Shown: piece after piece, positions 1 to 62,371 of the stretch
How the letters are laid out: every line of letters begins with the position of its first letter
Numbering within the stretch: the first letter of the stretch is position 1
DNA from: Irineochytrium annulatum
Taxonomy: Eukaryota > Chytridiomycota > Chytridiomycetes > Chytridiales > Chytridiaceae
Assembly: GCA_027600665.1 (NCBI GenBank)
Contig: JADGJL010000038.1
Span: 1-62,371, forward strand
DNA: 62,371 bases
Reading direction: 5' to 3'
Made by a program: the position numbers and the translations under genes
The notes under the pieces: model-generated
Seen by the model: only the letters and a program-made list of their open reading frames with translations
Told to the model about the DNA's origin: nothing
The model's database searches: none

Positions 1-681
1 ACCCACCCCCGGCCCGCCCCAAAATAACAATCAATCCCGGGTCATGCCCACTTAACAAACCAAAAAACCAAAAAAAAAAAAAAAACCCAAACAAAAAAAG
101 AAAAAAAAGAAGAAAAAAAGAAAGAAAATCCCAAATGGAAAACAACGGGGGCCTACATCCGATCAAGCCAAGCGCTAGCGTGTAAGGTTGGAGTAGCTGA
201 TGGGCCGTACCAAACCAATGCGATAGCGAAAGCGATAAATTATCGATAAAACCTGAGTAAAGCAAAGTATACGTGGACCGGGAAGTAACGAAAAACAAAA
301 CAACCTCCTGTGTACATGATACTGGGCAAAACGAACCCGAGGAAGCAAAACAAAAACAAGGAAGAGAACAACAACAAATAAGTAGAAATAAAGAATACAA
401 ACGAGGCACGCTTAAGTATCAAAGAAACAAGAATGCCTGCTAAAAAAGGAACATAGAGGTCGGCAGGTTTTGGGTCCCCTCACGTCAAAGCAGGAACAGC
501 CCTTGTACTTAAAAAAATAAAAGTGGAGGTGTGACGGCTCCAGGTGAGTAAGTGACAATCGAGGACAGCAAGGATGGAGTGCCGATGAAAGTGATAATAA
601 GGATATGCGGAGAAACAAACGGGAACGGGGTGAACAATGTCCATAGAGTCCCGCCCTATATAGTCCACCATTTATCGACGT
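1..681. other. AT-rich flank, no gene seen
   Basis: This stretch lies downstream of the velvet gene. Positions 1-140 are low complexity, with C runs followed by long A-rich runs, which may be a contig edge. The rest holds only short open frames that resemble no family I know. The part next to 682 may include the 3' UTR of the velvet gene. Confidence 0.5.
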
Positions 682-2050
682 TCAATCCGGATCCAAATCG
701 CCAGGCCCGTCGTGACCTGGGCGGATGTGGATGCGGACGCCCTGACGGACAAAGCACTTTGTCAAAGCCGTCGAATCTAGGCGACTCAACGTCAGCGGCT
801 GGTGTGCGGAAAAGGCCGACAAAAAAAAGCAGGCAAAAAACACAAGAAAAAGCAACGAAACCAATAGCCGCATACAAGAAGATAAGACGCAAAACAAAGA
901 TCTCACCTGACATCCCCGGGAACGCCTTCGGGCTGTACACCGTGAAAGGCTCGCTGAACACCGAAGTATACGGATGTGGATGATTTCGCGCTCTAAGAAA
1001 GTCGAGATGTCAGCCTAAAGCTCCTAATACGGCCTCGACTCCGTCCACAACACGACAAAAAGGGGTACCACTCACTGCGACATATCGAACAAATCAAACT
1101 TAAGCCGGTAGGTCCCGCTCGCCCGCACCGAGATCTCCGGAAACACAAAGAACATCCCCCGGTGCCCGCTCAAGTCCCTAAGAATCGCGCATGAGGACAC
1201 AAGGCAGCCCATGATGACCTGGCTGTACTCCGACATGTTCGACAGTGTGTAATGGCTCGCGTTGCCGGCCTGGACCGACGCAGGCCCCGCGCTCAGGAGA
1301 GGTGTTGAGCCCGAGCTGGAGCCGCCGGCGCCTGCGCCGGGGTGGTTAAGGTAAGGGTTGTGGGTGTGGTTGGATGGGTAAGCGGAGGACGGGCCGGAAG
1401 CGGAGGCGTCGGAATTTGGGTCGCCAGAGTTTGGACCGGGTTGGGAGATCGAGCGGGTCATGTCACTGTCCAGTGAGTGAGTTTTGAGTTTTCGAACGGC
1501 AGCATCGCCAAAACCAATGGCGAAGGAACCGTAGAAAGCAGAGAAAGCTTGAAAAAAGGACGAGCGAGAAGCGACAGCAGCACAAAAACGAAGAACAAAA
1601 AAACAGGAAGAAGAAAAGGCGAGGCAACACTAACGCGGTCCATAAGGATGCGAAGGCGAGTAGGGAGCCAATCTGATCATACTCAGCCGGATCACCCTCG
1701 GCGATGTGATCGAGATGCAGCTGCACACTGGAAGAAACGACGTAAGAATCCTCCATCGAAGTTCCCTTGACGGATCCCACATCCGACACCCACTTCCAAC
1801 AGTCACGACCTCGTCTACCATGCCGCATTCCGAGGTCCCGTCACCCAGGCCGAATCCGCGCCATGTGGAACACGGGATAGGTCAAACCCTCAAACCCTCG
1901 GCACCCCCCACCAGTCCCCAGGCACGTTCGCGCCGTCTTCACGTACATGGGCGTCGGGTCGAGTGGTCTCCTGTCGCGGAGCGCGAACCCGGACATCCGC
2001 GCGCGCATCGGTTGCTGGACCACGGTTAGTCGGTGAGCGGCCGTCGACAT
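682..2050 (-). CDS. velvet-domain transcription regulator
   Basis: Velvet factors are fungal regulators of development and secondary metabolism that bind DNA through a fold resembling NF-kappaB. The start chosen (2050) gives MSTAAHRLTVVQQP, followed by ARMSGF and DRRPLDP, the conserved opening of the domain. After a middle exon around 1630-1830, the exon at 1072-1450 carries SSCAILRDLSG and FFVFPEISVRASGTYRLKF, the domain core. Two further exons give EPFTVYSPKAFPGM (about 910-985) and STALTKCFVRQGVRIHIR (about 690-765), the conserved end. The last two introns splice in phase. A Ser/Gly/Asn-rich insertion of about 70 residues (1250-1450) interrupts the domain. An ATG further upstream (2320) is possible but adds unconserved sequence. 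Which subfamily (VeA, VelB, VelC or VosA) it belongs to cannot be settled by eye. The middle exon borders are uncertain. Confidence 0.85.
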
Positions 2051-2402
2051 GGCGGAAACCGCATCGGATGCGCTGTGGTGTTCGTGCTTCGGCTGCTGCT
2101 TCACGGACGGCACCGGCGGCTGGTGGGGACGGTTGACTGACGTCGAGTCCAGTGTGAAAGCGTCGCGATCGCCGTGTACGAGTGAAATCGAGTGTAGGTG
2201 TGGGGGTCCCAATCGCCGGATGGAGTGGGCGCCAGTTTCAGCAAGGGTCGGCCTCGCCGGGGCCTGGCCTTTGTCACAAGCCGGAGAAAAACGCCCTTTT
2301 CCAGTGGAATACTCGCGCACGACTGCTCCAGACCCCTCCAGACCGCGTCAAGACCGCTCTTCTTTTTGGGCGCCGCTACCGCCGGTGAACTCGTGGCAGG
2401 AG

Positions 2403-2657
2403 CTAAAACGATGCAACCGACCGATCAAAGGAGCTTGACGGAAGCATCGGGGTTGGTAGACTGCTGACACCGTCAAGTATCCAAGGTCCGGGGTACGTAT
2501 TCCTAGTGGTCCAAGGGAACAGTACCGCACTCCAAACCCAAACCCAGAAGCCGGTACCGATCAAGGTGGACACCAGCAGGAACCGGGTGCAGCGCTGGCG
2601 ATGGGCGCGATCTCCCATTCGCTCCGGACACAAAAGCCGCCTGCTGCACTGCGACAC
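2403..2657 (-). CDS. possible small membrane protein, unrecognised
   Basis: A short open frame of about 80 residues, or fewer from the internal ATG in MGDRAHRQRC, has one strongly hydrophobic, aromatic stretch (FLLVSTLIGTGFWVWVW) after a basic segment. This would suit a small single-pass membrane protein. An upstream mini-exon beginning MEAVSQSQGK (near 2755) could splice to it. I recognise no family, and the frame lies between the velvet start and the end of the acireductone dioxygenase gene. It may be spurious. Confidence 0.25.
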   Translation of the reverse strand: MSQCSRRLLCPERMGDRAHRQRCTRFLLVSTLIGTGFWVWVWSAVLFPWTTRNTYPGPWILDGVSSLPTPMLPSSSFDRSVASF

Positions 2658-2947
2658 GCCATCGCCATGGCCAGGGTTAGAACGGGCCTCGGCTGATCTT
2701 TTGAAGATTTAGTCCAGCCAGGACCTTGCCCTGTGACTGCGACACTGCCTCCATCCCGAATTGTTCTACGCTCTTGTGCTCCTTACCGCGGCCTTTTGGC
2801 TCACTCTGGCTCCGTACATTGTGATGTTGTGAATATGAGGGAGTGGGGACATTGTTGATATATTTTTATGTAATATTTGCCCATTGAGCCGCTCACTAAC
2901 TCACAGCTGGAGCTAAAACGGAAGGCTGAAGTGGAAAAATCTGTGGC

Positions 2948-4002
2948 TTACGCTAGAAGCGACTCGACGTACTGGACACGGAACGAGTTCTTGTCGGCCT
3001 CCTCTGCAACAACGTTTCGGTAATGTGCTCAAGGTCGACGCATTAGAAATACAACTTACCGGAGCGGTTAATCGGGGTCCACTTGGGGTCCTCCTTGAAC
3101 AGGCGCATGGCCTTAAGGTCTGCAAAGAAGTCCGTTTGAGTCAGCGAATGTTCCAGCATAACTTCTACAACAAACTTACAGTTGGTGGTGTCGAGGGTGA
3201 AGCGGTGGTAGATTCCGGCGGGGAGGACGATCAGGTCACCGGCACCCATGGAGATGCGGATCCACTCGTCATTCGGGGCGCGGACATCGAAGTAACCCTG
3301 TCCGGCAACTGAATATAGAAAATAATTGTTTTCGGGGAAGAATAAGAGAAGAATAAATAGCACATACGGATGAAGCGGATCTCCTCGTCCTAAAAACACA
3401 CGGCCCATCAGGTTCCATCTTAATGACCGACAAATTGGTAATAAACACCAACCTCATGCAAGTGCTCCGTGAAAAAGATCTTCAGCTTCTCATCGTAGTT
3501 CGGGAGCGTATCCCTCGCTATGTTGATCTGTGCCATTAATCACATAGCACGTCAGCACAGCATAAAAGTCTTTGTCACGTACGAAGTCCCTGTTCTTGTA
3601 GTTGCGCTCCTTGGACAAAGCCTCGATCTTGTCCATGTAATCGGGCTGGTCAACCTCGATCCTCTGGTAGTAGACGCCGCACTGCAGTTGAAGAAGTGTA
3701 TATTTGCTTTAGCTGAGTACAACGAACAACGAGGCGAGGGGTCAACGCTCACCTTTGCCAAGTCCTCAAGGGTAACCTCCCGGTTCGGGGTGAACTGGTG
3801 CTGTCAGGAACGGTCAGATCATCGTCATTGAGGCCAGATGTTCTGCATCTTGGCCCGTCGGTCAAGCCCTTGCACGCATCCCCGCCGCTGTCACCGACAG
3901 TCCAGGATGCCGCGGCCGTCAGCCCTCGTCCCTCTCGAGATCACGTACCAGTTCCCTCTGGTCGGTACCGTCGTCGTTGAAGAGCCACGCAGAAGCGACC
4001 AT
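2948..4002 (-). CDS. ADI1: acireductone dioxygenase (methionine salvage)
   Basis: Acireductone dioxygenase is a cupin metalloenzyme of the methionine salvage pathway. It converts acireductone to the 2-keto acid precursor of methionine and formate when iron is bound. Exons joined by eye give [18 protein letters not shown], then [65 protein letters not shown] and [17 protein letters not shown], ending in YVESLLA. The metal ligands of the family (H-x-H-x3-E and the later H of YHRF) are all present. At least six short introns are inferred, each with GT..AG ends and matching phase. Start and stop agree with the family's usual length of about 180 residues. It looks intact. Confidence 0.95.
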
Positions 4003-4974
4003 GATAGATTGATGAAAGTGCGATGGAAATGGGAGGATCAACAATAATTATTTGCACGATGTACCCCCAAAACCTCTGGAACCGGAAGCCAATTTTCGCT
4101 CCTGAGGGTTATACCTCTGGAATATGGAACTTCGATGGAGCCGTGGAGACAGACGCAAAAGATGAAGATGCAGGTATACATGTGTACACTGGCTGTAATA
4201 GAAGTGGCTTTTGACGTCCATAACTGTTAGCCGAGGGAACTGAGGAGAAATAAAAGGCAAAGTGGACAAGGAGTAAATGACTAAATATGACACAGGTATA
4301 TGGTCGACGGCGTTGACAGCCGCTCACGGGCGGCCTTATGTATTTACGCTAAAACTACTACACAGAACCTACTACGCATAGCTGCACCTAACTGGCGAAC
4401 GTGTCGTGCTGGTGGTAATTTCAGTTGTATCTATGACGCGTGAATTCTGTCGGGAAGTAGGCAATCGACTGAGGCGTGTGATATTGTTAACGATTGACGT
4501 TAAATCAATAATGTCAGGTGTAGGATGGGGACCTCCAGATGATAATAAGATGACTGAGAGAGAATTTACTACATATGTGCATGTGCTGGGAGGCGAGGCT
4601 GCGGGAGGGCAGCAAGGCAGAAAAGTAGGAAGTACAATATACGAGCGGTGGTGGTAAATACGCAAGGGGGGTTCCAAGGAACTTTCGACCTACCAATATT
4701 TGGGGGAGGGGGATGGAAGGGGATGAGATGGGACACCGTAGAATAGAAGAAATAAAGATCTCCTTTTGCGGCATAGCGGCGACGACACGAGCGCGCCAAG
4801 TAAAGAAGAAAAAAAATGCGATAACGACGTGGTGCGCCCGCGCGACTAACGAGTTCAAGGTGAAGAACTAAAAGGGGCTTTGCCAACGAGATTGATGACT
4901 GCAAGTGATTAACGTCCATATAGCCAGGCGCGGATTAACCATAACATCATGCACATCTCAACCATCACGCCGCC
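4003..4974. other. intergenic stretch, no convincing gene
   Basis: About 970 bases lie between the start of the acireductone dioxygenase gene and the 3' end of the next minus-strand gene. Open frames of up to 116 codons occur on both strands, but none shows family motifs, and their composition (runs of R, S, F, P) suggests chance frames. The part next to 4002 presumably holds that gene's promoter. Confidence 0.4.
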
Positions 4975-6945
4975 TCATACGAACAGCTTGGAACGAAACG
5001 CGTCCGAAAAATCGTTTTCGTCCTCTGGAGGAATTGTCAAATGCGACATCCTCCCGTCAGGAAGGCGAGCGTGGTATCTACGCCAGTCACGATGGCGATC
5101 ACGCACCCACTTTTCCGCCTCCTGATGGAGCTCTATAGCACGCTCGGTCGGGATGCGCTGTCTTCTGTAGTCTTCGCTGAGCTTATGAAAGAGTCTGCAC
5201 GCAAATTGTGGGTTTTCGATTAGCATATCCATTGATACCGAAAACGAAGAGAATAAGTAACCAACACTTTATGTGGCGTCCCGACCGGTGCATCATTATT
5301 AACTCCAGATGAAGGGGACGGTGAACGACGTGTAATGGGTTTGCGCTTATGCTTAGAAGCAGGCTGACCGGTCAGGCCATGACGCGCGTCGTCCTCATCA
5401 TCCTGCCATCTACGACTCAAGTTCCTACCTCGCGCATCTTTCTTCCTCCAAAATCTCTTTCGAACAGTGTCCTCATCCCCCGCATCACGCTCTCTTCCTG
5501 ACCGCTCCCAGCGACTATCCAGCTCCCGGCGATTATCCAACTCCCGGCCAGATCTCTCCCGAACCGCAACCCCGCCGAGTGTGTACTGCTCAACAATCGA
5601 CTTCTTCCGAATAAAATCCCCGCAGCCGGGCTCATCATGATTCCGCCCTGGGCTCTCTCGGCTAAAGTCCCTGTAAGCGTCGTTCTCTCTCTCCCTCCTC
5701 TCCTCGCAGGCAAGGTCCTCGCCAAGAAAATCTCTCACTTTCTTAGGAGTCCCCCGGACCAAGTCTTCGTCGCGGTCGTCGCGCTCCTTCCTCGACGTTA
5801 CCGCGCCAAAGTCCCAGCCACGAGCGTCCGTCTCCTTCTTCGTCCTCTTCTCCCGGCTGGAGTCCCAACCTCGTGCGTCACGGTCCCTCCTGGCGCTTTC
5901 GCTGTTATCCCCGTCACGAGCGTCTTGTTCCTTCCATGACCCCGCCCGCGGGCTAAAGACCCAGCCGCGAGCGTCCTGCTCCCACCCCGGCGTTTCCCTG
6001 CGACTTGAACTGGCGTCGTTATGATACGCGAGACGCGTTCTCTCGACTACACGGCTGCTCCCTGAGGGGGACCGGTGAACCTCCGGGCTCGACCGGAGCC
6101 GCTTCGTGAAGTTGTGAGGTTTGTCGTCTTTAGAACGCCAGTCGCCGCCGACTTTGTGCTGGTCGCCGCTGGCAAGGTAGGTCGGGCTCTCCGGGTAGCC
6201 CTTCATGACAACATCTTCGGGAACAGTGAGAAACATCGCGCTGTCGACCTTCGGCTCCAAAGCTGTCTTGTGCGCCTCCAAGCTCCTCGAGACAATATTG
6301 CCCGTCGGGAGTGCCGTCGCGCCGTCCTCGGTCGAGTTCTCAATCCTCTTCGTCGGATCCCGCCCGACGGCTGCAGGCTTCGCAGCCGCTGCTGTCTCGG
6401 CGGGCTCCTCCACTTCGTCGCCGTAGTGCCTCAGCATCTGCCGGACGCGCTTCCAACCCTCCTCCACACTGAGGTCGTCCCACTCCAACGGAATCCTGTC
6501 CGGAACGGGCGGCTTCGGCGGCCCGAGCCGTTGTGGCGCGACAGCCGTACTGAATCCGTCCTCCCGCAGCACGTCCCCACCGCGATCCACGACGCCGGCT
6601 CGCATCCTCACGCCGCCCGGCGGATCCCAGGGCACGAGCCCGATGGCCATGGCCGTGCGCAGGCCGGTGAGGTAGGTCGTCGGCCGAACGCCGGATCGGT
6701 CGGGAGAATTGAGGTGAGGTCCAGCCCCATCAGCTGCGGGCGGACTGACTCGGAGTAGGCTTTCAGCTGGGCCAGGTGGGTGCTGATTGATGGTGCAGGT
6801 GAGTCAAAAGTGAACGGGACCATCCACCTTTGCCTTGTTGCCGCTCCATGAGCGATCCACCCACCCCCGCCGCCTCCGCCTCCGAGCCCCGCGCCTACTT
6901 CCGACGACCGTTCTCGGCGGCCCCTGGCGCGCCAAACTCGGCCAT
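4975..6945 (-). CDS. hypothetical protein with degenerate DARGW repeats
   Basis: I recognise no family. A long open exon (5220-6650) encodes an extremely charged region of about 270 residues in which a DARGW(D/V)-type motif recurs roughly every 25-30 residues among Arg, Lys, Asp and Ser. Before it lies a more ordinary segment (RIPLEWDDLSVEEGWKRVRQ). A final exon reads RLFHKLSEDYRRQR to AFRSKLFV. Upstream, MAEFGAPGAAENG (start 6945) can splice to THLAQLKAYSESVRPQL and GLDLTSILPTD. However, joining that to TYLTGLRTAMAIGLVPWD needs a one-base frame change near 6690 that I cannot explain with an intron. It is therefore either an unseen small intron, a sequencing error or a mutation. An RNA-associated role would fit the RS/RD-like composition, but that is only inference. 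Confidence 0.5.
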
Positions 6946-7043
6946 GATGATGTCCACGCTTCCCGCCGCGTTCCCCCGCGGACACAAAAAATGGCGCCCG
7001 ATGAGCCTGCGGGGGCCCACCGAACGCGTTCTTCTTTGTACAT

Positions 7044-8062
7044 GGAGGAGCGGAGGGCAGGGGGTTTGGGAGGAGATTGCCGGCGAAGAGGTGCAGGAAA
7101 GCGAGGTCAGAGGGTGAGGGAGATTGTGAAACAGTTGGCGGCGTTGGCGGCGAGGTGGAGGGTGGAGATGGAAAGGACGAAGATGTCTTGCCAGAGGTTG
7201 GCTGGCGTAATGAAGAATTAATAAGGATAGACTCGAGAAGGAATACCTTTTACGCGAGGGAGCGGAACGCTTCGCAGTCGCGAGGCCGCTGGTGGAGATT
7301 ACTTGCCTAGAGTATAAATCGGTCGCGTAAAAGGTCATAAATCGGTATTTAGTGTGTGTGACTTCTTTCTCTTCTTTGGACCTGTCCCGCCATGTTCTTT
7401 TTTCGGGTTGATACCTACCTCTTGTTGCACCATCAATATATTCAAACGTTTTCGTTCTCAATCAACCTGCGCTCAATATTTGTTTATTTTGAATGCTTTG
7501 TCTTGCTGGTCGCGTATTACGCCAAGATACCGAATGCTGAAATGGAGCAGAGAGGAAGTTAATGCATCCACTGGGAGCAGAATCCCTCACCCGCCCTAGT
7601 TACTTGGTGTCGGCATGTTAGTTGATTGACATGGCAATCAAAGGAGTTAGCAAAGAGTTTCTGTCTTGATGTGTCGAGTCCCCCCCTCATGATCAAGGGG
7701 GGCTGGGACTCGTTCACGGCGTGATTCTTTCACGCCTTTTGACTTCGTTCGATCGGCCATAGTATCAGCGAAGAGGGGTCGGCAGAAAAAAGAACTTCCG
7801 CACTGGACTTCGTCGTCCGTAAAGCAAGCCTGCTGTGGGCATTGATCCTCATACAGTTTCAGGGGCTGGTGCTTAATTGGGTCGTGCGAACGGTCAGCCT
7901 AAAGCGAAACTGCGTCTCGGCCGCATTTCAAAAAGCAGGCAACATCCTGATCTGACCGCTAAGTCTTCTTACATCGCCAAGGCCGTCGTCCATCATCGCC
8001 CCGTTCTTTCCGTCGCCTCCACATACCCCCACCACCCCATCATCCCAACCCGATCCCCCGCC
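7044..8062. other. intergenic stretch upstream of secreted protein gene
   Basis: Roughly 1 kb without a gene I can support. Frames on either strand lack motifs and overlap one another. The right end must carry the promoter and 5' UTR of the plus-strand gene at 8063. Confidence 0.4.
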
Positions 8063-9315
8063 ATGATCTTCACCGCAGCAGCCGCCGTCGTCGCCCTGGC
8101 CTCCTCGGCCAACGCCTTCACGAACGGCGTGTTGCTACCATCCTACTTCTGCGCGGCTCCCGGCGGCACGATGCCCTACTCGCTCGGCGGCGTCCTCAAG
8201 AAGCTGGTACGTCAAACGGCTTTTCTTAGTCAGGGCCTTCTCGTGCTCATCTCGCTCTTTCCAACAGGTCTTCAACATGGACATTCCGCTGGCGTTTAAC
8301 GCGGACGCCAACCAGAACCTGGCCATCGCCGCTCCGGCGGGCAACGGTGGCCCACCGCAGTCCAATGATGGCATTCCCGATACGGCTTACATGGTGAGAA
8401 TCCTTTTAAACTGGTCGCAAAATCGCCGTTGTCTTGGACTTGAGGTCTAACAAGTGATTTCGATAGCTTGCGTCCATCCACTCCTCTGCCAACACCATCG
8501 CCCCGCTTCAAAACACCGTCCAAGTCACCTCGGCCATGCCCTTCGCCGCCGGCCAAAACGTCCCCCTGATGATCAACTCCGGCAACGCCGACCTGGCCAT
8601 CGACGGTGTTCTGGCCTGGGGCGAGCTCGCCAACACTGTCCGCGTCGGCCAGTTTGCCGACACGGGAGGCATCTTCGCCGCCTTCCCCGCCTGCGGCAAC
8701 AACGCCCAGGGTCAGCCCGTCGGCATGGTCCACACCACGCTCGTCTCCGAAACCAACACGTATGCGGGTCTCTCGTACATGGTCCCCGCCAACATGGCCG
8801 CCGGCACCGTCATCGCGCTCCACGGCCTTGCTGTCACGGACGCCGGCTTCGGGTTCTGGTGCAACATGTTCACCGTCGGCGCCACCACGAACACGCCGTG
8901 CCAGGTCGACCCGGCCACGGGCTTCATCACCGGTTTCACGTCCGCCGCTACCGCCGTCAACACTGGCGCTGGTGCCGCCGCGGGCACTGGCGCGGCCGCC
9001 GGAACCGGTGCTGCTGCTGGCACTGGTGCTGCCGCCGGAACCGGTGCCGCCGCTGGTACTGGCGCCGCTGCCGGAACCGGTGCTGCCGCTGGCGCCGTCG
9101 CTGGCACAGGCACAACCGCCGCCGCCGTCGCAGGAGCTACAGGCGCTGGCAAGGGCGTCCAGGTTACGATGACGAACAACGGCATGATGACCGTCACAGG
9201 CGGCTTCGCTCCCCCGACACAGGCCATCTTCAACCCGGGCCAGGGCATGACGCTCACGCTTACCGTCGCCCCGAACACTGTCGTCGTGGCCGTCACACCC
9301 GCGCCGGCGGCTTAG
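8063..9315 (+). CDS. secreted protein with Gly-Thr-Gly-Ala repeats
   Basis: Three exons (8063-8206, 8268-8393, 8467-9315) splice in phase to 372 residues. The N-terminus (MIFTAAAAVVALASSANAF) is a clear signal peptide. The body is neutral and Cys-poor, with phrases such as VPLMINSGNADLAIDGVLAW and GIFAAFPACG. It is followed by about seven tandem GTGAAA-type hexapeptides (roughly residues 235-280) and a beta-rich tail (VQVTMTNNGMMTVTGGF) ending in APAA. No catalytic motif is seen. A cell-wall or extracellular structural role is a guess from the signal peptide and the flexible repeat linker between two domains. I do not recognise the family. Confidence 0.8.
8962..9102 (+). repeat. in-frame tandem repeat coding GTGAAA units
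   Basis: Tandem 18-bp units encode Gly-Thr-Gly-Ala-Ala-Ala. Their synonymous codons vary (ggc/ggt/gga, gcc/gct/gcg), so the repeat has been kept at protein level while the DNA diverged. Copy number probably varies between strains. Confidence 0.85.
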
Positions 9316-9877
9316 GTGGATTACTTACATTTTTTTTTTCTTTCCCTTCCGCCTCCGCCTCGCTTGTTCGTCTTCCTCTCCCTTTTGTAATCCTAAACTG
9401 GACTGGCTTCCATCGGTCTTTCTTTGGACCTGCAAACGTCGTTTATCCTGTTCCCCTCACATACCCTTTCTCTAGGTCCTCCCTTTTTGCTTTATGCCAA
9501 TTTTTGCTTGTCTATACACGCCTTCTCCCGTTTACCTTCATTTCCTTTGTAGTAAAGACACTGTTTGACACGGCTCTGCTCCTGGCGTTTCCCTTCGTTT
9601 ATATTTTTGGTATAGCAAAACTTACTCTTTCTGCTTGCATGATTGGTTTTCTTTCTCTATCGCATTTTCTCTTTTCCGTAAAGTTGTAAAGCAACCCACG
9701 ATACATCGCTAAATAAAAAAAGATCGTAAAGTCATACGGAACCTTGCATTGCCATAAACACCAAAACAACTGAAAAGACGTTTTCATCCGGACACCATTC
9801 GGACTTTGAGGTGCCAAGCCAACCACAGTCCTCGCAGGCCTTCCCAGATCCCAGACGCCGTCTCCAGAGCCCCAGCC
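9316..9877. other. intergenic stretch between secreted protein and gamma-tubulin
   Basis: About 560 bases. The first part is T/C-rich and probably 3' UTR. The right part must hold the gamma-tubulin promoter. No gene is seen. Confidence 0.45.
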
Positions 9878-11951
9878 ATGCCGAGGGAAATCATCACGCT
9901 CCAGGCCGGCCAGTGCGGGAACCAGAGTGAGACTTTGATTTCGGCGACGGGCCCCCGTCCTGCCCTTGGAGCGAGCGGACAACTGACCCGCATTGTTCCC
10001 CACCCTCTGAATTCTAGTCGGTTCCGCATTTTGGCAGCAACTCTGCGTCGAGCACGGCATTAGCCCGGACGGCATCCTCGAGGAGCATGCGGCCGTCACC
10101 CAAATGGACCCGCTCGTTGGAGGGGACAGGAAGGACGTTTTTTTCTACCAGGTAAGTATCTGGAGACGGAGAATGTCGGGAAACCTGCTTCGATTGGACT
10201 GCTAATGCTTTTGTGTTCTCGGCCAGGCCGACGACGAGCACTATATCCCTCGCTGCATCCTCTTGGACCTTGAACCCCGAGTACGTGATATCATCATCAA
10301 TTTTAACGGAGCACAGCTGACGACACTTCCTTTGCTTCCGCGCGACTTTATGTGAGAACAGGTCATCAACAACATCCTCCAATCCCCGTACGCGAACCTC
10401 TACAACCCAGAGAACATCTTACTCTCACAGGACGGCGGCGGCGCGGGGAACAACTGGGCGTTCGGGTACAGCCAAGGCGAGCGGATCGCGGAGGAAGTGG
10501 CGGAGATGATTGATCGGGAGGCAGACGGGAGCGATAGCTTGGAGGTACAACCTATATGTTGTCGATAGGATGGGTTGTTAGCGGAAGCTGACATACGTGC
10601 GTTGACAGGGCTTCATGCTCCTCCACTCCATTGCGGGTGGGACCGGTTCCGGACTGGGTTCATGGCTGCTCGAGTACCTTGGAGATCGATACCCGAAGAA
10701 GCTCATCCAGACGTACTCGGTCTTCCCCAATAATATCGAGACGTCGGACGTGGTCGTGCAGCCCTACAACTCGCTCCTGAGCTTGAAACGGTTGACGCTG
10801 AACGCTGACTCGGTCGTTGTCGTCGACAATGCGGCTTTGAACAGGATTGCGGCGGATCGGTTGCATATACAGAACCCAACGTTTGCGCAGACGAATCAGC
10901 TGGTAAGGGAGTTTTCGCTGCCCTTGTATTTTGTCGTTCCCAACTTTCGTCGAATGTAGGTCTCGACCGTCATGAGCGCCAGCACCACGACGCTCCGGTA
11001 CCCGGGCTACATGAACAACGACCTTGTCAGCTTAATATCCTCTCTCATCCCGACCCCACGGTGTCACTACCTAATGACTAGCTACACGCCCTTTACCGGC
11101 GATCAGGTCGATCAGGTGATGATTTAAGTTTGGCCCACGTGATTCGCTGTGCATGAAAATTAACGAGCATGGGAAATACAGGCGAAGAGCGTGAGGAAGA
11201 CTACCGTGCTCGACGTCATGAGGAGGCTTCTGCAACCGAAAAACAAGATGGTCTCGACGACCCCGTCGAAGCGGTCTTGCTATATCTCGATCCTGAATAT
11301 CATCCAGGGCGACGTGGATCCGACCGACGTGAGTAGTTTGTTACCAAATGCTTCGCGCCTCGTAGTCTTGCTGATGGTGCTGTTCGAATGCAGGTCCACA
11401 AGTCGCTTTTACGGATTCGGGAACGGAGGCTTGCGCAGTTCATCCCCTGGGGTCCCGCGAGCATTCAGGTCGCGCTTTCGAGAAAGAGCCCCTACGTCTC
11501 GAGTCCGCACCGGGTTTCGGGCCTTATGCTCGCAAACCACACCAGCATCGCCTCGGTAAGTTTTGGCGCGGCACCATTTCAGTCGCTTGTGCTGTAATTT
11601 AACGCGGTTTAATCTTCTGGTCCTTCTTCATTAGCTTTTCAAGCGAAACTGCGACCAGTACGACCGGCTCCGGAAGCGGAACGCGTTTTTGGACCAGTAC
11701 AAGAAGGAAGCCATCTTCGCGGACGGGCTCGAGGAGTTCGACTCGTCGCGCGAGGTCGTGCAGGAGCTCATCACCGAGTACGAGGCGTGCGAGAGCCCGG
11801 ACTACATCAACTTTGTGAGTATTCTGTGACCTTCGCTTTCTATGTCGTCGTATTTAGTTTCATTATTCTGCAGGGGACACCAGACGGCGCTGCGGCTCCT
11901 GCCGCCGGCGCGACGCGGTCAAGCACTGACTTGTCGTCGAGGCTCGGTTGA
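9878..11951 (+). CDS. TUBG1: gamma-tubulin
   Basis: Gamma-tubulin nucleates microtubules at the spindle pole or basal body as part of the gamma-tubulin ring complex. Ten exons splice in phase to about 478 residues: 9878-9926, 10018-10151, 10227-10280, 10362-10544, 10609-10902, 10960-11115, 11182-11328, 11394-11555, 11635-11814 and 11874-11951. It opens [16 protein letters not shown], has the GTP-binding loop [10 protein letters not shown], and the gamma-specific phrases [12 protein letters not shown] and [15 protein letters not shown]. The start and the short Ala/Ser-rich tail ending SSRLG agree with family length. All conserved blocks are intact, so it should be functional. In a flagellated fungus it would serve basal bodies as well as spindles. 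Confidence 0.97.
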
Positions 11952-12190
11952 CGATGTTGGGGGGGCGGCGGACGCTTTCCCGAGACTTTTCCAGTCTCTC
12001 TATCCCTTTGCTTTATATTTATTTTCACGGCTCCTATGCTGGATGTCGTCTGTATTTTAATGTAATTGAACGAGAAAGAATTTGCCCACATGTGGTGCCA
12101 GACGAGCATGCATTATCGGACGTGGACATGCTTTTGCTCAACAAACGCCCGATCAGCTAGCTTCCTTCCTTGTCCCACACCACAACGACG

Positions 12191-13987
12191 ATGGGCGGCG
12201 CGGAACCGACGATGAGGAACAGGGCTGGCGTCAAGGCCGCCCCCAAGCCGGATGAGAACGTCACCTACCAAAAGGGGAAGACTTGGGGTCGAGCAAGAGG
12301 TGAGATCTGCTGGGTGCCTGGCTTCGCGGTCGGTGACTGATGCTCGCTCCATCTTCCAGACGTCGGCATGGGGACGATCCTGTCATCCCTGACTATCATG
12401 CTGACCTGCCCCATCCTCGTCATCTACTTTTGGCGCGCGTGCACCACGTTCTCCTGCGACCTGGTGCAGCCCGCGCAGCCGCTGATCGACATGGCCTTGA
12501 GCGGGCAGTTCGACGCTGGGAAGGTGGTGGATTGGGTTCTCGGCCTGCTGCCGACGCCGACGAAAGGTGGGTGTTGTCACTGAGGTGTTAGGTTGCTAAC
12601 ACGACGTGTGTAGAGGGTTTCGCTCTCTACTTCGGCTGGCTGGCATTTCAGGCGTTCCTTTTCGCCTACCTGCCTGGACCTGCCGGTTATGGTCAGACGA
12701 CTCCGGCTGGCTACACGCTGAAGTACATCGTAAGTCCCTCTTGTCCCTTTTTCTCGCCCGTTGCTAATGGCGCCTAACTCGCGATCAGGTCAACGGTCTT
12801 CTCGCCTGGTTCGTCACCCACGCCCTCTACTTTGGCGCGTCCGTCGGGCTCGGCCTTTTCGACCCCGCCCTGGTCCACGACCATTGGGGAGCGCTTCTCG
12901 TCGCCGCCAACTCCTACGGCTACTTCCTCACACTCTTCAGCTACGCCAAGGCCCACCTCGCGCCCACGCACGCCGAGGATCGCAAGTTCACCGGCTCCGT
13001 TATCTACGACCTCTTCATGGGCATCGAATTCAACCCGCGTCTCGGCGAGCTGTTCGACTTCAAGCTCTTCCACAACGGGCGGCCGGGGATCGTGGCGTGG
13101 ACGCTCATCAATGGGTCTTTCGCCATGGCGCAGTATAGGGAGCTGGGATACATTACGAACTCCATGATCTTGTTAAACGTGCTGCATGCGATTTACGTGC
13201 TGGACTTTTTCAAGCATGAGGATTGGTACTTGAGGACGATCGACATCTGCCACGACCACTTCGGCTTCTGTAAGTCCTTTTTACTTGACCGGCTGTTCCG
13301 AAGATGTTCGGTCCTTTTTGCTAACCGCCACTTCCATCAATTTAGACCTCGCCTGGGGCGACAGCGTCTGGCTCCCGTATATGTACACGCTCCAGTCCCA
13401 CTTCCTCGTCCGCCAACGCGTCGACATGTCTTGGCCCTACTTCTGTGCGACTCTCGCCATCGGCCTGTCGGGGTACTACATCTTCCGCAAGGTTAACAAC
13501 CAGAAGGACCTCGTCAGGGCCACCGACGGCAAGTGCAACATTTGGGGCCGCCCTGCCAAGGTTATCCGCACCGAATTTGAGACGAGCGACGGCAAGATCC
13601 ATAGGTCCCTCCTGCTCGTTTCCGGCTTCTGGGGTTCGTATTGTCTTTCCATGATGGTGCTGGTTTGCTGATAGCGTGTGAACCTCATACAGGCGTTTCT
13701 CGTCACTTTAATTACGTCGGCGACCTCCTGATTTCGCTCGCCATGTGCATGACCTGCGGCACGGGCTACCTCCTTCCCTACTTCTACGTCGTCTACATGA
13801 CCATCCTCCTCGTCCACCGAATTCACCGGGACGACGCCCGCTGCAGGGGCAAGTACGGAAAGTACTGGGACCAATACTGCAAGGAGGTGCCTTACAAGGT
13901 AACTTTGCTCTTCTCTTCTCGTTGTATAGCGAAATAGCATGCTAACTCTTCTGATGATTTTTACAGCTGATCCCCTTCATTTTCTAA
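12191..13987 (+). CDS. DHCR7: sterol delta-7 reductase (DHCR7 type)
   Basis: DHCR7 is an ER membrane enzyme that reduces the C7-C8 double bond of sterols with NADPH; in animals it makes cholesterol. Seven exons (12191-12299, 12360-12566, 12614-12729, 12789-13269, 13346-13633, 13693-13898, 13967-13987) splice in phase to 475 residues. Family signatures: [86 protein letters not shown] and the ending [24 protein letters not shown]. Several hydrophobic segments span the protein. The NQKD and RHFNYVGD blocks separate it from the related Erg24 and Erg4 reductases less clearly than the FNPR..FDFK and HDHFG blocks do, and these match DHCR7. Most ergosterol-making fungi lack this step. Confidence 0.93.
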
Positions 13988-14665
13988 CCCGATTTATCAC
14001 TTTAAACTTTTGGCCCTTGGATCGTTGTTGCTGCCCTGTCTTTAGTCTCTTTAAAATTCCTTCGTCCTTGTATTTTTTTTGGGTTGATGTGCATGCTTAG
14101 GTTAACGGGGTCGTGTCATTTATGCTTAAGTAAACTCCCATTATCAGTAATCACTTGTTCAATATACCGAACAATTATAAAGTCTGGTCGCGCACGTAAT
14201 GTGAATCTTCTTAACTTAAAAGGCCAAATTAACGCGACAAGCAGTTATTCACAACGAAATAATTTTAGCATGACAAAGAAAACAAAACTAAGCCATGACA
14301 GTGATTGTAGACGCCCCAGCACCAAGGATGTGCTTAAATCAAATGATACCAGTTGAAGGCAGATGTACAGATATGCAAATAACAAAGTATTGAGACAAAC
14401 TGTTGTAGAGTAGGCACAAAACGTCAAGCAGTGGCGAACATCGTTTCATCCGCAGAGGTACACAAAGATATATATCAACGATTACGTGTATTCGCTTGTT
14501 CTATTAACAACATAAAATTACTGTTCGGGCTAACACTTCTCATCAGCGGGGTTGGTTTGACTTGTGAGCTCTCCACGAAAAAAGCGAGCCCAGCGTGAAG
14601 CCAAGAAGCTTTCTCGATTCACAAAGCTCTTGAATCCAGCTGCCATGAAAACAATCCGTGGCCGC
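13988..14665. other. AT-rich 3' convergent intergenic region
   Basis: About 680 AT-rich bases separate the convergent 3' ends of the sterol reductase and AP-2 sigma genes. Only short motif-free frames are present. Both 3' UTRs probably lie here. Confidence 0.5.
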
Positions 14666-15257
14666 TCAATCGAGTTTGTCCAGCATATCCAACCGGCTCA
14701 GGATAACGCTTTTACTGCAACGGCTTTAGAAAAAGAAACTATAAGCAAAATAAACCTCGTCTCCTGTATCTCTCCAGCAAGGAAACACTCGTCGAGAATG
14801 CTGTAGACCTTGTAGAAGTTGAAGACGAGGTCCAACTCGCAGACGTTTCGAAAAAACTGGTCTAGGACCTCAACGAAAAAATGAATGGCCTCCAAGTACG
14901 CGAGCTCGTTGTCGTTTGTATCAACGCAAAAGCAGAAGAAAAGACCCGCGTATCTCCGGTAGACAATTTTATAATTCCGGTACTGGGGAAAGATGAGTAA
15001 AAAGATTTTACGTGAATTTTGAAGGACCTAACCTCGATGAAGTTTGATTGATATTTCTGATCCCTCCCCGCGATCAGCTTGTGCACCTCGCTCTTCAGCT
15101 TCAGCTTCTCTTCGTCCTCGAACGGCATGTACCACTTCTCCAGCCTCGTCTTCCCCTGACGATTCTGGACCAGAATAAACCTGATCTTTTGCACACCAAG
15201 CACATCAGGTCAGTTGCAATCGACCAAGAAAGAAGACCAAGCTAGCTCAGATACCAT
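14666..15257 (-). CDS. APS2: AP-2 clathrin adaptor sigma subunit
   Basis: The small sigma subunit completes the AP-2 adaptor that links clathrin to plasma-membrane cargo. Joined exons give [71 protein letters not shown] and [18 protein letters not shown], ending in LDKLD. This covers the family's full length of about 142 residues, and the block [18 protein letters not shown] is closer to AP-2 than to AP-1 or AP-3 sigma. The first exon appears to be the ATG alone (15255-15257) followed by a GTATCT donor, giving Met-Ile-Arg as in other species. Its start is only 98 bases from the IFT20 start, so the two genes probably share a promoter region. Confidence 0.93.
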
Positions 15258-15355
15258 ATCCGCGTTCTTGATGAGGAATCCAGATCAGCAACCGCCATGC
15301 GACTTGGTGCCCAGAACCACACTTTGACGATCACGATCTGTGAAGCTATCTCAGC
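15258..15355. promoter_or_regulatory. bidirectional promoter between AP-2 sigma and IFT20
   Basis: The start codons of two divergent genes are 98 bases apart, so both promoters must fit in this interval or overlap the 5' ends. No clear TATA box is visible. The shared-promoter idea is inferred from spacing alone. Confidence 0.5.
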
Positions 15356-15802
15356 ATGGACGACTTCGACACGGCCATCTCGTTCGACGAGTTCAGCAAG
15401 ATCCGCATCCTCCCGAGCCAGCACTACGAAGAATCGGAGCATTTGAAGGATGAGTGCCGGGAGTTCACTCAAAGTAAAGTCCATCTGCCATTTTTATGTT
15501 TCCGCTCTTCCCATTGCTGATGCTTTTATCAAGAAATCGGCGACTTCAACACTATCGTTCAATCCTTTCTCGACGTCCTGGTCGAGAAATCCGAGCAGAT
15601 CGAACAGGAGAAGCTGCGGGCCATTGGGCTCCGGAACAAGGTGGAGTCGGAGGTTGGCAGGCGGAGCGCCCAGGTGACGCAGTACCACCTGCTCATTAAG
15701 GAGAGGCAGGCGGAGATGGAACGGCTGGCGGTGCAGGCCGACTCGCTGCAAAGCGTGCTGGCGGAGCAACAGCGGCTGATTGAGTCGTTGTCGTCCAAGT
15801 AA
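15356..15802 (+). CDS. IFT20: intraflagellar transport protein IFT20
   Basis: IFT20 is a small coiled-coil subunit of the IFT-B complex that carries building blocks along the flagellum, with a Golgi-linked pool in animals. Two exons (15356-15473, 15534-15802) give about 128 residues, the family's usual length. Recognisable blocks are ISFDEFSKIRILPSQHYE, LKDECREFTQKIGDFNTIV, EKSEQIEQEKLRAIGLRNKV and an all-helical remainder with heptad-like spacing (LIKERQAEMERLAVQ). Its presence indicates that the organism builds a flagellum, which points to a zoosporic fungus. The similarity is moderate but collinear over the whole length. Confidence 0.85.
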
Positions 15803-16155
15803 TGCCAGCCTATCGCGCCTTATTGCATTGTGCACTTGAGGAATGCATCCATCTTGTTATCAATACATACTTGATCATTTTAATGTCGTTGACTACGCTT
15901 TTTACAGGTATTACAGTTATCATTTAGTCAAGTGGGATGTACGTGAACAAAGGAAAGGAAAGGACACGAGAAATGAACTAACTACTTGGATTTGTCAAAG
16001 AGAACTATAAAGACAACTTCTGCATACAAAAAAGGAAAAAAATATAACCTAGAAAGCCGAATTCGGCAAAGTAAAGAAGCAACGAAGGTTGTTAGTGTCT
16101 TTGAGATTGTCATTTGCGTAAGTAGAATCATTGCATTCGCAAGCCCGAATCGGCT
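15803..16155. other. convergent intergenic region
   Basis: About 350 AT-rich bases lie between the 3' ends of IFT20 and the SAP-domain gene. No gene is seen; probably two 3' UTRs. Confidence 0.5.
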
Positions 16156-18669
16156 TTACATTGAACCGTTGAAGTCACTCGACCCAACTACGAGAAAAAG
16201 CAATTTAATAACGCAAATTGAAAGCAGCTCCTCTCGAACTCACCATCAATGTTCATCGCCATGGTCCCAGTCGTCAGCTCCAGCACCGACCCCGTCAGCT
16301 GATTAGAGGGATACACAATCCCCGCCGTCAAGCTCCTCATGAACCCCTCCTCCTCCGCCGACAACATCCCACCACCCGTGGGCATCACGACCGCGCTCTG
16401 TGGCTCCCCGTACATCGACTGCATCTGCTGCTGTGGGTGCTGCAACTGCTGATGCTGCGCCAGCCTCGACCCGAGCGCCGACGGCGTAAACGTTGTCGCG
16501 AGCGGTGCGAGCTCGTTCGCCAGCATCCGCCTCCTACCGACACCCGCCCCGCCCGGGCCCGGAGCCCCGTCCTGCGTCTGCAGCGCCGCCATCGTCGGGC
16601 TGTTGCCCACGGACGTCGACGAAGACGGCATCATGCGCTGCGCCAACGCCGGGGCGGCCGGTACGTGATTGATCGGGCCCAGGTCCTCAAGGCGCGGTCG
16701 GATGCCGCGATCCGAGTGGGACCTTTGCCGACCGAGGCTGGACCGGACGAGACTCGACCGCTTCGGTGACATGGGTGCGGCCCCAGCGCCGGCCGATAGC
16801 GGGCTCGGCTGGGAATACGTGCTGGCGGACGACGCTGTGGAGGAGCTCGGGCTAGGGTGAGAGAGGTGATGTGCCGAATGCGGTGACGAGCTCAGCAGCG
16901 CTGAGGAGGGTGAGTTAGTCGTCGAGTGCAGGGAGTTGGTGGATCCGTTCGAGTTGGTCGTCGACGGGCTGGAGGACGATCGCGAGATGAGCGAGTGCAT
17001 GATGAGGCTGTGATGGCGCGCGGCGGCTGACAATGGCGGTGACGCCGTCGCGACGCTCGACGCATGGAGGCTCGGGTTGCTGCCACCGCCGCCTTGCGGG
17101 ATGAACAGCGGGTGTCTCGGATCCTCTTCGGGTCTGAGTGTGCCGTCGCGCCGGGCGTTGCAGACGCGAATTTCATCCTGGAGGCGCTGAACGAGGAGGG
17201 CCTTCTTGCCAGACGACGGAAGGGACCGCATGCGTAGGTGCTCTTTGAGCTCCGCAACGGTCACGTCGTCGAAGTTAATTGCGCGGAGGTCGTCGTCCAG
17301 CTTTCTGAAGATCTCCTCGGGCGTCGGCGGTGGGGAGTTAGCGCCGGTATTGTTGTTGCCGGCGCGTGTGCTACTGAGGGGCATGATCGGGATGCGGGCA
17401 AGCGAGGGCGGTGTGCCAGGTGCGGAGGAAGCGCCGGAGTCGTTATTAGGGGAAGCGGAGTAAGGGAGGAAGTCGGAATTAAGGCGGTGCTGGTGCTGCG
17501 CGGTGAACGGGAACGAGAGAGGCTGAGCCTGGGAAGCTATCGCGGTGGCGGCTGTGTTGTTTTGGTAATAAAAGCCTTGGGTATGCAGGCCGTCTCCAAA
17601 CGGTGACGACGGGATGGGTGATAGTTGAGAAGTCCCATCGCCGTGCGGGCCGGCGACAGAGTTGCTAGAGCCGTTGAGCGACGGTGGGTTCGACATGTAG
17701 GCCTTCATAACGGTCTTAGCGTTCGAGTTCGGGATCGTGAGCGCGCGCTTCCGCCTCTGGACCGTCTCAACCGACCTCCTGAGGTCGTTCTGCATCAGCC
17801 GCGCCCCGGGAGAAGGACCCATGTTAGAACCGTTAAGGCCGCCGGCGCTGCCAGGGCTGATCATATTCATCGCGTGCGAGGACATAATGGTGCCGTCCGG
17901 ATTCATAATGGCGTTCGACTCTGGTGAGATAGGCCGAGGTGACGGGTAGTGGAAGAAGAGGGCGGAATTTGCCGAGTGGGCCGAGGACGCCTGCGAGATG
18001 GTGGACATGTCGGAGGAAAGGAGTGGGGCGGAGGAGGCAATAGAGGAAACGTCAGACTCCTTGTCCGTGCGGGGTATAAAGAGCGGGGTGAGCCTGCTAT
18101 CGAGAATTGTGCCGTCCGCGGTCTCGAACTGCACCTGTTAAGTAACGGGTTAACGGCGAAAGTAAAGCGATGAAAGCCAGGATAAAGACCTGCTGCTGCT
18201 CCAAGCTCATCGACGCCCAGGTGTTGTTCTTCAACTGTGAGTCGCCCCAGTCCAGACCTGCCATCGAGCCATTATGAGCGACACCTCCGCTCGCAGGCTG
18301 ATGCACGTTAATGGCCGGGTTCCAGGCCCCCGAGCCCACGGGACCAGCCGAGCTCAGGCCATGCAGCTGCTCCAGATGCATCAACAGCTCCGTTTGGTGT
18401 GCGTCCTTTCCACCGGCGTAAGTCGGGAACGCGGCGCCGGACCCCAAACCCCCATTCGCAAGGCCGCCGTTCCCCATATGTTGCTGCTGCTGGTGCTGAA
18501 GGTTCTCAATGAAGCTGTTGAGGTCGAGCATGCCCATTTGCGCCCCATTGCCCATTGTGGAGCTGCCCAGCCCGGCAGGCCCCTCCGGCGTGAACGGAGA
18601 CGTGTCCATCAGCATGTCGCCGGCCCCGTCAGCTCCCGGCATAGCGCCGTCGTGGTTAAGGTAGGCCAT
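16156..18669 (-). CDS. SAP-domain protein, long low-complexity regions
   Basis: The SAP motif is a helix-turn-helix that binds AT-rich DNA in chromatin or RNA-processing proteins. A first exon starts MAYLNHDGAMPGADGAGD (18669); an ATG at 18801 is also possible. It joins VQFETADGTILDSRLTPLF after an intron of about 55 nt. Around 17180-17290 the protein reads VAELKEHLRMRSLPSSGKKA and LLVQRLQDEI, a good SAP motif. The rest is rich in Ser, Pro, Gly, Asn and Gln, with QQQQH runs near the N-terminus. At the end, either the frame runs on to a stop at 16188 or a 58-nt intron joins NID to VGSSDFNGSM (stop 16156); I prefer the spliced form. A co-regulator is likely, but the partner is unknown. Confidence 0.75.
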
Positions 18670-18801
18670 TACCGATCGAGGTCGTCTGACAGGAACCTGC
18701 CAAGAGGCTTCGAGTGGAAATTGACGAGGTTGTCCGCCGCAGGTGAATCTCGGAGGTGACGGCCCCACGGGGGGTGCACCAGGAATCGGAGGTAGCGACA
18801 C

Positions 18802-20698
18802 TGGCCCGGGCGATGTGGTCGGCTAGCAGTCGGATGCGGTAAATGAGGCGCGAGGGTCCCGGCGGATGATGGCGCGGCCGAAGTTGTGTGCAAAGGTCGA
18901 ACCCGCCAAATATAGCCCCTAATATCAGTGACAACCGGCGCCCCACTCACTAATGATGACCGCGATGCAGTGCCTCGGGGAGTTAGTGGTAGCGTGGGAG
19001 GAACGGCGTCGCTGACTCGGTGGAGTTAAGTACTCCAGTCTGAGATCGCGGTCGCGCTTGTTGCCGCGATGTCGCGACGGGGCCACGAAGTACAAGCTAT
19101 AATACAAAGGAGAAGAGAATCGTCTTTGACGAGGTGCCAGTATCTACTTTGAATCCTTGTCACGGATTGCATGCACGAGGTTTCTGCGTGAGGCACGGAC
19201 GGCACGCGATGTCATGCCCGCCTTTCCTTCTTCATTTCGGCTGCTGAGCTTTCTTGTGATCGCAGTCAGGGCCGAGACGCGTCTCAGCGAGAAAAGAGCA
19301 GGGCGGCACATTTCTCCATCCCCAACTTGAGGGCCGGTTGCGAAATGAAGGACATCACGATGGCTAAGTTGCCGTCCTGGGCGAAAGGCAGGTTACGGAG
19401 CCACGATGTCGCGAAAGATTTTTGTGAGCACTTATCCTAAACAGCATACCACATCTTGCTTGTGGCCAGCTGGTCTCCGATGACATCGCTGTCGCTCCCT
19501 CGACCGCCCTTGATCACGAATGCTCGAGGCGTCCAGGACGGTGGTCCGCCTACCGGCAACCCTGTCGTAACTTCTGTGCTGCCTGCTCCGACATGTCGTG
19601 GACGTGCTTCATGGGGCCGAAGCGTGATGTACGCAGATGGGTACAAGTAAAGCGGATCTTTGCACCTCATATCCTCAAAGTGACGGATCTCTCACAGATC
19701 AAGCGTGGGAGGCGTTTGCTCATAGCCCTTTGCAGACATCCAAGTCCGATATTAATACCAGAATCTGACAGGCCGCTTGATTCTACTTACGAGACAACAC
19801 CGGCACTACCGCTGTCGGCGTCAGGAGGCCCTCTGCTGTCGTCGCACGTCGTGGCGCTCCACCTCTCCATTTCGACTTCAAACATAGAATCACCTCCCTT
19901 TCGCCCGGCCGTCTCTGCTGGTCTGACCACTATCACTTTGACCACCCGCTCGTCACCGCCAGATCACGGTCCTGCCGTCAACTACCTTCTCGACTGCGGG
20001 GCCGTCGAATCTTGATCTCGCGGTCAATGGAGAGAGGAACGACGACGAAGGGTGAGTTAGCATCCCTAGTGAAGTACTTGCTGCTCGACGCCGATTTTCT
20101 ATTCCTTTCGTTCTCTGAGCCGCTTTTCCGTCGGCAACACCGCATTCGATTCCAGTGATGCCAACCGTTCTTTACTCAATCTGCCGCTTCCGTTCCGCGC
20201 TCCCTCCCGATTCACAAACCGGTCTCGTCGTGGGGCCCCATCCGTCGTCGTTTGTTGACCGCCGGTGCAACGCTTCAATTGTAATTTATTACATGTACAT
20301 GGTCCACTTCAGCTTGTCGCCTTTCGTTCTGCCAGCTTGATATCCATGGTTTTACTCATTTGTTGTAACTTTCCTCGTTCTTATCGCTCTCACCTGTCTT
20401 GTGTGTTCGCAGCGTTTGGTTGCTGGACGCTTGTTAACAACGACGACGCGCCGACGGGTGGGCTTTTCTGCTGCCGGTATGCGATGATGGGATGCGTGAG
20501 GTTGACGCTTGGGACGTGGGATTTGCGGAAGTGATTTATCATGGGTGTTGGGAGGACGCGATGTTGGTCCCACAGTTCTGTCTTCGTTTGCATAAGATGT
20601 CATTAACTGTGTTCTATATTTAATATACGAGAGTTATGCAAGCCGAAAAGGGAAAGAGTGATGGATGTGCGATGTATATTTGCTGCTAACGAACCTGA
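18802..20698. other. 1.9-kb region with no recognised gene
   Basis: This interval lies upstream of the SAP gene and downstream of CMS1. The longest frame (19593-20015, plus) encodes 140 residues without any motif I know, and several shorter frames overlap it on the other strand. The left part may be promoter and 5' UTR of the SAP gene. No tRNA-like or repeat structure was noticed. Confidence 0.4.
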
Positions 20699-21535
20699 TC
20701 ATTTCAACACTATATCTACATTGTTATCTCTGCAAAGCTTAAAAAGGGCTTTAAGATCATCCGTAAGCTCGGCAATCTCCGCGATGGACCTTGCCTTTTG
20801 GTCGATCGCTGCATCCACCAGTAAGCATGCAAAGCTTTCCACCTTCAACGCATCTAGATCATTGACGACAATAGTTATTACACTGCGATTCTTCTCAACC
20901 ATGTCCCCTACCTTCAGAAACTAGCCTAGCGAGCCTGTTTGGTGTGCCAATGCATATTTGAAAGTTCTTTGACCGCAGGTTCTCAATCTGCTCCTTCAGC
21001 TTCATGTGCCGCGCGAAAAGCTTTGCCACGGTCCCGAACGGTTTCAGCTTCGGGTTCAAAAATATCGCCCGCTCGGCGGAAGCAGTGACGATAATGATTT
21101 TCTTTCCCCGTAATGTGGCTACACCTGTTTAATAATATGATCAGCATCATCGCGTTGTGATCAAAATGTACGCACTGTCTTTCACGTAATCCCTGAAAAT
21201 AAAAGTTGAGTTGAAAACGAGTGGAAGACTGATGGAACGTACGTTATCGTGTCCTCGCCGCTCTCGGGAAAGTCCGCAATGTCGAGACCGAACTTGGCGA
21301 GCGCCGTCGACCTCAGCTCGAGGGTCTTGGCCGGCTTTTGCTTCTTCTTGGCCTTCTTCTGTGCTGATTCTGCGCCATTGCCGGCGGTTGTTGGCTGCTT
21401 CCGTTTTTTCGTTTGCGGCTTCTCGTCGGCGACAGCATCCCCCTCCAGGATTTCACCCTCGAGGGCATCGGCGCTGATGTCGTTGCCCGGATCGTCGTCG
21501 AGGACGAAGTTCCCTTCAAGGTCATCCGCTGACAT
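20699..21535 (-). CDS. CMS1: CMS1-like ribosome-biogenesis protein
   Basis: CMS1 proteins are nucleolar factors linked to small-subunit rRNA processing and have a helicase-like core without the full DEAD-box motifs. Exon 1 (MSADDLEGNFVLDDDPGND..) is acidic, then strongly basic (QKKAKKKQKPAKT). Joined exons continue DYVKDSVATLRGKKIIIVTA, SAERAIFLNPKLKPFGTVAK, LFARHMKLKEQIENL and QICIGTPNRLARLVSED. They end ALKVESFACLLVDAAIDQKA..DNNVDIVLK. The GTPNRL motif followed by the D-x-K-x-R-S block is typical of the family. Three introns of about 50-58 nt splice in phase, giving about 235 residues. It appears intact. The start is 56 bases from a possible divergent small gene. Confidence 0.87.
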
Positions 21536-21591
21536 TGCGTCTATTACTGAGGACCGTCTAAATAGCGGAATGCGCCACTCCTCATGCCCTG

Positions 21592-21907
21592 ATGGATCCC
21601 ACTACCGTTTCTTCCGCGCTAGTGCTCGCCTCCTCAACCAAGCCCGTCACGGCCGAGATCGGCAACTCGGCTTCCACCTGCTTCCCCGCCCCGGTCTTCC
21701 CGGGCTATGACGGCAAGGCGGTCCAAGGGCTCGCCCCGCGTGTCATCACTCCTGTTCCCTGTACTCACCTCCTGGCGACACGTCCACTAAGATGACGGCA
21801 AGCCAGAAAATGATGTGCGAAGAACAGGAGAACAGGAGGCCGCCGCGAAGACTACCATCGCCGTCAATGATCCGGTGCACTTCAACACAGCTCAGCGCGG
21901 CGACTGA
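21592..21907 (+). CDS. possible small two-exon protein, unrecognised
   Basis: MDPTTVSSALVLASSTKPV begins 56 bases from the CMS1 start on the other strand. A GT..AG intron (about 21743-21792) lets it continue GKPENDVRRTGEQEAAAKTT and end NDPVHFNTAQRGD, about 85 residues in total. The composition is plausible for a real protein, but I know no family. An overlapping minus-strand frame (21882-22073) cannot be excluded as the real gene. Confidence 0.3.
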
Positions 21908-22378
21908 CGTCCGGTCCCCGTCCACGCGTCAGCTCGTTGGCTGCCGCCAGCACCCTCTGGCGCGCGAAAAGAAGCGCCCGACCAAAAGCATCGGTCGTGT
22001 CGACGACTTTGTCCGAGGCCAAGCCCGGATTCACTATTTGGCAATCAACTGCTTCCAGCTTGTTTTCGTCCAACCATAAGCATCCGATTCAATCCGCCTA
22101 ACTTGTTAACATGGTTTATTACCGTTCAGAAATCACACAACAGATAAAAATGCTAAACAGAAATGCCGAATGCAGACCCACGCCCAGCGAACCCCAACCC
22201 GTTCAACGGAAACCGTCTACCGTCACGAATCTTCCTCGGCAAGCCACCTTTCCATCCAAACCCTTGCGACGCCCCAAAGCCCAACACTTTGCCCCGTCAC
22301 CGCGTCCCATCTTTCGCCCGCACGATGGCGTCCGCCAGAAGCGCGGGCGACACCCCTGCGACCCCGCGCGAATCCCTT

Positions 22379-23780
22379 TTACTTGATCCTCATGCTCTCG
22401 AGAACGTCATCCTTCTTCTGCTGGATTTGGTCCCTGATCTCGTCCCTCGTCGCGTCGTACGCCGCGATGTTGGCCTGGTTCATCGGGTTCTCGGGGCTCT
22501 TCTTCCACTTCTTTTGCAGCATTTGTTCTTTCAAAGGAACATTAATGGGATGTTCGCGTAGGCAATGCATGATGATGGCTGAGAAATAAGCTCGCATACG
22601 CTCCACCTCATGGTCGCTTCGCTCCAATTCCTCGATCAAGCTCTCCCTCATAAGTCATCCATAAACCACCCCACTTCTCCGCATCCCTCAAAAACCACTT
22701 ACTCAGTTGACTCAGCCTCAGGTTCGGGTTCTCCTCCTTCAGCAGCGGCATCTCTCTCTCCTCGAACGCGGCCCAAGCACTCTTCATCCTCTTCTCCGGG
22801 TGCTTCTCCACGCCTCCTTTGCTCGCCGGCGCGCCAGCCATATGGCTGGTGTCCTTGCTTGAGACCTCGAGCAAATCGATGGCGTTCTCGATGCCAGAAG
22901 CCGCAAAGCTCTCGAGGCCGGACCGGCTATCGGAAGCGTAAGACTCGACGGCGGCGGTCTTCTTGGCGGCCGTTTTGGAGGAACCCTTCGTGGCAAGGGG
23001 CTTGGAGGGGAGGGCGGATTCTTCGGCAGCTAGGAGGGCGTCTCTGTTTTGATTAAAGAATTCATTAAATGCAAAGCCTGTGAAGGAAAGATCGGTGAAG
23101 ATGTGGGCAAAGAAGGCACGAGCAGGGAAGTCGAAGGTACTATAACGCGTGGTGAGGAGAGAATGATGATGCACAGAATGCATGGGACAAAGTTGCATCA
23201 CCGCTCCCATGACGACATGAGCCTCGCCCAACCAAACGCCGTCGCCCATCATTTTTACATACAAGTGCTCGCTCGCCATCTCTCGAATACGCTACATACC
23301 TCTCAGCCTTTTTAGCCGCAGCTTCCTGCTTCTTCCTCAGCTCCTCCTCCTTCTTATCTACTTTAGCACCCTTGCTCCACTTCTCCTGCTCCTCCTCCTC
23401 CGCCTTCGCAGCAGCCTTCTTCCCCTTGACCTCCTCATTCGCGGCCTTCCTCTCCATTGCTGTCCAATATGACGTTAAGTACGTGGGTGGGTCGCGGACG
23501 AAAGCAGTGCCCGCCGAGCATCCAACAACCAAAAAATCACCGCCAACAATCGTAATCCCTGCACAAAACCACAGCGGCCGACGACCTCGGTCCTCCACAC
23601 ATCTCCCGTCACCTCCCTCGTCCTGTGCTATCCAGCACCTGAGCGACAGACTCCGCCACAGCAACCATCCAACGTCGCTCAAGACTCACCAGCTACGACC
23701 TGCATCGAGGAAGAGAGAAGTTAGCAACGTCAGCATCAAAGTCGTCCAAGTCGTGAGAGTACCTGTCGCTTTGGCGGCAT
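22379..23780 (-). CDS. CCDC124: CCDC124/Lso2-type ribosome hibernation factor
   Basis: CCDC124 and yeast Lso2 bind empty 80S ribosomes and help translation restart. The first exon is only 18 nt (MPPKRQ, start 23780). A 10-nt micro-exon (23701-23710) follows, giving VVA. A long helical exon comes next (AMERKAANEEVKGKKAAAKA, then KWSKGAKVDKKEEELRKKQE). Later exons read AERDALLAAEESALPSKPL, KHPEKRMKSAWAAFEEREMP, LLKEENPNLRLSQLKQ and KKWKKSPENPMNQANIAAYD. These match the family's conserved C-terminal domain and end at ESMRIK. All splice phases agree. The intron between exons 4 and 5 (about 22540-22660) contains in-frame sequence that could be mistaken for coding. Length is about 235 residues, normal for the family. 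Confidence 0.9.
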
Positions 23781-24030
23781 CCTTTTCACGCTGTCCGCAG
23801 AAAACTCGGGAATGAAAATAGTCTATTAAAATAAAGAGCCGTCTTGACTTGCAACCACGCAAAGGATTTGGGTCGACGGCGCAGGACTTGCCGGGGGAAA
23901 AGCTGGTCTGCCTTGCAGTGAAGATGCTTTGTGATGCAATTTTCGTCGATTTGACGCGGCCACAGTTCCATTCATCTGAAACACGGTGGAACAAGCTTGA
24001 TGTTGGTCTGGGAGGGACACAGCTCTTTCC

Positions 24031-24303
24031 TTAGGACTGTGTTGCTAAATCTTGGATCAAAATAGAACATAGCCTCTCGCGGAGTGCGCTCACTGCATAG
24101 GATTGTAGTCTCTTGACGAGACGTTCTGCAGAGGCAGTCGAGTTTCTCAAAGTCGCTTTCACCGGCCCACCTTCCACACCTCTCTCCTCGAAGGCCGCCT
24201 CGACAAGGTCCAGCTCCTCCTCAATGCAATCTTCCACAAGGTCCAGCCGCTTCTCCATTATATCCTTTACCTTGCGCCTCTCAAGCCTCCTCAAGGCTAC
24301 CAC
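24031..24303 (-). CDS. hypothetical helical protein, C-terminal part
   Basis: A 90-codon frame is dominated by charged, helix-forming sequence (MEKRLDLVEDCIEEELDLVE, AERLVKRLQSYAVSALRERL) and ends LATQS. It could be the last exon of a longer minus-strand gene: AYLRQKRKEEFR, just upstream in another frame, looks similar in style. I do not recognise it and cannot place a confident start. Confidence 0.35.
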   Translation of the reverse strand: MVALRRLERRKVKDIMEKRLDLVEDCIEEELDLVEAAFEERGVEGGPVKATLRNSTASAERLVKRLQSYAVSALRERLCSILIQDLATQS

Positions 24304-24807
24304 CGACCTCCCTAAACTCCTCCTTTCTCTTTTGCCTCAGATATGCTGCTCTCTTCTCGTATTATGCTTCAAGGACTGAAGCTCTACTCCTTCAGGAGTC
24401 CTTAATTTCCACCTCTCCTTTTGCCGGCCCGTAGCGCCTCGTCATTGCCCCAGTCTCCGCCACCACCACAACACGCAACGCAAATGGCAGATGTGTAAAC
24501 GGAACCGCTGGATGACGGCGGCCTTGCCCACCACCAGTTTGACCGAGCTCACGGCCTGACCACGTAACCTAGCCGTATGCTTCAGCCTTGCTTTCTGCCT
24601 TCCCTTCTCTCGGCCTCAAGCTCTCGATGTCCCGCCTTTCGTGTCGCCGACAGCGATGGTCAGTTCATCCCGATTTTCTCCCCGGTTCTTTTTGCGGTCA
24701 TCGCTCGGCGGCGCTGGATGTGTCGGTGCGTTGCGCAGGAGTGTCTGGCTGCCACAAATCGTGACGAATCAGCCTATGTGTTGCCTAGTGATGGAAAGTG
24801 TGCAGAA
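24304..24807. other. no supported gene
   Basis: About 500 bases with short overlapping frames only. The inverted duplication begins near the right edge. Confidence 0.35.
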
Positions 24808-25235
24808 GTTGACCCCAAGGGCTTTCAAAGCAAGACGCCACACCGCGCTGAAAACAACGCGGCTGGACTACATCGCGAGCCGCCATCGATATAGATGACG
24901 AAGCTTGGAGACAGGCACGTTCGCGACCGCCTCGTGGGGAAGGATCGGGGTCCCGAGGGTCTCGCTCCGGGTTGAGCATCCACACCGAAATTCGTCCAGG
25001 TGCCAGGGGTTTGCATGGCTCCCGCGGGCTTTACTAGGATCAAGCGGTATCTGTTTACAGTTCCTTTTTTTGCCTTTTCTTTGTGCTTTGAATACGATTT
25101 TTCTAAATGAAGTCGCACGGATACTAGCCTAAAATCGATATGGTCGCAAACGCGGGCTGCCGGCCTGTCAGCCCGATGCTATAAAAGTCGCGTCGAAAGA
25201 CTTCGGTGCCTCTCATCCCACCAAGTTCACCAACA

Positions 25236-26837
25236 ATGTTCCTCCTCCAAGTCGTCGTCGCGTCGCTACTTCTCTCCACGGGCGCCGTCGCGCAATTCCC
25301 CAACATCCAAGTCTGCAGCGCTGACCTGGATTCGATCCAAGTGGCCGCAAACGACTTCTTCAATCACCTCAACCAGCCAGACGGATGCGGCAACGGCTTC
25401 ACGGGCAATCAGCAAGGCTTCTCCAAGAACCTGGCCGCCATGTGGATTCGCTCGTTCTTCCACGATGCCGGCTCTTGGGACGCCGGTGCCTTGTCAGGTG
25501 GTCTTGATGGTTCTATCGCGAACGAGATTGGGGATGAGGAAGCTAAAGGACTTGCGGCTGGCCTGCCCCTGCAGTAAGTTTTTTCTTGTTTACGTTAAAC
25601 ATGACTTCACGCGTCCTTCCCCGTACTAGGGTCGCCGGAGGCCAGTACGTCGCCCCATTCTCCTCATCTTTCCCGACCGGTCCGGTTCAACCTGTCGATC
25701 TCATCCCGATTGCCGCCATCACGGCTATCCAGCACTGCGGCGGTCCCAGCATCCCCGTCAACGTCGGCCTCCAGCCTGTTCCTGTGGGCTTAAGGAATAA
25801 CGTCGACGCTATTCCTTCCGACCCCCACTTCACGGTTGCGCAGCTCTTCCCGTTCTTCCAGGTATGATCTTCATATCTTGTTGAAGCGCCCTTTTGTATC
25901 GATCATGCATTTACTCCACCGTTATTATAGAGCATGAGCCTGGACAAGGGCCAGATGTTTGCGCTTGTCACTGGTTCGCACACTATGGGCGGCGCTCACG
26001 GGGGTGTCACTCCCTCAATTACTTCGGTAAGCGCATTGTAAATCGAATCAATCATCTCACCACCTCCACCGTGTTTCCTTTCAGCTCGACTTCCAGCCCT
26101 TCGACGATACTCCCACCGTCTTTGATAACAACATCTTCAAGAAGCTTCTGGCTAACCCGCACGACTGTGTTCTCCCCATCGACTGCAACATGGCCCAGGA
26201 CCCGGACCTCCAGTTCCTCCTGCAGGCGTGGGCCCAGGACGAGAGCAGCTTCTTCAGCGCCTACCAGTCCGCCTTCCAGCAAATGATGTCCTTTAACGCG
26301 GCGTTGTTTGTCGGCTCGGGGCCCACCATCCAATCCTGCCCGTTCCTCACGAGCCTGCACAACTTTGGAGCCGACACTGCCGCCGGCAATGGTACCGTTG
26401 GTAAGTTACCACGCACAGATCCTCTCATGTATTTCTCGCGCGGAATTTTTAAGTAACCGTGCCTTCGCAAAGGCCCGACCCCGCCGCCCCCGAATGCCGC
26501 AACCGTCTCCTTTACCCTCGCCTCCGACGGCCACACCTTCGCAACCAAGACCACGGGCACGATCTCCGCCTCCCATGCGCTCGTAGTTCAGTACGACATG
26601 CGCCGGGCGCTGTGCGCCGGCTCTACCCGCGTCATTTCGATGGGCTTTATCGACTCGAACGGTAACGCGAACGGCGATTTCGCGCAGCTAAATGTCGTCG
26701 GCGGGACGGGGACCGCGGTTGTGCAACCGGGCACGCTGCACGCCGGCAGAATCCAGATGTGGTTCAAGTGTGTGGGGAGCAACACGGTGTTTGATAGCAA
26801 CTTCTCAAAGAACTGGGTGATAAATTTGGGGAAGTAA
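25236..26837 (+). CDS. secreted heme peroxidase, copy 1
   Basis: This belongs to the plant/fungal/bacterial heme peroxidase superfamily, whose members oxidise substrates with hydrogen peroxide. The signal peptide is MFLLQVVVASLLLSTGAVAQ. The distal heme site is MWIRSFFHDAGSWD (Arg and His of R-x3-FHD) and the proximal His lies in VTGSHTMGGAHG. FDNNIFKKLL and MAQDPDLQFLLQAWAQDE are further family blocks. Six exons splice in phase, the first being 25236-25573 and the last ending at 26837. After the peroxidase fold there is a C-terminal region of about 110 residues (VSFTLASDGHTFATKTTGTI to FSKNWVINLGK) with the look of a beta domain; I do not recognise it. A near copy lies inverted at 37371-38968. 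Catalytic residues are present, so it should be active. Whether it attacks lignin-like substrates cannot be told from sequence alone. Confidence 0.9.
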
Positions 26838-27480
26838 GGGACATTTCACCTCTTTTCTCATCTTTCTCGGTTAGGCAGTTTTTCTTTCTGTCTATAACCA
26901 TCCACCGCTTTCCAAGTTATCGATATCTCGAGATGTTTTGTACATAGATGCCCCATTTCTTTATGTTCCTCCCTCCGCGTTGAGTTCATCCGCTCTACCA
27001 AGTTGCTCACTTTTGAACGAGTTGTGTAATTTGTTTTTTTTGTGCAATCAAACCCGATGGTTTAGTACACGCTATCGTATCGGCAGAAATAAGCTGCATT
27101 CGTTTGCATTATGTGCATATTGAAGAAGATGCTGACTCTTGTCAATACAATGCCACGAGGTACCTTGGGTCACGGTCGTTATTTTCGATGTTCTATATTG
27201 GCACATTTAACTGCACGTCAGAAATAATTCTTGTTCATTGGTGCGCAATGCACCAACATACAGGAAGGCAGCTATCAACAGCTTTTAAATACGAAGGACG
27301 CCAAACAAGCAAATTTCGAAAAAATAGGCTATTCAAAAGAAGAAAAAGTCAGTTGCGAAGCAGTCCATCACGCGCGTGAACCTCTGTCGAAAGAGTTTTT
27401 GTGTTTCCCGCAGCTGCGCGAGACCCACCGCATTTCTGCGTTAACCAGTTCCCTTAACAGGCCGAGCGGCACCGCGTTCG
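26838..27480. other. intergenic region inside left arm
   Basis: AT-rich, with short frames only. The first part is likely the 3' UTR of the peroxidase. It has no obvious counterpart in the right arm. Confidence 0.4.
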
Positions 27481-28960
27481 GGTTGGCCCGAAGTCCTTAA
27501 AGCACCAACAAAGTCGAGTCAAAGCCCCCTCCAGCACCAATACGACCGCCTCGCCACCCTACACGCCGAATCCACCCGACCGTCCTGGAGCAGCGCTCGA
27601 CTACCACGCCATCATCGGCATAGACGCGGCCGTCATCAAACCCTAGCTATCGCACTTGGTCGGCTCTATCCGCGGGACCGCAAGGAGGAGCTTAGCGCGT
27701 CAAAATGACTCCACTTAATGCAGGGGAGCCTTAACACAGAAGAATCCATGCCCCATGATCTATCTTTATGCTGATGCCTATACGCGGCGGGCGCGATTCC
27801 ATGTCCGCAAGTAATTGCAAGGTCACGAACTAAATTGACAAGGTCTTCGACGCGTTTCCGTAGTAAGTGTTGCACGATGGGGCAACGTTCGGCCAGTGTC
27901 CCCAAAAATACTTGATTGAAATTGCTGTTCCCACCGTGCTACGTCGTCCTTGTGCAGCACAACTTGAGCACGTTGATATGGCCCTCGCTGGCGGCCGCGA
28001 CAAGACACTTGCTCGCCACAGGATCGACTTGATTGTCCGCCAGAAGCATTCTCTACGACTTCGACGTGGCCCCCCGCGAGCAGCCTCTCGCAGCGCTCGG
28101 CATTCCTCCTAGGCAAAGCTTGCGCCCCTCTTGCTGCATAACCACTGGCGACCTCAGGTCCTCGCTCAATCTGCACGCCACCCGGAGGCATCGCGCTGAG
28201 GGCCTTGTTCGCCCGCATCACCGTCGATGCACGCTACCCGACAGCAGCCGCCAGCAATTGAGCCACCCGCCTCGCGGCTTCAATCAGCGCCGTGAAGTCC
28301 GTCGTGTTAGCCATTATGTTGTCCTCCAAGTTCGCAATCCCTTCCTCGCCGCATAACTAGCATATCCCCAAATGGTCAGTCAGCCATGCAGCACATGCCG
28401 GCCTGCATGGCGGCGATGTCATCTTCTCAATCGCGCACTATCAAGGCATCGCAGCTCCGCGATTCTGACGACGTCGTGTCCCAGCCGCCGCACCCTGTTT
28501 TTTGCCACGCCACAACCCCTACCAGCCCGGGCTCCGCCCACAATCACTCCTCCTACTTTTTGTGTGCAACGCGTATTCAAAACGCGTCGATCGCGCGTGA
28601 CGGTGCTCTCGCACGTGGGGTCCTATAGTCTGGGCCGCAGGTGCAATCGAGTTAGGGCAGAACTTTAATAGGTTGCATGCCACAAAGGTGGCCCGACCTT
28701 CCCCAGAACGGCACGATCTTCGAAATCAATCTTTAAACCCTGTCGCCTGCGCGTGTGCTCCATGGCGAAGGCGTACGCCTCGTACCGCCAAATGGTGGAC
28801 GGTACTCTCGCGTAGACGGATTGATGCGCCACAGGGCGATTCGCTCAGCCAACTCGTAGGGCAGCTCCGAGAGGTAAACCGTCCAGACCGCCATCCGTGC
28901 GATGGCTTCAGCTGAATTTCTCCCAGCGAGCTCGAGCCAAAATCTGCTGACCAATTACGA
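27480..28960 (-). pseudogene. ankyrin/F-box-like gene remnant, left arm
   Basis: Read on the minus strand from 28954, the sequence gives VYLSELPYELAERIALWRIN, resembling an F-box start. It then gives NTTDFTALIEAARRVAQLLA (near 28310), GHVEVV, LLADNQVDPVASKCLVAAAS and EGHINVLKL. This is the style of ankyrin repeats (GHVEVV..LLAD..VDP..). The pieces lie in different frames with in-frame stops (for example after QLLAAAVG) and at least one frameshift between GHVEVV and MLLADNQ. The gene is therefore broken. Its inverted counterpart at 35150-36725 is broken at other places. Confidence 0.65.
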
Positions 28961-29342
28961 GGATCTGGAGTATCGTATGGTTGAACCCGATCGTTTATTT
29001 AGTATATAATCCACGCGAATAGTACAGAACCAAATCCGTCTGCAAATTCGTATTCTCACCTGGAGAACGAGACTGAATTTAACATTGTTCAATTGGAACT
29101 CTAAATGCAGGCCTCCATCAGCCTTGCTTTTCTGTCCTCAGGAATACACCGTCCATGTCCGTCTGGAACTGAGATGGAAATCGAGGTGATCGGTCATTAG
29201 AGTCCAGCTTCTGCAGAAGTGTGCTGACCGCTGACCGTTTCCCCTCGACGCCCACCGGGTGGTGATGGCGAGGACCTCGGGTGCACCCCGACGTCGAAGC
29301 CGTACACGCTTCGTCCAGCGCCCACAAAGTCTGTACTCCTAG

Positions 29343-30996
29343 GTGCTCTTCTACTGGGTGCGATCACTAACGTTTCCCGCAGCTCGGCCGTTCATTGACG
29401 ACGCCAGGATCCCCACCGAGTTGAGGATCAACATCATCCGGCAGCTGGATCCAACCCGCCGAGCGGACCAGTACGCCCTCTACAGCCTCCTCTTCGTCTC
29501 GAGACGGTTCTTCAAGCTTGCGGCCGAGCGGCTGTGGTCGACCCCTGTATGCTTACATCCGTCCTGAACTCGAATCTCAGCCGCAACCGAGCCTGCAAAT
29601 CCCTGCACGACTTCGTCTTCACGACCGAGCCGCCTCCGGCCGACGCACGAGACGACCTGCCGCCGGTGACCGGGAAAGTTTGGCGAATGACCCTCTACCT
29701 GCATTCCATTCGCGCGCTGCGGTGCCATAACGAGGGCGATGGAATCGTCCCCCCTCATCGTCTTCTGCCCTGGTTGAAGAGGTTGGACCGCGTGGAGGTG
29801 GCCATCGACGCCGTCGATATATGGGTGCAGGCATTGGCGAATTGGCTGGATGAACCTGGACGGTCCTGCCCGCGGCATATATGCGTCCCGGCGTCAACCG
29901 TGGGGCTACCTATTCTCAAATTCGTCAAGGGCCGCGGAGTGGACTACGATTTGAGGGGTGGTACCGTTCCGATGACGTCCGACGACGGCATGGTGGCGAG
30001 CGTCATCAAGATTGTAGCGGCCAACCGGGGCTTCATATCGTTGCAGTCGAAGGTTATCTTGACAGCACGGCTGTCTTGGAAATGCTCTTCGCTAACGGGG
30101 CCGGGTTATTGTCGCTTGAGATGTTCTCATTGGCGTTAACTTCAGTCACAAATACGTCTTTGCTAACAACACAGTTGCCGAACGCCATCAACCGCCTGAC
30201 ATGTCTAAGCGTAGATGTCAGATGCGCTCATGCCGGGGAGCTCATGTCTGCACTCCTGAAGGCGAATCAAGCAACGCTCGTCGACGTCACATTCATCAAC
30301 GCTGGTATATCGACAGTGACCGCATTCCCGCTGACAAGTCTGCATGCCCTGAAATCATTGACCATGGAATATTTTCAGCTGTATGCAGACATCAGCAACT
30401 TGCCTCTGGAATCATTGAATTCCGTCAGCCGGCTGAGACTAAGTGCTGAAGTTGGGCATACGGACGGCCTCGTGCTGTTTATGACGAAAGTCAACCAGAT
30501 GGAGCAACTGCGGGACCTTTCCGTGGAATTGTTCTTCGATGACGCGGACGACGACGACGGCCCGCTCAATGACCTACGACGCGATGAGAAAGATATCAGG
30601 GATGTGCAGCTACGCCTGGGGCGCCTCTCGAAAGTCGATCTCGATTGGGATTTGGGTGCCCGCCTGTGTGTTGTAGATTGGAGGGAAATCGAGTCGGACG
30701 GGTTGCCATTGCTCGAGGAGCTGGAGTTGGACATTTGCTCCCCGAACCCGTGCTGTGAAGGCAATGATGCTGAATGGACTTTACCCACAGTTATTACAAT
30801 GCGCTCGTCAATGAGAGGAAAACGCCTGGCTTGGCCTTTGCAAGTGTTTTGCTCAGAGCAACGCGAGATCGACGCCCATCGACGAAGCAGTTCCGCTGTT
30901 ACTTGGCCGGCGGTTGGAGTAGATTCTTTTCTGAGGATTTTGATGACTTGGAGGGACAGCTGCAGGTCGTTGAACGCCTTGAATGATGTTCATTAA
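29343..30996 (+). pseudogene. F-box/LRR-type gene with frameshifts
   Basis: The first part reads IPTELRINIIRQLDPTRRAD, SLLFVSRRFFKLAAERLWST, an F-box-like start as in substrate adaptors of SCF ubiquitin ligases. A second frame continues with LHDFVFTTEPPPADARDDLP, LLPWLKRLDRVEVAIDAVDI and ASVIKIVAANRGFISLQ. A third frame gives YLDSTAVLEMLFANGAGLLS and further leucine-rich stretches to 30996. Frame changes of one base are needed near 29540 and near 30045. An 88-nt GT..AG intron could explain the second change, but it would remove coding-like sequence. Either this is a recent pseudogene or the assembly has base errors. It lies in the spacer of the inverted duplication and is not duplicated. Confidence 0.6.
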
Positions 30997-31246
30997 GATC
31001 ATGACACTGACATAACATTGCTTGAAGTTGCGAAGGAGCTTCCAATTCCTTATGAAAAAAAGGTTTAGTGATTTTATAACGGCATGTGAGTGATTGCCAA
31101 AAAAAAAAAAATCATGAAGCATGTAACCCCCGGAGCAAGGCTAGCCAAGCGCGTTGTGCTAAAAACAGGGTTTGGGTCTGCTACGATGGCCAAATAACAA
31201 AGTCATCTTATTTGTATAGTAGTCCCATTCTATCCCATACAAAGCA

Positions 31247-34200
31247 TTAGAGCAGTCCTTTCGCATCCATGGTATCGAGGAACTCCCTGTACTTCAACCA
31301 TGACAACCATAGAGAACCGCAACAAATCACTATGGCAACCGCGTCTACCATCAGCTGCCCGATATCTGCAAACAAGAACTTCGGCGCGAAGATCTTCCAC
31401 ACCATCAGATGTCGCTTAAAGTGACCCGCGAAAGCCGTCGCCATCAACCCCGCGATAGACATCCCAATCAGGTGCCACAGAACCGAGAACGTCACCTCCC
31501 GCACAAACCTCCCCTGCGTTACCCTAGACAGTGGCCGCTTCCATAGCGCCAGGAGTGGACACGCGACGACCGTAAGCAGATGGGACCCGAACGTGTTCAC
31601 TGCGATCATCGTCGGGGAGAGATACCAATTGACCTTGGTGAGGCCGACGAAGCCGAGCTCGTACTGCACCGACGACAGCGTCGCCTGGTGGCCCGTCGCG
31701 AAAAAGGCCCGGTGCCCAACCAGAATCAGCGCCGCCCCATAAAGCATCAACAAGCCCAGGTCAGTCCCGCCTCCAATTCCGCCATTCTTCATTACCCTCG
31801 CACGATCGTCCTCCTCCGGCTTACTGTCGCCGGCGCCACGCCCCGATATATCGCCCGCCGACTTCTTTATTGCAGCGGCCACGAGCGCCGCCTTCTTCAT
31901 CGCGGTCGCTTCTTTCTCCTTCTCTTTGTCCATCACAACCTCCGACACCATCGCCTCGTCCCTCCATAACGCGACCATCCCCACAAGGCAAATGATCTGC
32001 AGCATTTGAAGCCCCAACATTACCCCGCCCATTGGCTTCTGAAACATCACCAAGATCAAGTACACCACGCCGACGAATACAAGGTACGCCGAACCCATCG
32101 CGTTCCTGACGCCCAGCAGTACGATTCTCATATGCGGCGTCGTCGGCACCGCCGCCACGCCGGGCTGCTGGGGCACCGCGGGCACGGTGCTAGTCTCTTT
32201 CCTCAGCCCAATGCACGTCGCCTCCGTCGCCCACACGTACAGCCCCACGCAGCTCATCGACATAAACCCCAGCTTTGCCCACCACACCTTCCCCAACCTC
32301 ACGTAGTCCGCAATGTCCCCTTTGAACAGGTTGTGCCCCTCGAACGTGTCGATGCACCAGTACACGCACGAGACGACCAGTCCCGCGGGCAGGACGTAGC
32401 CAACGACGAACCTCCCCGTCGCGTTGAAGCTCTCGGTCGCGACAAGGCTCGCGCGTAGGCACGTGACGACAACTGGCACGAGCGCGACGAGGGCCAGAAG
32501 CGTTGCGGGGCTGGCGACGGACGAGTTCGGGATGAAGTTGAAGGTCGGGTAGCAGGTCTGCATCGTCTCCTCGCGGCAGATGGTTGAGGTCGCGCTGACG
32601 CGGGTGAGGATCATAAAAAGCGAGGAGTAGAGGATCAGGGAGCCTCTGGCGGCGTCGTTGCGGGCTGCGAGGGAGGCGGAGAGGGAGTAGGCGCCGAAGG
32701 TCTGGAGGAGGAAGGTAGTAATGGACTCCTCGTGGATGGTGAAGCTATTTGAGGCGGGGGCAGCAGCGTGCAGGATGATAAGAACTACCGCAAAAACCAT
32801 GTTGACGGCCGTCGGGACAACGGGGCGGATCAAGAGTGACAGATGATGCCCGCGTTCGCTCACGTTGGCCATCGCCAACAGCGACTGCTTGCGAGCTTGC
32901 CTCTTCCGCCAAGCCGCCATCAACCTGTCCATCACCGTCGCCGATAAAAATGCGATCATCCCTACCATGGTGCCAAGGAATAGCGCCTCATGCTCCCGAG
33001 TCATTACCGAGTCCCCATCGAACGGAAGCACTTCCATCGCGTACCCGACTATCCCCGTCACGTACCCAACCACCGCCCCCGCAATCATGCTGACGAGCCC
33101 GACCGCCTGCGGCATCCGGATGACCGCGAGTTCGTCCGGCAAGTCCGCGTCCCAATCCCCAAATGCGACGACGGTATTACAGACCACTGCGAAGGCCAGC
33201 ACGGTGCACCCCATCAGTATCAACGGCATGTCGAATCTCGCCCATATCTTCCTCGCCGCCACTAAAGCCTTCCTCATGAAGACGACGTATTTGAGAAAGA
33301 TATCGGCGGCACGGTCTGCCTGCACAATTGTCAGCGGCGTGCCTGACCTCGTCGACGCCGTGAACGCTTCGTACATCGCCTCGACCTCCCCGAACTGCGC
33401 CGTGAGCACCGGCATAGAAAAGTCCGCGCTCGTCCTCCTCCCGCTATACTCGCGCAGGTACTCAAACATCTGCCTCCCGTTCAATCGGGTGGCCTCGAGA
33501 AGGTTGTGGATCGCGTCCCTTCCGCCGCCAGCGCCCTCCTCTTCGCGGATATGGAACAGCTCCGGTATGATGGTGCCGAGGTTGCCGAAAGGGATCGGGA
33601 GGCCCATGAGCAGCGCTAGGGTTGGGACGACGTCGATTTGCGGGAAGGTCCGGTGGCCGTCCATGTAGACGTAAGGCTCCCCACCGTCGAACTCGAACTC
33701 GTGCAGCCGGGCCAGGAGGCGGTCCATCTCCTCCGTCGCCGCGGGGCTGGAGTCCACGAGCGGGCGGCCGCGGCTGTAGACGAATAAGCCGGCATTGATC
33801 TCGCTCTCGCTGTCGCCGCCGTGGTCGCCTTTCGGGTCCATGCCGTGGTCGCCGATGACGAGGGCCACGGTGTCGTCGTCGAGAGAGGCGAAGATTTGTT
33901 CGAGCCAGGCGTTCGTCTGGTTCAGCTTGGCGGCCATGGGGAGAGTAGAAGGCCCGAAGCTGTGGCCGGCGTGGTCGATGCCGAGAAAGTGGGCGATGAG
34001 GAAATCCCAGTTCTTTGGGTCTCGATTCAGGGCCGGGAAGATGTGCTCGACGCAGCCGTTATCGACTGTATACAAGTCCTGGGAGAAAATTCACTAATTA
34101 TGAAGGAAATATCTTTCCATCAATTCAAACCTGAACGTCGAAGGAAGGATAAGGATGTTTTTCCTTCATCTGCGTCGGATATAGTCCGTCCCAAGTGTCA

Positions 34201-34856
34201 TCCCCCATAAAAATGATGCTTAGGTTGCGCGCGACCATCTGATCCAGCAGATTGTCCTCCGCGATTACGGACCCGGCAAAATTGCTCCCAGCATCAACAA
34301 AAGTCGGCAGCGAGCCCGTCGTCAGGGCCTTTAGCCTCTGCAGGGTCGTTGTTGGCGCATCCGCTCTCACTCGCGCCAGATACGCGTGCCCGGGCTGCGT
34401 ACGGAGCAAGGTCTGGAACACGGGCATCTTGTTGAGGTAATGCGGCACGGGCTTTGGGATCGATTCGTCCAGCAGCGTGAAGTCAAAGCGAAGCGCGTCC
34501 ACGACGACGAAGACCACCCGCTTAAATCTCGGCGCGTGCCAGCATCCTCCACGGAGGTCCTCAACCCCACCGGCCACGGAGGGGATCGTGCAATTGCTGA
34601 CGTTGTCGAGCTCGAGGCGGGACAGGAGGAAACCGCTGGTAAAGAGGTAGATGCCCGCCGCGTGGAGGGCGGTGATGACGAGGATTAGGAGCGAGAGGCG
34701 CGGAATGAAGCCGTTAGTAATGGTCAGGTTTTTCAGGCCGACCACGGACGCTGACACCATCTGAGCGCCGGCGCCGGGCCCGACCGGGGTCGGCGGGGTG
34801 ACCAGGCCGCCGGCGCTGAGGACTTTCTCCCGCTTGAGCTTCCTCTGCATCGCCAT
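31247..34856 (-). CDS. GPI13: GPI ethanolamine phosphate transferase 3 (PIG-O/Gpi13)
   Basis: PIG-O adds ethanolamine phosphate to the third mannose of the GPI anchor in the ER, the bridge to which proteins are attached. Two exons (34856-34132 and 34078-31247, with a 53-nt intron) give about 1,185 residues, normal for fungal Gpi13. The N-terminal membrane anchor is LSLLILVITALHAAGIYLF. The luminal alkaline-phosphatase-like domain has VVFVVVDALRFDFTL, LTTGSLPTFVDAGSNF, FLGIDHAGHSFGPST and IGDHGMDPKGDHGG, the metal-binding motifs. Many transmembrane segments follow to the end. The chosen ATG (34856, MAMQRKLKREK) leaves a short cytosolic tail. The gene is intact and lies in the spacer between the two duplication arms. 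Confidence 0.95.
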
Positions 34857-35149
34857 GGCGGACCGGAGGATCGGGCGATCGGCGGATCGAGCGCGGCCAG
34901 AACAGCTCAAGATATTGATATTCCAGCTTGTTGGGTTTCAGATCAAGCCAGCGGTCAAGCCTCTCAATATTCAGGATCGCAGTTCAGCTTCGGTGAGATG
35001 GACGTGGACGGTGCGTTCGAGCCTGCGATGGAGGACAGATTGGCAAGCGGATGGAGGTTTGCCTTCAGCCTTGACACTGAAGTAGTTTGTTAACGTCCCT
35101 CTTCCCTTGGAAAAATGAGAGCGCCCGAAGTTGAAGCACTCCCAGAAAC

Positions 35150-36725
35150 TTCATCACTTCTTGGCTCGAGCTCGCTTCGCTGTTACATTCAGTGGAATCA
35201 TCGTACAGATGGCGGTGAGAAGGTTCCCTCTCGCAGCGCTGAGCGAATCGCCGTGGCTCCTTTTATCCGTCCAGGGAGGATACGGTCTACCTCTCGCCTG
35301 CTGCGGTGCAGTCGTACGCCTTCGCCATGGAGCACACGCGCAAGCGATAGGTTGGGAGTTTGTTCTCGAAGTCATGCCGTAATGGGGAGGGTCAGGCCCA
35401 ACTTTGTGGCATGCAACTTGTTAAAGGTCCTCTTCTCCATGAAAGTTTACTGCACCTGCGGCCCGGACGTGGCCCTTACGTGCAAAAAGCACCGCTACCC
35501 CCGATCGACGCTATATGGATATGCATCGCACACAAAAGGAAGGCGGAGCCAGGCAGCATGCTCGCGAACCGTCTTTTTTCATATTGTGGGAGGAGCCTGG
35601 GCTGGTAGAGGAGGTTTTTGCGTGGCAAGAAGCAGGGTGCGGCGGCTGGGACACGACGTCGTCAGAATCGCGGAGCTGCGTGCCCTGATCGTGCGCGATT
35701 AGGAAGATGGCATCCTCGCCATGCAGGCCGCATGTGCTGCCTGGCTGGCTGGCCATTTGGGATGTGCTAGTTACGCGGCGTGGAAGGGATTGCGAACTTG
35801 GAAAACAACATGATGGTTAACACGACGGACTTCATGGCGCTGATAGAAGCCGCGAGGCGGGTGGCTCGATTGCTGGCGGCAGCTGCTGTCGAGCGTGCAT
35901 CGGCGGCGGCGGTGATGCGGGCGAACGAGTCCCTCAGCGCGATGCCTCCGGGTGGACTGCAGCTTGAGGCGAACTTGAGGTCGCCTAGTGGTTACTCAGC
36001 ATGAGAGGCGCACACCGCGCCGAGAAGGACAGCCGAGGGCTGCGAGAGGCTACTGGTGAGGTTCACGTCGAAGTCGTAGAGATACTTCCGGTGGACAAGA
36101 CGATCTGTGGCGAGTCGAGGCCGCTAGCATACCTTTATTAAGGTTCTCCACTTCTGCTGCAAAGGGACGACGTAGCACGTTAGGAACAGCAATTCCATTA
36201 AACCGTATATGAGGCGACGCTGGCCGAACGTCGAACTGTTGTGCAGCACTTGCTACAGAAGAGGAACGAAGACCCTGTTGATTCAGTACTTGCCTTTTGC
36301 AATTACAAGCGGACATAAAATTGCTCCTGCTGCTTGAAGGCGTGATTATGAGGACAAATCATGAGGCGTGGACTTTGTTGGAGACTCCTTCAGATTTGAA
36401 CATAAGCGACCCGCCACATCATCCGGCCAAATCCCGACTGCCCTCGACTCCGAAGTAAGCGGCCACTTGCTCGCCTGCATTAAGGGACGTCACGTCGACG
36501 CGCTGAAACGCCTTCTTGCGGACTCGCGGATCGACCCGACGGTGTCCGATTAAAAGATATTGATGAGTCGCGTCTACCGATGATGCCACGCGCGGTCGAG
36601 GGGCTGCTGCAGGACGAAAGTGGGAACCCGTCGTCTATCGGAGGCGAAGCGGTTGTGCTGGCGCTAAAAGGCGGGTTTGACTCGACGTTGATGGCGCTCC
36701 CGGGGAACCAAGGATGGACCCAAAC
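35150..36725 (+). pseudogene. ankyrin/F-box-like gene remnant, right arm
   Basis: Plus-strand pieces match the left-arm remnant: NTTDFMALIEAARRVARLLA (about 35818-35880), RANESLSAMPPGG, and later HLLACIKGRHVDALKRLLAD, which ends SRIDPTVSD followed by a stop (36551). Sequence in the next frame continues VVLALKGGFDSTLMALPGNQ. Ankyrin-style phrases (GRHVDALKRLLADSRIDP) are clear. Stops and frame changes show it is not a working gene. Several damaging changes differ from those of the left arm, so the two copies seem to have decayed independently. Confidence 0.6.
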
Positions 36726-37370
36726 AACGCATGTCAGCAGGGAGTATATGTGAAACTGGTTCGAAAGGGCCGTCGGTGCTGCGAGACACATGACCTTTTC
36801 ACAACCGTTTACGAGGTTAAGGTTTTTGTTCATCTCCTTTCATTTCTCAACCGTACACTTTCTGGCCAAAGCCTCCTTTCGTTTCTCGTTTTCTTTCGTG
36901 GCTGCAGTTCTACTTGTGCGAATACAAATCCTGCCCTGGGCCCTATCGCTCAATAATCATTGCTGTTCCAATCTCATCGGTTGACTTGTGAGGTCGTCGT
37001 CGCCGTCAAGGCTGGGTGTCCTTGCATATATTACCTCAATTAGTGAGCATCCATGTTTTTAGCGAATGATTTTGCTTTGACGACACGCCAACTCTTTGAT
37101 TTGCGCAAATGCAAACTAGCGCAGTTTTATTGCCAATGCAATGGCGTGTTGTAACAGTGAGAATACATTTTTTGCACAATATAATGCAAAGAACTGTTAA
37201 AGGGGACAACTTGGTCGAGCGGATGAAATCAACAGGAGGAGGAACGTAAATGAGAGGAGCAAACTATGTAAATCTCAAACTATTGGTAACCTGGAGAGTG
37301 AGGGAGATATTGGGACAGAAAGAGAACGAAACCGAAAAGGAAAACGAATGATGAAGAGGTGATATGGCCC
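36726..37370. other. AT-rich region, 3' of peroxidase copy 2
   Basis: About 640 bases with no gene supported. It probably holds the 3' UTR of the minus-strand peroxidase on its right side. Confidence 0.4.
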
Positions 37371-38968
37371 TTAATTCCCCAAGTTCAACGCCCAGTTGTT
37401 TGAGAAGTTACTATCGAACACCGTGTTGTCCCCGTCGCACTTAAACCAAGTCTGAACCTGACCAGCGTGCAGCGTGCCCGGCTGGATGGTGACGCTCCCC
37501 GTCCCGCCGATGACGTTCAACTGCGCGAAGTCGCCGTTCGCGTTGCCGTTCGAGTCGATGAAGCCCATAGTGACGGTACGGGAGTCGCCCGCGCACAGCG
37601 CCCGGCGCATGTCGTACACAACCACAATCGGCTGGGAGGCCGAGAGGGTGCCCGTAACCTGGGTGGCGAAGGTATGGCCGTCGGAGGCGAAGGTGAAGGA
37701 GACGGTGGCGGCGTTGCCGGGGGGCGGGGTAGGGCCTTTTATAACGTGCGGCAGTCAGAGATGTGTGGGGAATAAGCGAGAGGAGATGCGCGTGGTAACG
37801 TACCAACAGTCCCGTTGCCGGCGGCGGTGTCGGACCCGAAGTTGTGTAGGTTTGTAAGGAACGGGCAGGATTGGATCGTGGGTCCCGAGCCGACGAACAG
37901 CGCCGCGTTGAAGGACATCATCTGCAGGAAGGCGGAGTGGTAGGCGCTAAAAAAGCTGCTCTCGTCCTGGGCCCACGCCCGCAGGAGGAACTGGAGGTCC
38001 GGGTCCTGGGCCATGTTGCAGTCGATGGGGAGGACACAGTCGCGCGGGTTTGCAAGGAGCTTCTTAAAGATGTTGTTATCAAAAACGGTGGGAGTATCGT
38101 CGAAGGGCTGGAAGTCGAGCTGAAAAGGAAACACGGTGGAGGTAGTGAGATGGTTGATTCAATTTACAATAAACTTACCGAAGTAACCGAGGGAGTAACA
38201 CCCCCGTGAGCGCCGCCCATGGTATGCGAACCGGTGACAAGCGCAAACATCTGGCCCTTGTCCAGGCTCATGCTCTAAAATAAGGGTACGTAAATGCATG
38301 GTCGATTTAAACGGGCGCTTCGATATGCAATGAAGATTATACCTGGAAGAAAGGGAAGAGCTGCGCGACCGTGAAGTGGGGGTCCGAAGGAATAGCGTCG
38401 ACGTTATTCCTTAAGCCCACAGGAACAGGCTGCAGGCCGACGTTGACGGGGATGCTGGGACCGCCGCAGTGCTGGATGGCCGTAACGGCGGCAATGGAGA
38501 TAAGGTCGGCAGGCTGAACCGGACCAGTCGGGAAAGATGAAGAGAAGGGAGCGACGTACTGGCCTCCGGCGACCCTAGCATGGGCAAGGACGAGTTTAAT
38601 CATGTTAACCGTTAACAAGAAGGGACTCACTGCAGGGGCAGGCCAGCCGCAAGTCCTTTAGCTTCCTCATCCCCAATCTCGTTCGCGATAGAACCATCAA
38701 GTCCACCTGACAAGGCACCCGCGTCCCAAGAACCGGCGTCGTGGAAGAACGAGCGAATCCACATGGCGGCCAGGTTCTTGGAGAAGCCCTGCTGGTTGCC
38801 TGTGAAGCCGTTGCCGCATCCGTCCGGCTGGTTAAGGTGACTGAAGAAGTCGTTCGCGACGGCTTGGATCGCGTTCGCGTCGACGTTGCAGCCCACAATG
38901 CTAGGGAACTGCGCAACGGTGCCCGTGGCAAGGAACAGCGAGGCGACGGCGACTTGGATGAGGGACAT
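37371..38968 (-). CDS. secreted heme peroxidase, copy 2
   Basis: This is the inverted paralog of the peroxidase at 25236. The signal peptide is MSLIQVAVASLFLATGTVAQ, with the mature start QFPSIVGCNVDANAIQA. The distal site MWIRSFFHDAGSWD and the block MAQDPDLQFLLRAWAQDE are kept. The C-terminal region (HTFATQVTGT.. to FSNNWALNLGN) is kept as well. The exon pattern is the same as in copy 1: exon 1 is 38968-38631, and the donor, acceptor and phases correspond. Most differences from copy 1 are in the N-terminal 40 residues and in introns, while core exons are nearly identical at protein level. Both copies look functional, in contrast to the decayed ankyrin genes beside them. Confidence 0.9.
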
Positions 38969-39460
38969 CGCTGACGAACTTGGTGGAAGAGCTCGGATGA
39001 GAGGCACGGGAAGTCCGTCGACGCGACTTTTATGGGGTATCAGTGGACAGGTTGGCAGCCCGCGCGTCGGCGACCATATCGATTTTAGGCTGGTACGCGT
39101 GCGACGTCGGTTAGGAAAAGCATACTTCACAACCCAAAAAAATAGAAGAAATATATGGCCAAAGAAAGGAACAGATACCGCTTGATCCAAGGAAAGCCCG
39201 CACTTAAAAGCCCCCGACTAAAGCCATCAACCCTTGCCATGGACCAATTTCGGTGTGGATAATTCCAGCCCTCAGCGGTCTGCTCAATGGGCGAGCCCCG
39301 CTAATGGGACTTCACGGGACCCCAATCCCTGGATCCCCACGACGCGAATGCGTGACGGTAGCTGTCGCCAGGCTTCGACCATCTATCGATGTTGTCCAGC
39401 CGCCATTGTTGTCGGCGCGGTGTGGCGTCTTGCTCTGAAAGCCCTCCTTTTTCAGTGTTA

Positions 39461-40142
39461 ACTTTGATATTTGGACGAGACGCGCCGAAGTGGCTCCTGT
39501 TGCGGCGGCCCAGCCCCGGCGGGGGGTTGTTTTGTGTGTTTTTGGGGTGGTGGTTGTGAGTGGGGGGGGTTTGTGGGGGGTNNNNNNNNNNTTTTTTTTT
39601 TTTTTTTTTTTGGCTGTTTTTTTTTTTGGTTTGTGTTTTTTGATGAACATTGAATACCAAATAGATCAATTGTAATAGAATCGGTGCTGTCGAACTCCTT
39701 TCCGACTGTCGCTTTGCAATCTTTTCAACATCTGTTGCTTCAGTTCTCGCGCTTGACGTAACCCCGTATTCGTTCTTCTAAAGCCAGCATTTAGTGCAAA
39801 AACCCAAAGCAACAGCCAATGCACACATTGCACGATCAGCAAAATATATTTAGCGAGTCACAAAACTACACACTGCGCATCAAAAGGAAAGAGGGGTTAA
39901 CGAGAGATAAATCACAACTCAGTGTGCCATCTTGGTACTCACGGTGTGGCGCTTATACAGCGGCGTTGCTGGAGTCGCTGAAATTGAAGGTTTACAGTAC
40001 AAAGGATTGCCGGAGCACAATTCCATCGAAAGCCCATGGAAGAAAGGAGAAGGAAAAAAAGTTGCCTATAGCCAACACACAATGAAGACTCTTTTATTCT
40101 AAGCCCAAAAAAATAAAAATATATATAAATACATAAATAAAT
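39461..40142. other. region with assembly gap, no gene seen
   Basis: Contains G-rich and T-rich low-complexity sequence around the run of N and then about 500 AT-rich bases with no supported gene. Confidence 0.45.
39582..39591. other. assembly gap of 10 N
   Basis: Ten undetermined bases sit between a G/T-rich run and a run of T. The flanking homopolymers suggest low-quality read ends joined by scaffolding, so real distance and content here are unknown. Confidence 0.99.
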
Positions 40143-40936
40143 CTATAAATTTGCGGTTAACAAAGCAGCAAGCAGGTCTAAGGTCCCGGGCCGAAATTTC
40201 TGCGTCCTAATACGTGTCTGGCGGCTGGTTGCCCGTAACCCCGCCGTGTTGCATGGGTTCACGTCGTTAACGTAAAACCGCTTCTGCTTGCCCTCCTTCT
40301 CGAACCAGGCGCGTAAGGCCCCGATAACAAAGGCAAGCAGGTGCGTTTCGGAGCCGAGGAGGTACAGCTGATTCCATCGTGCATCCTGTTTCCCAGTCTA
40401 CAGCATGGTTGTGAACAGTTTAACAAAATCCAGACTTCAGCGTTATCGCTACCGGCACAATCCCTCGGCGCCTTCTCGTCCAGTTTGAGTGCGTACGCGA
40501 TCGTGATGATGTGCTGGCGCGAGTCGCTGTCGCCTTTATTCTGTACGGTAATCAGCTGAATGTTCTCGGACCCGCGTAATGCGGTGATAAGAGACACATC
40601 CTTGAGCTCGCGACGGACGGCATCCTCAATGCTCTCGCCATACTCGATGAACCCGCTTGATAATTTGAAGCCAATGGAGGAGGTAGTGGAAGGGCAAACT
40701 GAAAAATTTACACATCATTATACACCCACTCGGCCATGCGAGTATCCCTTATAAGGCTCACGCCCTCGTTGAATTAAGAGGAGCTCAAACTTTCCGATCT
40801 TAAGGTTTGATCTGAGGACTGAACGCATCACAACGTGTCGCTGGGTTATTGTAGGTGGTCTTTCGGCATCAACGTTGAGGCGACTAGCGACGTCGGAGGC
40901 GGTTGGGACGGTTGATATTGTAGTGGCTGCCATCAT
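40143..40936 (-). CDS. Nudix-fold protein with altered Nudix box
   Basis: Nudix hydrolases cleave nucleoside diphosphates linked to another moiety. Exon 1 (MMAATTISTVPTASDVASRL, VLRSNLKIGKFELLLIQRGR, EPYKG) is followed by GFIEYGESIEDAVRRELKDV. Compared with the consensus G-x5-E-x7-R-E-U-x-E-E-x-G-U, the Gly, first Glu and Arg-Glu are present. The Glu pair that binds metal is Asp-Val, and the usual LPGGF is LSSGF. Later sequence is SRQHIITIAYALKLDEKAPR, then after an intron DARWNQLYLLGSETHLLAFV, ending at ANL (stop 40143). The first intron would be very short, so that junction is uncertain. It may be a degenerate or non-catalytic Nudix protein. Confidence 0.65.
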
Positions 40937-41557
40937 TATGTGAGTCGAGGGTTGGGTGCAGGTCTTTATGAAGAGTGTAGGCCAGATATGGCCGGAACCT
41001 GCTACGCTGATAGATTCTTCGGCAGAGTACACGAATATCCAGCCCAAGTCGTCATTTATTCATTGCATCCGAAATGCACATACGGCATCATGAGCGCAGC
41101 AGGAAACTGAGGATGCTGACCGAGAAGCCCATGAACAAGCTTCGGAGGGAAACGGCGTTGGCGCCATTTTCTTGGAGTGCGGGCTGAGGTTGAGGTGTAA
41201 GTTGAACCTTTCCATTTCTGCGTCATCTAGGAAAATATTTACCGGAAAAGAATACGATCCTCAATTGTTCTTTAATTTAGGAGGTACGCTGCTGCGAAAC
41301 CAACAGCCATGACTACGACTCGGCCCGAAATCCTTACGGTCTAAACCGCTCCAGAAAACAGTAGTATAGTAGTAGGAAATGGATTGAAATTACGAGAGGG
41401 CGAAACTGTCGGGAGTTTTTACAAAATTCAAAATTACGTCAAGAGAAAGAAGCTCAGTAGAAAGAAGAAGAATATAGGGCCGATTATGTAATTGAAGGAG
41501 AAAGGAAGACATTAAAGGGAAGTTCATCCAGCTTATACCGTGCTCCAAATAAAAAGT
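40937..41557. other. intergenic region with a possible membrane-tail exon
   Basis: No complete gene is seen. On the minus strand, about 41190-41090 encodes ALQENGANAVSLRSLFMGFS followed by VSILSFLLRS and a stop. This has the shape of a GPI-attachment or tail-anchor signal after a proline/glutamine-rich stretch. No upstream exon could be joined with confidence. Confidence 0.25.
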
Positions 41558-44500
41558 TTAGGCGACAACGATGTCCGCCGGCACGGCAACCCTGTTGTTT
41601 TCGTCCGCCGCATCGGCCATATCAGCGTCCGCGTGCGCGACAACCCCCATGTGCTCGCCAAGTTTAACAGGCACGATGCACGATGGCGTGGTGGTAGAGT
41701 ACTGGGGGTTAAGATCAACCTCCGCACCCTCCAGGCCGTCCTCCGGCGGAAGGGTGAATCCTTCCCGGAGCCTAAAGTTGGAATCCAACATCCCACCACC
41801 AAGGCGATCCCACACCTTAAACGGCAGCGGCCGACGAGTGCTATAGTAGCGGTGCTCGCTGTTATTTTTGCTGCAAATAAATGAGAATGTGACGAAGGTA
41901 TCCCACAGCTGTACCTCTTGTCAAGGTTTTCTGTGAAACGCTCGTTGCTAAGATCGGAGACAGGAACCCTTGGGACAGTCGCGACGTAGAGCTTGAGACC
42001 GCAATCGTTACATAGAGTCTTAGGGCCAGTGGTCCCATTCCGCCAGCACACCGTGTCGGTCACGCCGCAGTCCTTGCAACGCCGGAAGTTGCCATGTTCG
42101 TCCACCTTATACCCTAACGTGACATCACCGTTCCCATCAACGCTTTCGTCGGATGACTTCAAGCGCTTCACGTCGCCGCCACCGTCACCGTTTATTTCAG
42201 ACATGCGCTTTCTCTTATTCTGAATGGCGCCCCCGGTTCTGTACAGGCCGCTACTGCCCCAGAGAGGCCATGGAAACCCAGGCGGGCAAATCCCGGTCGT
42301 CACATAACGGAGAGCCTTTCGAATTGACGTGTGATTCTTGACCGCTTGTTCGCCAAATCTTTTGCACAGGTTCGCAAAGTTGCCATCGGGGAGATCGTGG
42401 TCAAACGGCACGAGAGCCTTCAGTGATACGGCAGAGCTTATTGACATAGGATATCGTTACGGCTGAAAAGACGTCCTTACGCTTACCACGAGTTATCCTC
42501 AAAGTAGCGAACCACGTAGGAACCGGCTCCAGTTGCCTTTACTGTAAAGGAATTGTCGATCTCTTCAAGTGGGACGATCTGAACAAAGTTACGAACCAAA
42601 TGATTTGAAAACTCTGCGTACCATCCCCGGCCACCATACTTGGTTGTCCTTAACCTTCATGAACTTGTGGGGAACGACAAATATTGGGCTCTGGAGGAGA
42701 TCGTCAGCGAGACCCACCTTACGGGACACATACCCCTTCCGAAAGCCACGATTCATCGTTATTCGCCCATTCCTTCTCGAAAGCCTCCTTTACAGCCGGG
42801 CCAAGTTCCGGGCTCGCCTTCATAATGGCTTCGACGGCAGCCCTGAAATCATCCTCAACCTCTTGTATAGTCGAATATCCTCCTTCGGGAACGACGGATC
42901 CTACGACGTGAGACCCGTCCGGGTTCGGCGGCGGGATCTCGGGAATCGACAGCTCAAACCTGCCAGCAATCGACGCCAGAGTCGGGATCTCAGAGGGAAC
43001 TAGCGCAAAGTTATATATATCCATGACCATGTGCTTAACATACCGTAGGCAGCCTTTCCAGGGGGTTTGACAGTTGAAGACTTCCTTTTCTCTCCTCGCG
43101 GCATCTTCGGCTCCCGGTCGGCACCCCACTTCGCCCACCTCATCGCAACTGGCGCTTTCGCGCCGCTTGCATACGCCAACGCCTTTACGACGTCCTTCCG
43201 GGTCGCCCAACCCGGGAGGCACCGTGCCATGGTCGCTCCGGGTTCGACATCGGCATTCCCATCAAGCAACCGAAAGTTGTTGGCGCCAGTGATAATACCG
43301 TAGGCCGCGTTTGAAAAGTAACGGACGACGTAAGAGGGAATCTTGCGATCGCGCTTCTTATTAAGCTGCGGCATTGTCGAATCCATTTCCTGAAGCGGGA
43401 CTAAGATGGCTGCAGACCAGGAAGGTGGGTCCTTTGGCCCAGCGTCATTAACAAGAACAGGATAGCGGTGATCGTCTAGAGCCCCTTAGACGAATACAAG
43501 TAGCGGTTTCAAACTTACAATCCGTTAACTTCGACCCAGCCATTTTCTCAGCGCTAGGAACATCAACAACGGAAATGTGTTGCGCCATTTTCTGCAGTCG
43601 GCGCAGCACCCGACGTATCTTCTCCCGCTGTCCCACGGTAACGCGGGACGGGACTTCGGGCAACGGGGGAAGGATAATCTGCTCCTCCTCGCCAGCCGTT
43701 GTCGCTTAAAAATCGTTAAACCGTGAAATAATAAAAACTCCTACCGATTGTTCGCGTCCTCTCCGCCACAACAGTTGTTACTGCAATAAGATAAGCATGA
43801 CGTCGTCGTAGTACAGTAGCCAAAGTCATACTAACCCGTTGATTGGGAGTTCTTCGGCCTCCATTCTAGCTCTGGAGCCTTCTCGTCGCCTTTAAACAAA
43901 CTTCCGAGGATATGGGCGACAGAGTATACGCTGAAGGAGTTCCCGACCATGCCATGCCTCTGAATGCGGGAGGTCTCGGCCTCCGTGTAAAAATCAGGGA
44001 AGCCCATTAACCTTTCGACTTGACACCTTTTAGTCGATTACATTTCCGCACAACTTACGCTCGACCGGGTGGTAGCTGCGGCGTTTACCGTCGGCATACC
44101 ATAAGACGTTGAACCGGCTATCTGCCACGTGTGGAGAGCTATTACCCTATTTGGAAACCGTCAAATCTAGAGAAGAATTCTTAGTAATACCCTAGTGATG
44201 CAGTTCGCCTTAGCCAACTCGCTAAATAGGTAATCAGCAAGCTTTATGGGAACGATAAAGCGTACGGAATCGCCTCATCCAACACAATTTCGGACGCAAG
44301 CATAGGGCGGTCGGACAATGACGTTGGTATCTTCCTAATCGGAATGTTCGTCCAAAATAACCGGTTCCTACGGCAAGGCGAAAGGTCGACGGAGTCTTCG
44401 TGGGTTAATCTCTTTCGGTTAATCATATGAATCGTACCAACGGGCGTCGGCTGCACTCCGAGCTCCTTCGAAATAATGTCCATATCCGACTTCCTCATCC

Positions 44501-46191
44501 TTACGTTCTCAAACACAAACCATCTCGGCCTAACCTCCCGCAAAATGCGGACATACTCGAAGAAGAAGGACGAGTTCGTGCCCTCGACGACACCGGCTCC
44601 TTGACCGAGAAAACTCAAGTCCGTGCAAGGCGACCCGCCGATCATAAGATCCACGACCGGCAACCCGTCATCCCACCTCTGCAAAGGCGCGACTTCGTCG
44701 CCGTCCAAATGCTGCAACAGCTTCGGAAGATCTTTTTTAGCGGTAAACCGGCGAACATCGCCTAGCTGAACCACGTGTCCGTGATGGGAATCTGCGTAAG
44801 CGTCTAAGACATCGCAGGCAGGCTGGTCAATCTCGCTGCTGAGGTAGATCGCGGGCGTGACACCGAGGCGACGAAGAGCAACGTATGCGGCGCCGATGCC
44901 GTCGAAGAGAGACAGAACCGTTGGGTGTGAGCGCCACGGAGGGTTGTCCTTGATCTCGGCTTGGATTTTCTACTTCAAGCGTTAGCTCGCGGGCATCTAG
45001 CGGAGATGGCTGCGTACCACACAAGTCTCGCAGAACCATTCCGTATCGGGGAGGCTCTCGACATTCAAACACTTCAAATGGAAGACGGCAGGACATCCGT
45101 CGCAGCAGACGAGCTCGCCGTGTGATTTGCAAATAGCGCACGTCTCCTCGTTGTCATCTTCCGCCTCCTCTTCTTCGTCGGCATCGTAACTGTCACGAAT
45201 ACGGGATGCAGCCAGTGCTCGCAACACTTTAAGGCGGCATTGCGCTCGGGTGGGGCAAGCGTCTAAGAACGTAGTCAGCAATGTAACGATTGCCTTCCAC
45301 TACCTCTACAGTGGCAGCATTGCCAGTGATCGTCGGCCTCGGCAGCGTCCCAATCCCAACCTTCCCGTACAAAGCACGCCCTAACAGTAAACAATAGACG
45401 TGTTTAGCGTTATGTGCCCGGGAGGGTTCTGTATTGTTTCTGTGTACGTACTTGCAGACCACATTCTTGCACGGAGGCTTTGAAGCCCCATTCGTGGCCG
45501 GTGATGCCGGGCGCTCTCCATCTGCGGAGGCCTCATCGACAACGGCGGACTTCCGGCCCCGCTTGGAGATCTGGATTGGACCTTTGTCCTTCTTCTCGTT
45601 GGAGCACACCAACATATCGGCGCCGTCCTTCCCGCAGACGTGGCAGAGGTCGTTCGACATGTCCGTAGGACCCTCCTGCACATCCGCCGACTCGGAAGAG
45701 TTGTTCCGGCCTTTCCTCTTCAAGTACTGCTCCCTGAACACCCGTATTAGCCATGCAACGGCGCTGCCAAGCAGAAATGTCGTCCGGACATGGAAACAAA
45801 GCTTACTTGGCGAGCAGCGTCGGCACGATGTTCTGAGCGCGCAGTCAGTACAGGAAATGGCCCCCCGGGTGAGACGTACCTCGGCCTCGCGAAGGGCGAT
45901 AAGGGCGGCCTCCAGCTTGCACTCCATGACACAATTCTTCAGCTTCAGGTCGCGCTCCTTTTCCTTAAACATCTGCAGCGAGGTCTTGACCGGAGGGGCC
46001 GTCAGCGTCGCGGGCACGACACTGGACATGCGCGGTGCAGGCGACTGGACAACGCCGTTCCCGTTTACAATGACAGCACCGGTGCTAGCACGAACGGCTG
46101 GTGCCGCATCCGGCGATGGCTGGGCGTCCGCATTGTCCCCGGCTACGGCTCCGTCGACTGCCATGCGGTCTTCAAGGTGTTCTTCGGCCAT
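41558..46191 (-). CDS. DNMT3-type DNA methyltransferase with PHD, PWWP and GATA domains
   Basis: A cytosine-C5 DNA methyltransferase fused to chromatin readers, about 1,280 residues from more than a dozen exons joined by eye with consistent phases. N-terminal helical region to about residue 110; Cys-rich zinc module at 142-245 (LCHVCGKDGADMLVC, CKNVVCKACF, WQCCHCRDACPTRAQC); PHD finger at 272-313 (CAICKSHGELVCCDGCPAVF..WFCETC). Catalytic domain about 325-620: motif I VLSLFDGIGAAYVALRRLG, motif IV IGGSPCTDLSF with the catalytic Cys, motif VI VFENV, motif VIII RRNRLFWTN, motif IX NCITRGNSS, and MGFPDFYTEAETSRIQRHGM plus VGNSFSVYSVAHILGSLF (motif X). The GGSPC-x-DLS loop, FFFEYVRIL and the MGFP..YT..R..GNS ending are DNMT3-like, unlike DNMT1, DIM-2 or DNMT5. 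Two PWWP-like domains follow: SWSAAILVPLQEMD..SYVVRYF and VWWPGMIVPLEEID..SYVVRYF. A GATA-type finger CKDCGVTDTVCWRNG..LCNDCG comes next, and the protein ends at DIVVA. No spacer separates the parts, so I treat it as one gene. Confidence 0.85.
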
Positions 46192-46336
46192 GTCAGCAAG
46201 TCCGGATCCCCGACTTCTGAAAAGACGTCTCCTTCACGAAAGATGGCTTGAGTTCGGACTTCCTTGGTTTTGCTGTTTCCACTCAGCACTGCTACTTAGA
46301 GAATATTTTCTCCCTGCGTAGGATTCCATTCACGCA

Positions 46337-46603
46337 TCATTTATTACTTGCAGCAGGAATAGAGTTTTTTTCCAATTTCTCCTTGCACTCTCGGAAATAG
46401 CTCCTCTTTTGCTTTGCCTCAATTTCCGCTGGGAAGTCGTCGCCACGATCAAGGCCGACGCGATGATGACGGAGGTCTCGGGAGGGTTCATAGTTCGGGA
46501 GGGACATTAGCGGATCATAGAAATGTTTTCTTTGAACTGTGTACGCGAGCGAAGATACGTTGGCAATATTAGAGTTTTTCCAGGATAATCTTCTTTGCGG
46601 CAT
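46337..46603 (-). CDS. small conserved-looking hypothetical protein
   Basis: An 88-codon single-exon frame begins MPQRRLSWKNSNIANVSSLA and contains FYDPLMSLPNYEPSRDLRHH, ending in a charged helix (AEIEAKQKRSYFRECKEKLE) and SIPAASNK. Its composition is that of a real protein rather than a chance frame, and it fits between two minus-strand genes without overlap. I do not recognise the family. Confidence 0.45.
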   Translation of the reverse strand: MPQRRLSWKNSNIANVSSLAYTVQRKHFYDPLMSLPNYEPSRDLRHHRVGLDRGDDFPAEIEAKQKRSYFRECKEKLEKNSIPAASNK

Positions 46604-46675
46604 TCCCTCAGCTCTTTAAAGTTACAGTATTAAACTTGAAGTACAAACACAAAAATAAAAAAGCAGCTATGCATA

Positions 46676-48441
46676 TCAACCAGCAATTGATTTCCTTTTT
46701 TGTTTGGGCATTTGCTTGTTGGAAACTACGACTTTCCCATTAATCACCGCCTCCCTGTGACCCTTATTGATATCCGGGTGACTGAGGCCATACGCCTCTT
46801 TATCCTCAGCGACGTACGTCTCCCGTGCAGCAGCAACGGCAACTTCAGCTTCGATCTCCGTATCTTTATCTGGGGGTCGAAGGTGTTGAGCCGTTACTGG
46901 ATCCCTGATATCAAAAATCCGGTCGAACTTCTTTTGATAACCCGAGTAATGCACTTTGAGGAACGTCTTGTCCGAGTCCGTATACCGAATGTAGTACAGT
47001 ACCCTCGAGTGGTACCAGGTCTAACAACGTAACGGGTTAATCTCTAGTATTACACGAATACACTTACTTTGGGCTCCTCATTGTAAAACACGTCAATAGT
47101 ATCGCCATACTTCAGACGGGCATGCCACGGGGCATGTGGGTCGCCAACTTCCCAGCTCCCTGTCCGAATAAACTCGTCCGTGACTTTCTCAACCGTCATA
47201 TCGCCCTTTGTTCCAGGTTTCTCTGGGGCAACAGGTGGCTCCTCCGGCGCCGACTCCTCAGCAAGCGGCAACTCGTCGTGCTGATTGCGCGTGCGTCGCC
47301 TCTTCGGGCTCGCCTTAAGTGCGACCAAAGTTTGCGATTTAGATAAGCCCGCACTTCGAAGCTTCTTTTGACGCTGAGCCAAATCCATATCGTCATCCTC
47401 CGAGTTGTCCAAAGGATCATGGATCGTGACTCGACTCGATTTCGTTATAGATTTCTGCCTTTTCGAAGCATTTTTCCGCGCCGCCGGCTCGTCTTCTTCA
47501 TCAAATTCAGCTTCGTCTTCGTCGGGGGAATCAATCTCCGCATCTGGGTCAACCGAATGCGAGCTTCTGCGCTTTCGCTTCTTTTCCGACGCTGAATCGG
47601 ACTGCGGCTCCTCCGGCTCGGATACTTCCTTTTCGACCTCCATCGGTTCACGCTCTGGCGGCAGTATTTCCGTCTGCTGTAGCCCAGCCTCCTTCGGCGC
47701 GGCTTCCTGCGGCGCGGCCGCCTTTGGCTCGGCCTGCTTCGACTTGGCCAGCTCGGGATTGGCCTGCTTCGGCTTAGCATGCTTCGGCTCAATCTGTTTC
47801 GGCTCGGCGTCCTTCTGCTCAGCTTGCTTCGGCTCGGCCAGCTGCGGTCCTCTCTGCGCCGGCTCGGGCTGCTGCCGTCCTGGTTGCCGAGTCGCACTTT
47901 GCTTCGGCACCAGTTGCTTAGGTTCTCTATCCCCCGGCTCAGGCCGCTGCGGCTCCGGCTCTTGTTGCTCCGGCTCTTCCGCCTCCGCCCTCTTCTTCTG
48001 CAGCGGATGGGGACGCTCCGGTTCCAGCTCTGCCAATTCTAGCTGCTCCGATGCAAAGTCATCATCCATCTCCCGATCCTCTGCGTCCTGGGCCATCGGG
48101 TCCAACTGCGCCTGGCCCGTCACCGCAACCGCCACAACCGGCAACTCCTTCACGACGGCGTACTCAACACCAGACATCTCATCCCGCGTCGATGCTTCGA
48201 TGGCAGGGGAGAGAGCTCTGCTGGTGTCGACCGTCGCCCGATTTAGCGTCATATCCGGCATCGCGAAGAGCTCGTCAAGATCCTCGGTACGCGTCGTCAT
48301 TATAGGGGAGGGCATGAGAGATGTGGACGCGGGCGCCGCAGAGGTAAAAATCCGGGGAACGTCCGACCGAGGAGCAGCAACGGCGGGGTCCGGCTGATGT
48401 GTAAACGAAACTAAATCGCAACGCGACTTAGCTGCCACCAT
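46676..48441 (-). CDS. Tudor-knot/chromo-barrel protein with repeat-rich linker
   Basis: Near its C-terminus the protein reads LKYGDTIDVFYNEEPKTWYH, SRVLYYIRYTDSDKTFLKVH, YSGYQKKFDRIFDI. This is a Tudor-knot or chromo-barrel fold as found in MRG15- and MSL3-like chromatin proteins, where it contacts modified histones or nucleic acid. One intron (about 47023-47068) joins the two halves in phase. Before it lie an acidic/basic disordered region and about 20 imperfect short repeats of the type EPKQAEPK (about 47680-47960), then DDDMDLAQRQKKLRSAGLSK. The ATG at 48441 (MVAAKSRCDL) may not be a true start: it lies inside what could be a 40-nt intron joining this exon to the upstream Kelch/FN3 gene. 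The stop is at 46676. Confidence 0.7.
47680..47970 (-). repeat. coding tandem repeat, EPKQAEPK type
   Basis: Short Glu-Pro-Lys-Gln/His-Ala units repeat imperfectly in frame within the Tudor-knot protein. The DNA units are 12-15 bp and diverged. This looks like a flexible charged linker. Confidence 0.75.
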
Positions 48442-51340
48442 TATGGGGAAAAGTCAAGGAAAAGGAAATACCTATTTTGAGGGTGCCCGTCGTGTCTTCC
48501 CTACGGAGGGCGTACAAAGCGAACTTAAAGGGATCGCTCGGATACCCATTGCCGTTATCCGTGATGGCAAAGACACGGAAGCTTAGATTGACAACGACCT
48601 GATTTCCCGATAACGCTATCGTCGCTCCTGCACCGCGTTAGTAACAATAGATAGATGTTAACGTCGCAAACCTCGGCCTCCGTCTCTCTCGCGCCGCGAC
48701 AATGTATCCAACGCCTTGCGCCGATTCTCCATCAGCCTTTCATATGCCAACACCACAGCTGAGTTTTGCAAAAGCTGCGTCGCGGTGATTTCCGCAAAGG
48801 ATTCTTGGCCCCTCCAAATCTCCACCCACGGTGCTCCAAGCTGCGAAACGCCGTTCCCGGAGCTGTCGCGCTCCGATCCCAACTTTGAATAGACTTTGAA
48901 GCTGTCCTTCGCTGCGACACCATTCACAGCAACGATACGATCCAGATCTGATGGGTGCAGGTCAAGCATAGCGCAGCACTCGATACAATAGTCGCGGAAA
49001 ACTCCACCGCTCAATGCAACGTCCTTGCCAAACTTCCAGACGAGCTTGAAACTTTTGATGGCGCTCCCTTCATGTTGAGGTACAACGCTCGCTAATACGG
49101 GTTTCTTTGCTCTGCCCACTTTTACAATATAAGCAAACGCCCGGAAACAGATAAAAACGATGCTCACCTTCGTTCAGCATCTTGACCTCCGTAAGGGGCT
49201 TCCCCATTTTAGTGAGCGACTGCCGGTGCATCATCATCTCGGGACTCGGGTTCTGTGTCTGCATCAAGCTCTGTAGCGCCAACGAAGGAGTCTCCCCGAA
49301 AGCGTTTACGGCCACCAACGCCAAAGTATACCACCGTCCCGGTTCAAGCTTGAACGCATCCGAACTCCGCACTTCGAGGCGTCCCTTCATCGCAAAATCC
49401 TCGCAGATATGATGCCAATCCCCTTCAACCGTCTTGTGCGCGTCGTTCTTGCCTGCAGCTTTCAGCTCCCGAATCGAGATCCGGATTTTCCGATCGCTGT
49501 GAAATCTAAACGGGTCGACCCAGCTGAGGCTGATGCGGTCCGACCCCACGGAGTCGGTCTTTAACTCTCCGGGCGGGGGCGGCGTGCCCAGGTCACAAAC
49601 CCATGCATCATTCGCGAAATTTAACTTGGATCCCTCGACTCCCATCACGTGCAGGCCGGAGTTGTTATAACCGGACCTCCCACCGAAGATGTACATTTGA
49701 TTTAAATACTGCAAAGCGGCTAAGTAAATTTTCGATTGCGCAGGTAACGCTTACCATCACAGCCGAATGTCCGCTTCTCGGGGATGGAGAACGCGCACCT
49801 GCCTCATACAGACATCGCTTCCAGAAACCGCGAGCAATATCATAAACCCACAGATCGTTCGTGCACCGCCACCGGGATGACTGCAGCAGGGAATCATGAT
49901 CGATCCCCACGTTCTCCGCCTCCTCGGGTTCGTACAGCTTGGGATGCGGAGCGTACGTCTCGACCCAGCCGCCAAAGATCACCATGTGGGGACCCTGCGG
50001 CGCACCCCACAGAACCGCGCTGTGCATCGAACGCCCAGGAGGCTTCTCGCCCTCGGGCTCCACCTTGAACCACGTCACGTGGCCTATAAATCCAACTTAG
50101 CAAAATCAAGCGATTTCATAAAAACAAGTTGCACTGACCATTAGGCTTAATGTTCAAGTAGAATACATCATTAGATCTCTCCACACGAAGCTTGTTATCA
50201 GACGTCCGGAGCGTCTCATGCATCCCGCCGAACACGATAATCTTCCGCCCTGCTCCCTTAGAGTTCCCCGGGTGGTAAAGCGCCGAATGAGACTCGAGCC
50301 GGTACGCGCGCTGGCTGCTGTCGTGAACGGGCAGGCTCCACCTCCGCGTCTTCAGGTCAAAAACGTGCAGTTCGTTATAGTCCCGGCCGTCAACGAGACC
50401 GCCGTACAGATAAAGGCAGGGATGCTCGTCCGAGTTGGCCAGCGGAGGGACGTACGTCAAGGTGGAGCCGATAGCGGGCCGTGGAGCCAGTCGGGTGCCA
50501 TCCTTATTGGTCTCCTCAGGGTTTATTGGGGTGAGCACGGTGATAGTGTCCGTAAAGGCGTCGTATTCGAGTATCTTGTAGCAAATGACACATTAAAATT
50601 CAAACTCGTTTGCAAAGGTCATTTACTCACCTCATCTGACGCCTGACTCTTCCGAGCAGGATTTGACGGAAGTCCACCAAAAATGTATACCTTCGACCCA
50701 TGCGAGCAACACCCAAAGGCAGCCTTCGCCTTCTTCGAAATGGCGTCATGGTTGCGAGATCTGCCGTTGGAAGCAGATTTTGTGGGAAATTTGGCGTAGT
50801 TCGGGTCCGATGCCACCAGCGGATGCCGACGCGTCCATCGCCGCGACCCTGGAACAGATTAAGCGAATTAGACTACGCATGGAGAAAAAAAGAACAAAAC
50901 GTACCGAAGTCCAACGAGTGCACTTCGTTTCGAATCGTCTCCCCATCGCTCCCCCACAACATTAGCATCTCCGTCGCCAGCTTCCCATTAGCCTCATCCA
51001 CCACCAGGTCCTCCGGTCTCGCGATCCCGTTCCTCACGGATGTGAACTCCTTCCGGTCGTCCTCGTCCACTTTCCTCCTCTCCTGCTCCCTGCTCAACAC
51101 CAGTGCGCACTTGTAACCATGGCACGCGAAGTCGGGCGTCTCGTCCGTCACCGAGAGGCTCGTCCAGATGGCCGAGGGGCCCTCCGAGTGAATGTGTGGA
51201 ACGACGGTGTTGTTCTCGGAAGAGCCGTTCTTGAGCGCGGCCTTCTGGTTGACCTCCGCGGCCAACTGGTCGACCGCACCTTTCGGCTGGTGCTCCTGGA
51301 GAGCTCGCGAGTTGCGCCGGGACGGGCTGCCGGTGGTCAT
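48431..51340 (-). CDS. HCF-like protein: Kelch propeller plus FN3
   Basis: Host-cell-factor-like proteins use a Kelch beta-propeller to scaffold histone-modifying complexes. After an N-terminal tail (MTTGSPSRRNSRALQ, start 51340; no upstream ATG in frame), Kelch blades appear in order: KVYIFGGLPSNPA, CLYLYGGLVDGRDYNELHVF, KIIVFGGMHE, HMVIFGGWVETY and QMYIFGGRSGYNN. FN3-type segments follow: APPPPGELKTDSVGSDRISL-like sequence near 49570, WYTLALVAVNAFGETPS and, in the last exon, VVVNLSFRVFAITDNGNGYP. Introns carry good GT..AG ends; one has a TACTAAC-like branch site (about 48630-48640). After TGTLKI (48480) the frame either runs to a stop at 48430-48432 or splices by a 40-nt intron into the Tudor-knot exon. 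In that case both entries are one gene spanning 46676-51340. Confidence 0.82.
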
Positions 51341-51560
51341 TGGCGAACGCAGCAACGGAGCAGCGATTCCTTCCCTGGACGTCAATTCGCCTCCCTCTCA
51401 TCACCTTTGCAGAGGACAGCAAAGAAGCTCTGTCCTGACAGCACAGTTCTACTGTCAAAGAAACTTATTCACTCTCACTGATGTGTTTTCCAAAGGACCA
51501 GCTCATAATGAGGGCGGGCCCTCCTCTTCCAGATTTCGGACGATATCAACCGAAGCAACA

Positions 51561-53028
51561 TTATATTTTCTTGATGATTTGCACCACATCCTCGTCATTC
51601 AGGTTATGCTCCTTCCCAACCTTCTGCGGCTGATGCTTTGCCGAGCTGCCCCAGATCAACGCGTGCTTGAAATCCCGAAGGATCGCCTTGTGGATGGTGT
51701 TGCAAAACTTCTCCACTGACGCCTCGGACTTCTTGATGACGACCGGCGCGCTGTAGTCCGGCAGCTGACCCTTCGGCTTTGTGTAAATTCGCGCAAGGTC
51801 GAGGTATATCCACATCTGAAATTGTCAGCTCTCCACGCTCCCCGCCGTTCTATGCGTTACCTTCTCCATAAGATCATCAAAGTTCCACCCGTGATGTGCA
51901 CTAATGGGAATTGAATGCGGGATTTTGTAGACGATGTCGAGCTCTTCGATAGAGATTTGGTCGATCTTGTTCAGCACATAAATACATGGAATATAAACAC
52001 GGTTCCTGTATAACCGCGTCAGCCTTAAGCGGACAGAACTTGATTGCTTACCCTTCAATAACATCAATTAAATCATCCGCCGTGTAATCCGCTTTAAACG
52101 AGACATCGGCATTATGAATCCGATACTCCGACAAAATAGCCTTCACCGCATCCGTATCCAGATGCGTCAACGCCACCGTCGAGCTTACGCTCACACCGCC
52201 CTTCTCCTTCTTCTTGAATATAATTGCCGGCGGCTCCTTATTCAACCGAATCCCAAACCCCTCCATCTCCTTCTCAATGATCCTCTTATCCCCCAACGGC
52301 TTCAGCACGTCCAGAACAATGAAGATTAACGAGCACGTCCGCGCGACTGCGATGACCTGCCGACCACGACCTTTGCCGTCCTTAGCGCCCTCGATGATAC
52401 CGGGCAAGTCCAGCATCTGGATCTTGGCGCCTTTGTATTGAATCACACCGGGGACCGTCGTGAGGGTCGTGAACTCGTACGCGCCGACTTCGGAGTGCGT
52501 GCCGGTAATTTTGGACATGAGGGTTGATTTCCCTACGGATGGGAAGCCGACAAAGCCGACTCGGGCGACACCCTGCCAGAAAGCTAGTTTAATTTATTTT
52601 GATAAAGCATCTCACGTACCGTCTTCGCGACATCGAAACCGACGCCGGGACCACCACCGCCACCTCCAGATGGCGTAATGAGCTCTCGCCGAAGCTTCGC
52701 AAGTTTCGCCTTAAGGCCTATGAGCAACTTTCACGGACGTCCCAAAGTCGCACCTTTAACGTTCCCAAATGGTACGAGGTCGCTGCATACACAAAAACGG
52801 CCGTTAACTTCTATAGATTCGCCGTGAAATCCTAATGCACCTTTATTTTTCTGTTTAAAAAGGCGTTAAATCCTCCTAACATGCACGCGGAAGACTTTAT
52901 CTTACCTGCGTCCTCGCCATCTCCTCCTCGATCGCCTTGATTTTCTGCTCGCATGAATCTAGGTAAGATGTGGCGCCCTATAAGAGAGCAATAATAAGAT
53001 CCAGATCGCCCACCTCCGGAATCGACAT
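51561..53028 (-). CDS. RBG1: developmentally regulated GTP-binding protein DRG1/Rbg1
   Basis: DRG1 is an OBG-family GTPase that helps translating ribosomes with a DFRP partner. Exons joined by eye give [40 protein letters not shown], then [20 protein letters not shown] and the G-domain: [20 protein letters not shown] (P-loop), [33 protein letters not shown] (Switch II) and [20 protein letters not shown] (NKID). The TGS domain ends [35 protein letters not shown] and VVQIIKKI. Length is about 368 residues as in other eukaryotes. The 5' end is split into tiny exons, including one of 10 nt (52841-52850 region) and one of 29 nt. It starts 38-160 bases from the divergent hydrolase gene. Confidence 0.95.
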
Positions 53029-53186
53029 CTTGATGGAGCGGCCCTCAGAGGCGACTTGAGGAGTGGATGATGGAGTGGTGTCGAAAAAAGTGCCAAGTCG
53101 TGTATTTGACGACTAAGAGCGGCGCTTCAGAAATCTGGAGGAAGGCCAACGTTGACGTCGATCCTGCCCTCGTCGTGAACGCAGCT

Positions 53187-54549
53187 ATGAAAGGGCTTCC
53201 TATTGACGACGGTCACGACACCGCGGCCTTCACTAACATCTGCTTGGCCGACGCCGCACCGCCGCCACCACCGCCGCCTCTGCTCCGCAACTTCATCTAC
53301 CTCCTGCGCAAGCTCCGCATCCACCGACGGGTCGTACTAAATGGCGCGATCTGTCTGCTCGTACTCTCTCTACTTTACCGGAGTAGCGGGGATGTTCGCG
53401 AGTACATCGCCCCTCCCGACCACCATCCGGTGGTGCCGAGCTTGCCGAGATGGAGCGTGGAGAGAGCAAATGCGTGGTACGACGAGCTGCCGTGGCTTGT
53501 TGGATCAAACTACGTGCCATCTTATGCATCAAACCAGGTACTATCATGGAAGTTTTATAAGCTGACCGCGAATAAATCCGCAGCTTGAGATGTTCCAACC
53601 GGAGACCTTCAATTTGACCCGCATCGCGCTCGAGATCTCCTGGGCCCGCCACCTCGGCATGAACACCATGCGCATCTTCCTCCACGACCTCCTCTTCCTC
53701 AACAACCCCTCACACATGCTCGAAAGCCTCGACGCCGTCCTCAACGTCACCGCCTCCAACGGCATCCGCCCTATTATCGTCTTCTTTGACTCCTGCTGGC
53801 GCCCCAACGCCACTGCAGGCCCGCAGCTCCCGCCCATCCCGCACACCCACAACAGTCGCTGGGTCCAGAGCCCCAACGCCTCCACCCTCGTCGACGCTAA
53901 ACAACACGCCAGGCTGAGAGAGTACGTCACGACCGTCATCGCCGCGCATAAAGAAGACCACCGCGTCCTTATGTGGGACCTCTGGAACGAACCCAACAAC
54001 CAACTTCATGACAACCGCGGCTTCCGCGAAGCCCACGACAAGCTCCGACACGTCGACAACCTCCTCCCACAAGTGTTCCAGTGGGCGCGCCAGGTGAACC
54101 CAATGCAGCCCCTGACGACGTCCGTGTGGAGGGAGGCGGACCTGGGCGAGACCCTGACGGTCCGACAGACGCTAGGGCTCGTGGACGTCGTGACGTTCCA
54201 CACCTACATGCGGGAGACCGAGTTTGCAGTTTTCGCGGGCGCTCTAAGTCGGTTGACGCGCGGGCGGCCGCTGATATGCACTGAGTGGCTCGCGAGGCCG
54301 GAGGGGTCGACGGTGATGACCATTCTCCCGTTAGCGAAGCGTTTGAAGATTGGGGCCGTGAATTGGGGCTTGGTGAACGGGAGGTCCCAGACGAACTACC
54401 CATGGGACTCGTGGGAGAGGAAGGTGTACAGGGGTGGGCCGGGGGCGTGGTTCCATGATTTGCTGTGGGAGAATGGGACAGCCTATAGGGAGGTAGAGGT
54501 GGAGATGTTCAGGAGGCTGACGAAAGCTTCTTCGCCTTATTACTCCTGA
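53187..54549 (+). CDS. membrane-anchored GH5-like glycoside hydrolase
   Basis: Two exons (53187-53537 and 53584-54549) encode about 438 residues; an upstream ATG at 53067 in the same frame would add 40. A short cytosolic part with a proline run leads into one transmembrane anchor (VVLNGAICLLVLSLLY), suggesting a type II membrane protein facing outward. The catalytic domain has WYDELPWLVGSNYVPSYASN, AWRHLGMNTMRIFLHDLLFL-like sequence, IRPIIVFFDSCWRPN, VLMWDLWNEPNN (probable acid/base Glu), DVVTFHTYMRE and PLICTEWLARPEGS (probable nucleophile Glu), then IGAVNWGLVNGRSQTNYPWD. I know this arrangement from bacterial proteins annotated as xylanase or cellulase-like clan GH-A members. Its substrate is unknown, and horizontal origin is possible. 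Confidence 0.85.
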
Positions 54550-54691
54550 GTCGGAGCTAGGCATGCTGGAGCGGAGTGGCGCGCTATGCGCTTTTCGTTG
54601 TTACATTAGAAATATCCTTGGATGACCTTCTTAAATAGGTGTTTATTTATAAATACTGAACATCGCATTGCTCGTTATTACAATGCTGTTA

Positions 54692-56021
54692 TCAGTCGTC
54701 CACGTGGACGGGTTTTATGAGATCGTCCGCGTTCAACACAAAGCAAGCGCTCGCTGCTCTGCTCATATGCCGCTTGAGCGCGTCCATTCTTGAGAAAGCC
54801 TTGTCGCACCTTTTCATCAGAAAAAAGGTTAACGGGTGAGGTTCCACATCAAATAACACGCGCACAAAACTGAACCCACTTCATACATCCATAAGGCTTC
54901 AACCCCGTATGCAAGCTCCTCGTATGCCTCTTCAAGTCATGCGACCTTCGAAACGCGGCCGGGCACATCTCGCACGCAAAGATGCGTTCTGCTCCCGCGC
55001 TTCCCGGCGTCCCGAGGCCTATGAACGAGCTCGAGGACCTCCTTCTCGGCGGCGATATCGGCATTGGTGGTAGCGCGGGCGTACTGCGGGCCGAGACCGG
55101 CGTCGGCAGGAACGAGCGCGCCTGGCCGTTGATGTTCGTGACGATCCGGAGTTGAGGCTGCGGGCGGGGCTCGTGGCAGTTGAGTGTGGGGTCGGGCGTG
55201 TGGCGAAGGAGGGTGAAGTCGTGGCTCGGGACGGTGTGAGGGGCGAGCGAGGGGGCATGTGAGGCGAGAGGCGTCTGAAGGCCAAACTGCTGCTGCATCT
55301 GCAACAGCGGTTGGGGCGTCCGGGCGATGGGTTGGTATATTATCGATGATGACGGTGTCGTTAACGGCTGCGTGGCTCTCCGCTGAGGAACGAATGCCCG
55401 AGCATGGTCGGAGGAAACCGTAAGGGGAAATGCGCAGGATGTAGCGACGACTGGGTAGGGAGCGTGGCGGAGCTCGTGGTGGTGGGTGATGGGCCGATGT
55501 GCGGGCATCAACATGGACGACACGCCGACGGGCAGGCTCATGGAGCGCTGGCTGGGGACGACGTCGGGCGCGGGTGGAAGGTGACTGGCGGATGAGTTTG
55601 CGGCTGTGAGAGACACTGGCGTGAGAGGGGTCGTCGCGGCGGGCGAGGGTGAGATCGCGAGCGGTGAAGATGCCATGCTGGCGTCCACCAGGTTCACGTT
55701 GACGAGCTCGTCGAAGTTGATGATGCCGGTGAGGAAGTCCGCATCGTCCCATAGCGGTGAGTCCAGGAGCGCCCGGTCCGGGTTCGCTTCATTCCTAAGG
55801 CCCTGGTGTTCCGATGAGGAGATGCCGGCGGACGCCTTTGAGAGGCCGGTGGCAGCGGCGAGCTCGTGGTAAAGTGCGTGGAAGTCGGGTAGGTCCGGGA
55901 GAGTCGGTGGCTGCGGGACCACTGTCGCAGGCGCGGCGCGAATGGGGGAATCCATATCGGTTCTCAAGAGGAGCGATGTCGAGGTCGCCAAGGGCGAGAC
56001 GGTCACTGCCGATGTGATCAC
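54692..56021 (-). CDS. C2H2 zinc-finger transcription factor
   Basis: A long N-terminal region rich in Pro, Ser, Ala and Leu (for example WDDADFLTGIINFDELVNVN) precedes two C-terminal C2H2 fingers: FACEMCPAAFRRSHDLKRHT and, across an intron, YGCMKCDKAFSRMDALKRHM. The linker is HTGLKPYGC. The splice (AA/G, phase 2) restores the C-x2-C of the second finger. The paired fingers with SHDL and MDAL recognition helices resemble those of Crz1- and Msn2-like fungal regulators, but assignment to either is not possible by eye. The start could be 56021 or the internal MDSPIRAAP. The stop is at 54692. Confidence 0.85.
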
Positions 56022-56289
56022 AGGCCGATGGACTGGAAGGTGCGCCCCACGAGAAGCTCCCGATGTGCTATTCTTGGTTCGCTTTCGAAGTGCTGGTTTG
56101 TGGAAGCTGTTGCAAGCCTTTCGGACTCGTTCGTCCGATCACCTTTGAGCGCCGCATCCTTACCTCCCTCAAAGGAGGCGCCCGCATCTCCAGGCAATAC
56201 TGCTCTCTCCGAACAACGCCCGATTAGCTTTCAACTATCTTCCGCCTCCCGACTACATCCCGACCGCCATCCCACCCGTCCTCCTTTCC

Positions 56290-56982
56290 ATGCACCTCCC
56301 AATCGAGGTCCGCGCCGTGATCGCCGAACACGATGCCACCGTGGCAGCCTCTACCCACACCGTGCCGTCAATGACCACCTACCCATCCCCTGACATCACC
56401 CCTACCCCACCGAACCCCGCCGCAGCAGCCTTTGTTGCCAACCGGCTCCCGATCCCGATCCTGATCGCAATCGTCGCCGTCAGCTTCCTCTTCTTCGGCC
56501 TCACCATCTGCCTCATCATGACCGCCGTCCGGAGGGAGAGGAGGAAGCTCGAGAAGAAGGGAAGGGCACAGGCCATCGGCAGGAGGGCGTCGATTATGAG
56601 GGCCATGCAGGCAAGAGGCCTCGTACTGGGAGCGGGCATGAGGTTTGCCGGCGGGGAGCATAACAAGACTGCTGCTATTGCGACCGTAGGGCCGGGCGTC
56701 AAGATGGGGCATAGGACGACCAAGGTGGTTATGACACGGGAGATGATTGTTGGCGCTGGCGGTGTCGGCGTCACATCTCACCCCGGTGCAAGAGACAACA
56801 GCACCGGCCCCTTTGCCAGCCTTGGCCCCGCAGCTCCACCGACCGCCAGGGTTCAAAAAGAGATGCAGGGATCATTGGGAAGGTCCGTCGTAAAGGAGGC
56901 GAGGCCAGTTAGGCTCATCCCCGCCCCGTCTTCGCCAAACCTACTGAGGGCGTCGACGACCTCTACTGGGAGCTCAAAATAG
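56290..56982 (+). CDS. single-pass membrane protein, unrecognised
   Basis: A single exon of 230 codons. After a Pro/Thr/Ala-rich N-terminal part without a classic signal peptide there is one strong membrane segment, IPILIAIVAVSFLFFGLTIC (about residues 55-80). A basic juxtamembrane stretch (RRERRKLEKKGRAQAIGRR) follows, indicating a cytosolic C-terminus. The tail is Gly/Ala/Thr-rich and ends RASTTSTGSSK. The layout resembles fungal single-pass cell-surface sensors, but no family motif is seen. It is divergent from the zinc-finger gene, with about 270 bases between them. Confidence 0.65.
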   Translation: MHLPIEVRAVIAEHDATVAASTHTVPSMTTYPSPDITPTPPNPAAAAFVANRLPIPILIAIVAVSFLFFGLTICLIMTAVRRERRKLEKKGRAQAIGRRASIMRAMQARGLVLGAGMRFAGGEHNKTAAIATVGPGVKMGHRTTKVVMTREMIVGAGGVGVTSHPGARDNSTGPFASLGPAAPPTARVQKEMQGSLGRSVVKEARPVRLIPAPSSPNLLRASTTSTGSSK

Positions 56983-58500
56983 CGCCATGTTATTTCTCGA
57001 CCGAGGTCTAATTCTTCGTAACTGCCAGCGCAGCAGTTCCGTGCATGTATTACGTCATTTGTGTTCACAAGGTTCATCTTTATTTATGCTTCAAATGATC
57101 AGGTGTTATAAGATGTGTATTTGTAGATCAATGCTAAAACATAACCTGGTATCTTCAATGCTAATTACCTGATCCATGAAGACATTGGCGGAGCAGGTGA
57201 CCTGAATTTCATCGCAAACGACTTAACCGGCAAACGATAAATCTTTTCGACTATATCGTAATGAACGCGCCAGGGCATCATTCCCCCCACCACCATGCTC
57301 AAGCAATCATCGAAACGCGTCCACCATTCTGGTCCCTCCCCACCCGACAAGCAACCCACATCAATGCAGCCGACGTCGCAGTCCCATTGCAAGCCAATAG
57401 CGCAGGTTCACCTTCGCACCGGTGATCCAAAAGTCCCGCAATTCTTATAGCTTGCGAAAGAAATCATTAACGTTCTTTCCAACCGTGTAACGAAGGATGA
57501 AGAGAGAGAGAGACGACGGGCGGAATACTGTCACCTGTCCACACTCCGAGAGCACTCTCAGAGCGCTTTGATTATTTATTGTGAGAAATCGCTGGCCGGT
57601 CAAATTTACGTAGAATGCCGTCACCCGCCGCCGCCGGAGGGAAGTATAATAAATAACTTGTAAAATTTTTGAGTTAAGAACTACAAGTTTGATCTCCTTT
57701 TTTATTCCTAGCGTGCGAATCCCACGAATAAAGGGACCCTGGAGTACGTGATCGACTTCTTTTTTGACGAGGCGTGAAAGTGGCGGCTTGAAGATGGCTG
57801 GAATTCCATTTTCTGCCACAATGGAGATGGACGACGATGGAGGATTTTGAAGCCGGAGATTACACCGTCGTAATCCATTTGCTGGACTCTCTCCAGCAAG
57901 TTGGCATTTCAAGGAGAACGAGCAGTCTATGAAGCGCGGGTTCAAACATGCTCTTCCTCGGCAAAAGAAATGGCCTCCCAAATTGCAGCAGCCCGAACAT
58001 TCGTTCTCTTACATTTTGTATTCGCTGCCGCGCTCTTTGTTTAATGCACCCTCCTTTTTTTTGGACGCACAGCTGCGCTTTGCCAACGAAAGGCCGCCGT
58101 GCGCTAGACGGAATTGCAGCTGTACTCCCAAAGTGCATACGATCCCCACACGCGAAGTTCACAATGTTGATGTTGATCACGTAAACTGTCTTGGTCATCA
58201 TCATTCATACATGTGGTTCGATAAGCAATCCAGCAATTTGAAAATGTTCAACAATCTAAACGGAGAGTTCCTAGACTCATGTCCGGCGGATATGATGGAA
58301 AACATCCCTAAAATTATCATGCACAAAGGAGGGATTTAAAAGCCTACATGGAACACACATTACGCCATTTATTCTGTCACCCATGGGGTTAAATACTGGA
58401 ATAACAGCTGCAAAGCGAGCTCTAACTCCTCTGCGTATGTACGGTGGCAAATGCCGACTGCTGGTTGCCAATGACCCAGGAGGTTTGATAACAGTCGCTA
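56983..58500. other. 1.5-kb region with no recognised gene
   Basis: Open frames of 130-180 codons occur on both strands (57445-57981 minus; 57929-58339 plus), but they overlap and carry no motif I know. AT content is higher than in the gene-dense part. It may contain decayed transposon sequence. Confidence 0.4.
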
Positions 58501-59900
58501 TGAGTAGTGTTTGCAAACGGACGGTTTCCGGTCGGGATCAAAAAAATGGGTGGGTTTACTGAAGGTGTCGGGCGGGATGAGCACTGCGCCCGGTACCATC
58601 CCGCCGAGATCGTAAATTTCTGAGCGAAATCCCGCAGCCGTCTCGCCGTGTCCGGATGACCGGGATCCCCAAAAAAAACGGGGAATCCGACATCCGGGGA
58701 ACAAAAACATGCTTAAAATGTCGATTTTTTGGAGCTTGCCAGCTACCAAAAAATTATCCCATCAGGACAGGAATGTGCAGCCCAATGGGGAGGGATTGCG
58801 CCGGGACGTGAGAACGCCGATGTCTTGTTAACGCGGGTTGGGATTGATCCCGTGTCGTTTTGTGTTCTTGGTCAATCCCGTCCCGCATTTTTGGGAAATC
58901 CCGTTTTGTTACGAACACTAGCTATGAGCTTTAACCAGGACATGGAGATCAATTGTTCACCCGACCGGGACAGCCTCAACCACATGTGGCTTGAGTGGAC
59001 AATGCCTTTTAAAGCTCCAGCAAACTCACTGATGCGGAAAGTTGTCGTGAGGAGTTCCGTCTCGTTTGACGCATCGCGAATGTTTCGTAAGCAATTGATA
59101 GCAAAGCAAGGTGACGATTCTGTCAATTTAAGTGGTAGCTTGACTGCTTCTGATGTAAATCAACGAGATTGGGCAAATTGTGAATTGCAAATTTGTCGCT
59201 TCCGAAAACAAACGGAGCTGAAGGAGTCCTTGATGGAAATCGTTATGGTCAATGTTAAGGAACCTATAACTGGTGATACGAGGAATGGACTGCGGCACTG
59301 CCTGGGGGGAAAAGTATTATCGGAGAGGCAGGGGTTGTGGACGTTGACTGGCGGAGCTGGGGCAATCAACGCGTTGACCCAGAAGATTTTGGCTTAAAGC
59401 AGGATATGGAGTAGATGGAGGATCCCCATCCGTACATGTAAAGGAACTTATCAAGTGTGCCGAATGGTATTTTTGTTGTTGTTGACATGAGGCTGAGTAG
59501 CGTCCACAACGGGTCGGGACAGTATGGTTTTGGTAGGGTATTTAGGAATGAAGGGCGGGCAACGCTTTGTCCCGAGCTCGTACCGTATCTACCAGGACGG
59601 GACGGCTTCCCAGTCCAGTCTTATCCCGTCGGCTTTTGTGAGCATCTTGCTTCCAACTGCAACAACCGAGTAGACGGTAACGATATCGGGAAGTTCTGTT
59701 TATGTTGGGATTCCCGTACTATGTACAGAGCGGGAGTGGTGCGGTTGGCCAATTTCCTGACCGGGATTCCCGATGGAACACGTCATTGCTCTTAGGAATC
59801 CGAAGAAATACCAACGGAATCCCGGCATTGGATCCCAAACATCGAAGGTAAATTCTCTTTCCCAAGCCCAAACAAGAAACCATTCCAATGCTAACTATGG
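58501..59900. repeat. ATCCCG/CGGGAT-rich repetitive region
   Basis: The words ATCCCG, GTCCCG and their complements CGGGAT and CGGGAC recur on both sides of an AT-richer core, at about 58530, 58575, 58600, 58630, 58660, 58840, 58875, 58900 and again at 59510, 59600, 59625, 59710, 59762 and 59820. Some form short palindromes such as CGGGATTCCCG. A frame of about 157 codons from 58921 (MSFNQDMEINCSPDRDSLNH) to 59397 lies between the two clusters. This resembles a repeat family or the termini of a non-autonomous element. No transposase motif is seen inside. Confidence 0.5.
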
Positions 59901-60660
59901 GGAAGAATACTTTTCTACAAAACAAACACCACCTACTTTCCAGCTATTGTTGAATGATCATTTCCGATCCAGGTCGCCCTTGCTGACGCAGCCAACGTGT
60001 GAGTGGTGCGTCATGATGTACTCCGAGGCAAGTTCATAGTCAGCGCATGGTATCCCTTGTCCAATCCCCTGGGGACCTTACGGATCAGAATGTAGTTGCT
60101 GAGGTCTGAAATCTGGCGCAGGAATCGAGGTCTCGCTGTAGTAGGGGAAAGCACCACCGTGGGGTTTGTGGGTTCCGGCGGGGTGCATTACACCTGTGAC
60201 AGAACTGTGGCCGCAGCTCCAATACCTAAACAAAGATGCGCAAAACTGGAAGGGACGTGACGCGCCCATTTATCCAGGTTGATAACCGTACCTCCTCCAG
60301 TGCCGTCACAGTTGGGCATCACATCTGAGAAAAAGGAAAAATTCAATCGCGAGTGGACGTCCATCTTTTTTTGGAGATTTGGCAATTTCCAAGCGAAAGT
60401 AGATATGAAGGATTTCCTTAAAGATGAATGCAGTTACAGCTACAATCTGTGCTGCAGAACAAAAGGGATCTACATGGAGAGAAACAAGAAATTCGCGATT
60501 GGGTGACTTCCAAAACCCGAACAGATGGGTTTCTGTAGCGTCCCTACAGATACGTTTGTAACGGCGTAATAGATGGATCTGTTCGTGTGCAACACTTCTG
60601 TTGAGAAATTTGGTTTCAACAGATTCACAATCTGTTAGTTGGAAGCAAATTCAGTTCAAT
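59901..60660. other. no supported gene
   Basis: About 760 bases between the CGGGAT-rich region and the transposon. A minus-strand stretch around 60100-60300 has fairly open frames (VINLDKWARHVPSS, LRQISDLSNYILIRKVPRG) that could be exon fragments, but I recognise nothing. Confidence 0.35.
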
Positions 60661-60771
60661 CATGTTTTCCACCGCGTTTGACGAACACCACGCCGTCCGA
60701 CTCAGCGTTCCCTCAGCGGTCCCTCCGCCGACCGATCAACCGCCCTCCCGTTGCCGCCGCACCGCCCCACG

Positions 60772-61980
60772 ATGAAGCTTTCAATGCGGTTCATTCTGGT
60801 GGCGGCAGCAGATGAGGAGGAGAAGAGGCGACGGCGACACCATGTCGTGCTCTTGCTCCTCCGCAAGCGCATGATGGAGCAAGAACGAAACTACTTGGTT
60901 GGCTTGTCCCTCTCCGTGGCCAGAAACAGCAGCATCCACAATCTTCTGCAAGCGGAAGACGACGGCTCATACGTTTCCGTGATGGGGTTAAACGTACGCG
61001 CGTTTAAGGATCTTCTGGAGCGGTTCGCGCCTTTTTACGTTGTCAAGTCCGGCCCAGGACGCTCTGGGCGTCCAACAAGGTCAGTTCCTCAGCACTACTC
61101 CCTTTGTTTCCCTCATTTATTAAAACATGTCGAAGATTGATCAGCAAGGACTCAGCCCTGGCACTCCTCTTGCATTTCTACGCCTCTCAGGCCGATGAGA
61201 AGACCTTGTGTGCGAGCTGTTTGGGGCTCCGCCTTCAATTGACCCTTTCTCGATCACTGCGAAAAGCAGAAGAGAGCTTGTCAAAGGCGCTTCAAGGGTG
61301 GGAACCAGCGGCAATAAAGTGGCCGACGTTTGGTGAACAGCGCCGCTGGGCACGCTGGATTACGGAACGGGAGCCAATGCTTGAGCGAAAGAGGGGCTTT
61401 GTGGACGGGAAGAACCTACGCGTGCAAGAGCCGTCGCATCCGCAGCTGCAAAACGCCTACTACAACGGGTGGCTGCATTCTTGCCTCGTCACGGGTACGC
61501 TGCTCTTCGGCGCCGATGGCTGCATTGCTTGGTTAAAGCATAACTGCCCGGGATCCTGGAATGACGGCGATACCAGCTGAGACATGCAAATCAAGCTGCT
61601 TGATCCCACAATAACCCTTCAAGATCACGGCATCGTGGCTGACTCAGCCTTTCCCGTCAGAGACGAACTCGGGAATCGCATCGTCACGCCGGTGAAAGAT
61701 GGGGATTTGGAAAGGGTGGAGCGTGCAGCGTGCAGAGGTGCATGCAATTAGTAACGCTATTTGCAGTATAAGACAGGCTGCGGAATGGGGTATGGGTGCA
61801 GTGCCGAGGTGCTGGCGGCGACTGAAGATTAGGCTTCCTTTCGAGCCTCCATTACGGAAAGTTCGTTTAAGCAATATATTTCGTTTATACAACTATCAAG
61901 TAAGTACTGTTGGTGGAAGTCAGATTCGTACCGTATTTACTTTTAGGCATGCAGACGCTTATGAAAGAAGACAGCGATAA
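60772..61980 (+). pseudogene. Harbinger DDE transposase (DDE_Tnp_4 type), broken
   Basis: The N-terminal part gives VMGLNVRAFKDLLERFAPFY. After an intron of about 60 nt it continues SKDSALALLLHFYASQADEK and LSRSLRKAEESLSKALQGW. The catalytic region has FVDGKNLRVQEPSHPQLQNA (first Asp), YYNGWLHSCLVTGTLLFGAD, KHNCPGSWNDGDTS, HGIVADSAFPVRDELG (second Asp) and RQAAEWGMGAVPRCWRRLKI (Glu). It ends near GSQIRTVF. Damage: two compensating frame changes around 61205-61250, where CELFGAPPS lies in another frame; an in-frame TGA right after GDTS (61577-61579), where related transposases usually have Arg; and a one-base frame change near 61715. It cannot make a full transposase. Confidence 0.85.
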
Positions 61981-62021
61981 TATTTTTTAATACATTCAAA
62001 CAAAATAAGTATAATTTAAAT

Positions 62022-62360
62022 CTACGAGGAAGGGGCCGGTGGGTTCTTTCCCATCATGACAGCCAAAAAATTCATTTGCTGTTGCTGCATTAAACTCATA
62101 AACAAACGATTCTCCTCCCTTCTTCCTGCCGCGTCCGCTTTCCTTTGCTCCTTCTCCCATTCCGCCTCAGCCTTCCGCTCCTCCGTCCGCTCAATCTTCT
62201 CCAACTCTGCCGCCTTCCTCCGCTCTGTACGATCAATCACCCACATGTCCGCCTCACGTTTCATTTGCAATGCCATCATATCAACCAGGCTGCTAGTGTT
62301 GGAATTTATTAATTCTTGATTATTAGTTTTATATCATTTTATTTTTGTCTGTAGTATTTT
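62022..62360 (-). CDS. Harbinger accessory protein, C-terminal part
   Basis: The protein reads LVDMMALQMKREADM, then a highly charged helix (RRKAAELEKIERTEERKAEA), LFMSLMQQQQMNFLAVMMG and NPPAPSS (stop 62022). This Arg/Glu-rich tail with a final QQQQ/Met-rich patch is typical of the Myb/SANT-like or NAM-associated second protein of Harbinger elements. The DNA-binding N-terminus would lie to the right of the window, after an intron near 62330. It is convergent with the transposase, as usual for the family. Confidence 0.55.
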
Positions 62361-62371
62361 ATATTGCCTGA

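Follow-up and report, generated by a model that had tools for sequence, protein, structure and literature searches.

Do fungi have a DNMT3-class DNA methyltransferase? Going by the available parts of reviews from 2021 and 2026 and of a 2023 study, they do not. Surveys, in the text that is accessible, treat the lack of DNMT3 as a fungal trait, and ascribe fungal 5-methylcytosine (5mC) to DNMT1-type enzymes and DNMT5. The locus described here lies on contig JADGJL010000038.1 of the chytrid Irineochytrium annulatum (Chytridiomycota), in a window (the whole stretch of DNA analysed) of 62,371 nucleotides. A preliminary description of this DNA called a DNMT3-type enzyme and placed it outside the described fungal set; on this last point the surveys, as far as they are available, say the same.

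The gene is on the minus strand, a detail missing from that description, with its ATG at 46191 and its stop at 41558 (Table 1). Seventeen exons were spliced to a single open frame, with no stop at any join. An 18th exon came from comparison with relatives: an extra in-frame intron corresponds to 14 residues that are absent in the aligned relatives (one of these, P0005, has no letters there). The DNMT3A score was 87.6 bits for a longer query with these residues in, and 110.3 bits for the catalytic domain alone with them out. The 18-exon structure is a predicted splicing. The deposited hypothetical protein HK101_007548 is a 100% match across the searched region.

Table 1 Features of the DNMT3-class gene, in window coordinates.
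Feature	Position	Strand	Remarks
Whole gene	41558..46191	-	18 exons, 1276 aa once the missed in-frame intron is taken out
Cys-rich zinc finger (approximate limits)	45252..45648	-	weak likeness to zf-4CXXC_R1 (CDCA7-type)
PHD finger	45018..45155	-	PF00628 E 3.2e-7; PHD-1st_NSD 6.5e-5
DNMT3-class catalytic domain	43888..44927	-	motifs in normal, unpermuted order
42-nt in-frame intron	44396..44437	-	GTACGATT...CACGAAG; left unspliced in the deposited model
Exon 12 conserved region	43044..43484	-	resembles a degenerate PWWP by eye only
PWWP domain, C-terminal of the catalytic domain	42394..42658	-	PF00855 E 3e-10; P0121 1.6e-9
GATA-type zinc finger	41992..42078	-	PF00320 E 3.1e-8; P0121 5.6e-9

When the Phlyctochytrium orthologue (P0121) is matched against the genome, 13 of 15 matches fall on this contig, exon by exon, and the remaining two involve only the PHD finger of P0121. 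A single locus was found for the gene. DNMT3 genes borne by retrotransposons are known from dinoflagellates and charophytes, according to the available part of PMC5890265. For the present gene this is unsupported: it has one locus and 18 exons, and the protein has no reverse transcriptase domain.

The likeness of the catalytic domain to known enzymes is not due to chance (PF00145 E 7.5e-24 in Pfam, before the 42-nucleotide intron was taken out; DNMT3A chains E 1.2e-30). The core motifs quoted in the preliminary description (FDGIG, GGSPC-x-DLS, FENV, RNRLFWTN and MGFP..YT..R..GNS) are all there, the first, second and last within LSLFDGIG, GGSPCTDLS and MGFPDFYT...R...GNSFSV. Motifs I to X follow each other in the usual order, and the catalytic Cys, ENV and RxR are intact.

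In a PDB search with the corrected domain, full DNMT3A/B catalytic chains come first (E 1.2e-30 to 2.6e-28), and DNMT3B splice isoforms score 1e-20 to 4e-20. The next solved structures are DRM2 (8e-20), HhaI (9e-10) and DNMT2 (7e-4), which gives the order DNMT3A/B, DRM2, bacterial methyltransferases. Among the 60 of 87 matches listed (E up to 10) there is no DNMT1, DIM-2 or DNMT5 chain. An AlphaFold model of another chytrid orthologue, P0002, serves as supporting evidence only: its mean pLDDT is 51 (low confidence), and the deposited P0002 is without the GGSPC stretch. This model has 702 PDB matches, and each of the 50 listed contains DNMT3A or DNMT3B.

The fungal DNMT1/DIM-2, RID and DNMT5 enzymes share the C5-methyltransferase fold with the chytrid protein. 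DNMT1/DIM-2 membership is ruled out by the lack of a BAH or RFD domain and of any such chain among the PDB matches listed. The same goes for DNMT5, given that Pfam finds no SNF2 ATPase part and that no DNMT5 chain is among those matches; the direct comparison covered DNMT1/DIM-2, DNMT5 and DNMT2. DNMT2 is ruled out by its E of just 7e-4, against 1.2e-30 for DNMT3A. Plant DRM2 is DNMT3-related and supplies the second-best solved matches, but its motif blocks are permuted and those of the chytrid protein are not, which speaks against the DRM class. Barley DRM2 also has PF00627, unlike the chytrid protein. The same genome has separate DNMT1-class (E 9.3e-13, C-terminal part) and DNMT5 genes (Rad8 E 2.7e-53, with SNF2 pieces on the same contig, C694), plus a gene that we take to be DNMT2 from its motifs. 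The DNMT3-type call stands: judged by its catalytic domain, a DNMT3-class assignment is supported, as the domain, among the matches listed, is closer to DNMT3 than to DNMT1, DNMT2 or DNMT5.

From N- to C-terminus, the order of domains is Cys-rich finger, PHD finger, catalytic domain, PWWP and GATA finger. Animal DNMT3A and DNMT3B have the closest solved catalytic domains (E 1e-30) among the PDB matches listed, the full motif set, and PWWP and zinc-finger reader kinds of domain. However, they run PWWP, ADD, catalytic, where the chytrid protein runs PHD, catalytic, PWWP, GATA. With no ADD ahead of the catalytic domain, and a PWWP that is C-terminal and not N-terminal, the protein was not placed with the animal-type DNMT3A/B enzymes. 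The ADD models PF17980 and PF21255 have no match in it; an insect DNMT3 used as a control (P0253) matched both. At the ADD position there are the PHD and the Cys-rich finger.

The nearest solved structures to the PHD finger are CHD4 (3.4e-17), AIRE (1.8e-14) and NSD2 (2.4e-14). In P0121, PHD-1st_NSD outscores the other PHD model in Pfam. Because the finger also resembles NSD-type PHDs, its histone target is a guess. For the Cys-rich finger the CDCA7-type label is tempting, but we keep it as a weak one. With a low-complexity insert excised, zf-4CXXC_R1 scores 21.8 bits against a cut-off of 22.7, and with the insert in place it goes unlisted; the natural stretch of P0121 reaches 10.7 bits (E 0.64). 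A PDB search with this finger returned no CDCA7-type zinc-finger protein and one chance-level match.

The PWWP of P0121 is borderline against a solved PWWP (E 0.068), and its methyl-lysine cage is only putative. Residues 701-860, in the exon 12 region, are 46% identical to P0121; there is no Pfam match, so the PWWP name is given to this region by eye only. Pfam finds no GATA match in the chytrid orthologue P0003. A search for a UHRF1-type SRA domain had no match, and neither did its control, so this negative carries no information.

Orthologues exist in five other chytrid species at graded identity, ranging over Chytridiales, Blyttiomyces and Spizellomycetales. One of them has the architecture and the length of the Irineochytrium protein. 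Identity to P0121, P0002 and P0003 is 77%, 69% and 61% in the catalytic domain, and 60%, 53% and 32% in the Cys-rich finger. The short GATA finger is 79% identical to P0121, and the C-tail 75% identical to P0002. That the contig is non-fungal contamination of the assembly, already argued against in the preliminary description, is unlikely in the extreme: nothing turned up in its favour, there are these five species, and open reading frames on the contig bear PIGO_PIGG and SAP domains.

Could this be two genes, one with the PHD and DNMT3 parts that stops near 43830, and downstream of it another with the PWWP and GATA parts? Conservation drops in the linker that follows the catalytic domain (43% identity to P0121, 36% to P0002, 18% to P0003), and the deposited P0004 and P0005 are shorter and without PWWP and GATA matches, though their gene models seem incomplete. 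Against this, P0121, P0002 and P0003 are each predicted as one chain across this region, and the spliced frame stays open throughout. A split is very improbable.

The trees have 45 rows and 273 columns; Thoreauomyces P0005 (an incomplete model) and a DNMT5 piece were left out, and P0001, P0022 and P0285 are outside the trees. A script picked 28 phage and prokaryote rows by motif, length (at most 560 aa) and low word overlap, from 313 of 327 proteins, 14 eukaryotic ones being set aside. P0006 entered as its two halves in place of the whole, halves of P0014 and P0123 joined the set, and a 68-residue piece of P0243 was dropped, which makes 32 rows. Since the lists that supplied the phage rows were ordered by resemblance to the chytrids, the sample is biased to close phages. 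Eukaryotic DNMT3/DRM besides the chytrids make up only six rows. The mixture-model tree is a PMSF run, and two reduced trees leave out the DRM rows, P0004 and P0123.

The preliminary description allowed both for an ancestral enzyme that was kept and for one gained from a phage, a bacterium or another eukaryote. Maximum likelihood (ML) favours a eukaryotic DNMT3 placement, grouping the chytrids with eukaryotic DNMT3/DRM at 89.5/97. The mixture-model tree gives this grouping a support of 58, and the two reduced trees give it 34.6/38 and 91. But every alternative survives the AU tests, a phage origin among them.

It is conceivable that the catalytic domain was acquired from a phage or bacterium early in chytrid history, and is merely DNMT3-like in its working. 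Phage and metagenome methyltransferases score at least as well as animal DNMT3 against the chytrid domain, one reduced tree puts the eukaryotic group among the phage rows, and AU tests leave both phage placements unrejected (p 0.25 for the chytrids together with Galdieria, p 0.31 for the chytrids alone). We nevertheless consider this origin improbable. Besides the ML clade, no close donor turned up: DNMT3-like phage enzymes are 29-37% identical in the best 80 of 322 viral loci, with 37% for the best segment, and the best segment in the best 80 of 270 prokaryote loci has 39%. The gene also has many introns, and a PHD directly ahead of the domain, as in the red alga Galdieria. The phage-like proteins listed carry PF00145, some with intein-type domains, but no PHD, PWWP or GATA among their precomputed domains.

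Chytrids parasitise algae, and an ancestral chytrid may have gained the gene from an alga with a red-algal-type DNMT3. The Galdieria DNMT3 (P0021) is sister to the chytrids at 99.9/100 in the ML tree and 100 in the mixture-model tree, and both have a PHD-like stretch ahead of the catalytic domain (Galdieria PHD E 1.3e-4, slightly under the cut-off). In the available part of PMC9998398, the DNMT3 enzymes of dinoflagellates and of Goniomonas are reported to lie near red-algal ones. Yet identity to Galdieria is just 39%, and its protein has no PWWP, GATA or Cys-rich finger by Pfam. Given the spread of the orthologues, the event must be ancient. A tree that joins the chytrids to animal DNMT3 and sets Galdieria apart goes unrejected in the AU test (p 0.44). 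With few protist DNMT3 in the trees, the pairing with Galdieria could be an effect of sampling. Such a transfer is possible, if rather doubtful.

A bolder reading, somewhat less likely than not, is that DNMT3 survived at the base of the fungi. Chytrids would then have kept ancestral DNMT1, DNMT2, DNMT3 and DNMT5. Their DNMT3 would be an ancient PHD-plus-catalytic form that red algae share, and the animal ADD-DNMT3 a later rearrangement.

As to function, with a probability of roughly 0.6 this is a chytrid DNMT3-class cytosine methyltransferase that would add new 5mC, likely guided by its own PHD and PWWP. By analogy with the animal ADD, the PHD (nearest CHD4, AIRE and NSD2) might bind histone H3 unmodified at lysine 4. 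Related domains suggest that the PWWP could bind nucleosomal DNA or methylated H3K36, and that the GATA finger may supply sequence-specific DNA contact. Such a protein would be likely to methylate DNA de novo at sites outside active promoters, and the genome's own DNMT1-class and DNMT5 enzymes would propagate these marks.

Steady, heavy CpG methylation usually leads to a CpG deficit. General CpG depletion was not seen in nine background stretches (three from this contig), where CpG observed/expected is 1.08-1.16, so no methylation footprint backs the proposed function. The ratio is 0.76-1.26 across 15 reverse-transcriptase loci, of which two overlap; the lowest values, 0.76 and 0.86, belong to low-GC loci. 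In Spizellomyces, another chytrid, 5mC is found on transposons, according to the available part of PMC12695648.

A chytrid DNMT3 with likely histone-reader domains is a candidate for a dedicated de novo enzyme in fungi. With it one can test whether DNA methylation was already coupled to histone marks before animals arose. Organisms that combine DNMT1-class, DNMT3 and DNMT5 enzymes are also helpful for studying the role of each class. The companion domains, the chytrid relatives and the other methyltransferases of this genome lie outside the preliminary description.

By its catalytic domain, the chytrid protein is well supported as a DNMT3, which is what the preliminary description had called it. 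In a search of solved structures, the corrected domain matches full-length DNMT3A/B catalytic chains first (1.2e-30 to 2.6e-28). DNMT3B splice isoforms (1e-20 to 4e-20), DRM2 (8e-20), HhaI (9e-10), HaeIII (2e-7) and DNMT2 (7e-4) follow. DNMT1, DIM-2 and DNMT5 chains do not appear among the best 60 of the 87 matches, with E up to 10. Membership in the animal DNMT3A/B type is not well supported for this protein, because it lacks both the ADD and the N-terminal PWWP which that type has.

The window is contig C414 in the 26.9-Mb assembly of Irineochytrium annulatum, placed by lineage look-up in the Chytridiales, Chytridiomycota. The gene was indeed located where it had been described, and a protein search returned I. 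annulatum HK101_007548 as a 100% match over the searched region. The first exon model had 17 exons and 1290 aa, of which 14 residues are missing from aligned relatives. With the intron removed the protein has 1276 aa, as does the Phlyctochytrium planicorne orthologue (P0121), with which the exon coordinates agree. The deposited model (P0001) reads through this intron, and omits exons that encode parts of the Cys-rich finger and PWWP regions. Splicing in the cell presumably follows the corrected model. Sequence, homology, domain order and exon-by-exon agreement with a relative are direct observations.

The DNMT3-class gene of I. annulatum and its additional intron
Feature	Coordinates	Strand	Basis
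Chytrid DNMT3-class gene	ATG 46191, stop 41558	minus	exon joining and alignment with relatives
42-nt GT-AG intron	44437-44396	minus	filled exactly by the 14 residues without counterpart in aligned relatives

The Pfam matches are PF00145 (7.5e-24), PWWP (3e-10), GATA (3.1e-8) and PHD (3.2e-7); P0121 has the identical four in identical order. N-terminal of the PHD lies a Cys-rich region, 60% identical between the two proteins and weakly like zf-4CXXC_R1. A separate I. annulatum protein (G000:C163:14296-14412) matches zf-4CXXC_R1 (CDCA7-type) above cut-off, at 45.3 bits. Among the best 60 of 75 solved-structure matches, the PHD is closest to CHD4, AIRE and NSD2. The PHDs of CHD4 and AIRE bind H3 with unmodified K4. 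By analogy, this may also be the target here. A neighbouring gene (46676-48453, minus strand) shows weak chromo-like similarity to MSL3 (E 0.029), and is possibly a second chromatin reader.

The catalytic set is intact, and identity to P0121 is 77% in the catalytic domain versus 43% in the linker, which argues that the enzyme is active. That reader-type domains flank the catalytic domain argues that methylation would be guided by chromatin. The enzyme would read histone marks, probably methylate de novo, and may divide the labour with DNMT1-class and DNMT5 enzymes.

The genome's DNMT5 gene (G000:C694:5373-10129, partly covered by L004) has a catalytic exon matching Cryptococcus Rad8/DNMT5 (E 2.7e-53), with SNF2 pieces downstream on the same strand. 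The DNMT1-class gene (L003, G000:C831:20043-23696; 9.3e-13) has an ORF with an apparent motif IV of GGLCCTSWS. Because this replaces a PCQ form, the enzyme may be unusual or inactive. A third gene we take, from its motifs, to be DNMT2.

Three protein searches for relatives gave 1304, 1227 and 215 hits; the 120 listed from each are mostly unnamed metagenome proteins. The fungus-named rows are all chytrids: besides I. annulatum, P. planicorne, Chytridium lagenaria, Chytridiales sp. JEL 0842, Blyttiomyces helicus (two entries) and Thoreauomyces humboldtii. By look-up these are Chytridiales, Spizellomycetales and one unplaced genus. This chytrid-only distribution rests on the matches listed and on deposited gene models, and says nothing on absence elsewhere. 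We regard the chytrid genes as a real, conserved DNMT3-class family. One B. helicus protein (P0122) has GGSPC; the other (P0004) has GGSLSEEQA as motif IV, and would either stem from a faulty gene model or be a partner without catalytic activity, recalling DNMT3L.

As the preliminary description held, DNMT3 lies outside the described fungal set. In the text available, PMC13297926 (2026) has canonical DNMT3 retained in none of its surveyed fungi, and PMC7862722 (2021) and PMC10538959 (2023; panel with 34 fungi) have DNMT3 missing from fungi, the former from all. The portion seen of PMC12344493 (2025) dates DNMT3 to the eukaryote ancestor, calls it typically missing in fungi, and describes protist and algal forms without companion domains. 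The accessible parts of the cited literature do not contain the chytrid architecture. No published account of a chytrid DNMT3 gene was found in open-licence literature, as far as its text was available; figures or per-species tables of the surveys may hold an unremarked entry.

The main tree (45 rows, LG+F+R4) is rooted on the DNMT2 of I. annulatum. In it, chytrid DNMT3 is monophyletic (97.5/100), with Galdieria as sister (99.9/100). Both fall within a clade (89.5/97) that also holds animal DNMT3, DRM and a single eukaryote-like protein from a metagenome. Support for this eukaryotic clade is 58 under PMSF-C20. With the permuted DRM rows removed it is 34.6/38 under LG+F+R4, 84.9/93 if the metagenome protein is also left out, and 91 under PMSF, nested among phage rows. 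No origin is rejected by the AU test, because the p-values are 0.83 for the ML tree and 0.25, 0.31, 0.44, 0.13 and 0.25 for five constraint trees. Only the fifth of these six trees (Galdieria inside the eukaryotic group, chytrids outside) is excluded, by bp-RELL and c-ELW and not by AU. The gene had been proposed as either ancestral or acquired; the ML phylogeny groups it with eukaryotic DNMT3/DRM, but phage-type placement is not rejected by AU. The sequences leave retention and algal transfer as candidate origins, with phage origin less likely. Scanned viral contigs (80 kept of 322; best segment 37%) and prokaryote genomes (80 kept of 270; best segment 39%) gave no close donor.

PMC9998398 (2023), in the part available, gives Galdieria and Cyanidioschyzon a DNMT3 near dinoflagellate forms, and microalgal DNMT3 no chromatin domains. 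In contrast, the Galdieria partita protein (P0021) has a PHD-like stretch N-terminal of its DNMT3 domain (E 1.3e-4; 22.4 bits versus a cut-off of 24). An 803-aa metagenomic protein (P0233), probably eukaryotic, unusually fuses a HIRAN domain to a DNMT3-like catalytic domain. A phage-like protein of 924 aa (P0018) contains two DNMT3-like MTases in tandem; in the second copy, a Hint/intein-type insert sits at the catalytic GGSPC.

Neither bulk DNA nor reverse-transcriptase loci of I. annulatum show a general CpG deficit. This counts against the proposed mechanism and suggests that methylation is light, recent, non-CpG, stage-limited, or none. Two of the reverse-transcriptase loci, L099 (G000:C1 near 324776) and L103 (G000:C657), have GC of 0.31 and 0.35, far under the rest of the genome, and could be organellar or foreign. 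At L094, positions 240-760 hold a dense array of short degenerate tccgatccg-like repeats adjoining a reverse-transcriptase ORF. The start of the window (1-2000) has a strong AT skew (0.369), unlike the remainder.
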